Shown piece after piece: positions 1-64,000 of a DNA stretch of 64,000 nucleotides. The translations under genes and the position numbers were made by a program. This DNA is from Polytrichum commune. Its lineage: Eukaryota > Streptophyta > Polytrichopsida > Polytrichales > Polytrichaceae. A model generated the notes under the pieces. The model was not told where the DNA came from. It worked only from the letters and a program-made list of their open reading frames with translations, and did not search any database. The stretch spans positions 14,260,001 to 14,324,000 of the forward strand of contig OX485809.1 of assembly GCA_950295325.1 (NCBI GenBank), given 5' to 3'. Within the stretch, counting starts at the first letter, position 1. The number at the start of each line of letters is the position of its first letter.

Positions 1-1087
1 TCATTTTGAGGATCGTGCCTCATGTACTTAGCAAGTTAAAAATCGCGGAAATTGTCCTTTCAAGTTTCAGAATCAGAGTTCATATGCAAAAGTTATAAGA
101 GTTTGAAGTGAAGGTTCTCTTGTTCCATGAATCGATCATATTGTAGGTTCTCCCAGTTGTGTACTTAATTGTTGAACCTAGAATGGTGTCTACATTTTGA
201 ACAAGTATGCCCTCCCAATCTTAACAAGTGACTTTGTGGTGTCCATTCTTAGCTTCCAACCTTGCTGAATATCGTGCAAATATAAGGTATGTGGCCTTAT
301 TGTGGGCTCTTCAACTACACATGTAATATTGGCCATTGGATTAGATTGGCGATTATTTCATTTCATTACCAACTGTAAATCACAAAAATCTTGATTTTCG
401 TTTTGAGAAGTAGAGTTCACATGCAAAGGTTAAAAGAGGTCCAAGTGAACATTCTTTTTCTTTTAACATATCGTATAGGCCCTCCCAATTATGTTGACTA
501 TTGAAGGACCTAGAATAATGTTTATTTGTGGAGCACATAGTTCGATCTCATCATAACATGTGTCTTTCTAGCAACCAATCCAAAATACAAGCTTTGCCAA
601 TGTATACCATTCAATTGTTCTAATGTTTGATCAATAAGGCTTGAGGTTCATGGCGTCTATGTAAACTCATCCATAATATTCGAAAGGACTCTAGAAAAAA
701 CATGTGCTACAAGTTGAGGGTTGATTTATTCCAATTAAATTGCACAAAATTGATTTTTAATTTTTTTTAATTTTTGGGGTCAATTAATTCTAAAATAGAT
801 ATTTGTGGGATTTGAAATAGTTCACTTCGTTTTGGCCTTCCGAATGGATGAGTTTATGTAGACACTGCAAATCCTTGCCCAATCAAGACGAGTGACCAAA
901 TAAAAGCCCCATAGTATGAGTTTCTACTTTGTTTCCACTCAACATGCACCTACAACGACAGTTCAAAAGCTTGCAAATCTCAAAACTAAAACTCATCTCA
1001 AAACTATACAATAGCTTTGGATTAAAATGGGTTAAGTAGTAGTAATAGACACACGCTAGAGTTTACTCATATGTTAGCAAGTTAGTA
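1..1087. other. Repeat-derived intergenic DNA, no gene
   Basis: No supported coding region. Two diverged segments (about 60-240 and 405-580) resemble each other and also resemble the dispersed repeat family seen at 17.56-17.9, 34.14-34.47, 45.84-46.2 and 51.83-52.1 kb. Shared landmarks are a 'gttgactattgaa(g)ccta' block followed by 'gagcacatagt'. This looks like old copies of that repeat. Confidence 0.5.
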
Positions 1088-2643
1088 CAGTGCCTCTCGT
1101 AATTGATGACGTGTGTCAAAACTTTTCAAAGAATGAACCATGGACTAACAATAAATACATCAACTGGCAAGTGGTGACTTTATTGTAATAACATTGTACA
1201 TACTTGAAGGAAATTTCCTCCAAAATAGAGTCTAAACAAGTTGCAAGAAATTTTGAAAGTTTGCATGTACATTTGATTAGTTTTGTAATTACAAGAAGAA
1301 AATCACTCAATATTTTGTCTGCTTTCCTTTTGCTGTTATAACAACTGCAATTCAAGATGGCATATTTTCCACAAACCTCTTACAATCTTGTGAAGTGATA
1401 GAATAGAAAATTTCTATTGTTCGATCCCCTTGGAGGTTTCTCATATTGATTCAATTGTTGTTTAAGAATTGCCTGTGGATGTTCAATCGGATTCAAATGA
1501 GGGGATTGAGTTGACCAAGGTAGAAGAGTGACACATTGCCTTCAGAACCATTCTTGAAGAATCTTTGTTGCATGTACAGGGCCATTATCTTGTTGAAACA
1601 TGACATGAGAAGGGCCTAAATGAAACTTTTGAATTGCCCTACAAACATTTTGTTTTAAGATTTCACAGTAGTGATGTTGGTTTATGCACACGAATCTAGG
1701 TCCATAAATACACATGCTTCCCCAAATCATAATTTCCCACCACCATGCTTATTGTTTGAGAAATGGTTTGCACAGAGAGCTCCTCGTGATCATGTTTCCA
1801 ACACCATGACATCCCATTTGAACAAAATCTATTAATTTTCAACTCATTTGAGAAATAAACTTTACTCCAATCATCCATAGTCCAGTTACGTGCACTTTAG
1901 CAAAGTCAATACCGGTACGTGCCTTGGTTTTTTGTCAAATAGATGTGGCTTCTTTTTCTTCTATTGTGAATTTAAACCACGTCATTGAAGCGCACACCTC
2001 ACAATTTGAGCACTCATTAATATCCCAAAGTCATGTTTTACATGTCTTGCTAAATTTGGAGTAGTGTTCACTCTTCCCCTCGTCACTTATAGCACACATG
2101 ATGGTTCCATCTTTTTATTCAATAATCGCAATCTACCTTCACCTGAACAATTTACATTAGGAAGATATTTATTTCCAATGTTGTCCACACTCCCCACACT
2201 CACGTTCAAAACCTTGGCTATTTCTCTAAGGCCATACCCTCTCTGAAGCATAGAATGTACATTCTCTTGCTTCTCTTTAGGTAATGCTCTCATCATTTTT
2301 TGTACTAACAGGGAAGGGCAAGAAATCGTGCACACATATCCTACACAATAAACAATAAGTGTTGAAGAAAGTTTTCTTAATAAGATGCGCACATAAGCTC
2401 ACAAATAGATATGACAGTAGTCACACTATGCGGTGACAATATTGATCAAATGAGGAAGATGACTTTGGCCTTCCATTTGTATACAAGCATGCACTAACAT
2501 GTGTATATCTTACTCATTCATGTCTCTAGCTTAGAATAGAAAATGATTAAACTTTTTATCTTGGGACTTACACGTGTCAATTTGCTCAAATAGACACCTA
2601 AATATCAAACTTCAAAACACTTGATCAGTTATGAGAGGCACAA
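1088..2643 (-). mobile_element. Full-length degenerate Tc1-like DNA transposon
   Basis: The element is 1556 bp, bounded by imperfect terminal inverted repeats beginning CAGTGCCTCTC at the left and ending GAGAGGCACAA at the right, and flanked on both sides by TA, the usual Tc1/mariner target duplication. Inside, on the minus strand, lie decayed pieces of a Tc1/IS630 transposase. There is an HTH-like region (REIAKVLNVSVGSV, about 2200-2250), a first catalytic block with FSNE where FSDE is expected (about 1850), a WGSM strand, a second block FQQDNGPVHA (about 1580), a third block SPHLNPIEH (about 1480), and a C-terminal DCKRFVENMP block (about 1370). The pieces sit in different frames with internal stops. 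The first catalytic Asp reads Asn and the usual SPDLNPIE reads SPHLNPIE. The copy cannot encode an active enzyme. Confidence 0.85.
1360..2298 (-). pseudogene. Tc1/IS630-type transposase pseudogene
   Basis: This is the broken transposase inside the 1088-2643 element. The longest open pieces on the minus strand are 2087-2392, 1696-1878 and 1542-1730. Motif order is HTH, WSKVYFS, INRFC, WGSM, QQDN, NPIE and VENMP, which is the canonical order of the family. At least one frameshift and one catalytic substitution (D to N in FSxE) are visible. The family cuts and pastes DNA at TA dinucleotides. Confidence 0.8.
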
Positions 2644-3704
2644 TATTTTTGTTTCTTTTATTAAAAAATTATCGTTATCACTCAAGTAAACTCCAATGTG
2701 TGTTTATTGTGGGTTGATTCTGCCATTTGTCATTGCCATGGAGGTAATTTACTCCTTTTATGGTTAAAAATGTTATAGATCATCACAAATTCTCTACAAT
2801 AAGTAGTGTTGTCACAATACGAATAGCCTAGTACCATACATGGCTCTCTATTCCGACACAAAATTAATTTTTCCTCCTTAAGATTTGCCACGTGGTATGC
2901 TCGCATTCGCTAAGACTCACTTGTATCCTACGTGGAAACTACATTCCAACACAAAGAGAGATGAAATAGAGAGGCCTCTACGGAAGTCTGCAGTAATCTC
3001 TAAGTATACGGACTCTTAGACTCCATTCAACAGGCAACTGCAGCACAAACTCTATCAAATGGAGCAGTAATTTAAATAGTCAAATACTGACATTACTGGA
3101 TATCAAACCCTGGAATAGATCTCTGGTATGAGTTAATTCAAACCATATGTCATGTTGTTTGCCAAAATTAAGGTTACCGTTTGGGTAATTGGCCATATGT
3201 TTGCATTGCAAATATGAACTATGAGACTCTGAAAACATGGAATGTCTCGGAACAATGCATTGATTTGACACAACTCGGTGCATCCACTGCGAAAATAGGC
3301 CTCCCAACATGCTGATGTGGGCATGGGTAGAAAAGGTGGTGAACGGACATCACACGTCAATGTATTATCACAAATAAACCAATTTAAGGAGTTGAAAACT
3401 GAAAACAATGGGTTAAGATCTTGTCAAGGTGTTAAGTTTTCCAATACTGCACCAAATGTGATATATAGTGTAACTTACCATGTGGAGTTACAAAGAGATA
3501 TGTCATCATACTGTTGATGTAAATTTTTACCAAGTAAAGTTGTTCATGCTTTGTAATGTCCAAACGACCAATCTGACATTTGTGAAACAAATATGAGATA
3601 TAACTCTCCCTTATGCCTTAAGAAAGTAAAAAAGTTAATATTATACCTTGGTCCTTTAAATGGTTGGTGTTCCCATTCCAAGTAATGGGCTAGTGACCGC
3701 ATTG
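2644..3704. other. Intergenic DNA with transposon remnants
   Basis: No coding region supported. A fragment around 3455-3610 resembles part of the MITE at 30.97-31.19 kb and the one near 20.64-20.82 kb (shared text near 'taccaagtaaagttgttcatg'). Nothing else stands out. Confidence 0.4.
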
Positions 3705-3916
3705 TTTTGTCTAATTAGTATGGGTTACCATTTGGAGTTACGTGTTGCTATAACTTTTTAACAGACATTATCAGTTTCTACCAACTCAATTTTATCATAT
3801 TCTTCAGTGTGGATACTAACTACTTATTTTATTTGGTTAAAAAATAATACTCATGATAAAAAAAAGGGTATAACAACACATAACTCCAAGTGGTAACCCA
3901 CACCAATTAGACAAAA
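3705..3916. mobile_element. Small inverted-repeat element (MITE)
   Basis: The element is 212 bp with terminal inverted repeats of about 48 bp. The left end reads ttttgtctaattagtatggg and the right end is its imperfect reverse complement ending ccaattagacaaaa. The inner TIR contains 'tttggagttacgtgttgcta'. The same inner TIR text recurs at 51.0 kb, so this belongs to a dispersed non-autonomous DNA transposon family. It has no coding capacity. Confidence 0.75.
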
Positions 3917-4520
3917 TAGTGTACATTGTAGATTTGAAATAGTGTGGACCACACCATTCATCATTAACCCACAAACGATGAATCAAAAGTGGAAAGGACA
4001 AATTTTTCTCACTAACATTTATTATCACGAGCCACATGATTTACCATGAACAAAGATTACTATTACCATGGGACAATAGTAATGACAACTGATATAGACG
4101 ATATGATAGGTGGCACTAAGACAATAGGTTTTAGTGGTTGGTATTAACACCGCACATCCATTTCAAAGAGCTAGAATATGCATGTGCCCTCCTCTGTTTA
4201 AATATGTGACACATTGATTTTAAAGCCACACTAAATAAGGTATTCTAATGCAGTTAACAATTGCCCTTAGTACATTGTACGCAGAAAATTGAGATCGCAA
4301 TCTGCCAAAGTGACGCACTTGGGCATGGAGCTATTTGCCAAAAATGGGAACATCTGCATAAGAGGTCTTGTCAAACAATTGCAAGACTTGCATGTTTTTG
4401 TCTCCATAGTACCTACTTCCTTGTCTCAATGTGATGGTGTCCCCACATCAATCACCGGCAATAATGTTTTGCACTCTATTTAATTCAACTACGTCAAAAC
4501 AATTCATCCGTCTTCATGAA

Positions 4521-4712
4521 CTTACTTGCAATCTTTTTTTTCCCTTCTTTTTTGGAACATAGGAGGCGCTTGGTCACCTGGTTAGTATTTCTGTCAATTA
4601 GAGAGAAGATTTCACGGTCGGGAATCGAACTGTCAACTACTCCATTCGGTTTGGGTGCCTCTCCACTATCATCCAGTAGTTTAGGGTCATCTCAGACCGC
4701 TTACTTGCAATC
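4521..4712 (-). repeat. 13-bp target-site duplication around a SINE
   Basis: The 13-mer cttacttgcaatc occurs at 4521-4533 and again, identical, at 4700-4712, exactly flanking the SINE. A perfect duplication implies a fairly recent insertion by target-primed reverse transcription. Confidence 0.9.
4534..4699 (-). mobile_element. tRNA-derived SINE
   Basis: A 166-bp minus-strand unit begins next to one copy of the 13-bp duplication. It has an A-box-like stretch (tggatgatagtggagagg), then a B-box-like stretch (agttcgattcccga) about 40 bp later, and ends in an A-rich tail (A6-GAAGGG-A8) against the second duplication. These are the hallmarks of a plant SINE: an internal pol III promoter, a tRNA-unrelated body and an A-rich 3' end mobilised by LINE enzymes. 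It is not a functional tRNA gene because no acceptor stem or complete cloverleaf is visible. Confidence 0.85.
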
Positions 4713-5956
4713 GTGATTAGCAATGCTCAGGGCCACTTCACACTAGAGCTCGAGAGGGCTTTTGACCCATGATATTCAAAGCATGTGATTGGTCAAGAAG
4801 CCATAGACGGTCCAAGTTCACTTTACAATAGACGATGAAGGCACGAGGGATCAAAGAGCTTCGAATGGATTGAAATTCTTTACATGGCGTTCTACATGAT
4901 ATTTGTGTTACATTCATCAGAAGAGGTTGGTCTGACGTAAAACCGGGGGCCGTGGCAATCACTTACCATGGGCTTCTACAAATATTATATTGCTATGGCG
5001 GGGGTCTGAATCCCAACATATGTCATGGTCCCGCAACATGGTCAACTTTCACTTTACACTAAGCTTGAGGGCTCATCAATTACAAAATGGACCTCTATTT
5101 CTCACAGTATGGCCATGGGATGGTTTTCACGGTCATGGCTAGACTTGGTTTGTTTGTAAAGCAATCGTATGTCCATAATCTAGATTACCATAGCTTAGTT
5201 ATATTGCAAAGACACACTTGTAAGTTATTCTACGCTTGACGGATGAAGTTATAAGGTATGTGGGGGCTTACGTCATCGCTCTATTTGATTGCCATGTATT
5301 TGAGTGGTACCTATAGAACAATTACTTATAACCAAGAAAGGACACCAAAAAGACATGTCTTATGATAAGACTGGATTATGTGCTCACTACTCAAATATAT
5401 TCATCTTTTGAAGTCCAGTCATTTGCTTAATTGGGAGGGAAATTAGAACCCTCATTTGACTCCCAATAACTTTCACAACCACTCAGTTCCTATTATGAAA
5501 CTGGAAATGAAATTCTGCGTGATATCACAATTGTTATACGCATGAGACAATCCCTCATTTAATTCAAAATGTTATGTGGAGTTGGAACTCAGAAGTGGCC
5601 AATAGGACCAGATAGATAGAAACTCCGGTCCCTATTTAAAGGGGCCGGCGTGAATGAAGTGTCCGTTCGTATTGTCAAATGACCCAATGGCCAATAGGAC
5701 CACTTACATTGTGAGAACGAAGATCAATGTATTACACCCAAAACCAACACTCGACCTAAATCCAACACCTAGAAATTTTGTACAATAAGATCATAATGAT
5801 TATGAAGATGCACAACACCTGAAAACCTCACATAAGTGGAGCGATTTTTGATGTATTGGAATCCTCCAGACCTTGCAAACAAGGAAAACATTTAAAGCTG
5901 GCAGTTTTAACGATTAACAAAAATGAGCTCAGTGCATAGTCCGTTTTTTTTGAGTT
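4713..5956. other. Intergenic DNA with MITE-like remnant
   Basis: No gene. 4728-4830 starts 'agggccacttcacacta', which is the terminus of the gggccac MITE family found at 20.1, 22.1 and 52.1 kb, but I could not place a clear second end, so this looks like a diverged or truncated copy. The rest is featureless AT-rich DNA. Confidence 0.4.
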
Positions 5957-6380
5957 GTACACCCTAAACTCCGTAATACCAACCTCCATAGTGTCACTCA
6001 CTCTCTAATATCTCAAAACCCTAGGGAACAGATGTGCGTAGTTAAAATCTCACTCCTTATTGTCACATTTCTCTCCCTTATATCACGAGTTTGTCATAAA
6101 TGCAAACCACCAAAGAAGTCAATCCACACCCTCGCATTGCGCCATGTGTCAATATGTGAAGTGTCTCCTTTTTCTTCTGCCACTTGTTGAATGTTGGTGC
6201 ATGCATATGCCACACTGCCCGGGAAGCCCAAGTGGAGTGGACCACACCACACCACACACTTTGTGTCACATGCTACACTAATTCTATAGTATCACGCATC
6301 CATGCTAACACTACGACACTCCGTAATATCACATGCACTTTGGTTGCCACAGGTGTGATACTACGGAGTTTAGAGTGTAC
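5957..6380. mobile_element. Inverted-repeat element (MITE), GTAC ends
   Basis: This 424-bp element has 25-bp imperfect terminal inverted repeats: gtacaccctaaactccgtaa at the left, and at the right the reverse complement of gtacactctaaactccgtag. An internal 'ctccgtaatatcac' near 6320 repeats part of the TIR. It has no coding capacity; short ORFs on both strands through it are chance. Confidence 0.65.
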
Positions 6381-8149
6381 TTACCTTACGCTTAGGCTTC
6401 AATTCCGCTGAGAGTACGGGACAAGCTCAGTCTATGTATGATGTAGAATAGGTTCCACAATAACATTTAGACACCAATGTAGGTCTACACTAACAGTATT
6501 ATAGTTCACCTGTAATGCAATCTATGTGTTAAAAAGGGGGGGGGGGGTCCAGTATCAAATAGAATGGGGGTTAAGCCATCAATTTTGGCTGCGAAATATT
6601 ACCCCTACAAAAGAACCAAATCCTTGAGGCATCTTTGGGCCTCACTGGTGGGGTGCAAGCAAATGACCGTTGCAATTTTGGTCCTCATATTAATTGCCAA
6701 AAGTAGGGTGTGGCATGTTATAATTGAGCAGGAGTTAATAGGCACCCGGAGGGCCGGAGCTTCCCAAAACAGGTAGGGGGTGACGCCTGGGAATCTCACA
6801 GGCTCCTCAGGGGGGGTGGCTATATATATCTCCCTAGGTAATACTGGCACAAAAACCACACCCCAGTTTGCCCACTTGGAGCCCAAGGGTTTTGTCTACG
6901 TAGACTCTAGCCACTCATATTTGGCAAGCATATTAAATGAGCACCTTCAGGACACGTCCCCATGATGCACCCACGTCACAGTTTTAATGCCACATCAGCA
7001 CCCAACCCCCTGCAAAGCAGGTAAAGAGTCCCCCGGATGCCATATTTAGCCGCCCCCTCCCACGTCCAAACAGAAGCTGCCCTGCACTTTCTTCACACCC
7101 ATTAACTTCCATAACTTGGAGCTACACCTCATGTGTTGCATGCCCACACTTTGTTGTTGTGGTGTGTGTGGGGGGCTAGCGAATGGCTCCTCCCAGCACG
7201 GGCCACTTTTCAGCTCCGGTGTGGTCAGTGATAGCCACTGGATGTGACCGGTGTTGGTTGGGACCGTTCGCTGGTGGCATGTGCCAATAAGTTTTGGGTG
7301 GGTTAGTAGTCACCAGCTAGAATCTTAGTAAGGGTGAGTTTCTGTGTAGTAGGATGCTCATCAACTAGATTGTAGATAGTAGTGGGTTGAATGTGTTCTC
7401 ATGTAGATAAGCCAAGGCCCCACATAATGGTAGCCTACTAGAATATGGAGGGTTGTGGACATGGGCCACTAGATTCTCATGTGCCCAATAAGGCACTAGA
7501 TTATCATGTGCCCAGTAAGGCACTTGTTAACCTATAAGTGCCAATCACTGAAGGATTGAAGACCATGTTGAGGAGGAGGAGGATGAGGTTAGTAGGTGGG
7601 CTTGGATTTGAGAAGATGAGAGTAGCTAGTTGGCACATGAGAACCCTACCCGACCAGATTTCATCTACATTTGGGCGAGTTTATTCCTATTCCCACTAGA
7701 ATTTGATGGATGAGTAGCCTACATGGAAACCCACCCTAATCCTCTTGTTTAATTTTTCTTTTCTTTCATTTTCTTAGAACTTAGTTTATATTTAACTCAA
7801 CAAAATAACATTGCTTACATCATCATTTGGTGCATGAGGTCGCATTTTGGGACTAGGGAAGAGAGTGCCAAAGTCCATGTAGCATAGCCCTCTCTTTCCC
7901 TTGCTCTAAATCCAAGCCGTCGATCTCCATGATCGGAGGGTCTAGAGAAGATGACCCCAAAATGGTTATATCTAGTAGCCCCACTAGACATCATATTTAG
8001 TGTGAATGTCCAGAGGTTTAGTAGAGTCGTATCTAATCGTTAAGGAGTTTAGGTACGGCTTGGTGCAATCTAGTACGGAATTTATGAGCACCTTCCCTAC
8101 GTTCACTGTTGGGTTACGATACTTTACCCATACTGAGATGAAAAACTAA
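6381..8149. other. Intergenic DNA, includes a diverged long repeat
   Basis: No gene. There is a G12 run at 6537-6548. Segment 7340-7740 is a copy of the repeat also present at 52.74-53.47 kb; the copy here lacks the nested insertion seen there and so preserves the empty site. 6560-7050 is somewhat richer in GC but has no coherent reading frame. Confidence 0.5.
7340..7740 (+). repeat. Dispersed repeat, copy without nested insert
   Basis: Aligns with 52740-53470 through shared blocks: 'ctcatgtagataagc', 'gaggttagtaggtg', 'acatttgggcgagttt' and 'ctacatggaaac'. At the point where the 53-kb copy carries an insertion, this copy reads gtagctagttggcac without interruption (near 7625). I cannot assign it to a transposon class. 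Confidence 0.7.
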
Positions 8150-9170
8150 ATGCAACAATTGTGGAACCTCTTACGGCTATCTCGGGATGGATGTCATGTG
8201 TTTAGGTGGACAAACTGTCAGAAGGTAGTGCCCATATTCAATTCACCATGTTATATGGGAAACTGGATCAACTCTTCTTTGGCCCCACACGATGATGGTG
8301 GCATGAGGTCACTCCTTTCTTGGCCTACTTGGTCAAGCTTCGTTAGAAGTGGATCAACACTCAAGAGACTTTTGGAACAAACAATTCCTAAAAAATGGTG
8401 GATCGAAATTCCCCCTTTCACTTCTCCAAGTTGGAATATCATTTGGCACAAACACAAGGCACAAAAGGAAGCAAATTTTCATTGGTCAATGACTCATAAG
8501 GCAGTGTCGGTGAACGAATGGCGTGGATGGATCTCAGTTGAGATTGATAAGAGTTGTCCTCATTGTGGCACACAATCGGTGGAGTCAGTGGAGCACATGT
8601 TCTTTAACTGCCCATTGGCTTTACAAGTAATGCGCTACGATGCTAGCGTCATTTGGCAACTTTTTGCCAAACAAGGTAACCTTGGTCCTTGAAAATTTAT
8701 TTTGAGGATGCAATGTCTCTTCAATAAGCCTCTCAGCAAATCAGTCGAATCCTTTAGCCATATTTAATTTTTCCTTGAGCAGTGGTCTTCCATGGATTAT
8801 TTGGCGTTAACGGAATGATTTGGTTTTTAATGCTAATCAATGGCCAATGGAGAAAACACACCAAGTTGTGTGGGATTCTCTACTTGACTATGGTAGGCTT
8901 GAGTGGCAACGGATTCATGGCTTGGGAAAAAGCCTTGAATGTTGCTTATGAAGTGGTTATTAGAGTATTTGATTTATTTTGGTGTCAAAGATCTTAGTGT
9001 TACTCATAGCAATTTAGTAGTTACTTGGAAGACTAGGCCCTAGATGGGAATTATTTTTTGAGTCCCCCTCGTCGTGCAGTTCTTCCGAGGTGGTGTTCTA
9101 CTTTTCTTTGCAATTGAATCATTCCAATTGGTGTGCAAAAACCAAAAAAAAACCAAAAAAAACAAAGAAG
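8150..9170 (+). mobile_element. 5'-truncated LINE, reverse-transcriptase C-terminus
   Basis: The open frame 8150-8692 encodes the C-terminal zinc-binding region that follows plant L1-type reverse transcriptases. It has a tryptophan-rich lead, then HWSMTHKAVSVNEW, then CPHCG and ESVEHMFFNCPLA; Cys-x2-Cys followed by His and Cys is the zf-RVT signature. After a stop, about 8775-8930 resumes with a fragment reading WIIWR then RNDLVFN in a shifted frame, also typical of LINE tails. The polymerase domain itself is absent. The A-rich stretch at 9137-9166 may be the 3' tail. This is a dead 5'-truncated copy, and no target duplication was identified. Confidence 0.8.
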
Positions 9171-12100
9171 TAGAAGAAATTCAAGGTCAAAGGAGATTTG
9201 GTTGGGAAAGGTGCTCCTTGGTGGGTCCTTGGTGCATGCAAAAAAATTGTATTAGTTATTTAAGATATACTTATGAGCTTTCAAGGAAATAAAATATTCA
9301 ATTTAGTACTTTTCAAAGGTTCCAAGTTTATTGGAAATAAGACTCGAAGATCTTTGTTTTACTAGTTGGATTTACACAACATTATTTTTTTGTGTCAAGT
9401 ACTTTATACTAGTTGTGGTGATGTCAAGATATATGTTCTTTGTTACATGAAGGGTGTGCATTTCATCAATCTTTTCAAGTTCAAGCTTAAACTCATGAGG
9501 TTTTCAGTATCACAACTGAACTTTGTTCAAGACTCCTTCTTAGAATGTGCTTGACTAAGAAGTCATGCTAGTATTGTTGAACATTATCATGCAAATGCAA
9601 TGATGAAACTTAACATGTAAGAAACCTATCAGGGGTTAAACCATCAATCATATGCTCAAAACATGTGTAATTTGATTTGAAACTAATCCCCACCTAATTC
9701 CTTGTTGTGATGATAGAGGGGAGTCCTTCCTTAACCGCATGCTATCTCATGCTATGCTAGAAAATTCTTAAAGTCTTGAATTTGAACCGGTTAATTCTCA
9801 AAATTAACTGGTTCATTAGTAACTAGAAGTCAGTTCTCCCCACTCATTGGCCGAGATTGCCTTAACTCAAGGTTTTTGCTAGTGGTGGACGTCCGGGCTT
9901 GTGGCTATATTTAATTTATTGCCAACGGATTCTCGGATTATTGGTCATTAGTGATGAGAGGATAGTGGAGTTATCCTCAAAGTCTCTAAGAAACTTGACA
10001 TGTTTTGGTAGAAAGTTACGTCCCACTCTTGACATTTTATAGTATTTAAGGAATGTTCAAGTGGTGTCGGACTTCCCATTTTGGTGAACAAAGGGGTGGG
10101 GACGTCTGACTGTGGCCAAAAGGCATCTATTTTTTAAAACATATCATGACAAACTTTTGAAGGCACCTCAAATAATGTTCTGGAAGTTTGACAAGGAGTT
10201 CATGTTTCCAAAACCGTTTTTGGCCAAAGTCAAACCACGGGGGGGGGGGGGGGGGGGGTCACACCCCCTTACATTTTGTAACCACGTGCGATAATGGGGT
10301 ATTTAATGGGGGGGTATTTATGCACCTCTCCGTATTTTTTCCCTCCCTATTTGTAGATATAAAGTTATTTTGACATATTTTTAAGCACCCTATGTTTATT
10401 TGTAAATTTTTAGAGAGACCAATTTTTGGCATCATATTTTTTTTATAAATCGTACAAGTACCAAATAATGAACGGAATACTATAGCATTGCAAAATCAAC
10501 TATGTGAGCAACAAACGTTCCACACCATCCATCTTATCATTTAATCGGTTTCAATTAGTTATACCAACGCTAAAGCATTCAAAATGCCATTCAAAGCACA
10601 ACCAATAACACTTGGAGTTTAGTTAAAAGATTACCAATGAACATGAAGATAACAAAATGTACAAGCTAACATAGACAAGTTGTAAACACGGATAGAACAA
10701 AACAAGAATTATAATCAATTGTCATAAGACATAAAATTTTGCATAATTATCTACTCCAAAACAAAAGATTGCATTCAATTGAAAAAACCAAATACAAAAA
10801 TTGAAAACATTTACTTTAATTGTGTTCACAAACACATTCAACCTTGTACCAAATATTTACAATGTGAAGGGTTAGGATATAACTATGCACCCTCTGATAC
10901 ATGTCAAGGTACATATCAATATCCTCTACAATGTCATGATAAGACAAAATGTTTTGGAGAGGTTTAACACCAATGATGACAAATAACTAAAACTAATTAT
11001 TGGCATGAGGCGGGCAACCTTCGAAGTCTCCAACCACTCCATCACGTATCCTCCAAGGCAAAGCGCAATCCACCGCCTTCACGCCACTATGCTTGTCCAA
11101 ACCCTAAGCCAACCCAAGGGCCGTTGAGAAGTCACAATGTTCATTCCCCCCAAAAAATCCACAACATTTTCCCTCCATACTAACACTTTTCATTCAAATT
11201 TGGACAGAATTTACACAATTTTTCATCCAAGTAGTCAAACCCATAATTATTCTATTGATTCTACTACACACATTCGGGGGGATCCAATATCTATAATCCT
11301 ATTTTTTTTTCTACTGATTACTAAAATGGAGGAATTATTCACCGCCCTATTTTATATATAATCATGTATGGGACATATTTCCAAAGCTATGGTAGATCTA
11401 ACGAAGTTATAAATTTTACCCTCAACGAATTAAATTGACCCTATTGTTTATCTCACGTGGTTTCTAAAACTCCGATAGTCACCCCCCCCGTGAGTCAAAC
11501 ACACTACAACTCACCAAAATTAGGATTTCGACACCATTTGAACACTCCTTATAAAATGTCAAAAGTGGGATGAAACTCCCTACCAAAAATTGTGTTTTGG
11601 GTGAGACTTCAAGAAGATCTCTGCTCTTTGAAAGTTATAACAAAACAATTTCTTGTGTCCGCAAAACACCTATGAACTAGGTAACCTTCGAGGTCCGAGA
11701 AGACATAATGGTAACTTTTTCGGATGACACTTCTTATGAAAAAAGTGAACAAATATTATCATGGATGATGGATGAGTTCATGCACTGGCCAGAACCCTAT
11801 CTTCTCTTGACAGCAACTTGTGATGAAATATTGTCATGGACGATCGAAATTTGAATGAAAAATCACTTGGTAAAGTGACAGTAGTTGCATGAACACTGTA
11901 AATCTATAATCCCCCCCCCCCCAAAAAAAAAAAATTAAATTAAAAAAAAGAAGAGGAATGCCAAGTAATGTTGGGTTAACATTTATTGTTGGTGACACTA
12001 CACCGCAGTTTACGATTAGCATCGAGCACGGCGATTAGAATCGGTGACACTAAACATCACATTCAGCATAGTTTAGACCGTTTGCCAAGAACGCACTTGG

Positions 12101-14996
12101 ACACTAATAAACACCATAACCAAGGTAGCGAACTTGATTGAACACCAGGTCATTTCGACCACGAGAACTTTTTGACTGCATATTCCGTGAGATCAGTCGG
12201 AAGCTCGGAACACTGCACCAAACCCTACCGTAATCAAGCACAGCACTTTCTACAGACGCACTCGAAAAGTTGGACTTAATTAGCCACTTTAGCTAGTCAT
12301 TTGAGCATGATGATAACCCTTGACTGAGAGCCAAGGCTAACACCTCACAACAGTTGGGGAGCGGCCGGTCAGGGTACCGCTAGCTGCTGCATCATCAAGT
12401 GATAAAGTCGTCAAGGTAGTATATACGGATTGGAAGGCTCAATGATTAGAACCTTGTGAACGAAGAAGCCAATATATACATATATATATATAAGTTGCAG
12501 CACTAGACTGAGGTGTATATATATCCCTCTCTCTCTCTCTCTCTTGCTATGAACACTCATGGACTGCTGCTGGGCGAAGATCCGCGTGTGATTAATGTTC
12601 CAGAAACAGGCAATAACAACGCCATGCATGCAGCAGGGGCTCATCGATCGACCCCAAAGTCGTTGTCCTTGCTAGGGCCAATACTAAGGCCCCTCTGCCG
12701 GCCGAGCCTCTCAAGTGCCTGCTTGTAAGGTATTCTGCACCCCAACGATCTGGATATCCTTCTTGAGAAGGGGTCCGTATTTACGTCCGCAGTTGCATAA
12801 AAGCAACGATTCCGGGACCCCTGACTGCTTGCCTTCTCGCTTGCTTGCTTCGAGTCCCTTTCTCACTGACTGACTCACTGACTGCCTGACTGGCCAGCCA
12901 CCGGCGATCCATCGATCGCCACTGCAGCAGCACTCCGCAAAGCTGAAGAAAACGTAACTGGCTATGGTGAAGAACTTGCTACTGGACAGCCTCTCTCTCT
13001 CTCTCTCCCTCTCCTAGCCTTCTCTATCTATGGTACATTCGTAGCCCTAACGTATGCGGGTAGTTTGCTCAGTTATCTGGAATACTTCGGACCTTGGACA
13101 GCTGCCAAAATAATTGTAGTTTACTGGATTTTTCTTTCAATACATTTTAGGGAACAATCATAGTTAGTTGGAGCAATTTCAAACCGGTTTGAAGAACAAC
13201 TATAGTTGACTAGGAAGATTTAAGGACCAGATTCAAGAACAACTATAGGTAGAATAGTTCCACGTATTGTTATATACTCAAAGGTGTTCGTCTCTTGATT
13301 TGTTTTAGTTTGAGGGTCTTTCATATGCTCGGCCATTGAGGATCATCAAGAAACGTCTTTTATACGATCACTCACAGTGTTGGGTTCCGGAAGAATCTCC
13401 ATGTACAACACAAATAACACACTAGTGACACTATAACATAATTCCATGAACATGTTGCACTCAACTTTGGTTAACTAGATAATCAATTAACTAGATATAA
13501 CTACAGTTAACTAGATTTTTTGGCAGACTGAATTTGAAACAACTATAGTTAACTACATATTTTTGGCAGGTCAAATTGCAAACAACTATAGTTACGAAAG
13601 GCAACTAGTAGTTGAATTAGTTGGTTAGTTGTCCAAGGTCTAAAATATTTGTTCTCCATCTTCTATTGATCGGATTTACTGTCTTTATGTATGTGTGGCG
13701 TTGGCAAATTGGTGATGAAACGTCACCGATTGTATCAGTGACTCGAGAGAAACACACCAGTCGATTAAGATGCGATAAATACATGTAATCTAAGTTCGTC
13801 AGTAGCATGGAATGTGATTTTCTCCACAACAAATGCATATATGCAACTCCGAACCATATGAATGTTATCTTTAGGCCATCTCCGATAATTTCTATATAAG
13901 GGGAAATGAGCCATGACTCCATGATTCATTAGGCCTTTCACCTCAGTTTCCCAAAAAGACCTTCAACTTCTTAGGATTAAAATGCACTTCATTGAGATTC
14001 CGTCAAATTCCTCATGAAACCTAATAAATTCAACAAATATTCTTGATCCAATGTCCACTAAACACCGCTCCTAAAGGGTGAAACCCATTGTACATATAAA
14101 TCGTTTCACAACCATGGTTTTGATTTCATTATTCACCAACTATAACTTTGGCATCCTACTAACATGGGCATTAAATCTAGGGCCATGTACAGATGGAGTA
14201 TAAACGAACATGTTGATTCTCACGTTGTGATGTTGTGCTATCAGTGATTTTTTCTTCTCTTATTCTCACATAATTGCTAACTTGGCAAGGTGTAGAATCG
14301 CGGGAGGATAGTCATAACATTATTCAGTTGCATGGTTGTGTTTTGTTCTATATTTAGTATCTAACATGGGCTTCCACTACCTTATCTTCATGGGAAAAAA
14401 ACTTAGAAAATAAGAAGAAGTTAACGCCGATTTGAATAGTGAATAGTGTATGTATAAATAGGAGAAATATTGTGAATGATGTCGGTATTTTCAGTGATAG
14501 TGTTGTTATGAATAATATTTTAAGTGAATAATACAAGGATGAACATTGATTCTTGTGAAAAGTGCTGGGAGTATCGTAGAGGGCTCCCTATTTCATCTTT
14601 ACATGTGCTAGAATGTAGTTTCCATGTGGGATACAAGCGGGTCGTGGCGAATGTGAGCACGACAAGTGACAAATTTTGAGGGGGAAATAATTATTTTGTG
14701 TCGGAATAGGGAGCCCTCTATAGTATAACTCCACCCAAACTTCCAAGTGTTAGCTTGAATGTATGAATAGTAAACAAATATTCTTACTTTGTGCGGGGAC
14801 CCAAAAATTATAATTGACATATTCCAAGGCCACGGAACCAACCCACATGGATGAATAATGTTATGCAACCCCACTCATCCAATTCAACTTTCAAACATCA
14901 ACCATGACCCCTAGGGTGGAATAAACTTGTAGTTTGGGTAGCAATTGGTGGCTTGAGATTAAAGAGCGGTAAAACGGTAAGTGTGGAATTCATTAT
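9171..14996. other. Long gene-free stretch with simple repeats
   Basis: No supported gene. Homopolymer and simple tracts include G18 near 10241-10258, C10-A10 near 11913-11932, alternating AT near 12472-12493, CT near 12523-12544 and CT near 12990-13010. The part 12200-13030 is clearly richer in GC than its surroundings, with tetramer-like CTGA and CTTG runs around 12830-12895. Several AT-rich ORFs of 60-100 codons here look like no family I know and are treated as chance. Confidence 0.55.
12200..13030. other. GC-rich island of unknown function
   Basis: About 800 bp of markedly higher GC than its flanks, containing CT microsatellites at both ends of its core and runs of cttgcttg and gactgactcactgact. 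The plus-strand ORF 12549-12728 (60 codons from ATG after the CT tract) has balanced composition but no recognisable domain. It could be a promoter or 5' leader, a non-coding RNA, or a remnant of a lost gene. Nothing in the sequence decides between these. Confidence 0.3.
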
Positions 14997-15494
14997 GGTC
15001 CACTTCACACACTAGACTGAGAGCCCATGACCATTACACTTCAAGCACTCTCATTGGTGGAAAAGGCGGAGCCGGTCCAGGTTCGCTTCACACTGCACTT
15101 GAGGGACCAACGGAGTAAGTGAATGCAAGATGGTGGATGTAAAGTCTACACGAATTCCTACACGGCATCGAATGCATCATGTTTCATGCTCACTTGAACT
15201 ATTTTCAAAAACCACCTCTTAGACGTAGGTCTAACCCAAAACCGGGAGACCATGGCACTCTGAACGCTCACAACCGTTGATTTGTTCTATTTTATCAAGT
15301 GTGAGGACCCACATGAATAGATATTCATTGAAATAACATTTGGTCGAGGGTCAGACCACATATGACTTCACACTACACTCGAGGGTCCGTGACCGCACTA
15401 CATGATGTTGGAGGTGTGTTGGGACGGCCTTTGGACACTTTCTTTCGGGCTCTCACAATCTCATGGTCATGGCTCTTGGCTCGTGTACGAAGTG
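14997..15494. mobile_element. gggccac-family MITE, inverted copy
   Basis: The termini 'ggtccacttcacac' and 'gtgtacgaagtgg' are imperfect inverted repeats. The body matches the copy at 20131-20631 read on the opposite strand: shared blocks are 'gtgttgggacggcctttgga', 'cattggtggaaaaggcggag' and the 'atggcactc' to 'tttgttctattttatcaa' region. The outermost bases at the right end have diverged, so the exact end and target duplication are uncertain. Confidence 0.7.
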
Positions 15495-15894
15495 GTATCC
15501 GTGTGGACATTTTCACATCCCCACAATTGAGAGGACGTATTAGAATCACGAAGCTCGACATATATACTTGAAATGCACGGAGCCGGGTCGATACATTTGA
15601 GTACCCGTAAGTTATGCAACAAATTACCAGAATTGATGTCAGTTTCTCGGACACCCCCCACCTAGTCAAACTTGAAAGGAGCGTGGGAGCGAAAAGTAGT
15701 ATTAGTGGGTGATAGAGTTAAGGGTCCAACACATGTGGATGTGTGGATATGATCAAGAGCAAAAGCGAAATCGTAATGTTGCTTTTGGTGCGACGTGAAG
15801 AGAGCCTGTTCACCTACACCATTGTACGTGATAAAGGGGTAAGCCCCCGGTAAGCTAAGGGCATCTATAATTTTAAACCCCTAGAAGTGTACTT

Positions 15895-16935
15895 GGTTTT
15901 ACTACACTAAACAATGATATTTAGTGTCACTTATTATTTGGAATTATGCCATTTTTATATTTATTTATTGTATATTTCATATTTTACTAAAAATGTTAAA
16001 TTGGTTGTTTGGACATTATAGAACATATTGACCTTTTCTTGGTGAAAATTTACTTTCATAGTGAGAAGATATATCATTGTGTCTCGGGGGGGGGGGGGGG
16101 GGATGACGGACCAGAAAGTAGGATCCACGTGAGAACAATTCTAGGGTGCTTTTTATTCATTGGAAAGAAAGATTACATAAACTTTGGATCTATCATAGTC
16201 TACTTCAATTTTGAAACATGTGATTTATGTATAATTTAGTATAAGGGGAAAACCCCCACTTTAGGTTTGAGGTAGAATCAAATTAGATGACAAAAAATAG
16301 AGAGGAATGCCAAAAAAAGAAGAAGTAGAATGAGTATATTCACATATAACACATGCAAAATGGATGAAAAATTGAACGATTGGGGGTCAAACTGTGGATG
16401 AAGACCTAGCGTATTGATCCTCCATCCTTCAATTGTGCCGTGCGTATGCCACACTAGGGTTCTTTCATGGTGTAAGCGCCGCACAAAACCTATGCTTGGG
16501 TAGTTGCTCAAAGATCGCTGAAACAAATTTGTGGTTGTGTTGCGGTGGAGTTTCCATCTACGTATTGTGGGTTGTTTTGGGATTGCGATCCAACGAAGAC
16601 ATTGACGATAATGCGGTGCTAGAAGAAGAGGAATGGGAGTTAAGTTTGCCTTCATACGGAATGAGTAAATCAAAATTTTATGAGTAATTTAGCATCCTTT
16701 GAAATAGTCTAGGTTTTCTTTTATAATTACCTCTAGGGTGCTGAATATTTGGTGAAGTAGTATTTTTCTACCTAAAGGGTTCCCTAAAATCCAAATGAGG
16801 AGGTTAAAAACCCCCATAAAAATACTTTTTGTATGCACATGGTTACATAACACAAGGGGGAGTGACCCCCCCCCCCAAGCATTGTGTAAATCCAAATAGT
16901 AAGTGACACTAAATGTCATATTTGTTGTAGCTTGA
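15895..16935. mobile_element. 1.04-kb element with CACTAAA-type ends
   Basis: The left end reads 'atgatatttagtgtcact' then 'tatttggaattatgcc'. The right end, reverse complemented, reads 'aatatgacatttagtgtcac' then 'tatttggatttacac'. The long interior makes this larger than the roughly 200-bp relatives at 20.64, 30.97 and 51.0 kb. It contains a G18 run (about 16086-16103) and a better-balanced stretch at 16278-16687 with overlapping open frames on both strands. It may be a non-autonomous element that has captured foreign sequence. Confidence 0.5.
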
Positions 16936-19900
16936 ATTGAAAGATGTGCTATAAAGTATGAAATATGAACTTTTAATGTTGGCATACAAGAGGAAGTTCT
17001 ATAGAGTTATAGTAAATCACATCCAGAGAGTTGGAATTCGGATCTTCATCCTTGGCCCCCACCAAATTGATGTACAAGCATTTTCCTTCATAAAACTATA
17101 ATTTTTTTTGTATGTATTGAAATCACTTGATCTTTGATACGATTGGCTAAAAATATAAGTTTCTTAATTTGGTGAGCAAAACCAAAAAATATTCTTGTCA
17201 TTTACATTGTTACTTTCTCCAAATATCTAATTTTATAACAAAGAAAAAAAAATTAAAAGTTCCAACCACTTCAAGGTCCATACCTTAGAGTCATTAATAT
17301 AAATTTTTTCATTGGTTTACTCTAAGATGATGTAAAACTTTATTATGTCAAGGGGCAATTAGAAGAAAAAATAAGAAAAGAACAAAATTTGCATTGAGAA
17401 AGATATCTTTGAAAAATCCTCGCAACCACTTTTTGGCTTCTTAGGCGTTTAGTAGGAGGATTAAAGCCAAATAAGGTAGGAAAGGTAATGAAGACATGCC
17501 TTTACACGGATACTTTTCTCTCCACATATACTTCTTGTGGAATATGAAACACAAAATTAGTTCAAGATGATTACGATGTCCAAATCATGTCCGTAACCAT
17601 TTGTCTCATTATTTTTGGACTTCATATGGATATTTTATTCTTTGTCAAAATGACATTTCTCGTGCTTATTAAGTTGTATATAGTAGGCCACTCCCAATCA
17701 TGCTGATTAATGAGTCTAGAATTGGTCAACATATTTTTGACCTTTGAACACGTAGTCTAACCACTTTTAGACATATGTCTCTCTGGTGTCAGTTCTTAGA
17801 ATTTACACCTAACCACATACCACTCAAATATAGGTGTCAAAATAATTGTTATATGCGATTTAGACACGCCTACCTTATATCAGCTTTATGTCCATCAAAT
17901 GACGTATGTACGTGTAGTAAAGAGGCCCAAACCAAGCCCATTGCGTGCACCATCAACTTCAAGGATTATAACATGAAATGCTTTAGACTATGTCAACAAT
18001 GTACTTGTTTGGAATAATGCAAAGGTTTGCCACCCTTAGGCCCCTTTACACTAGAGAGAGGTTGGCAACTTGAAGGTTGAGAGCTTGAAGAAGGAAGCCT
18101 TCTCATTAGTGGAAGTTTGGTGGACTCAACTTGCTCACAAATGTTTCTTTCACTCAAGCTCACTTTAGACTTGAGGTTTTAACCTAAGACCTTGAACTTT
18201 TTACCGGGCTTACAACACTTACATTGTGTCATTATCTTAATCCCTTGTAGAATGATTATGACAAACTCTCATCAATTTTCTAGCTCTAGGCTACCGCATA
18301 AAAGTTACTTAGGATTGTCAAATGCTCTAGCTCACAAGTTGTGGGCCACAAACCCGATGAACTTTCAAATTTTCTAAAACTTCTCATGAATACTCCAAGT
18401 TTGTTTGGTATTATCAATAGGTATAGGGCATCAATACATATTGTGTGTGTTTGTTCATTTGTCCCCAAGAATATAACCATGGGATGTTGCAACTAGGATA
18501 CATGGGTTCAAGGTAAGGATCTTAGGATTTTATATCAAGTAGGCTTAGTTTTTGCATGGATGAAAATTGCAGCATCATATGCCAAAAAATATGGAAATTC
18601 CTAACATTCATTGTTGATCATCTTCCTCATCTTGCACTCCCGCACTTGTGTTTGCCAACACCTAGGGTTTTAGTCCCACTTTGTCAAAAATGGTATTTTT
18701 GGTTTGTTGTTTAGGGTTTATGAAAAAAGGGAAGTAAAGAGCAGTATATAGGTTGACAATTGTGGCTTGGGGCTAGATTGCCATGGAGTGGGTGTTGTGT
18801 TTATATATACACGTTCACTCTTGTTATGTTTCCACCTTGAGCCTTCTTTTGTGATGCATGATGGTAATGTAATACGAAACCTTAGATTTGTAGATTTGTA
18901 AGTGGTTTTTGAATTGTGCTTGATTTTCTTGTTGCATTTTCCATTCATGTTATACTCTTGGAATGGTTTGGTTCATGTTGTTGTAGTTGTATGTTGTGTC
19001 TTTATGAAGTGTCGCACTTGTATAGTTTTACAACGATATGTATGAATCATGCCTTTTCGATCCCATGCTTTTTTGTGCCACTTTTCCATCGCGTGTGCTT
19101 TTGCATTATTATTTTCCAATTATCAGGAATGTAGACTACCAAAAAATGCAATAACTTGGCAATATAACTAATGCTAGGGTGGAATAAAATATGTCATTTT
19201 AGAGAATCAAGTAACTATAGGGAGCTTGTAAATCAAGCCGTGGAGGTAAATAGCCCTCACACAAATACCCCTTAGCCGCACATGATGCACAAAAACCCTA
19301 CAGAGTGACATAATACTTGAGAATCGAAGTATCAACCTCCCCAACATTGCAACTTTGAGCTCTCAACTTCAGCACTACACCGGTTATGGTTTTAGTGTGA
19401 CTTGCGTAATAACATCACTTAGTACCCTATTTTGAGGCATATGCTAGGTTACACGAACAATTAATGACTTCATCATTAGTGTCACCTCATGACACTTGGC
19501 GTTCTAGTGCGCTTACTAATTAATATCTTCGAATGAATATATTACAAGGTGCATTGTGTATATCTTACACAATGGTCTCCAAGTTGACTAAAAGTGTACA
19601 CAAATGACACTTGACAGAACGTGCATACAGTTAACAGACGTGACACTTTTGGAACGTGGGCATGCATCTAGTTTAAGACGTTTGCCAAGAGTGTGCGTGA
19701 CACTAAATACCATAAACAATGTAGTGTAACGGAATACCGGTATTCGCTTTCCTTTGTGGCAGGGTACGGAATTCTTGGCCTTAGCCATTCAAATGAGTCG
19801 TTGCATGGCAAGTTCATATAAATACTTTACAAAGATCAAGAGCTTTATAATACCCCAAGTGCACATTCCTTTCTTCAATTTTCAATCCTTTTGAACTGTC

Positions 19901-20130
19901 GAAGTTGGTGGAGGCGCATGCAGGCAGAGTTATCACCACCAAGAAGAAGAAGAAGAAGAAGAAGAAGAAGAAGAAGAAGAAGAAGAATGGACGACTTTAT
20001 GCATCCAACTGGCTGGCCGGCTGGTGATGCAGATTGTCAGGAGCCCGTGGAGAGAGACCGACTGGCTAGGTCGACAAAATCTAAAGACCGAAGAAGGTAC
20101 ACTACATATGGTATTTCGTGTCACTTATTA
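16936..20130. other. Intergenic DNA with repeat copies
   Basis: No gene supported. 17560-17900 is a copy of the dispersed repeat also found in the introns of the SRPBCC and SWAP70 genes. A GAA/AAG trinucleotide tract lies at 19941-19986, and the arginine-rich ORF across it is an artefact of the tract. 18037-18130 begins with a 'ggcccctttacactagag' sequence reminiscent of MITE ends but lacks a visible partner. Confidence 0.5.
19941..19986 (+). repeat. (AAG)n microsatellite
   Basis: About fifteen uninterrupted AAG units. It creates poly-Arg, poly-Lys or poly-Ser ORFs on both strands that should not be called as genes. Confidence 0.95.
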
Positions 20131-20631
20131 GGGCCACTTCACACACGAGCCAAGAGCCGTGACCATGAAATTGTGAGAGCCCAAAAGAAAGTGTCCAAAG
20201 GCCGTCCCAACACACCTCCAACATCATGTAGTGTGGTCACGGACCCTCAAGTGTCGTGTGAAGCCATACGCGACCGGGCCCTCAACCAAATGCTATTTCA
20301 ATGAATTTTTATTCACGTGGGTCCTCACACATGATAAAGTAAAATCAAATCAATGGTTGTGAGCATTCGGAGTGTCATGGTCTCCTGGTTTTGTGTTAGG
20401 CCTACCTTCAAGAGGCGGTTTTTGAAAGTAGTCCAAGTGAGCATGAAACATGATCCATTCGATGCCATGTAGGAATCCATGTACACTTTTACATACATCT
20501 TGCATTCACATATTCCGTTGGTCCCTCAAGCGCAGTGTGACGCGAACTTGGACCGGCTCCGCCTTTTCCACCAATGAGAGTGCTTGAAGTGTAATGGTCA
20601 CGGGCTCTCGGTCTCGTGTGTGAAGTGGCCC
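20131..20631. mobile_element. PIF/Harbinger-like MITE, 501 bp
   Basis: Starts gggccacttcacacacgag and ends ctcgtgtgtgaagtggccc, a near-perfect inverted repeat that extends imperfectly through 'ccgtgaccat'. The flanking trinucleotides are TTA at the left and TTG at the right, compatible with a decayed 3-bp duplication. It has the same body as 14997-15494 and 22070-22456. Non-coding. Confidence 0.8.
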
Positions 20632-20639
20632 TTGCTATT

Positions 20640-20820
20640 TGGATGTACACAGTGTTGTATCGTTTTGCTATTGGTGTAAATGGTTTACCAAGTAAAGTTG
20701 TTCATGGCTGAACAACCAAGTTAACATTTGTTGGTAGAATACAAGATATACAATAAATAGATATAGCATTTGCGTAGTTCCAAATAGACAGTGACACTAA
20801 ATATCATGTTTAGTGTGTAG
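20640..20820. mobile_element. Short MITE with CACTAAAT-type end
   Basis: The right end 'tagttccaaatagacagtg' followed by 'acactaaatatcatgttta' matches the ends at 16.9 and 51.2 kb. The left end near 20637 ('ctatttggatgtacacag') is the diverged partner. The interior resembles the copies at 30.97-31.19 kb and 3.46-3.61 kb. Confidence 0.55.
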
Positions 20821-21052
20821 TCGACTGAATAAGTATAGGCCATATATACCTTGATGATCATCGAATTTTTTTGAAGTACATACAAATGGTGTCCATGTGG
20901 GAAATGTGAGTGGAGCCACACTTCTAGAAAGGGTGACAGTAAAGCTTAAGTACCTATGTGTTACTGACACTAAATGGCGGAAGGCTGAGAGAGCTCAAAG
21001 GACGAAGCGAGGGAGGAACGCCATGCACGTGGGCACCGCCATATGATGCTTG

Positions 21053-21074
21053 TGTGTGTGTGTGTGTGTGTGTG
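21053..21074 (+). repeat. (TG)n microsatellite
   Basis: About eleven GT/TG dinucleotides without interruption. Confidence 0.9.
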
Positions 21075-21079
21075 TTGAC

Positions 21080-22066
21080 ATTGCAATTGCAAAAGCACAT
21101 GAAGTCAGCCCGCACTATTGAGCTTATCTCCACACTCAAAGCATCGGCTATTTGAATATTGAGGGTGGGTTAATAGTGCGTGTGGGATATTAGGGTTGAT
21201 TTACACCAAGGACCATGTAATCGGATCATGGACTCTGGTCTTTTCCCATGGTCCGACTTGATGGTCCAACATCCATGGTTTGATTTGTTGAAAAATCAAT
21301 TTACAAAGCCTTTGGACCCCTTGTTAGGTGTACAGTGAATGTGGACCAAGAGGAACGACCATGCACCAAAAGTGAATGTGCTGATCTTTTTAATGTATGT
21401 CCAACAAGGGCAGTGTTGGAGAAAATTCAAGTTTGACCCTTCTCTTGTCTTGGTCTTCTCTTCCCCCAAATAAATTTCATTAAAATTATTATTACGACAT
21501 CATTTCTTTGCCATGGGCCTTTGCCTTTTTCTACTAGAGCATTTTTTGTTTTTTTGTCTCTCCCACTGTAAAAACCGTTGGACCATGTCAGTGGATAATG
21601 TAGGCCTTAAAAACATGTCTTTTGGGGACCTCAAAATCCATGGTCACTCTGACATTTTTTTTCCTTGGTGTAAACCGAAGTGATCTCGAGACGAGTTCAA
21701 CAACAAATCACAAATGTTACAAGGCCTTGGGAAGACTTCATGGTCCGTGATTGTAAACAACCCCTCAGTGAAGGTGATACTAACTTTCTTTATGCAATGA
21801 AATTAGTGTCACTAGAAGATCTAGGGTTTTGGGAGCTCAAAGTGACGAAGTGCCCGGAAACTCTCAATGCAAGCTCCCCTCGGTTTCTTAGTGATAGAAG
21901 ATGCCTCAAGAGTGAGTGGTGTCAACTTAAAAGAAGAAGAAGAAGCCACTTCAAACGCACCAGAACATAATATTCACTCTACAAACACCTTAGAACATGC
22001 ATGTTCTAAGATGTTGTAACTTCCAATAACTAGTTGGCATGTTCTAGTAATGTGGCTCTTGTTTTC
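21080..22066. other. Intergenic DNA, no gene
   Basis: No recognisable coding region. The ORF 21680-21970 runs through repeat-like sequence whose middle part ('gaaattagtgtcac' then 'agatctagg') recurs at about 26068-26100, so it is not a gene. Confidence 0.5.
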
Positions 22067-22069
22067 TAA

Positions 22070-22456
22070 GGGTCACTTCACACACGAGCCAAGAGCCATG
22101 ACCATGAGATTGTGAGAGCCCAAAAGAAAGTGTCCAAAGGTCGTCCCAACACACCTCCAAAATCATGTATTGTGGTCACAAACCCTCGATTGTAGTGTGA
22201 GTATTGGGAGTGCCATGGTCTCCCGGTTTCGTGTTAGGTGGTTTTTGAAAATAGTCCAAGTGACCATGAAGCATAATCCATTCAATGCCATGTACGAATC
22301 CATGTGGACTTTACATCCATCTTGGATTCACATACTCCGTTGGTCCCTCGCGCGTCATGTGAAGCAGCGAACTTGGACCGGCTCCGCCTTTTCCACCAAT
22401 GAGAGTGCTTGAAGTACAATGGTCACGGGCTCTCAGTCTTGTGTGTGAAGTGGCCC
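22070..22456. mobile_element. PIF/Harbinger-like MITE, 387 bp, TAA duplication
   Basis: Ends gggtcacttcacacacgag and cttgtgtgtgaagtggccc, flanked on both sides by TAA (22067-22069 and 22457-22459), the 3-bp duplication expected of Tourist/PIF-Harbinger insertions. It is an internally shortened version of the 501-bp copy at 20131-20631: the block between the 'ccctcga' and 'gagtgccatgg' regions is missing. Confidence 0.85.
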
Positions 22457-22459
22457 TAA

Positions 22460-25400
22460 GTACTCTCATTTACAGAGCCGGAATCTGGGCCAGAGAGGTG
22501 AGCAGGTTTATCATTTTGCGATTTCCTTCTTTTCTGAACAAGCTAATTTCTGCAATCAGCAGAAGAAGAATCACATTGTAGCTAGGCAGCTCATTACTTT
22601 GTCATCGCAATGTTCTATCTGCCAGAAGAGATCCAACATTTTCCACAGGAAGGTTTTGCATGTACGAGCCTGTGAAGGATACAAGGTAAAGGTTCAAGGC
22701 CATCTTTAAAAATAAAGATACAAAACACTTTGGAGGTAAGCATACCTCATGAGATTCCAAACTTGCTCAAACCCAAAAGAAAAAAGAATCACAAAGAATC
22801 AAAAGCCTTGAGCAAAGTGGATTATAGTAAGGCGAGCCTAAGGTACTGACATGTGGATTGGTCACGCCGATTAATATACTTTCATATTCTTCAACGAACC
22901 CATTTGTAGAGCAAGGGGTTGTCTGTACATGTAGCTTTATCATTCCAATTTTGCATAAGGCTGGAGACCAAAAAACCGAAGCTCAACATTATTCAGATCC
23001 ATAGCAGTGTTTTGTGGGACTCACAGTATTTTGCAGAATATTCCTCACATTCGGACCGAATGTGAGGAATATTTCGCTGAATATTGTGAGTCCCACATAA
23101 CACTGGCATGGATTTGAATAATGTTATGAGTGTGAAAACAACTTTTCCAGAGAATTCAAAAATTGCGTTTAGAGAACTCCATGGATACCATCCATTTGAC
23201 ACAAAGAGATAGAAACACGGGTTGTCCTGGGGAAGCAAGAACAAATTGAAGAGCCTCTTTGCCATTCGATATTTAAGTTACCTAATGAACTAAGCATGGA
23301 TGTTTGCACATACTAAGCTACGACAATGTCCAAACCATTTACAACATACTGATTTGTTTAGTAGGAGTTTTTGGTAGAATATGCAAAGATGATAACAACA
23401 CTGATGTTATGAGTGCATTTTCATTTTCATGAACTAATTATAGAGGATTAACATAAGAATGTAGGTATGTTGATTTTTGTTATTGTCATATTTCAATATC
23501 GTAACATTAGAAATGCTCCCTGAGGATTTCCATATCTCCCATGAATTTTGGATTTGTTGAATGTGTATTGACAAATCTGCCCATAGAATCAAGGTGACCA
23601 AAATGTGCATGTTTTAAAAAACATGTCTCGTTTTACTTAAATACGAGTTAGGTGTTCAAGATGCTTGTGCATAATCAATACGGTTTATGCTCATTGAGAG
23701 AGCTTGCGCAATAGCCATCGAAGACCAATTCTTTTAGAAAGTTGAGCTTGTAGTGGCATGTGCAAGACAATTAGAATAACCATGACAGAACTTTAGTAAA
23801 TGTAGGGTGGAGGCAGGCTGATTTGAACTAGACAGTAAGATCCCTCACACAAATTGTGTGCTTGGGCAATAGAGATTTCCTTTAATTCAACCAGTCATTT
23901 GGTCGGAGTTGGTTGTTTTTCATACAACACTTTCCATGTTCCATAAATTTCAGTGCATGCTTGGAGTCGTTGCAAAGGTTTGAACGAAGAACATTCTATA
24001 TCAGTTCATTGAGCGTCAAACTCATCTTAGCACCTTCTAGCATGGCAAAATTGAGCTTAGACCTCAAGAACCCATTGAAACATTCAAGTTTCACTGTTGA
24101 ACCCTTAAGAGTAAGGGCTCATTCTAGTTCAATCACCCAAATTGGATAAGATCTCAAATCTAAGAACTCCAAAGAGTGTTGTGGTCTGTAGGAGGTAGCG
24201 TGCTACTCCTCTAGGAAAAATCCCCACAACCTTCATGAGGCTTGGTTTGGTCCCTTAGCAACTTTGTATTGCCACACATGCACTTAACTACCCTTCTACA
24301 TGGGTGGGCATTGCCCCTTCACCTCGCGAGACTGGGGCGTCACCCTAAGGTCCACCCCACAAGTAGCGCGTCATGTCACTCCAATAAGGGATATGAGACA
24401 TAACAATAAGAAGTCCGAAATGACCTTCGCAAAGTTTGCTTTTGAAGTGTTTTTTCTAGCTTGTTTCTAGCAAAGGTAGCGATTGTTGCCTTTGAGAAAT
24501 TATGTAGACATTGTCTAAGTATTTTAGGAAGATTGTAGATTGATAAGTCTTTAATAAATGCATATAGAGGACAAAAACAATGGACAAGTGACGGTAGAGG
24601 TTCTAAACTAGGGTTACACTAGATGTTAAACTTCACAAAGGGCATAAAGCGGGAGAAAAAAGACATAGGATCCAAAAAAAACAAGGTCCAAATTTCACCA
24701 TTATAAACTTATACCTATATTACAAACCTTTGCATGTGTTAAAATTATTGCCAAAAAAAAATTGTGTGAAATCAACAGGCCCCATCTAAACAATGATTGT
24801 GCTCTACATATAGAGAAATGCAAATTTTTCCAAAATATTTGGCAACCATGTGTTTGTACTATTTGTCAAAATAGCATGAACAATTCCATGATCTATTCGA
24901 ACACAACATGAGATAGCGAGAGGAATTTATGTATAGGGTAATGTAGTGCAATGAGGGGAGGGCATTGTTGGATTTGAGGCCATTGCCCTATGGACAATGG
25001 TCGATATTCCCACAATGACCAACCTAAAGTGCAATATAGTGCATAAAACATGTGTATTTCTCCTCGTACACCGGGCATTGTTCCATGTATGGATGGCGTT
25101 ATGGTTAGAAAATTGTACATGCAAGCATTTTGTGTGGTAGAATGCCCTCCCCTCCAAAATGAGGATAATTATGCTTGAGAATTGACTTATATTAATAGAT
25201 TAAGAAAAATAAAAATTTACATTATGAACATTCTAAATGTCCACAATTTTAGTTAAAGCATTGACACTTGGACGAACAATAAAATATGTATAAGGGTAAC
25301 TAGCCCAAACCCAATTTGCATTGGCCACGAGACATAATTGGCGTTCATTAGATGAAAACACAACTTCATGCTCAAAATAAGTTAACCTTTTTGAACTTAG

Positions 25401-26840
25401 TAGTCAACATTTTTTTTTTGGGGGGGGATATGTGACCATTTAACGAGCACGAGAATCGTCACTTCGATAATGTTTAATAGGATGTTCATATGAAATCCAC
25501 AAGTTATGAGGAAAGTGGTACAACCTCAACATGGATTCGCTAACTATCTTGGGGGGAAAAAAAAAAAAAAAAAAAAACTTAGATTGATATCTTTAAGGTA
25601 TAATTACATGTTGGCTTTGTGATCTTCACATTTCCTCATCCAAAAAACACAATGTAGATTGTTCACAACATGCTTCCATTTCAAGCTAACTTATGATTAG
25701 CTTAATGTAACTCCTTTGGGGTATCCCACTTACATTTTGAGGTGGCCCTAGCGTGCATTAAAAGCACAATCAGATATAGCAAAATGATGATGGTAACTGG
25801 AACCTGCAAGTTACCTATTTGAGGATCACAAAGATAACTCCATTTGAATCTCATGCACACCGAACCCGAAATCTGAAACCTTCTAGCATGTAAAAAGAAG
25901 ATTAATTACCGTGGTAGGGTGATTATGCAATTTTTATTTGTGAAAAAATAAACATAGGCTTGCTATAAAACTCAAATACTTGACTACACTAATTATTTTA
26001 TTTAGTGAGGGTGGGATAATAGTGTGTGTGGGAAATTAGTGAAGGTGATACTAAATACCTTCATCCTATGAAATTAGTGCCACCATAAGATCTAGGAAGC
26101 ATTGTTCATCCCGACACTATTCACTAAAAGTACCAACACTATTTACTATAAATAATATACTCATAGCAAAACTATTCACAACATTCATGCTATTCATACC
26201 AACATCAATTTCTCCTTATTATCTAAGTTTCTTTCCCAAATTAGTCTAGTTCAAGCAATATGAGGTGAATCAGCAACATACCTATAGGGGGTCAAGTTTT
26301 GATGTTGGATGGATGAGATATATGCTTGTATGCAATAATTCTCCCTCTCCAAATATTTTGGACTTGTGTATGCAGGTAGATTACTTGGTTTATTCACAAA
26401 CAGGTAGGTTTCATGCAGGGACAGTCGAGTAAGCATAATGAACTGAAATGTTTTACAAACAACACACAACATCACAAGTGCAGGATACATTGTCGACCAA
26501 GTTCATTTCACTTTATACAATAATGCTAAAAATACAGTTTATGTTGGGAGGACAACCTAGTGTTGATGTCCAATTGCCTGGGGTAAGGGAATCTCTCAGA
26601 TGGCACATAGTATACTACAGTCCCATAATTTATCTAATACTTGTCCCAAGAAAACTTTGATGTGTCAATTTTTTTTCCTAAATAACCCTTTGAGGGATGT
26701 GTGTTGAAGTTTATGTTCATGATTCTTTAATGACCAAAAAAGCCTTGATTTAGCTCCCAGTAAAGTTCTCCCTACAAGTTTGTATTCCTATTGAATGATT
26801 TCCCCTGTAAAGGGACAGTATATACACACTACTACCAGAT
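22460..26840. other. Gene-free stretch upstream of the TFIIIA-like 3' end
   Basis: No gene supported. It contains a 141-bp foldback (22985-23125), a partial copy of the agttatcc-family MITE (about 23885-24130), an inverted partial copy of the caaatccaaatc repeat (25390-25540), an A22 run near 25556-25577, and about 25985-26180, a fragment related to the nested element at 53 kb. 26240-26660 is less AT-rich with a few splice-like signals, but I could not build an exon chain there. Confidence 0.5.
22985..23125. repeat. Near-perfect 141-bp foldback (hairpin)
   Basis: Two arms of about 70 nt are complementary at roughly six of every seven positions and meet at 23055 with almost no loop (cggAccg). 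The inner arm 'aatattcctcacattcgg' and the outer blocks 'tgtgggactcaca' and 'aacattattca' are perfectly paired, with mismatches between. It could be a foldback transposon remnant, a young inverted-duplication small-RNA locus, or a simple inverted duplication. The lack of a loop argues against a standard microRNA precursor. Confidence 0.85.
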
Positions 26841-28857
26841 TTAACAAGACTGACACTTCCTTCCTGACAACTCACACATGACTTTGAAGGCATAGCGTTT
26901 GGTAAAAAGGTCATCAACATGTTGAATCATAAAACGTTTCCGGCCACCTTGTGGTCTCATTCCGAATTCAATATCTTCAGCTTCAAAATCTACAACCTGT
27001 ATCAGCCAAAACTAATGTCAATGAATAGGTCAATTTTGAGAGATGATAGTATTAGGTCAGTACGTTCTTTGCCATGAGATCTGCTGCAAAGTAGTCACTT
27101 TGCTCTATGAGCACAGTGTATTCCTAAGAGAACCAGGAACATTGATTTAGACACCTATCACCAAAAAATAGCTCATATATCATTGTTGTACACTTAGACT
27201 TGGTTGAATAACCTACAAGAGAATACTTGCTCCTGAAGACATAACAGTTACATTCCTATCAAGAAGTAAATCCAATGTGAAGGAAAAGTACAGCCAACTG
27301 GAGAAGCCTTGTCACATGTGTGAGAACTAAGACCTCATGTAAGTTATGCAGACTTTCCACAATGAAGAGATGATGGTTTACTAGAATTGTGTGCAACACT
27401 TTTAGTACTTCTGATGGCTGAGAGTGAACAACAGCTTCATGCTTTGTCACCTTATATGGAGTTCGCATAGTGCACTGTGAGCACTTGAACTGCTCTGATG
27501 TGTGTGTCCAAATTGGATTTATGAAAACAGATCATCTTACAAATATCAATCACCTAGTAATGCACACCTCGTGGAGGAGGACCAAGAATGTTCACGATCT
27601 GAACGTATTTGCATACTGACTCTCAATCCATCATCCTAATTCCTTCATCTTTTAATGTTACTCGGTGAGGGACAAAAATTTGCATCCAAAGGGACTCACT
27701 TGACTGACAAATTGCTTATGTATCCTCACAGGATTTGGCTGTAAGTGCACCTCACAATAACATATATACCACACAGTCCTATAACCACAGAGAAGCAAGG
27801 ATGTGCTCAAATGAAGCTAGGAACCATACCGAGCTATAAGTATGCAGACAAGCAGGATGAGGACACTGGATCCTAAGAGCTCCTCCAGTGTGCAGTAAAA
27901 TGTGCATCTTCAGTTGTCTTCTCAACATGGATAAGCCACATACATCACAAATGACATGACAATGTGACAATTTGCGGTGTGCTTGTAGCTGAGGAACATC
28001 AGCAAATACCTCCCCACACCCCGGTTCCATGCACACTACCTGGTCAACCACCATGGACTCTGCATTGCATACCCAAAGGAAGCAGCATCATAGAGCAAAT
28101 CATCAACAATGATATAAGTAAAAGGAGATTGAAGCAACTGAATGTTCCTCGGAGGTTATTACCCTCCAAGTACTAATCCAGTCTAAGGCACCTTGACTTC
28201 AGAGTTCGGATGGGATCTGGTAGGCCTTAGTTTCTCCAAAACAATCACTGTGAGCAGCAGCATCACAGAGCAAAACCATCAGAAGTGACATAACAAGTAG
28301 ACTAGTAGGAGAATGAAGCACTGGATGTTCCCAAGAGGGTTGCTACCCTCCCAGTACTAACCCAGCCTAAGGCACCTTGACTTCAGAGTTCGGATGGGAT
28401 CTGGTAGGCCTTAGTTTCTCCAAGCCGCAACCTGTTCATTTCTTGAAAAAAAACCAACGACACCAATTCAACAAAATATTCTCATAAACTCAAATCCTAT
28501 GTAACCAAACCCCTACCCAACCCTAACTCCAAGACCCTCTTCCAACATGGGCAATCAATAATGCCCACATATGCAACTACCGGCACCATTTCAAAAGCAA
28601 TTCTAAAAGCCTTACAATACATCCAAAACACACTAAAAACATCGGCAACGCATCAAGAAGAGCACCAAGCCACACAAACTCTTAACCCTAACACTATGCG
28701 CTTACCTTGTCAGAGTGAGAAGCCATGTGCTGCTTCAGCAACGCGGGTTTGTGGAGACACATTCCACACACCAAACACGTGTACTTCCCCTCTCTCTCTC
28801 CCTCCTGCCGTTGCTCTCTCCGCTTTCGTCATCACCTTCAATTTTGGAAGATTGCAT
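26841..28857 (-). CDS. TFIIIA: TFIIIA-like zinc-finger gene with 5S-mimic intron
   Basis: Transcription factor IIIA binds the 5S rRNA gene and 5S rRNA. Exons read by eye on the minus strand, all phase 0: 28706-28857, 27830-28057, 27700-27738, 27409-27492, 27064-27123 and 26841-26996, with stop at 26841-26843. Exon 1 encodes a finger (YTCLVCG then LLKQHMASH) and stops at SDK before GTAAG, the same position where Arabidopsis TFIIIA carries its 5S-mimic exon. Exon 2 has QVVCMEPGCG, HVICDVCG and IQCPHPAC fingers. Exon 4 has FKCSQC ending KHEAVVH. The last exon ends in the TFIIIA tail (DFEAED then RPQGGRKRF). Oddities: only about five finger-like units instead of nine, the penultimate exon (DYFAADLMAKN) has lost the Cys and His of the last finger, the third finger's second His is missing, and the ATG at 28855-28857 is out of frame with the first finger across a GA tract. 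It may be a diverging paralogue or a decaying gene. Acceptors at 28057 and 27492 need the second AG of 'cagag'. Confidence 0.75.
28137..28239 (-). ncRNA. 5S rRNA mimic (P5SM) element, downstream copy
   Basis: Read on the minus strand this contains CCCATCCGAACTCTGAAGT, matching the 5S rRNA segment CCCATCAGAACTCCGAAGT, then AGTACTTGGAGGGTAATA and CCTCC, matching the loop E and helix IV part of 5S. It lies inside the first intron of the TFIIIA-like gene. In Arabidopsis and other plants such a 5S mimic is an alternative exon with a premature stop; ribosomal protein L5 binds it and promotes skipping, linking TFIIIA to L5 and 5S levels. Shares 57 identical bases (28183-28239) with the second copy. 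Confidence 0.85.
28318..28423 (-). ncRNA. 5S rRNA mimic (P5SM) element, upstream copy
   Basis: A second, tandem copy of the 5S-like cassette, offset 184 bp from the other. The 5S-matching core 28367-28423 is identical in both. The helix IV-like part differs but still pairs (GGGAGGGT with ACCCTCTT here; TGGAGGGT with ACCTCCGA in the other copy). If spliced in at the AG after 'gagaaactaag', the frame following SDK would read eight codons and stop at TGA. Splice sites of the cassette are inferred, not demonstrated. Confidence 0.85.
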
Positions 28858-29380
28858 TCAACCACTTTGAGCAAAAATTGTTTCTTACTTCACATCCAAG
28901 AGTGCCCTTCCTCGTGTGTTTTGGAAGAGATGAGCATGCGGAATGGCCCCCTAAAACTGCAAAAGACGATTATTGTTGAAACCACAATACCAAGTATTGG
29001 TTTTAAAATATATTCGTCAATCTTATGGTTATGGTTACATTCTCACAGAGGTATCATCATACGCCGGGGGCCTCAAACCTTAAACCCTAAACCCTAATCC
29101 TTTCATTTCATTTCAAATATTTTACGGTGTCAAACAACATGTTCGCTTTACGAAAGAAGTTCGCGACGAATTAACCCTCTGCTACAGCATCGTCTGCAAC
29201 AAGTTTAAGTAGTGACACATTTAACTTCAAGATTGCTCTCATGAGAGAACATGCTTCTTCAATCCTAAAACCTTGGACCTCCGAATGTGCCAAGAAAATG
29301 AAGCAAGCTGGAAGCCACAGTTACCACGAACTCATCAATTATCCCAAACTATAAGAATTTAATGACAAGGTGAACATTAC

Positions 29381-29571
29381 CTTGAGTAGAAGAGAATCGG
29401 GTTGGCTATGCTGGGATCCACAGGACCATCTGAACTTTCTGAGCTGTCATTACAATGACTCTGCTGCTCAACACTTAATGCAAGCTCTGCTTGTTGATAA
29501 CCTTTGCTCTTCAAGTATGCCAACACTGCTTGCACGACTTTATCATCCTCCATTTCTTTCTCGTCCTCCAT
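29381..29571 (-). CDS. TAF5: Orphan TAF5-like first exon (LisH domain)
   Basis: ATG at 29569-29571 opens a 63-codon exon ending TCA AG before the donor GTAATG. The product starts with an acidic leader, then VVQAVLAYLKSKGYQQAE, a LisH-type dimerisation helix as in the N-terminus of the TFIID subunit TAF5, and ends DPSIANPILFYSR, which resembles the conserved TAF5 stretch before its first intron. TAF5 is a WD40 scaffold of TFIID and should run for more than 600 residues. I found none of its following exons (NTD2 or WD40 repeats) between here and the TFIIIA-like gene 500 bp downstream on the same strand. It is therefore an exon fragment, a gene with a very long intron continuing to the left, or a relic. 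Confidence 0.5.
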
Positions 29572-30204
29572 TTTTATAGCATTACAGAAACACCACAGAA
29601 CTTTGACGCAACCCGAATTGATTTAAGAGAAATGCAACAAAAGAGTATCACCTACTCATGACATCATCAAGGACAAACTTAAGTTTAGTACTGGCAACAC
29701 ATGGAAACAAAATTTGAATAATAAACAGAATATGCACATGAAATATTTGTGCACTTGATTGCACAGTACTGAAATAGATTGCAAACCATCGGCTATTTGG
29801 TGTCTATCTTCACATCTAGAAAGAATTATTGCGCAATTCTTGAGTAGAATTTACTAGAATATTTTTTTGGAAACGTAAGTAACATCGCATTGTACAGGTT
29901 GTATCAAAAACAGAACGTGAAGCGTGAGCAGCATTACCTTTCAATGAACGAAGCTCGGAAGCTCCTCTGCTCCGAATTCCCCAATGCTCAAAACCTTCGC
30001 AAAGCCATGGCACCAGCCCGTCGAGCCTGCATAAAACATTCATCCGTGTTCTTCAACTAATAGGCCGTTCACTCCGTTCACTGCCACCAGTATGTGTGGG
30101 CCTATGTTCGGGGAAAATCGGTCATTATGTACAGATGACCTGGTTGAGTTCGAGAAAGAATGCGGTTCAATTTGAGAAATGACCTGAAGTTACAAAGACA
30201 GAGA

Positions 30205-30460
30205 CGAACTGGTTGATTTTGAGAAATTACCCAGTTAAAGTTCAAGACTTCACGAGAATTTGGTACCTAAAGTTACAAAAACGAACTGGTTGATTATGAG
30301 AAATGACCCGGTTGAAGTTTGAGACCTCACGAGAATTTGGTACATAAGTTACAAAGACGAATAGGTTGATTCTGAGAAATGACCCGGTTGAAGTTTGAAA
30401 CTTCATGACAATTTTGTACCTTAAGTTACAAAGATGAACCGGTGAGTTTGAGAAACTCAG
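30205..30460. repeat. 77-bp minisatellite, over three units
   Basis: Units begin cgaactggttgatt at 30205, 30282 and 30358 and a partial one at 30435, with spacing 77, 76 and 77 bp. Each contains 'gagaaatgacccggttgaag' or a close variant and ends 'taagttacaaaga'. Diverged half-units extend back to about 30130. Confidence 0.9.
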
Positions 30461-30967
30461 GAGGGGTAGCCATTGGTTGGAGTAGCAATATACGTGCGAA
30501 CAAATGATAGGGTATTTTAAAAAGATGGGGCTAAAAATTATAAATGGACTTAAGAGTAATATAGGGTATCAAAAATGGCACTGGACATCTTTAAAGTACT
30601 ATAGGGTATGGAATAATAGGTAATTTGGAATTATAAGTAATGCAAGCCATTTTTCTATTAACCCAAAGTAGAAATTTACATAATGATAGCATGTGAAAAA
30701 AAGAAGAGAATTGAAAGTAATACCCCCTATAAAATAATGGTTGTTCGCACCTATATCCTTAACTTTTTAACACACTGCCCCCCCCCCGGAGTTGAGAAAT
30801 AACTTGGTTGAACAAGACCTCACAAAACTTATCAAGCGTTGTAGAGGAATATAGAGAATATACCTCAAATTAATAAAGAGAAAACCGAAAGTTCATGCCA
30901 CATGTACCAGTAGGACTTGGAAAGAATAGAAATTTAACCGATCATACCAAAAAAATCTTCATGGACA

Positions 30968-31195
30968 ATTAGTCAAATATGATATTTAGTGTGACTTACT
31001 ATTTGGATTTACACGGTGCTATATCATTTTACTAATGAAATAAGTTTTTACCAAGAAAAGTTGTCAATGTTTTATAATGTCCAAACTACCAATTTAACAT
31101 TTGTTGGTACAATATGAAATGTACAGTAAATAAATATAGCATTGTGTAATTCCACATAATAAGCTTTGCCTAAATGTCATATTCAATGTAGTTAT
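30968..31195. mobile_element. Short MITE with ATTTAGTG ends
   Basis: The left part 'atgatatttagtgtgactta' followed by 'ctatttggatttacac' and the right part 'gcattgtgtaattccacata' form a diverged inverted repeat. The interior matches the copies at 20.64-20.82 and 3.46-3.61 kb. Non-coding. Confidence 0.6.
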
Positions 31196-31689
31196 AAAGA
31201 AATATGAATTCGTGGCCTTTTTGTAAACTCACTCATTTGGGAAAGTGAAAACGTAATGAATTATCTCGCTTGAAACTATCCAAAAGTGCGGAATTACCTC
31301 GCTCAAAATTATCTTGTTCGAGATTATCATATAGAACGAAATTATCCGACGTGTGAAATTACTGATCGCAGCAACGAACGAGCGAGTGGCAAGACCGATG
31401 CGACCAGTCGCTGCATTGCTATAAAGTTAATATAAAGTGCAAACATGCTGGTGGACGCCGGCGACTGGCCTCACAACCAGGTGTGGGGAGGCTATAACCC
31501 TCAACCTAAACCGTAGTAGTGACGTGGCCGCCTCAGAGGGCGACATTTTGGGAAATGATTATAAGCCTCCTCCTCAACATAACAAAACAACATAACAAAG
31601 CTGTATGAGAAATACATAAACTAATTTTGTCAAATAAAATATCTAGACACTATACACTCATGAATGCGGGAACCTACAACGAACGGGCT

Positions 31690-32130
31690 TAAGAAAATAC
31701 CGTTCCAACATGGCTATTACCATGCACATGTGGCACCCAGAGATGCCACTGCAATGCTAGGTTTAAACCAAACATACTGTGCGTAATAGGACATCCATAT
31801 AACTACCCCCCACCGGAAACCCCTACAACAGAAATCACTATACAATTCATAGAATTTACATACTGCAATGACAAATTTACCGCAGGAACCCTTGATGGGA
31901 AAACCACAAAATACCAACCGCTCATCAACAACATTATCACAAGAGGATGGAATGTAGCCCCACTCATGGTACTAGTTGCAGGCGCAAGAGCCACTACACA
32001 CATCCCGTCAATGAAAAAGCTGGAAACAATACTTAAACTCCCCCTAATAAAAATAAAAAACACATTCCAACAAATTAACATTATCGCCACACAATATGCA
32101 CACTCAATATTAGTCCATAAATGAAGACTA
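31690..32130 (+). pseudogene. Decayed retroelement fragment, restriction-like endonuclease motif
   Basis: A continuous plus-strand frame (about 31705-32130, no start codon) reads a cysteine/histidine cluster (LPCTCGTQRCHC), then ARFKPNILCVIGHP, then TIQFIEFTYCNDKF, a lysine and tyrosine (KTTKYQPL), and RGWNVAPLMVLVAGARA. The order (K-P-D/N, about 25 residues, E-F-T-Y, then K) resembles a PD-(D/E)XK restriction-like endonuclease as found at the C-terminus of some non-LTR retrotransposons and related elements. The expected Asp reads Asn here. Upstream and downstream frames are broken by stops. The family assignment comes from the motif pattern alone. Confidence 0.5.
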
Positions 32131-32139
32131 GAGAACATA

Positions 32140-32915
32140 CAATCTATCACAAACCTTCAAGACCTAGAATAACTAAACTACCTATTCCACAACCTGGTAC
32201 ACCGTGCCATATAAAACAATACCACTTCACTGGATAAACACCACTAACAATTATCACAAACTACCGGTGACCGGTTAACCGGCTATCTGTTACTAATATA
32301 GTGTCTACTCCCTGCAAAAGGTGAAGTAGTTCTACATCTAACGCTATTGCCCTTGGGTGTGGCTAAGGATGTTTTACGAACATACACTTTATTCACTCCA
32401 GCCTCCTCCGTAGACCGGTTCTTCTTCTTCTTCCTCCTCCTCGACCATTTAAAACCCATTATACCTTAGAGAGGGTGGTAGTCCAGAATGCCCTCCACTC
32501 AAGCCCTTCCCCTACACCTCCTCAAGAATTAGGCCAAATGTGTGAACGTAATGGACGCATAGGCTGGATAGCATCCACATCTGTTTCCCACTCGATTCTT
32601 CATTGCCAACAAGGGATCCGGGATTGAACGAAGGTTTGAATGAGGGAACTCCTGGAGCAGGCTTGAGTGAGTGGTATCAAGAACAGCAGTGTTGGTGAAT
32701 TGGAAGAACGTTGAATATGAAGTGATGGAACTGAATTAGGGGTTCGCTGGGAAGCCTGGAGCTGTATTGTGTGAATGGTGTTACTCTGGAGCTGGCTATG
32801 GTGCAAGAGCAACCGCAATCGCAGCCGCAACCGCATCCACTGACATTTGACAATTCAAGGTTGGCCAACGTTGTTTTGAGGTGGAGTTTCTCAGTTTGAT
32901 TCCTTGGCATTCATA
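32140..32915. other. Intergenic DNA upstream of the SRPBCC gene
   Basis: No supported coding region. 32600-32880 is less AT-rich, with a CAAC/CGCAAC run at 32810-32840, and could include the promoter or 5' leader of the plus-strand gene that starts at 33647, but no defined element can be named. Confidence 0.35.
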
Positions 32916-33617
32916 TGAAATTGGGCAGTTTTACGAGCTACGTTTAATCATCTCCACACTAAAACCCAATTTGACTTTATCCACATTTTCCCAGAATTTT
33001 CCACCATTCTGCTTTGCCGGTCCATGTTCAGGTTTTCAAACATTTCGAAGAATCTGGATGATGTGTTCAATCAAAAGCTGACTCAAGAGATTCCGACCAG
33101 ATAGGAGTAACATGTGATTCTTTGGAATTCAGCGGAAATTTGGGGTCATACAGTCTTCTTCCGGGATAACACAGTGATTCTTGAATTGGGCATTTTGATG
33201 AGCTACATCCATTCATCTCCACACTTAAACCAAATTGCACTTTGTCTGCATTTGCCCAGATTTCTTCACCATTGTGCTTTGGCAGTTCATGAGAGGTTTG
33301 AAACCTTTCGAAGAAATTGGATGGTGTGTTCAATCAAAAGCTCAATAAAGAGAGGCAGATCGGAGAGGAGTAACATGTGATCTTATAGCCTGAGATAGTG
33401 TAGTGATTCTTGAATTGGGCAGTTTGACCAACTACATTCATTCACCGCCACACTAAAACCCCATTTGTTTTTTTCTACATTTGCCCAGATTTCTTCACCA
33501 TTGTGCTTTGGCGGTTCATGTTGAGGTTTGGAGCATTTTGAAGAATTTGGATGGTGTGATTCAATCAAAAGCTCAATAGAGAGAGGCAGACCAGATAGGA
33601 GTAACATGTGATCTTAT
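32916..33617 (+). repeat. Threefold tandem repeat just upstream of the SRPBCC start
   Basis: Three diverged units are anchored by 'ttcaatcaaaagct' at 33066, 33329 and 33560 (spacing 263 and 231 bp). Shared text includes 'gaattgggca', 'atctccacact', 'ttcttcaccattgtgctttg' and 'aggagtaacatgtgat'. The last unit ends about 30 bp before the inferred start codon, so the repeat is the promoter or 5' untranslated region of that gene. Confidence 0.85.
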
Positions 33618-33646
33618 AGCCTGCGATTTGGAACCAGAAAAAGGCG

Positions 33647-36600
33647 ATGTTTCTTGGGCTGGTGCCGAAGATGTCGATGATCATCGCATGGAAGACTCCT
33701 CCCAGTACTCAATTGGTAGTTCATAGAAAATGTAGGATTATGGTTCAGTGGCTGGAGAGTATTACTGTAGCACCAACAGCCATACCTGCAAAATACACAA
33801 GTACACTTCTTAGAGCGCATGTGGATTTGAGAAGTAGGCTACAACAGATTGGAGATTCGGTTCGCATCTGCAAGGGTTGGAAGACATCTTGCTCAAATTC
33901 ACCTGCTAATGACACAGGTATGCATCATCATTTCTATCGATTTCAATATTTGCAATAAACATTCAGGGTGCTATTATTTGGACAACTCAGTATCAATGAA
34001 CTTCTTTTGAAAGATCATGTAACGTATGAAAGTTGGTGATTACAATTCAGATTATTCCTGGCTAAATTGCACAGGATGTATGATAATATAAGGTAGAGAT
34101 GTGCTATTCGGATACTTCTCTCTGCACTCATTTCTCGGAGGGTATGAAACACAACGTAGTGTGAGTTGATTAGCAAATCCAGATCGTGCTCATAGCCATT
34201 TGCCTCATAATTTTTTGAGCTCATATGAATGTCTTATTCATTGTCAAAGTGAAGATTTCATGCTCATCAAGTGGTCGTATAGATTCCCTCAATTATGTCG
34301 ACTATTGAACCTAGAATGGTTAGCATATTTTGAGCACATAGTCCGATCTCTTTTAAGCACATATCTTTTTGGTGTCTGTTCTTAGATCCACACCTAACTG
34401 CACACCACTCAAATATAGGTGTCCAGATTATTGCTGTGTTGGATTTAGGCACGTCTACCTTAAGTATTACAAACTAGGTACTGGCTGTGAGGAGCCATGC
34501 CACACAGGCTGTAGCAGCTTACTCCAGCCGATGGCAGGTCAATGTGTGTCCATTAGTGGACATAGTGGTCAGGCCATGGCAGGGTCATCCATTATGGGTG
34601 ATATTGGGCCTCCTTGTATCCAATCAGGAACAAACGCATCAACAAAATCACGAAACAAGGATCCAAGAGCTCCATTTGTGCCTCACTTTGAAATCCTTGC
34701 ATTCTTGGTGGGACCATGTCTGTGGCAGGCACATCAGTGGCAGCTGATACCCTAGAATTTGTTCACAAAGTGGCCTTAGATGTGGTAGCCACACCTGATT
34801 TAGTGTGGAAGTTGTGGACTGACCTCAAGAGCGCACCACAGTGGTATGTATGTCACTGAATTCCCTTGGTTTAGTATTCATGCACTTAGATTCAGGGAGT
34901 ATCTGTGGGATATATGGAGAATCATGTGGGACATCATCTCATGCAGTTGGATTTGAAACTATTCTTTTCAAATATTGCAGTAAATCATTGCACTAAACAT
35001 CTGATTTAATGTGGCCCACGCCACACCATTCATCATTGACCCACACTAATTGTCTTGCAATTACTGGGTGACAACTAGAGAGGGTGTCAAATGACACTTG
35101 GTGCTACATGACAAGTCACAAAGACCACTCTAATGAGCAGGACATACCAATTTTAATGTCACACTAAATCGGATGTTTAGTGCTTGCCTACATAGGGGCT
35201 ATGTTGCATTCAATTGCTGCTGAAAACACTTCTTTGCATGTGGCAGGATGCGGTGGATTGATCGTGTTGAGTTTTTGGCTGAGGATCAAACTAATGAAAC
35301 AACCCAGGAGTTGCCACCTGGGCTAAGTCACCTATCTCGCTGGATTTGTAGCACAGCTGGGTTTGAGGTATACAAAACAATGCGCTGGTTACTTAGGTCA
35401 AAATCTGTAGGTCTAGCAAGAGTTTCAATGCCTGTCAAGTTGCACGTCTGGGTGGTTGTGTTAAATTCATTGGAGAATCTGTAATTCGATCTCAACTAGG
35501 TTTCCTTTAACTCAATGGCACATTTTGTTGGAAGTTGGTCTCTATGATTTTCCATTGATTGTTTTGCATACAACGTCAATATTTCTTTCCACTTGTGGTG
35601 CTCAGAGGTAGTGTTTGAATCTAAATGAGAACAACCTATTTCAGTTCATTGAGGGCCAAATTCATTTGAGTACCTTCTTGGCATGCGAAAATGAGTATGA
35701 CCCTAGATGGACCAATTTAGATTGTTCAAACCTCCACACCATCCCCAAGCATGCATTGAAAATTTACTAAACATGGAAGTTGTTGTATGCAAAACAACCA
35801 ACACACAATCAAAAGTCATGTCAAGGTAGAGGATAACTCTAGTCCCTCAACAGGGTTTTGATTTAAGGAAATACTTGTGCTTGGGGGTAAGGTCATGTGG
35901 GTTGCTCGAGTAGTATACATGGAGTCCGCTCCACCAGTGCGGGCTTTGAGATGGGCAACTGTGGAGGGCCTTCAAAGTGAAGGCGAGGTGACTTTTAAAG
36001 AGAATGAAAGCAAGGGAACAACTGTAGAGCTTTCTGTAAGTATCTTCGATACAATGACTGTTTCATTTCCACACAAATGTAATTGTATGTCAACTACTGC
36101 GAAGTTCAATTTACATCTCTGATATCAGGAGTAAAGGTGAAAGATTACAGGGATAGATAAATGCAATCAGGAATAGATTATTTCGCAGAGACCTAGCCTA
36201 GATTGCACATGTAATTGTTTTTACATGCTCAAGTTCCTGCTCGTAAACAATAAATCTGAGCAGAAGAATGAAACTGCCTGCAGGGTACAGCAGACAAGGA
36301 TAGTATGTCATTCAAGTGTTGGCTAGTGTAATATTCTCCGGTACTGTCTGTTTACTTTCAATTTTGGAAATTTATGGCATTTATAATTGGACTTGGATAA
36401 TTGTGCGTGTTCCAGATTTCACACTCATTACCTGCTGCGCTTGGACGAGTGATGCACTCAGGTGCTCTGAGGGGCTTGGTGCAGGTGGTTTCTCCTAATT
36501 GCAGTTGCTTTTGTAAAACTTTTTGACACCATTTTGTTGCTTAGGGTGGATACTTAAGTTATCCTCTAACTCGATGGGACTTTTGTCAAAGTTGGTCCCC

Positions 36601-38011
36601 TATGATTTTCCATCTGTAGTTTTGCATACAATATTATAATTTCTTTCCACTTGTGGTGCAGCTTGGAGGTAGTGTTTGAATTTGAATAAAGAGCAACCTG
36701 TTTCGATTCATGGAGGGCCAAACTCACTTCAGTACCTCTTAGCATGCCAAAATGAGTTTGACCCTCAATGAACCGATATAGAATGTTCTGAGGCCAAGGA
36801 TGGTAGGTATTTTTTTGTTGCCTAATCAAATTGAATTTGATTCTCTTGGTGTGCACACCCGCCTCTAATATCAGAGGTGATGAAGAATACCCAACTTCAG
36901 AAATTTGATGTTTTAAAAAATACATCAGTCATGGTTTTGAGAAAGTTCTGTCCAATCTCTGCAGTTGGCCTTATGACAAAGCTAGTCATTCTCATTGTCT
37001 TGTAAAACATTATAAATAACTTTCAGTTGGGGTAACTGAATTCTTCTACCCGAATATCTGATGCTCACCAAAACTTTTTTATGGATGTGGTAGGCCACTC
37101 TGCAAAGTGATCTGGAGTGCTTCCAAAAGGTAAGCAAAATTAAGTCAATTCAATGCTGTCAAGTGCTATTCAATTTTGTATGTTGAGAGAAACAGCCGAC
37201 TGGGAACTGCAATACAGTTGGCTGCATTTATGGTTGGTCTTTCTCCACAATTTCTCTTCCTGAGATGTGGACCTCAGTTCTACTACACTGATTATGGTAA
37301 GTAGTAAGTACTTGTGGACCACATATTAAGCCTGCTTTCACACTAAAACCATTGGGGACAATACTCTGGGTGCACATTATCTACCAACCCACAGTGTTCA
37401 ACATCAAAGGTCCACGTTGTAGGTTAGAGTATTTCTACTGGGTTGAAAGTAGGTTGCATTTGAAAGACTTACAACCCAAGAGAAAGAAGGAGGTGGGTAT
37501 ACTGGGGCCCCACTATAGGGTTGCCCCACATGGTAAGTCGCACTATACATCTGCCCACACTATTTAACATAATCAGTGTAGTTTCATATCCTAGCAATTG
37601 AGTTTTGGCGCACCCTAACAGTATGGTCCACCCAATCATAGTGGGCATATCTGGGTGAACCGGAATTTTTTAAATCAACCATGTGAGAATCTAGGGATTT
37701 GCCATTGGGGGTGATTAGGTGCAAGTTGGCTCGTTCAAGGGGGTTCACCTCTGAAAAGAGGCAGTAGTCTTCAAGTTCCCTCTAATTCTTGTGATGTCTG
37801 TTTTGGATTTACATATAGAATTAGATGTAGTTCCATTGTTTTAGAGTATTCAAATGGCCCTTGACATGATGTCCTAAATTTGCATTTGCAGTATGCTGCC
37901 AAAGCAGTCAGCCAGCAAAGAGACTCTACCTGTAGCAATGAAGGAAGCATGGTGGATGGGAGGGGCTCCCTCACAATAACTACAAATTGCAGCCCAGCAC
38001 TGGGAGAGTGA
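33647..38011 (+). CDS. SRPBCC / polyketide cyclase-like protein, probably plastidial
   Basis: Seven exons: 33647-33917, 34729-34843, 35247-35367, 35892-36035, 36416-36484, 37094-37129 and 37892-38011. Lengths sum to 876 nt, giving 291 residues plus TGA, and all phases match. Residues 1-90 are rich in Ser, Thr, Lys and Arg and low in acidic residues, like a chloroplast transit peptide. About residues 105-250 form the SRPBCC (Bet v1/START-like) fold: VWKLWTDLKSAPQW, MRWIDRVEFL, VMWVARVV, PVRALRWATVEGLQ, GEVTFKENESKGTTVELS, a C-terminal helix (LPAALGRVMHSGAL), then LQSDLECF. This matches the plant family named polyketide cyclase/dehydrase and lipid transport superfamily, whose members bind hydrophobic ligands in a cavity; the ligand is unknown. 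Introns 1, 3 and 5 carry MITE or repeat insertions. The exon 4 acceptor is a weak 'gggggtaag'. Confidence 0.85.
34137..34470 (+). repeat. Dispersed 'caaatccaaatc' repeat in SRPBCC intron 1
   Basis: Shares 'gagctcatatgaat', 'gactattgaacctagaatgg', 'gagcacatagtc' and 'taccactcaaatataggtgt'-like blocks with copies at 17560-17900, 45840-46200, 48205-48520 (inverted) and 51830-52100. No inverted ends or coding capacity seen, and the class is unknown. Confidence 0.7.
35500..35845. mobile_element. agttatcc-family palindromic MITE in SRPBCC intron 3
   Basis: The left end 'tttcctttaactcaatgg' and the right end 'gaggataactct' are complementary family termini. The centre is a second inverted repeat in which 'agttcattgagggccaaatt' faces 'gaccctagatggacc'. 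About 345 bp. Confidence 0.75.
36555..36800. mobile_element. agttatcc-family MITE, right-truncated, in SRPBCC intron 5
   Basis: Starts 'agttatcctctaactcgatg' and runs through the central 'agggccaaactcact' and 'gagtttgaccctcaatgaac' inverted pair. The right terminus of the family is not found. Confidence 0.7.
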
Positions 38012-39472
38012 CTTAATTTCAGCAATGGTCTTGTACAGCATTGCCAAGAGGTATTTGTGAGAATCTAAATGGAGGGAGGAATAGGCTGGTGCTTCACTAC
38101 TAAGTTGATAACAGTATTGATCATCAATAAATTCGAGTATGGGCCTTGACATGATTGATCATCAATAGATTCGAGATGTACAATGGTCAGTCATGTGTAA
38201 AATGTGACTTATCCTCATCACAACCTCATTCCATTCTTTTTTATAATTTTAATTACAACAAGATGATACTATGTTATTGTTTAATGATGTTGACCACTTA
38301 TTTATTGTTTCCTCTTGATCACTTACCACAATGGGTTTTCCTATGCACCCGCAAAGTGGAAGTGTAGCAGATTGCAAGTGTTAGCATCACTACCTGACTT
38401 GTCCTCTGCTGTATGGTTTCCTAAGTCGAAGGTTTGTTAGAGGCCAATTATTCTATTCTTCCTGTGTGGCAAGCCATAACACTAAGTCAAAATCAGACTG
38501 TCAATCATTGTCTTTTCAAAAGTCAAGGATGTTCCTGTATACCAGTCTCATGCCAACCGTATCCTTTTGTAGCTCTCAAATTTACATACATGAGTATGAA
38601 CCAATGTTGGATTGGTATATAGGTGAATGCATGCGAACATCAATTACCAACATCAAGAATGGTATCAAAGAACCTACCCATGGGTATCAAAATTATAATA
38701 CTAGTCAAATATTGGTATCTGGTGGGATGTCAAGGTGTGAGAATCTTCATGTTATTAATTGGGTCATCACCAGTCTAAACCATATTCATACTTAGGGTGA
38801 TTTTGCATAAGTATGAAGGTTCTTGCATGGGAAATAGACCCGTATGGTATCCAAAACCAATTACCGTCAAAATACCCATACTTGTATAAACAAATGTGAA
38901 ATCCTTATCATAGATACTTGAATGGTATCAAAAAAAGACAATATCAGACTAATACTCATATGAACCAACTGTAATTCCATGGTGCATCTTCCCTGCAGCC
39001 CCTGGATATAGCATGTACAGAAAAGATGGACAAGAGAACAGTCAACAAAGCCATATCTAAAACTGATACAGTAGATGACTCTGGAGTTGAATGGCATGCA
39101 CCTCAATTCTGCTGTCTCTTTCGACGATTGTTGGTGTTACTTGGTCTATTTCTGATAATTCATCCCAACAAGCGTTCAGTTGCTCCAAGTTAGACATTGA
39201 GCTTCTGACATGGATGACATCTCACGTCAAAGGCAGTGGGAAATTGGGGGACAGGTCTTCAGTGTATACTAACTTAGTCCTCCATGACTGCTAAATCACC
39301 CACTTAAAGACCGTGTCTGGACATATGATATGCAATAAGTTGGAATCTCAGTACTATCTATAAGTTGATTTGAAACACTTGGTTCTTGGGGTATTGTATT
39401 CCTATATGGGATAGGATTAGTGGAGATTTGTGGATCATCAAACACATTCTTCTTCTCCAAATAACATGATCC
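38012..39472. other. Convergent intergenic region
   Basis: Lies between the 3' end of the SRPBCC gene and the 3' end of the minus-strand 252-codon gene. 38560-38960 is one arm of an inverted repeat pair whose partner lies at 43846-44200. The rest shows no coding signal. Confidence 0.5.
38560..38960 (+). repeat. Dispersed repeat, inverted relative to 43846-44200
   Basis: Text such as 'caaagaacctacccatgggt', 'gggatgtcaaggtg' and 'acccatacttgtata' is found reverse complemented at 43.85-44.2 kb ('acacctatgggtaggttctt', 'ccttgacatgcccacc', 'tatacaagtagggtat'). The two copies lie about 5 kb apart, in opposite orientation, on either side of the 252-codon gene. Confidence 0.75.
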
Positions 39473-40231
39473 TTACACTTCAACTTTACCAGGAACAACT
39501 TCATCTTTGGCAGCCTGAACAACTTGAGCTTTAGCAGGTTCAATAACTTCTGAATCTTTGGCAGGAACAACTACTGAATCTTTAGCAGGAACAGTAGTAG
39601 AGGCCTCGGCGATGGAAGTGTTGTGTTCATCTTCTTTCTTATACCCATCGTGCATAAGAGTCCGCCAAATCTCCACAATCCGCTGTGCATTTTTACCATT
39701 AGTCAGGGGATCTTGCAGCATCCATGTATTACCATCCGCAACCAGTTTGCTATACTCGAAGGGCTTGTTCTCTCCATAGTACTTGTGCATCCCACCATAG
39801 CAGTTCCACTCGAAGCTGTTGTGGAGCTCATCCTTCTCCTCCATCAAGAGTGGCCACACATCTTGGTACCGAAGAGTGTACCCAAGGTCCCGTTGCAACA
39901 CCTTGAAACACTTTTCATGGCATGCTAACCCACACTGTCCTTCCCCCGGATCGGACAGGGTTAGGCTGAAGGCGGTCAGAAACGGTGGCCGGCTCTCATC
40001 AGCGTTGTCGAATCCACCGTACCGGTCGTAGCATCCCAACGGTATGAGTTCCTCCGTTTCCAGAACTCCCACGAATGTGTTGAGCCATTCTAACCCTGCA
40101 AGGTTGGCTCGAATGGCCTTCTTCTCCTCTTCAAGCTCCACGGTCTCTGCCTCGGTCTTAGGGTCTGGTGCAAAGCTTGGACCCCCGCACACCAGACACC
40201 ATTCGTACACAGAGTCTTCGAATGCAACCAT
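39473..40231 (-). CDS. Intronless Cys-containing protein of unknown function, 252 aa
   Basis: A single open frame with ATG at 40229-40231. The frame and its composition (clearly richer in GC than neighbouring introns) suggest a real gene. Residues 12-15 are CLVC followed by GG; C67 lies in GCYDRYGGF; residues 100-108 are CGLACHEKC, a likely metal-binding Cys/His knuckle; C144 lies in NCYGGMHKYYGE; and residues 168-190 read NTWMLQDPLTNGKNAQRIVEIW. The last 45 residues are a low-complexity tail with repeats of (V/E)PAKD. I do not recognise it confidently. The pattern (CxxCGG, CY..YG, CHxxC, DPL.N..N..RI) recalls a family of uncharacterised proteins in algae, protists and large DNA viruses of algae, but that is from memory only. 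It has no introns, unlike every other gene here. Confidence 0.6.
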   Translation of the reverse strand: MVAFEDSVYEWCLVCGGPSFAPDPKTEAETVELEEEKKAIRANLAGLEWLNTFVGVLETEELIPLGCYDRYGGFDNADESRPPFLTAFSLTLSDPGEGQCGLACHEKCFKVLQRDLGYTLRYQDVWPLLMEEKDELHNSFEWNCYGGMHKYYGENKPFEYSKLVADGNTWMLQDPLTNGKNAQRIVEIWRTLMHDGYKKEDEHNTSIAEASTTVPAKDSVVVPAKDSEVIEPAKAQVVQAAKDEVVPGKVEV

Positions 40232-40835
40232 CCTTAAAGAAATAGGTTACCTCCGATGTAGTTTCCCTACCTAATTCGCCAAGAATTATGAAAATGTCAG
40301 CAATCTGGAGCTCGATGGGATACACCATACATCTTTGAGACTGTCAATGATCTGATAATCATCAGTCTCTGAACAACCTCATTGCAAACACCATAATAAA
40401 TCCAGAGTACTATACATCGTTTACAGAGTCTTCAAAAGCAACTATCCTCGAAGATTACCTCCGATTGATGTAGTACTCACCTAAATCGCCAAGAATTATC
40501 TACAATATCAGTCATCTGCAGCTCTATGGGATACACCATACATCTTTGAGACTGTAAAAGATCTGGTCATCATCAGTCTCTGGACAACCTCATTACAAAC
40601 ATCATAAATGAATCGAGAGTACCAAACATCATTTACAAAGCCTTCAAAAGCAACCATCCTCAAGGATTACCTCTAATCGATGTAGTTTTAACCTAAAACG
40701 CCAAGAATTTATACAATATCAGTCATCTGCAGATCTATGGGATGGGATAGACCGTACATCTTTCAGACTGTCAATCTGGTCATCATAAGTCGAACATCCT
40801 CTTTGCAAACATCATAATGAATCCACCTACCTGTA
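40200..40835 (-). repeat. Three tandem copies of the 252-codon gene's 5' end
   Basis: The block containing the first nine codons and about 200 bp of upstream DNA occurs three times. 'gcaac(c/t)atcc' anchors fall at 40224, 40438 and 40650 (spacing 214 and 212 bp). Each unit also has 'cgccaagaatt', 'gggatacaccatacatcttt' or a close variant, and 'aacctcattgcaaaca'. Only the innermost copy leads into the long frame; the outer two hit a stop shortly after the start-like sequence. Confidence 0.9.
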
Positions 40836-42700
40836 GGAATGGGTCACCCCCGGCTCCGAATTGCTCGTAACTTGATCCAATTTGTGAGTGTCCTCTTCTT
40901 CTCCCGATCGATCACCTGCCACTAATTCATAGACCACATTTTGTTGTAGGACATCGACATATATACATACGATGACTTGTGCTCATCGGAGTTCGAAAGC
41001 GGTGAGGGCGTAAGACTTAAGCTGAATCCCGGTGCTCTTGGACTCGGTCATCACCTAGTCTACCTAGAGATTTATGTCACTGTTGCAGGAACTTTTGAGA
41101 TTCTATATCATTCTTTCACATACCCTACTGTGGACTCAATCAAACTACAAGGATATTACTTAGAGGACGGCACAAAGTCATCATGGGCCCTCTCTCGCTC
41201 ATGTCCTTACAGAACTCATGTCAAGTACAGTCATGTGATCCAATGGTAGTACACACATTACTGAAACTTATGGTGTTTACCATTCCTGCAAGATTTTTAT
41301 TATGTAGTTCTTTGTCCAGGGTAAATTTAATGTAGGTCTTCACAATGATGAGATTCCTCGAGAGACTCAACCTAAGAGAATTTCCAACATCCTCTCGACT
41401 CAGATGCAACTCACATGCAATGACCACTAAAAACAACCCACTTCTGAGCCAATCAAGGTAACTCTGAGAAGTTGGAAATGCAAATGACATCCCTTACAAA
41501 CTTCACCAAGAAAATTCGGTATGGACCCACCATGAGCTAGTCCTGGAGATTGATGAATATCTTCTTGAATCTTGATGCCACTTCTCTCTCATCTTCAATT
41601 GTATTTATACACGTATCAATGATTCTTGTGGTGTTTGCCATTTGTAATCCCATATGTAATCCCTTGTTGCAGGTTTGACAATGTAGGTTTTCACATCAGG
41701 AGATTCCTCCAGAAACTCAACCCAAAAGAATTTCCAACGTCCTCCCGAATTAGAGAATTTAGGATAAGTAATTCCGAAATTTCAAATTACACCAAGAAAC
41801 ATCGGTGTGGACAACAACATGAGTCTCCGCAAGTCAGCTACATGTGGAGATTGATGAATATTAGTACCCTCTTGATGAATCTTGATGTTAAATTTTCTCC
41901 AAGTTTTATAACAAGATGTGCAACCCGAGTTCATGGGAACAATGGAGTGAGGTGACCCAGTAAGCACAAAAACAATGAATTAGTCATATTTTATGAGCAT
42001 CAATCACACCGTCACTGTAATATTCGACATTGGTTCATGCAAAAAAACAGAGCACCACACGCCTCCAATGTTTATCCGCAACATCGTTAGCCACAATTTG
42101 CACAAGTCTAACTCCAACTTAATATTCTTACTTTGTACGAAGCAGATCCCTCGCATGTCTTGGAGTCTTCTAAATAAAACCAAGATTCATCAGAACTAAA
42201 CCCTGGCCGCTACCCAAAATGTCACAACAAAGAACTTCATCATCTTACTCAGTAAAAAATTCCTTGCTGAATTTATTCTGCAATTTCCAGCTATAGAATC
42301 TGCTCGTCTCATCAATATTGTAAATGAAGACTGCACATCTTACAATGTCGGGGAATCCCATCCCATCCCATCATACTAGGGGCCTGCACCTGCTCTGTCA
42401 CAGAAGTTGGTTGTGTTTTTCGACTTGATCAAATTCTTGGGACTTTGAAACCTGCAACAAGTCACAACCAACTCGCAGCTTTTAAGGGAATTATTACCCT
42501 GGAACTTGAGTACAATGCTATACCTGGTAAATAAAAAGACAAGAAAGGCGAGTGACTCACTTCCTACGGCCAAGTCATCAAGCCATTGCCACGTCAGATT
42601 CTGGGCGGGTTTGGCCATATCAGGACATGGGCGTTCAAGTTCCGTGATGCGGGAGAAGAGGAGGCCTTTTGTTCGCCAGTGTTCGCTCCCATGCTCCGGA
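40836..42700. other. Intergenic DNA with local duplication and transposase relic
   Basis: No intact gene. About 41330-41600 and 41690-41910 are diverged tandem duplicates ('gagattcctc', 'gaatttccaac', 'ggagattgatgaat'). A minus-strand relic with FSSDESWFYLEDSK lies at about 42115-42215. 42360-42700 precedes the SWAP70 gene and presumably contains its promoter. Confidence 0.45.
42100..42225 (-). pseudogene. Possible mariner/Tc1-type transposase relic
   Basis: A short minus-strand frame reads GFSSDESWFYLEDSK. The DESWFY block is typical of the first catalytic aspartate of mariner-type transposases. Surrounding frames are closed by stops and no inverted repeats were seen. Confidence 0.35.
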
Positions 42701-42779
42701 GATCACCGCTAACTTGTGATGATTCCCATCCACTCTTCCCCCGATTGAATTTGAGCTTCCACTACAACAAATTCGCACT

Positions 42780-43691
42780 ATGGATTTCCAGGTGGGTTTT
42801 CTGTGTTTAGGTTTCCGAAGCTTTCTTGCTCAATAGGTTTCCAAATTTTGAGGGTTTTAGATATTTTGGGAGTTGATAGAGCTCTGAAATCGTAATGCTC
42901 CTGAGTAGCTGCTAAGGGTAATGTAAGATGGAATGTACGAGGATTGCTACGTAAGACATGTGATCTTCTTCCGTTGAAACGAAATCTTGGCATGTACTTT
43001 GAGGATGTTTGCGTTTTTTAATCCAGCCAGGTGCTCAATTAGGGTTACGCACAAGTCAAACGTTTGAAAATTCTCCTATTTGGAAAACTTCCAGAGAATA
43101 GAAATTGGGAGAGTGTATCGATCGTTGTATTGCAATTGGATTGTTGGGATAATGATCGGTATATCACATTGAGTGTTGAAATCAGAACTGTGAACACTGC
43201 CCAAAAGTTTCAGTTGGTCACAAAAGGTTTTCAGAAATCTCAGAAATCTAGTACTGACCATATCGTTAAATGACTAAGGTTAATTTGTCAAGCACTTACA
43301 TGTGTTGACCTATTTTCAAACCTTACTTGGTGAAACCTTAAACCACTGATGGGGTGAGTCAAGAATTTTCTCTCCTCAATGTTCCTGTCTACGTTGATCA
43401 ATGATCAAATTTGTGCAGCTCCCAAATTAGACTGCTTCCAACACTTCCACAACAAAAATTGGTGACATTGTAATTGTTTTTGCCACGGATACAATTAATG
43501 TAACTCTAATGTAACTCCTTACATTAGGAATCTAGTGGTATGATATTGGTTACAGTACAATAACACTAAGAGATACATAAAGGTCCACTTTCAGTTCCAT
43601 GTTTCTTGTACAGATACATGGATGTTCAATCAGACATACCATTTTAAATTTTTTCTATGATGTGTGAGTATATTTCCAGCTAAATTATTAA
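42780..43691 (+). promoter_or_regulatory. Inferred SWAP70 leader intron and short uORF
   Basis: ATGGATTTCCAG at 42780-42791 is followed by the donor GTGGGT, and a good acceptor (tatttccag) precedes 43680. Joining them creates a seven-codon upstream ORF, MDFQLNY, whose TAA (43689-43691) overlaps by one base the ATG at 43691 that opens the PH-domain frame (TAATG). The leader exon itself is inferred and its 5' end is not defined. Confidence 0.4.
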
Positions 43692-46600
43692 TGGGTTTGC
43701 TCATGTGGACTATGAAGGGGGACCTTGAGAAAATCAAGAAGCAGCTGAATCATGGAGGTGACCACTTTGTTCTGCAAGGACCTTTGCTCAAGCGCTCTGA
43801 CACTGTAAGAAGTCTATTCCAGTGTCAATGTGTATCGTTTTTTTAAATACCACTCGGGTTTTTACAATGAGGATTTCACATTTTTTCTATACAAGTAGGG
43901 TATCTGTATTTGGCGGTAATTTTGCTCTCGATAACATTCAGGTCTATATACCATACAAGAACCTTCGTATCTAGGTAAAACCGTCCAGTATCAATATGGT
44001 TCAGAATGGTGCTGACCCAAATATTAACTCGGGTACAGAAAGATTTTCTCGCCTTGACATGCCCACCAAACTGGTATCACAATTTTGACACCTATGGGTA
44101 GGTTCTTTGATTTCATTATTTGATGATTATTACTGATACAATGCATTGACCTATATACCAGTCCGACATTGGTTCACTGTCTATACAACCAATTAAATTG
44201 TGGCACAAGTTTAGTGATGGTGGACTTTCATTTATCTTTAATTTCTGAAGAGTTGTTTCCATGAGATCTTCTTTTAAGGGATTTCCTATATATTTGAACA
44301 TAAATCACCCCTCAGAAGAGATGATGCTCTTTGATGCAGATTCGTAAGTGGAATTCAAGATGGTTCACGTTGGATGTGTCGACAGTCAAGTTGGAGTACC
44401 GGTAAGAACATGGATGCATACAAGGTTTATTTGTCAAGCACTTACATTAACTTGACCTATTTTCAAATCATACTTGGTGAAAATTTAAACTACTGATGGG
44501 GGTGAGTCAAGAATTTTCTCTTCTTGTCTACTTTTATCAATGATCAAATTTGTGCAATCCCAAAAGTGTCACCACCTTTTTTAAGTAACTAGAATGCTTC
44601 TTACATTAAGGAAATGCTAATGGAAATCTTGCCTTTAAAATCAGAGTAGTGGCTTAGTAGACACATTGTCAAGTTTATATTTCTAGTGATCCGTGTGGCA
44701 TATGTTGTTGACTTTAAATGGTGTTGCGTGGATATTTTTATTTTTATTTTTATTTTTTGTGTTTTGTTTTTAGGTCACAAAGAGGAGATACATCACCTCG
44801 AGGAGTGGTGAACTTTGACGCTGACAGCACAATTGCAATTTGTCCTCAGAATATCATGTAATTTCCACACACAGGAAACCAACTCGTAGAGAAACTAAAG
44901 TTTATTCTGCATTGTTATGCATGTACATAAAGGGCAACCCTAAATATCAGAAGGAAGTGGAGAATATTCGTGCCCTCTGATAAGTAGTTTTTCCTGCAAA
45001 AAAATCAATGTATTAGTTTGAAAGCATAAGCTAGTAAAATTTTAATTTATCATTGCTTAGACAATCATGGTTGTTTTGTTGTGCAGGAAAGAACGAAAGT
45101 CTGATGGGTGTTGTTTCTGTATCCTTTTCTTTGTTCTTGTGAAGATTATTAAGGGAGATTCAGAAGGTTGTGTTCAAATATGTCATTATCATGTCAAAAG
45201 ATTCAGTTTTCTTATGTGGTTTACTCTAAATCTTTGCATGGAAACGTTGAGAAGTCTAACATGCTGACGTTATAGAGAAATCAAAGGAATCATCTCTAAA
45301 TATATAAGCTAATGTGAGCACAAGGCAGGAAGCATATTACCCTAGTATTTGAATTAAGCTCTTTCACATTTGAAATTTAGTTTTGGTTTATCTTGCATAT
45401 GATGTACATTCCGCAGAGGATTGTCAAAGAGTCCCCCTCGTTTTTGAATGTGCATTTGATGTTTTTGTACTTTTAGGCCCTTTTAGTGCTTAATCTTAAT
45501 ACAAACCAAATTCTTCTTGACTGTTGAGACACCTTAACATCATGTCTTCATCCCAGATATTAGTACATCACAGAAAAAGGATTATTTCTGTGCTGAGACA
45601 CCAGAAGCTGCGAGAGCTTGGGTGACAACCTTGAGGTGGGAAAAAATATTTTGCTGCATCACAAAATAAGTCAGTTCTGCTTACACAAGTCTTTTTTCCT
45701 TGAGTTTCCATTAATTAGATATCTATCTGAATTATTATTTAGGTTGGAGCTGTCAGTGTGTTCCTTTTGCTTTGACTTGGTTTCCTTATCCTCGTTTGTA
45801 TTGAAGTTATTAAGCAAGCCTTAGAAGGACACTTTTAGCTCTGCACTCACTTGTTGTAGGATATGAAACATGAGATTAGTGCAATATGATGAGCAAATCC
45901 AAATCATGCCTGTAGCCATTTTCCTCATAATTTATCAGAGCTCATATGAATATCTTATCCATTATCAAAAGTGAAAATTCCCTTTCTTATCAGATGAGCA
46001 TGAAGGTCCACAATTATGTTGACTTTTTAGCCAGAATGGTTGACAAATTTGAGCACGTAGTCTAACCTTTTTCAAACACATGATGCCTTTTTGAACTATT
46101 CTTAGATCCACACTTAACCACATACCACTCAAACATAAGTATCCATTTAAGATGAGTTACCGAACTAGGCCTGCTTACCTCAAGGCATATCCAGATAATA
46201 TGCATATTGGTTCTTAAGATGTTTTAACTACTCCATTCTTTTGTGCAACTACAGGGCAGCGATATCAGTTCATAAGGCACAAAGAGAAGCTGTAAATCTG
46301 CTCAGTGGTAATGGAGAAGCCAAATTGGCTACTGTGGCTTCTGTGGTCGCTGCTGCGAATGCAACAGCAAAGGAGGCAGCCAAAAGCTTACAATTGTCGA
46401 TGAAATCCGCTGCCTTAGCTGCCTCATCCTCTCAGAAAAAATCAAAACAAACTGGACCTATCATGGGTGACTTTGAACTTATGCAGGTATGTTATTTTAA
46501 ACGCTTAAAAGTCACCAAGGGCTTGACAGGGCTTTCAAGACAAGAAAAATCAGGTAAAGACAAATACGGTAAAATATGTGAAAGAGTACAATGTAGAATT

Positions 46601-49600
46601 CTATGCAATATCTAGTATTTTTAGCTACCATTTCTACACATAATTGTATTTTCCTCCAATCCTTCAAACAATGTCGGACATAGTTTAGTTTTGAGCTTTG
46701 AAACACAATTTGATCATTTTAATACTTTGACATGAATTGTTTGTGAATAATTACAATTAAATTGACATACATGGATTTATGCCATATCAAGATGTTCAAT
46801 TTAGATTTCCACTGTATGGATGTAATAACTATTTGGTTTGTAACAATTTCTCCTTTTTGTGTCTGAACAACATTCGAGCATGGAAAGTTGTTCATCCCAA
46901 GTCATTCTATATTGGTTCATTAAGGGTCAAACTCATTTTGGCATGCCAAGAGCTGCTAATATGAGTTTGGCCCTCAATGAGCCTCAGGAAATAGGTTGCT
47001 CTTCATTCAAATTCAAACAATTCCTCCAAGCATGCACCACAAGTGGGAAGAAATTGTTGATTTTGTATGCAAAACAATGAATGGAAAAATCATAGGTACG
47101 AGCTCTTGACGAAAAGTCCCATTGAGTTAAAGGATATCTCTCATTTTGTCCTCAATGTTACTATTTTTGCGTTGTTCACTCAGGAAACTATACGGGTGAA
47201 AGAGGAGGAGATTTATCAACTTGCAATGGATCTGAAATCACGGGATTGCACAATAAAGGAATTGTCCGACCATCTCATTGAGAGCACGGATACTGCTGAG
47301 TCCTCAGCTGTGACAGTTTGCAGAGCAGATAAGGAATGCAAGCAGGCATTGTCAGAAGTTGATCACTTGCGTAAACAGCTTGTACAGGCAGTGCAACAGG
47401 TAAATTAATTGTGGCAATGGCAATTTTTCTGATTTCAACCCTGTTTTTTTGGTGGTGGAGCAGGCTGTCAATGAAACAGGGATGATTGCAGAGAAATCTG
47501 GTTTTTTAAACACTAAAAATAGGATGATTTAGATTACATCCAACAAAATTTAGAGGGAAGGTCACCAGTTTGGCTTACTATTACCTGAAGGTGGCTTACA
47601 GTAGGGTCCAAGTCCAACAAACTTCGGGTTCAAAACACTCCTTCATGGACCTTACTTTTGGACTCAAGATTGGACCCAAGCTTGAAGAATGGTTTCTCAA
47701 ACTAGGAGGATTTTCTTGAGTGAGGACTGCCAAGATTCTGCAGGAAAGTAATGCCACATTAGCAGCACTCATTTCTTTATACGTTGGTGTAAACTCCTTG
47801 GGTCTAAAAAACATTTCACACCCAATAGCATTGCTAGATTTTGAAGTTTCTTTGGTCTTGGATCCTAGTGTAAACTCATCCTAGTTGATTTATTTTCTTT
47901 TAGTAGGAGTAGCCAAGATTTAGAGGCAAGTGGACTTAGCACACTCAAAAATAGGGGGGCTAGGTCAATTCAAATTTCAGAAGAAATATTCAAATGTCCT
48001 AGGGTACCCTCGTAACCTAAACCCTTAAACCCATCAGGTTAAGATTTAGAGCTTTATAAGCGTGCCTTGCACCCTTTTAATTCAGTAATTGTAATTGAAT
48101 CATTTGTATTTTATGTGTTCTACAAGGTCACCCTGAGATCAGATGATGACTTGTTCGTAATTTCTCACTCAGTTTTTTGAAAATGCACAAAAACTGCAAA
48201 ACACTATGCATAAGGTAGATGTGCCTAATTCCGTTACTTATTGGAATCAAACACCTATTTTTAAGTGGTATGTGGTTAAGTGTGGATCCAAGAATGGATA
48301 CCAAAAGGACATGAGTTTAAAAGATATTGAACTATTTGCTCAAAATTTGTTAATCATTCTGGGCTCAATATTCAACATAATTGGGGGGGATATGACCATT
48401 TAATTAGTACAAGAATCTTCACTTTGGTAATAACTAAGACATTCATATGAGCTTCGAAAGTCGCTACGGCCTTGATTTGGATTTGTTAACCATCTCATAT
48501 TAAGTGTGTAATTTAAATCCTAGGAAGACTGACCAATTTTGCAGATTAGGGTTGCAGATGCGCAAATTTTAGCAGCACTGAAAGTTGAAGAGACTGCCTC
48601 ACATGAAGCTCATAGGTGTCGCCTAGAGCTTGGTAAGCTCCGTGAACGGGGTGTGATTTTGGAGGGTGCTATGATGAGAGTGGAGGAAGACATACGACGA
48701 CTCAAAGTTGCCCATGAGCACGAAATAACAGAAAGATTGCAACCTCAACCAACCAGGTAGACTTGGTTCTTTTCTCAAACAAATCATACTTATCCTTCAA
48801 CTCAATGGAACTTTTTGTCAGGAGTGGGTACTCTAACTTCCCATTGGTTATTTGCAATACAAAATCAATAATCTCTTCCTACTTGTGGTGCATCCTCCGA
48901 AGTGCGTAGTATTTGAACTTGAATGAAGAGTAACCTATTTCTTGAGATTCATTAGAGCCAAACCCATTTTAGCACCCCTTTGTATGCCAAAATGAGTTTG
49001 ACCCTCAACAAACTGATATAGAATGCTCTTCGTTCCATCCTACAGTCTCCAAGCATACACCTAAACCTACTGAACATGGAAAGCTTTGTAGGCAAACAAC
49101 CAACTCCTGACCAAAACTCATGTTGAATTAAAGGATAACAAAATTAAGCACATAAGAAACAAAGAAATTTTAAATTTTAAATTTTCCAATTGACTTCTTA
49201 ATCTTAACATCGATCAATCCATTGGCAAGTCGATTGAAAAAAATCAAAAAAACATCAGGTGATGACAGGATTAAATGTGTTCTTGGAGCTCCATGGTAAA
49301 TTCCTGGCTGTAACTCCATTTCATTTGAGTAAAAGCAGAAATCTCATAAAGATTTTGCTTGACTGATCAGGGTTGAAAGTAGGCTTTCTTTGGAGGAAGT
49401 ACCTTTTGAGGACACAACAGGAGGAGCAGAAGAAATTGCACTAGAAAAACCTACAAGGAGGGCACCCCTAGAAGGTGGATTAATTGCTCCAAAAACCGCG
49501 CAAGACTTAGCAAGCACTTCAGAATCTTCTGCTGCTGTTGGAGCTAGTGAAGAAAATACTGCTCCAATGTTGACATGTGAATATTTATCAATCCATGATG

Positions 49601-50073
49601 CAAGAACATTATTCAAAACTGAATTTGCTGGGATGGACCTCATTGAAAATGATCCCAGGCCAACTGAAGCAGTTCCTTCAGCACATGATGAAATAAGTCT
49701 TTCCCAATTGGAATCCGCCAATGCTTGCATTCATGAACTTTTAGACCTGAAGCATACAACTGCATCTGATGTTCTTATTTCCATAGATGGTGAAAAACAA
49801 AATCAGGCAGCTCATCTAGCTGAATCAATTGACGAGTCACCAGAGGAAAGCGAGTTTTATCCTTCTTCTCATGATGATGGTGAGGACGACAAGGATGAAG
49901 AAAAAGAAATTGATGTTTCTTGTGGTAAGACAGGAGACACTTTGGTTGAGAGGGCTGAAGAATCACATGCTACTGAAGAATCTCATGAGTTGGTGACAAG
50001 TTATCAATCGTCTCATCAGGAAACTGTGACAATTGAGGAGGAGCCTCATAGACGAGAAGGTAACTTATCTTAA
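43691..50073 (+). CDS. SWAP70: SWAP70 homologue (PH domain, coiled coil)
   Basis: Nine coding exons: 43691-43804, 44340-44401, 44774-44857, 45087-45118, 45557-45635, 46255-46486, 47184-47399, 48545-48756 and 49371-50073. They sum to 1734 nt (577 codons plus stop) with matching phases. Residues about 28-125 are a PH domain (LQGPLLKRSDT, IRKWNSRWFTLD, VVNFDADSTIAI, SDGCCFY, SQKKDYFCAETPEAARAWV), which binds phosphoinositides. Residues about 125-200 (HKAQREAVNLLSGNGEAKL, then VVAAANATAKEAAK) match the plant SWAP70 middle region. Residues about 200-345 are a heptad-rich coiled coil (RVKEEEIYQLAMDLKSRD, LRERGVILEGAM). The last about 235 residues are acidic and Ser-rich without a fold I can name. 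In plants SWAP70 acts in Rac/ROP-linked immune signalling at membranes. Compared with the Arabidopsis protein, a short coiled-coil stretch between exons 7 and 8 seems absent, so a small exon may have been missed. The last exon could instead end at a donor near 50061. Confidence 0.85.
43846..44200 (-). repeat. Dispersed repeat in SWAP70 intron, partner of 38560-38960
   Basis: Reverse-complement copy of the 38.6-kb repeat, sitting in the first intron after the start-codon exon. See that entry for shared blocks. Confidence 0.75.
45838..46200 (+). repeat. Dispersed 'caaatccaaatc' repeat in SWAP70 intron
   Basis: Member of the family described at 34137-34470, between the exons at 45557 and 46255; it fills most of the intron. 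Confidence 0.7.
46880..47137. mobile_element. agttatcc-family MITE, left-truncated, in SWAP70 intron
   Basis: Central inverted pair 'ggttcattaagggtcaaact' / 'gagtttggccctcaatgag', then 'gcatgcaccacaag' and the right end 'cattgagttaaaggatatct'. It ends about 45 bp before the exon starting at 47184. Confidence 0.75.
48205..48520 (-). repeat. Dispersed 'caaatccaaatc' repeat, inverted, in SWAP70 intron
   Basis: Reverse-complement copy of the family at 34137-34470 and 45838-46200, ending about 25 bp before the exon at 48545. Confidence 0.7.
48786..49142. mobile_element. agttatcc-family MITE in SWAP70 intron
   Basis: The left end 'ttatccttcaactcaatgg' and the right end 'ttgaattaaaggataac' are inverted; the central 'gagtttgaccctcaac' pair is present. 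About 355 bp, complete. Confidence 0.75.
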
Positions 50074-51000
50074 TATTTTATTATCAGTACAACTACATTG
50101 TTTATGGTATTTAAATGTGACCGATGCAAATATTTGTCAATATGAGTAATTTTTTGAAGTGGATAATGTTTTATGGGATGACATTTAGAGTAGCAAATTG
50201 GAGTACTGGAGATGATAGTTTATATTTCAGTATACAAGAGGAAGATATTGTTGATCATACTGTTGTTGAGTGTCATGTGTTTACAGTTGACCACTACTGT
50301 AACCTTTGTATAGGCCTTACAATATTATTAAGCATGCCAATGTCAAAGTGTCATGTGGTTACACTCATGGTCAACTTTTTGACCATTAGCAACCTAGGCA
50401 TAGGCTTCATAATATGGTAAGTGACATTATTAGGCCAGTGACACTATACCATAGGCAGTGTAGAACCATTAGTGTCATGTTCTCTATTTGTGAAGGGCCT
50501 AAACTAGATGCCTAGAGGTCTCAAAGTGTCACGTTTGCTAATTGGCATACAATACTATTTGTCAACATTGGTAACTTTTTAAAGTGAATGTCACATTATG
50601 ACATTTAGCGTAGCACATTGGGATACTTGAGATAGTTTGTGTTTTAGTATGCAAGGGGAAGATATTATTAAGCACACTAATGGCAAGTGTCATGTGCTTA
50701 GAATTTTTTATGCAAGAGAATGATATTCTTGAGCATACTAATGCCAAGTGCTAATTTTGTACACTTTGGTCAACTTCTAGACCATAGTATAACATAGGCA
50801 AACATTTCGTAACGCTATTGAACATACTCATGCCAAGATATTAGTAAGCACAATTGAACACCAAGTGTCATGAGGTGACACTAATGGTGCCGTTGTTGGT
50901 CATTAGTGTAACCTAACATACACCTCAAAATAGGGTGACACTATTACGCATGTGACACTAAGTACCATAAACAATGTAGAGATTAGGGTGGTACACCATT

Positions 51001-51195
51001 CATGGTAATTAGTGTCACTTACTATTTGGAGTTGCACAATGCTATAACTTATTCTAAAATACATTATCTCCTAGCAGAGGTTGAATAGGTTGTTCAAACA
51101 ATTTAAAACATAAATGACTTCACTTGATAAAAAATTACATTCTGAGTTAATCGTCATAGCATTGCATAACTCCAAATAGTAAGGGACACTACATA
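51001..51195. mobile_element. 195-bp MITE, about 45-bp inverted ends
   Basis: The left end reads 'taattagtgtcacttactat' then 'ttggagttgcacaatgctat'. The right end, reverse complemented, reads 'ggtatgtagtgtcccttact' then 'atttggagttatgcaatgct'. Non-coding. It is the clearest member of the family also seen at 3.7, 16, 20.6 and 31 kb. Confidence 0.85.
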
Positions 51196-52118
51196 CCATA
51201 ATTAGTGTTGTGAATATGTGCAAATAGATTCAGAACTTGTAAATATGTGCAATGCTCAATGTCAGGGAGGTAATTTAGAGATTTATGATGAAAGAGTTTG
51301 ATATTGTAGAACAGAGACCTAAGATCTTCAATTTAATCTTCATCAAATGTCTTCTGATTGTTCAACTGTTGTTTTCGGCTAATATCATTAATCTCCCACC
51401 TTATCTGCTCTACCTTAATTTTACCAGGCCTACTCAGTTGTAAAATGGTTTTCAGCCTGCCCAGGGTTCTGTGTTCTAACAGATTTGTTGTTCACGCTTG
51501 CAGCATACTTCAGGCTTTGCTGTTTCTGATGGAGGCCTGTCTTATTCGTTTGGCTAGAGACACAATTAGGCGCATTGAAGTTGTACAACTTTAGGAGATT
51601 GTATATTGTATAATTTAAATTCTTTGGGTTACATTACATTGACAATGATGTTCCTATAATCTACATATGATTTATTCTTCCTACATCAAGCACATGCATG
51701 ATGTGAAGGAAAATCTGGACTTCCATTGATCCATTTGCATTGCACATGTGTATATATATATTAAATATTCTTGTTGGTGAAGTAAGGCTCTTAGGTGGAT
51801 GGGTCTTTAAATAGTTACTACTTCCAACTAGCCCACTTTGCTTCGGATATTAAACACACGATTAGGAACGAGATGGTTAGGAATCCTCCAAATTGAGGCT
51901 GTAGCCACTTTCCTCATAAATTTTGAAGCTCATATGAACATTTTATTATCAAAGTGAAGATTCTTGTGCTCATTAAATGGTCACATCAGTCCTCCCTCCT
52001 TCCCACCCACCCAATCATGTTGACTATTAAGCCTAAAATGGCAATCATATTTTGAAAATATAATCCAATCTCTTTTAAATACATGTTCTTTTGGGATATG
52101 TTCTTAAACTGACATTAA

Positions 52119-52695
52119 GGGTCGCTTCACACTATGGCTGAAGGTCGAGAGGCCATCAACTTCCATCAATCAAATTGCAAGAAACCAAGAATTCGGCTTC
52201 TCGACCTTCACACTAGAGGCCAAAGTCCAAAGGTTGTTGCAATTCAAAATGCCTACATGGTTGTATTGTTATACCAAGGTGACGGACTCTTGAAGGAAGT
52301 TTGGGTCAACCGGGAATGGAAACCCAAACTATGGTCGAGACGTCTTTGATTTCTTTTCATAAAAAATCCAAACATTGATTAGATCTTGGCCATTAAATTG
52401 GAGGGGTTGTTTTGGGCAAGGAATAAAGTGGGATGCTCCTTCTTCCTTTGGACTTTGGGCTTGGCCTTTGGAGGCTTCACACTATGGCCGTACAAGTCAA
52501 GAGGCCATGGGAATTCATGGCCAAAGGTTTGGACTTTGGGCTTGGCCTTTGGTGGCTTCACATTGTGCCCGACTGAAAGCTCCAATTCCTATATTTTATT
52601 GGCTATTTTCAGCCCATTTCTTTGGACTCTCAACAAAGTTTGGCCATTCAATCCCACGGCCTCTCAACTTGGACAGCCATAGTGTGAAGCGGCCC
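52119..52695. mobile_element. PIF/Harbinger-like MITE, 577 bp, TAA duplication
   Basis: Starts gggtcgcttcacactatggc and ends gccatagtgtgaagcggccc, flanked by TAA on both sides (52116-52118 and 52696-52698). The interior has a threefold 'ggactttgggcttggccttt'-like repeat and further inverted segments. It shares termini style with the 20.1- and 22.1-kb elements but has a different body, so it is a separate subfamily. Confidence 0.85.
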
Positions 52696-52739
52696 TAAGT
52701 ATGAGTAGGCCACTTGTCCACTAAATTCTCAATAATAAA

Positions 52740-53470
52740 GGGTTGGTGTTCTCATGTAGATAAGCTCCAGCCATGGACCAACCACATTCTAGTGGTCTAC
52801 TAGAATGTGGAGAGTTGTGGATATGCGCCACTGAACTTCCGTGCGCCCACTAAAGCAACTACAAGTGCCAGTCACTAAAGGATTTGAAGACTGATGATCT
52901 AGAACTTCATTTTTGGTAACCTAAAGGAGGAGGTTAGTAGGTGAGCCTAGATGTGAGAAGATAGTAGCTACACTAAATATACCAATTAGTGAGGGTGGTA
53001 TTAATACAAGTCACGTGCATAATCTAGGCATATCTCAAAAATTACCGAGAGTTGAAGTTGATATTGAGTGACATTAAATTCATGACAACAGTAAATTCTA
53101 TGTTCATTTACCAAAGATTTCAAGAAAATTAGCATGTGCCACATGTTTGTCAGTGAATAATGCCGATACGTTTAATGAACACTGCCTAGTGCAAGTACGT
53201 TAGTGAATAGTGCCCAGTGCTAGTACTATAAGTGAATAGTGTCAAATGTCGAGATGAACAATGATGCCTAGATCTACTGGTGGAACTAATTCATAATATA
53301 AAGGAATTAATATCGTATTCACTAATTTCCCACTCAATAATTGATATATTTAGTGTAGTTGGCACATACAAACCCTACCCCACTAGATTCCATCTACTTT
53401 ACATTTGGGCGAGTTTGACCTTACTCCCACTAGAATTTGGTGGGCAAGTGGGCTACATGGAAACTCACCC
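52740..53470 (+). repeat. Dispersed repeat with nested insertion
   Basis: Second copy of the repeat at 7340-7740, interrupted at about 52980-53362 by another element. See the nested-element entry. Confidence 0.75.
52981..53360. mobile_element. Nested element inserted at TA, CACTAAAT ends
   Basis: Left end CACTAAATATACCAATTAGT, right end the reverse complement of CACTAAATATATCAATTATT, flanked by TA on both sides. Removing it and one TA gives gtagctagttggcac, exactly what the 7.6-kb copy reads. About 380 bp; the interior has several 'agtgaatagtg' repeats. Mariner/Stowaway-like by its target site; no coding capacity. Confidence 0.85.
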
Positions 53471-54852
53471 TAAACCACATACCACTCCAAATAGATGTTT
53501 GATTAAGATAGGTAACCAAATCAAACACATGAATACTTAAAGTTGTGGTTCAAGATTATTGTGAATTACTATGTATAATAAGTAGTATAGTATATCATAC
53601 ATTTATCTCAATCCAATCATATTGAGCCACTCTATTCAAGCATCTTTAAGAACATTAGATATGGTAGGAACTCCGATAAAATGCTAATGAAAATCAACAT
53701 AATATGACTTTATAGGGGACTTTAACCCTTCAGCACTCATGCAACATGAAATGGGTCATCACCCAATGTTTTGATGGGGTTTGTGACCCACTAGGTGGCA
53801 ATCTACATGGATGTAAGGTATCTACTAGTGTACAGTAATGCCCACTACCAAGTGGGTCAAAATAACATACAAAAACCTCATACTCCAAGCATGTAGGATT
53901 TTTTGTTAGGTTGGCATTTGCTTGTTGGGAGGTGGTCTCATGAGTTGCCCCTATGTAGGAGCCAAATTTAGGGGACAATAACTTTCACATATGATGCCCA
54001 ATATGGGTGGGGTTTTTTCCCTTAGGAAAAGGTGACACTTGTGCACAACTTAACCACATGGATTTGCAAAAAAATTAGTGCACATGTTGATTGCTTCATG
54101 AAAGAGGAGAAATCTCCCAAAAATGACCTCATGTGACCCTCCAACTTTGAGGGTGACAGACTTCATCTAAATTTGCTCATTAAAACCCATATTTTTGGGA
54201 GTAGCTCATTTGTCATCTACATAACATGTACTCTAGAAAAGTTGCCAACTTTCCAAAATTTGTGGCATGGCCGAAATGGTCATGAAACAAAAAAAATTAA
54301 AGTTTTCTCTTTTTGCCCCCCGGATGAAGCCCAATTTCATATGTCGATCTGACTTAACAAATGTGGTCCGATTGACTTTAAATTTTCACAGCAAGAGCAT
54401 ATCGTAGTCTAGTTCACATCCATACAGTTGGATTTCAAGAAAACGGACTTTCATTTCTACATATTAGAAACTTTCAGCACTGGTGCTGGAAATGTCCGAA
54501 AATGGAATGTGAAGGCTTGAGCGTGTAGGGTAAAGCTAAATTTTAGCAATCAAACCAGAAAACAGACAATTTGTGATTCAATTTATTATTCAATTTGAGA
54601 AGTTTCCTATTTAAAGATATCACTTTCTATTCTTAAGAGTACTCGAAGTCCATGCCATCACAGAAAACAGCACAACTACATTGTGTACTTCAATAACTCT
54701 TTGCAACAACCATTGCAGTTCTAGAGACGACGATGGAAAAGGAGTAATTATTTCTTGGATGCATCTGGCCTGGTGCTATATTTTCACCTTCAAATTGTCA
54801 TTTTGGTTGTGTGAACATGAACAATACCATCTAGAAATTCAGTCTTAACCTA

Positions 54853-57800
54853 TCAGAGCTCTGCATCTGACTCTCGATCTACCACCACCTTGTCAATGAC
54901 AGTCATTTCTTTTTTAAAATCCTCTAGTTGCAAGTCATCTATGGGTATCGAGGTTGAGAGCTGTGAGTCCATGTTAATAGACAAATCTTTCTGTATTCTA
55001 GCTGTGAAGTCACGAGCCTCCTTGTCAAGTCCTGGCCACTCTGCCACAATTCGTCTTGCACCCTGCGTAACACAGAAATCCAGCAACATGAATATACAGA
55101 CTAGATAAAGTTATCCTTTAAAACAATAAAATTTTTCGTCAGGAGTTGGTCCCCTATGACTTCCAATGGTTGTTTTGCATACAAAATCAATTATTTATTT
55201 CCACTTGTGGTGCATGGTCCGAGCTGGTGTGGGAATTTCAATGAAGAGAAACCTATTTTGGTTCATTGAGAGTCAAACTCATGTTGGCACCTTAGCATGC
55301 CAAAATGAGTTTGACTCTCAATGAACCAATATACAATGTTCTTTCTTCAAACCTCCACAACTACCTCCGAGCATGCACTGAAAACTTACCAAACATGGAA
55401 AGTTTGGATGTAAAACAGCCAACTCCCAACCAAAAGTATTGAATTAAAGGATAACTCTATCTGAATACTGAATCAGAGTTATCTTCTAACTCAACATGAC
55501 TTGTGGTCAGGAATTCGACGTTTCACATACAACACCTTCGATGGTTGGTAAGGTGTCGGTAGACACTGGAGGTAGTAAACCAAGAACATTCTATATTGGG
55601 TCAGCAAGGGTCAAACTCAATTTGGCATGCCAATAAGTCTGGCCCTAAATGAACCAAAATAGGTTGCTCTTCATCAAATCCAAACACTACCTCCTAGCAT
55701 GCACCACAAGTGAAACGAAAATTCTTGATTTTGTATGCAAACAACCAATGGAAAATCATAGGGGACCAACTCCCAACCAAAGTCGCATTGAAACGAAGGA
55801 TAACTCTCTTGTTATCCCTAAAAGACAGCAATGTGCACCAATCTTGTTATTATTCCCTTGGACTTTGCAAGGTTCCTTAGAAAGTCTCTACCAATAGTTA
55901 CCGTTGTGCTCACAAGCTACACCTGGAGCATATTAGCGGGTTGAATACTTGCCTCAAGCTTTGGTTCTTTTGTCATAGGGTTGTTACATAGGTCAATAGT
56001 TTTGGCCTGGGATTTGGTTGCATTGCCACACCAAGATTCACACCACAGCCATTGCTGCGGCAATGAGAATATTGGCACTGTGTGCTGCGCATAATTTGGT
56101 AAGTCCTGCATTTGAAAATACTTATAAGACCTTTGCAGATTAAAAAAAAATCTAAATAGCAGATAAAATCTTACATGTGCTCAAAATTAATCAACTATAA
56201 TGGAATGCTTACAAATCTGGCACATCATAATTGCGGCAACCAAGTAAAACATTCACACGTTGCCACTTTGAGCTTTTAAGGACATCCAGGATCATGCAAA
56301 TGAGTTCATATTGAACTCAAGAACCTGAAATGGTTTCACCACTAATGAACTAATGAAGCAGAGTTGTCCTTTAACTTGACAGGTCTTTTGGTTGGGAGTT
56401 GGAGGTTTTGCATACAACACCTTCCATATTTGGTTATTTCTCCGTGCATGCTTGGAGGTAGTGAAGAGGTTTAAACAAAGGACATTCTACATCAATTCAT
56501 TGGCGGTCAAACTCACCTTGGCATGCCAAAAGGTGCTAAACTAAGTTTGGCCCTAAATGAACCGAAATAGGTTGCTCTTCATTCAAATTTGAACACTACC
56601 TCCAAGCATGCACCACAAGTAGAAAAAAATTATAGATTTTGTATGCAAAACAACCAATGGGAATTCAAACGGACTAACTCCCAACAAAATGTCCCATTGA
56701 GTTAAAGGATAACTCTAATGAGTCTCGAGAAAGAAAAAGAGCAGTAGTTAGTGTCAGACCTGGTCCAAGTTGGACAAGCTGTTAGGGTCTTTGCTGAGAC
56801 TTTCATAAAACACTCTAAGGTTGTCTCCCGCAGCTGACTGCCGGAATTTCACAAGATCCACAACATAAAGGGCACTGCCTCAAATGCACACATTTCTAAT
56901 CAGAACATACGATTAAGAAAAGAGGCATCAGATACAAGTCTCACAAGCATTCAATAAGAACTGAGATGTGAGGACTTATAAATATTGTCAAATGAGAAAC
57001 CTGGACACCAAAAAATAGATATGACAGTCCACTCATAGATTGGAATGTTTCTGTCTTGCACAAAGAAATAACAAATACCTAATATGATAGGGCTTTCCAC
57101 GCAAGTGGTCCTTCCAGAAGCCCTGACATCAACAAGCCCACCAAAGCATGCTTAGAGGGATTCAATTTCTATTTTTCAAATAGAACACATCAGTGGGTGT
57201 ATGAAAAAATGAAGTACTTCTGGGTCAAGTTTTGGGAGTTCAGCTAAGAGTCATGGTTGTAACTATGGCCAATAATATTCTTCTTACCTTTCTACAAAGA
57301 AACCAGAAACTAGTTAGAAACATTAGGGCTCTAAGGCCTGTAAATTGAAAACTGAATCAAGAAATTCTTCACATCCACAGTGGGAACAGACTAAACAGCC
57401 AAATTAGGAACTCAATGTTTCATTTTCATTAACAACTCCGATTGACAAGAGGTGATGAGAAAGGAATACATAAGTTTTCCTACAAATGTATCTACATGTC
57501 ATGTGCCTCCATACCTGATTCCAAAATCGGAAACCATCCATATCTTTGTTATTATCACAGAAGGGTGTGTAGGCAAGTGGTTTGCCTTGAATATCCATAT
57601 CATAGAGCTCCGCCATATCAGTTCTGACAATTTGATCAGCATCCACAAATATCACCTGCAAAAGTGTAATCCATATACATTGACCATGAAACAGCTTTCT
57701 TTAAATATATCAACCTGTGAAAACATGATCTAAGTATGGTTTCAAGACAAAAGTGAAAAGAGGGAAGCAGACGAAATCACAGATAGAACAAAATTTTCAG

Positions 57801-60800
57801 AAGTGCACTAGGTCAACTTCAGGTCCAAAGCTAATGGAAGGATTTTAATTCTCATGAATGACCAATTACCAATACCTCTGCGCACAATAGGAGTTGAAAA
57901 ACATGACACAAGTGATCAACTCACCTTCTTGACAGAGAGAGGAAAAAGGACATCCAAGAACAGTATCTTATACGCCCAAATAATTCGTTGCTTCTCAGTC
58001 TGCTTGTGAAGCCATGATGGCCACTTGTAAGTGACAAGGTCATAATCAAACCCATACTCCTGGGCCATATGTGGGATCACATCCTGCAGATCAGATCCTC
58101 TATCAGGCTTAGAGCTTTGCAATTCAAAATCAGAAACTCCCTCTAAATACCCTCAAACATTGGAACCCTCCTCCAAATATATATGGGTTTGTGCATGACC
58201 AACAACAGAGTTTGTGTTTATTATTAAAGTACTATGGAGAAAGTAACCGTTATCCTAAACTAACTATGGTATACCCTTCAAGAAATTGTAAACCTTCAGC
58301 AGCTGGGAAAATGATAACAGTACCTTGAATTGAGGTGAGAGATAATTCTTAATGAACCAAAACTTAACAGGACGGTTTGTGTTCTTCATAACACTAAGCA
58401 TCATAATCTTCAAGAAACGCTCGTACCTGCACCAGCACCACATTTAGAAACCAAAGCAACAAGGTTGAAATACTGCCCTCACAATGAGAACTTATACAAA
58501 AGTGTTAATGAGATGGATGAAGGTCATGGGTGTATCTACCATTTAGAAAAGATTTCTAGACCTTTCAACTGGTAAACTTAACTTAGGCAAAGGCCAAAGA
58601 ATTTAGGCAATTCATAGATTCCATGTTCATATCAACCACTAGTCCATCTGGTCAGTTGTTTGAGATCTCAAATGTATGGGATGTCAAAGTCCATCTAAAA
58701 CCAAAGTTCACATTGAGCAGAAAACAAGAGTTGGTTGAGTGAACAAACAAGTGCCCGGACGCAATTGAGAAAATGTTTATTGTCTCTCCTTCCCTAACAA
58801 TTCTGCCACCATCCTGTCAAAACAATCCATGACATTTTATAAAAAAGTCAATGTACCTTTACCTGGTACAATCAAGACACATTTGCAGAAAGGAACTTCA
58901 CTATCATTTGTCTAAATAGTGTCATGGTGCACATGTGAAACTATGATGTCACAAGGATGGTATCATTACTGCATCAGATCCCGCCTTATCCTTTGCTGCT
59001 CCCTTCCCTACTCCAATAAAAGTGGATGCCCATTTAAGGAATTTGTTCTTCTTAAATATCTGTTTTCCCTGTACACCCATGTCAGCAAGCATTAGATTCC
59101 AGCTCCATTGAGTATCATTGCTTCAGAGCTAATACAAAAAATTTGTCCATTACTTTCAGAATCCTGCAAGCTTCCTTAACTTTATTAGAGTTCATTAAGA
59201 TGGTCGTCCAGCTCAAGAGACATTGTCTCAAGTAACTGGTATCCTGACAAATGAAATAGTTGCACTAGCATTTTAGTAATTATACTTATGTAATCAGTCA
59301 TTGCTTCTGAGCTAATACAGAGGTCTCATCAGCTTCCTTTATTCTATTAAGCTTTATTGAAATTCAAGTGACCTTTTATCAATGAAATATTACCCTGACA
59401 GACTCAATGGTTGCATTAGTATTTAAGTTATTTTACTTATGCAGCCAGGTGAAGAATGTTGATGTTACCAAAAATAGTGTTTTTTTGCTCAAGGTTCCAA
59501 ATTTCTTAACATGATCCAGCACTTTGGTGAGCTTTTCCCACATCAAAATATTCTGAACCTTCACAGGAAACACCAATTGGAAGCACATGTTATCGGCATA
59601 ACAACAAATGATTATATTCTGCTGGGCATTCACTTAACATTTTTCACATTATACTTAATTTGTACTTCTCTGTATTATTATATTCTGATTACAGGTTCAC
59701 AAAAATGACATGCACGTACAGTAACATTTTCTTCCACCCTGAAAAGAATCCAAGTGAACTATGAATTACCTTTGATGGCTCAACATCATTTTCATCCCCT
59801 TCTAAATCCAAAATCTTCTCAGTTTCCATTCCTCTTTTTTTGACAACCTCAAGCCGTACGGGCTGGCCTCTAAAATCACTGATGATGATGCGCTTCGAGA
59901 GAGGCCCTTCATCTGTTCCTTCAGCATTTCCAGCCAACGTGTAAAGCTCAGTAGATCGGCCAGGGGCCAATGCCAATGTCCACACACCAGGACCTGCTTT
60001 GAGTTGCCAATAGCCTAAATTGGCCATAACAATTGTGTCCACCATATGAGGATGCTCTTTTGTGCCCAATAGAAGTTGAAGCCCCCGTGGTGGTTCTCGG
60101 ATGTCTCGTTCAAAGCAGTGACCTAGGTTGTTGCATTCCCATTAAAAAAGATCAATAACCTGGAATACAAAGTTTAAATTGCACATAGATTTCATAGCCA
60201 CTTTGCAAGGGCTAGGATAACTGGACTAGGCATGACAAAATGCTCTTCAAAGAAACTCTACTGATAGATCTGTACCACTGCCTTCTCAATGCTTCTGTTA
60301 TTAGTTATTACACCAGCCACCAGTCATATCATAATGGAGACAAGGTTATGAAGTAAATAGAATACAGTGAGAGAAGGAGCATTATAAAAGTCCCGAGTAC
60401 TCACCAGTCAAAACCAAAGCTTCCAACTCATAAACAGCATACATTGTTCTCACATTCTCCAATTTTTCCAATAAGATGTTGTCCAAGTCGTGACTACATC
60501 CAAAAAGAGCACAAGCAACTGATGAGAACAAAACAACTTGAAGACCTTGATATCCAAGAGGCAGCCAAATTTATGTAGCTTAGAACTAAATGACATGGTA
60601 ACTTTGATGTAAATGTTACTCATGATTGATGCAAAGCCACAGCCTAGGTCGCCACTGGTTGTAAATTGTGGTAATTCAATGCAATCTGCTTGTAACAGGT
60701 AGTTTGCCAGGTTCCAACAGACGTTTTGAGGGATAGATACCTCGAGACTGAGGATCTCGTGAGAACTTGCATGTAAGGTTTAAACATTCTAATAATATAT

Positions 60801-63800
60801 GTCTTTGAAGAGGAGAACTCACACAGCAACAACAGGTTCCACAAGCCATGGTTCTGGAACACCAAGGTTCATTGTGAGAGTCCGAGAAGGTGGCATGTTG
60901 GAGAATAATGCAAAGGGTCCAGATGTCAAACTGCCATCTGGTGTAAATGAATCCTGCAAAATCTCATTATATACCACTTTACCAGTATTTATAATTGAGG
61001 TTTCCTGCTGTAAGACACACAGGTGCATTTGAAGCATACAACCACTGCATTTACAGGCTTGCATCATGTCACAATGAGCAGAGTTTCTACAGATATAATG
61101 TTCAGATGCTTCTTACAATGACTATTTCATAGGTTCGAGTACTAAAGTGTGGCAGCTCTTTCACCAGCTACATGGCTATAGCACATGATAAGATAAACGA
61201 AAAAGAAAAGATAAACTAATCTAGCCAATGTTGGACTTGGAAAGATAGTAGAACTTAATCAATGAAAAGTAGAAACTATCTAAAATACTTTGATGTCAGT
61301 ACTGAGTATATGGACATCATCAAGAATTGGCAGAAGTGACTTACCTTGGAGGGCAACACAAAGCGATAGAAGTTTTTCAGTGGCAGATCGGTCAGCGAGG
61401 TCTGCAGAGAAGTCATAGAGGATATGAATAACCTTGAAATTGGGCAACACACATGTCTGCTCAAAAATTCAAGCGAAACATGTGGACACATAAGATGAGG
61501 AAAGTCAAGTGGTAGGTCAACAAGAAGGTAAGACTCTTGCCATTGGGTTAAAGCAGATACGTAGGCTAGGCTTTATCCATTCCTGGAGCAGTACAAGTAA
61601 TGGTGTTAGCCTCTGGCCTATCGAGCTCAATGGATCCATAACTGCATCCACATGGATTGGAGACTCCTCGGCATGCGTAACAATTGCACTGCACAAACAA
61701 TGAAACAACAGGTAATGTCAATGAGTGTAACTGGTCAGAAGGAACATAAGGTGCATTGTTCAGATATGCTATACACTAGAAAGAATTAAAAGTACTGTAT
61801 CCACAATCAACTAGTAGAAGGTATCCTCAAGCATTTTGGGACAGTTCCTGGTCAAATATAGATGAACCTCTTGAATTTACAGCTATTCTGAGATTAATCT
61901 TAAAGTCAACCATCAATCCTACCACAATCTTACTGTACTCACCTCAACCAATAGAGAACAATATGCTATTAAGAACTAACTGTTCACAGCTTCCTATTAT
62001 TCAATATAGTGAGCCTAAGCGATAGTGCAGCTTGAATAATTGATTACACCATCCAGGTCCACAAGGATATGTAATGATTGTCACGCTTGTCAGGTAGGGT
62101 TGGTAACTACTAGAGTTTACCAGGACAATTCAATTTATCCACTGGGACACCCCACTTGGTACACAATCTGAAATACTGCAAAATTCAAATAAAACAAATT
62201 ACCTGTGCTCAGCTTTCAGCATTTCAAAACGTACTACATCACTACTTCTGGTGCGGGAAGCCATTGCTGATGAGACTCCCATGATCACAGTACTCAGATA
62301 TTCACTGAAATTTGGATATCAACACATCACATAGTGAGTGACATCATGAACTCTTTCCAAGTATATTCCAGGGCAAATAGATGCAGAAGACTAAGACAGT
62401 AGGAGTGACTGACCTCAAGCATCAAGAAACCATACTCTTGTCATCATGGTTATGTGTCTTAAAACCCCTAATTTTTTGGGCTATTTATGATATGTTACAA
62501 AATAAAATTTCTGTACTGAGAAATGAATAAGCTACTGCTCCTAAAAAATCTGCTGGCATTGCTATTTGAACGCTTCCTATTATGCCATTTAAGACAGTAA
62601 CTATTGGAAGTTTATTATCCTGCAACGTGTAACATAGGAACCAGAACTCTAGGATAAGCTACTAATAAGGATCATACAGCCATCCAACCACGCATAGACA
62701 CACATAAATGGTCTTATAGACACCTTATATATTAAACAACTGTTAGCTCAAATAATTTGGATTCCAGATGGAGTTCACAATGAAATCATTAGTCCTTCAC
62801 TGCCCCAAATGGCCAAGTAATAGTGGCACATATAAAAGGACAGAAGAAAACTTGAAATTTTGTGGAGATTTTGAAGTCAACTCTTAAATCCAGACTTGGA
62901 GCTCCTTCCACTAATTTTGACGGGACCACAATAGGTAAGCAATGGCAGTGCACATTTACCTGGTCAATTCATCTGGTTCAGTACCTATCCATTCAACCTT
63001 TTCCACCAGCTCTTCAATCTGCTTTACTCGCTTCTCATATTCCACATATTCCAATAGTGTGAAATCTTCTTTGACAAAATATTGGTTTTTTTCTTGAACG
63101 AATACCTGCATCTCAAACACAAACAACACCTTAAGTGATCACGCTATCAAAGGTAAAGTGTATGGAAATTAGATTTTCAGATTTTTAATAAAAATCAGGT
63201 ACTTACACACACACACACACACACACACACTCCTTTCACTGAAGTAGCAGTAAGGTCTGAATGAATACCCTTCCGTTTGTAATCACTGCATCCACCCCTG
63301 GTTCAAGACCACAGATCCGTGCCAAAAATTTGGCCTCCTGTAATCAGATGCCTCAAGATTAGTACTTCCAACACGTCCTATCACTATATATGAAGGGCAC
63401 GTTGTGCTTTCATGAGGTTGTAATAAGTATTCACAATAGATGCACAAAGTAAAATGTATCTTATCTGGTTTATGCTATTTGATTTGCCCATTTCAATGGT
63501 GTTGACGTGTGTAGTTTTATTACAAGTACTGTAGTGCCCATCAGATGTAAAAGTTTACCTCTTCAATCTTCTCAAGCACAACATGTGAAGAATCAAAAGA
63601 TATGGATTCTTCCAGGAAATCGGTTTTCAACCCCATCTCCTCACCAAGCTTCAGGACAGTCTTCACAGTTTCTATCTCCGCATGGACATCCGCATCCACA
63701 TTGGTGATCTCCTTTAATGTCAACAACTTCTGCAAGAATGGTACAACCTTTGCCCGCCGACTGTCCTTCAAGTCAGATAAGAAGGACAAACATTGAAAAG

Positions 63801-63892
63801 GTAAAAAATGGACAAGGTAAAGAAGGTACTCACTTCACTTGCACTAGAATGTGTGGAGGATTTAAATGGTAGTCAAGGTGGACGTTTGCATT
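54853..63892 (-). CDS. UGGT: UDP-glucose:glycoprotein glucosyltransferase, C-terminal half
   Basis: ER quality-control enzyme that re-glucosylates misfolded N-glycoproteins for calnexin/calreticulin (EBS1 in Arabidopsis). Minus-strand exons: 63839-63892 (tentative), 63559-63765, 63269-63337, 62960-63105, 62203-62304, 61541-61688, 61345-61401, 60823-60953, 60405-60493, 59770-60122, 58749-58813, 58324-58426, 57925-58083, 57515-57655, 57079-57122, 56760-56874, 55953-56105 and 54853-55062. They total 2346 nt, 781 residues plus TGA, all phases consistent; UGGTs have about 1600, so the N-terminus lies beyond 64000. The first about 450 residues belong to the folding-sensor region ([37 protein letters not shown]). 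The catalytic GT24 domain starts at [17 protein letters not shown] and includes [11 protein letters not shown] (the DxD metal site), [30 protein letters not shown] and [14 protein letters not shown]. The C-terminus DAEL resembles an ER-retrieval signal. Introns after 61541 and 55953 use GC donors. Confidence 0.93.
55108..55458. mobile_element. agttatcc-family MITE in last UGGT intron, copy 1
   Basis: The left end 'agttatcctttaaa' begins about 45 bp from the terminal exon and the right end is 'attaaaggataactct'. The central 'gagtttgactctcaatgaac' inverted pair is intact. Confidence 0.8.
55485..55807. mobile_element. agttatcc-family MITE in last UGGT intron, copy 2
   Basis: Starts agagttatcttctaactcaa and ends 'gaaacgaaggataactct'. 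It lies only about 27 bp from copy 1, so together the two fill about 700 bp of an 890-bp intron. Confidence 0.8.
56360..56716. mobile_element. agttatcc-family MITE in UGGT intron, complete
   Basis: The ends agagttgtcctttaacttg and 'gagttaaaggataactct' are inverted repeats, extended by 'gttgggagttgg' and 'ccaactcccaac'. It is the best-preserved copy, 357 bp, and ends about 44 bp from the exon at 56760. Confidence 0.85.
63207..63230 (+). repeat. (AC)n microsatellite in UGGT intron
   Basis: About twelve AC units in the intron between the exons at 62960-63105 and 63269-63337, on the gene strand a GT tract about 40 nt after the splice donor. Confidence 0.9.
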
Positions 63893-64000
63893 CTGAAATC
63901 ATGTGGCTTGGTCTTTATCGGAATGGCAGAGGTGAAGACTATTTATAGAATGTGGTCTTTATTCATCAGCTTAGTAATGACTCTTAACAAGATGGGCACA

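Follow-up and report, generated by a model that had tools for sequence, protein, structure and literature searches.

What is a pair of 5S rRNA-like elements, set head to tail inside a TFIIIA-like gene, doing in the genome of Polytrichum commune, and is the gene that surrounds it still at work? The question is raised by a stretch of 64,000 nucleotides (the window), in which a sequence-only reading had placed two tandem copies of the plant 5S rRNA mimic P5SM. P5SM is a known case of a ribosomal protein controlling splicing via a mimic of its rRNA partner. As described in excerpts of three papers, it is a suicide exon that is retained by default, and whose skipping is promoted by ribosomal protein L5 (PMC4538838; PMC6164485; PMC5568362); in one of these excerpts, the stop falls after the first two fingers when the angiosperm P5SM is included (PMC6164485). 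Here, we report that the tandem is real and is also present in what appears to be the one intact TFIIIA gene among the copies found in this genome, though the copy in the window is a pseudogene.

The whole window was scanned against Rfam at gathering thresholds, and two matches were returned, both full-length, both on the minus strand and both to 5S_rRNA (RF00001, gathering score 38), in agreement with the earlier claim of two head-to-tail 5S mimics on the gene strand. The two cassettes (cassette 1 upstream, cassette 2 downstream) form a direct repeat of 117 nt with 85% identity, and their start-to-start distance was measured at 184 bp, the spacing that had been proposed. The proposed 57-bp core is likewise an exact match between the copies. 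Scoring of the mimics relied on the RF00001 5S model in place of a dedicated P5SM model; when positions 27900-28700 were scanned against all 4227 families of Rfam 15, keeping the best one alone among overlapping related families, no P5SM family was among the 4 matches at E up to 10. The pair also lies at the expected TFIIIA intron, as had been suggested, the one between the gene model's first finger and the finger that follows. By sequence and position, the window elements match the plant TFIIIA 5S mimic P5SM. Coordinates of the features are collected in Table 1.

Table 1. Features of the window locus, in window positions.
Feature	Position	Strand	Details
5S-mimic cassette 1 (upstream copy)	28310..28425	-	RF00001 48.6 bits, E 4.5e-07
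5S-mimic cassette 2 (downstream copy)	28127..28240	-	RF00001 42.8 bits, E 1.6e-05
57-bp core, cassette 1	28367..28423	-	exact match to cassette-2 core
57-bp core, cassette 2	28183..28239	-	exact match to cassette-1 core
Predicted cassette-1 exon, 85 nt	28347..28431	-	acceptor AACAG^GTTG to donor in helix IV region
Predicted cassette-2 exon, 85 nt	28163..28247	-	acceptor CACAG^TGAT to donor AGG^GTAATA, helix IV loop
TFIIIA exon 1 remnant, one finger	28706..28847	-	N-terminal part lost; 2-bp insertion shifts frame
Internal deletion junction	28079..28081	-	~720 bp lost relative to C2 gene
TFIIIA exon 3 remnant	27830..28059	-	open frame; 93.5% identical over 77 residues to C2 gene
TFIIIA exon 4 remnant, as matched	27403..27495	-	20-bp deletion and further indel; acceptor AG reads AT
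TFIIIA exon 5 remnant	26844..26999	-	from genome protein search
Block common to window and C4 pseudogene	25560..30009	-	corresponds to C4:54345958-54351429

The genome to which the window belongs comprises 408 Mb in 64 contigs, with C1 to C7 of about 42 to 78 Mb, and the window lies on C7. The sequence-only reading had taken the window locus for a working regulated gene, and this is contradicted by the state of its exons. Because the N-terminal part and exon 2 are lost, exon 1 is frameshifted and the exon-4 acceptor is gone, the TFIIIA copy around the cassettes reads as a pseudogene, a decayed duplicate within a duplicated chimeric block, and the window mimics have no intact host gene. The 2-bp insertion in exon 1 precedes the first finger, and the finger frame has stops just upstream, with no ATG between these stops and the finger. 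Relative to the C2 gene, an internal deletion of ~720 bp has taken out exon 2 (fingers 2-4) together with the last part of intron 1 and most of intron 2. The segment 27830-28057, which had been read as the next exon after 28706-28857, belongs to exon 3, the true exon 2 being deleted here. The block shared by C7 and C4 begins with a first-exon fragment, upstream of the TFIIIA remnant (window 29380-29571), which we take to be TAF5-like. A genome search with this fragment gave 4 matches, on C7, C4, C1 (C1:28839411) and, more weakly, C6, and none near the C2 gene. No clear target-site duplication or terminal repeat was seen by eye at the ends of the block. A tandem array of imperfect units, mostly 76-77 bp apart, adjoins it (window 30147-30443).

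The TFIIIA locus on C2 (C2:59433045-59435915; L003) has retained what the window copy has lost. Its gene model has five exons, GT-AG introns and an open frame of 362 aa and, as read from the sequence, provides the mimics with an intact host gene. The protein carries C2H2 fingers (Pfam), and in a comparison with the PDB the TFIIIA chains 1tf6 and 8ffz were within the best 60 of 123 matches, beside many other C2H2 proteins. Among the 61 matches listed in a genome protein search, exon 1 is complete at C2 only, and exon 2 (fingers 2-4) is present at C2 and broken at C4; the exon-2 region is also touched by a short C3 match (29 residues, 69%) and by two matches at 31-33% identity, which are probably other finger genes. 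The C2 locus appears, therefore, to be the sole intact TFIIIA gene found in the genome. Intron 1 of this gene carries the same tandem pair on the sense strand, between the LKQHM..SH and DHLNRH fingers, with RF00001 scores of 46.0 bits (cassette 1) and 51.9 bits (cassette 2), so that both window and both C2 cassettes lie above the RF00001 cut-off, with cassette 1 scoring lower in C2 than in the window pseudogene. The angiosperm P5SM sits at the same finger boundary as the C2 mimics. Ribosomal protein L5 has two matching loci in the genome (6 exon matches). Upstream of the intact gene, at about 690-1560 of L003, lies a stretch that by eye resembles chloroplast clpP and may be organelle DNA transferred to the nucleus.

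A 5S search of the 408-Mb genome, in which 47 of 15430 candidates were scored, found at least 29 matches, 6 of them in TFIIIA copies, including the second tandem pair on C2. The mimic-core pattern, searched with up to 2 mismatches, occurs at 17 or more places (all counts from this search being lower bounds): 7 belong to the mimic type (TACC, with at most 1 mismatch) and 10 to the 5S type (CACC; 1 or 2 mismatches). Of the mimic-type places, C2, C4 and C7 have a pair apiece and the seventh lies in a C1 fragment of 212 bp, and the tandem is present in all three gene-sized TFIIIA copies. The C4 copy is decayed; both cassettes are present, with cassette 2 not appearing above the RF00001 cut-off, and exon 2 is retained but damaged: it has lost 2 bp, a CAG has become TAG, and a further deletion spans its end. 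Scattered 5S-like copies in the same genome have bit scores similar to those of the TFIIIA mimics but, unlike them, the five that were fetched, low-scoring loci outside TFIIIA (L004, L005, L008, L009, L010), hold no exact match to the mimic pattern AAGGCNTACCNGATCCCATCNGAACTC. Contigs of bacterial and archaeal genomes gave 0 matches to the pattern, in keeping with its being a plant element. Fragments of the TFIIIA gene are dispersed as well: exon 3 fragments lie at eight loci on C1 to C7, of which the six that were fetched (L013-L018) include some of intron 2, at about 86-88% identity to the intact gene, and run on into part of exon 4, and exon 4-5 pieces are found at many further loci. This dispersal looks like gene-fragment capture by mobile elements.

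The origin of the pair can be read from the differences between the mimics and 5S itself. In 33 alignment columns, counting gaps, the two C2 mimics share a state that the 5S of this genome does not have, compared with 9 columns where cassette 2 alone differs and 5 where cassette 1 alone differs, indicating that they descend from one mimic by duplication. Two independent 5S insertions, which we also considered, are ruled out by the columns common to both mimics. The pair would have arisen by local head-to-tail duplication inside the parent gene, now on C2, and the mimic would have been duplicated before the parent gene was copied to C4 and C7.

Single-strand folds were computed for seven cassettes, and 6 of them take a three-helix form, with a closing helix, a CUAAGGC/GCCUUAG arm holding the 5S-like core, and a helix V/IV arm. 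In the C1 fragment the CUAAGGC/GCCUUAG arm is without its last pair, and in C4 cassette 1 the first arm is rearranged. Fold z-scores for cassettes 1 and 2, respectively, were -1.82 and -4.37 in C2, -1.46 and -2.70 in the window, and +0.25 and -2.60 in C4, and the C1 fragment gave -0.66; C2 cassette 1 is modestly better than its shuffles, 12 of 200 being as good. The helix-IV-like stems had been said to differ in sequence yet both to pair, and the computed folds agree with this. The C2 arms were compared by script, and the MAFFT alignment of the seven cassettes set the 3' arms one base out of register. Between the helix IV/V arms of the two C2 cassettes there are 8 substitutions and 1 gap, with one pair altered on both sides (G-C to U-G) and several altered on one side, and helix IV of cassette 1 has one A.C mismatch. 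When equal numbers of changes were placed at random in an arm, 0.96% to 2.2% of the resulting arms folded as well (5000 per setting; four settings, direction by mutation bias).

Candidate splice sites were scored with approximate weights, and C2 intron 1 was scanned over L003 2500-3130. The two best-scoring donors in the scanned part of this intron, AGG^GTAATA (2.8) and AAG^GTAGCA (1.7), sit in the two helix IV apical regions, and acceptors lie just upstream of both mimics (AACAG^GTTG, 2.9, for cassette 1 and CACAG^TGAT, 1.1, for cassette 2). On the same weights, the constitutive sites of the C2 gene score 0.7 to 6.4 for donors and 2.0-2.9 for all four acceptors, so that the cassette-2 acceptor ranks lower than every constitutive acceptor and is also outscored by certain other AGs within the intron (1.6, 1.6, 1.4). 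With these sites, each C2 mimic would give an exon of 85 nt, and the predicted intron between the two exons is 99 nt. The cassette-1 donor of the window, AGG^GTAGCA, is weak and did not score above 1.0 in the scan. The skipped form of the C2 transcript encodes the full protein, and the premature stop that inclusion of a P5SM brings was found in all five inclusion forms tried, within 7 codons after exon 1, a result that random insertions often give too.

Since intact and decayed copies are present in one genome, they offer a built-in comparison for the parts kept by selection. A three-way alignment of C2, C4 and C7 was used without the sites gapped in any copy, a rule that drops exon 2, the last part of intron 1 and almost the whole of intron 2, which C7 lacks. 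The changes counted were those that set C2 apart from C4 and C7 alike, whether they fell on the C2 branch or on the stem of the pseudogenes. We chose the regions ourselves, and the P values below are uncorrected for several tests. The two cores, taken as 58 sites per copy (the core plus one base), had 0 changes at 116 sites compared with 80/1487 in introns plus 3' flank (two-sided P 0.003) or 19/396 in intron 1 alone (P 0.010), a count that is biased low, since sequence identity between the copies was what defined the core; when the background rate was cut to half as a crude correction for this bias, the probability of 0 changes was 0.04. The whole mimics had 7/227 changes, which is not significantly low (two-sided P 0.19), and their 3' halves alone had 7/111 (P 0.66). 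For the coding parts, TFIIIA exons 3-5 had 11/498 changes (P 0.003 versus 80/1487), the exon-1 part 7/140, which is not low (P 1.0), and the two together 18/638 (P 0.009), exon 2 being uncounted as it is missing from C7. Changes private to the C4 pseudogene were 3/116 in the cores and 30/1487 in the background, with no sign of constraint. Selection on both cores is supported by these counts, not settled, and gene conversion could be what keeps the two cores identical.

We lean, if only slightly, towards the view that the intact gene holds two predicted L5-gated suicide exons in series, both of which would be skipped for a productive TFIIIA mRNA. Each mimic in this gene would be the body of a suicide exon of ~85 nt, with its acceptor just upstream and an in-frame stop within a few codons, and its donor would lie in the helix IV apical region, where folding and L5 binding could hide it. 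Without L5, either exon may be included, yielding a non-productive message, and full-length TFIIIA would need both exons skipped, such that two mimics in series may sense L5 pseudo-cooperatively, in the manner of an AND gate, with a steeper response or a higher threshold. The splice sites used, the binding of L5 and the steeper response are what we infer here. A more specific version, in which the gene has a two-stage protein-sensing splice switch, with L5 gating each exon by folding over the 5' splice site of that exon and TFIIIA made only when there is enough L5 to silence both, is put forward tentatively, and we would sooner doubt it than assume it.

Several alternatives have to be weighed against two serial exons. 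One mimic alone may work, most likely cassette 2, the other being a duplication leftover tolerated in the intron, and we consider this possible, though not the probable outcome. In the C2 gene, cassette 2 folds more strongly, closes with a helix of 9 bp and offers the better-scoring donor, its changes over the whole mimic are 2/113 compared with 5/114 for cassette 1, and the helix IV mismatch is found in cassette 1. Set against these points are the cores, each of which separately shows 0/58 changes between C2 and the pseudogenes, and the cassette-1 arm, which folds about as well as that of cassette 2 despite its many differences.

The remaining alternatives concern the decayed copies and the assembly. 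The C7 and C4 pseudogene copies, if transcribed, might be decoys that soak up L5 via their mimics. This is a long shot: both C7 mimics are unbroken, and the window copy has fewer private changes in the segment from exon 1 to the cassettes (28081-28847; 5/763) than in the rest (39/1589; two-sided P 0.002), but this low rate could possibly stem from gene conversion or uneven age, and the C4 cassettes are decaying, as seen in the positive z-score of cassette 1 and the 3 private core changes. We give hardly any credence to the window locus being another functional TFIIIA gene that has a tandem switch of its own, since its open exon 3 and unbroken cassettes are outweighed by the missing N-terminal part and exon 2, the stops upstream of the frameshifted exon 1 finger, and the lost acceptor and 20-bp deletion of exon 4; a second functional gene in the window is ruled out by these lesions. 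Nor is the tandem likely to be a single unit doubled by mis-assembly, one of the conditions under which the sequence-only reading was to be given up: a 184-bp tandem is found at three separate loci, and at each of them the units differ from each other in the same way, which makes an artefact very unlikely, to the point of being negligible.

A tandem in a seemingly single-copy gene is of interest as a direct route to ask whether serial protein-sensing exons sharpen the feedback among 5S RNA, L5 and TFIIIA. The tandem arrangement is provisionally new, P5SM itself being known. In the titles and abstract openings of the literature searched, a scope outside which Hammond 2009, Fu 2009, Barbazuk 2010 and Hickey 2012 lie, the founding P5SM papers among them, a tandem P5SM is not named; Fu 2009 is said, in an excerpt of another paper, to compare mosses (PMC4374538), and could have noted a tandem mimic already.

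Like P5SM, the elements described here derive from 5S, run in the same direction as the TFIIIA gene, occupy one of its introns flanked by exons that encode fingers, and would bring a stop on inclusion. They differ from P5SM, as the excerpts describe it, in being two tandem elements 184 bp apart, where the known device is a single exon, and the window copy differs further in sitting in a pseudogene. The two-exon arrangement also invites comparison with tandem riboswitches (e.g., tandem TPP), which are reviewed as pseudo-cooperative in an excerpt of PMC9481103. By analogy with tandem TPP riboswitches, two independent sensors of one ligand would stand in series on one RNA, and a steeper response would be expected. 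Unlike in tandem riboswitches, a protein would serve here as ligand and alternative splicing as output, in a plant host, and the likeness is one of logic rather than of family; if the two-stage switch proved true, it would amount to a pseudo-cooperative AND gate in a eukaryotic pre-mRNA.
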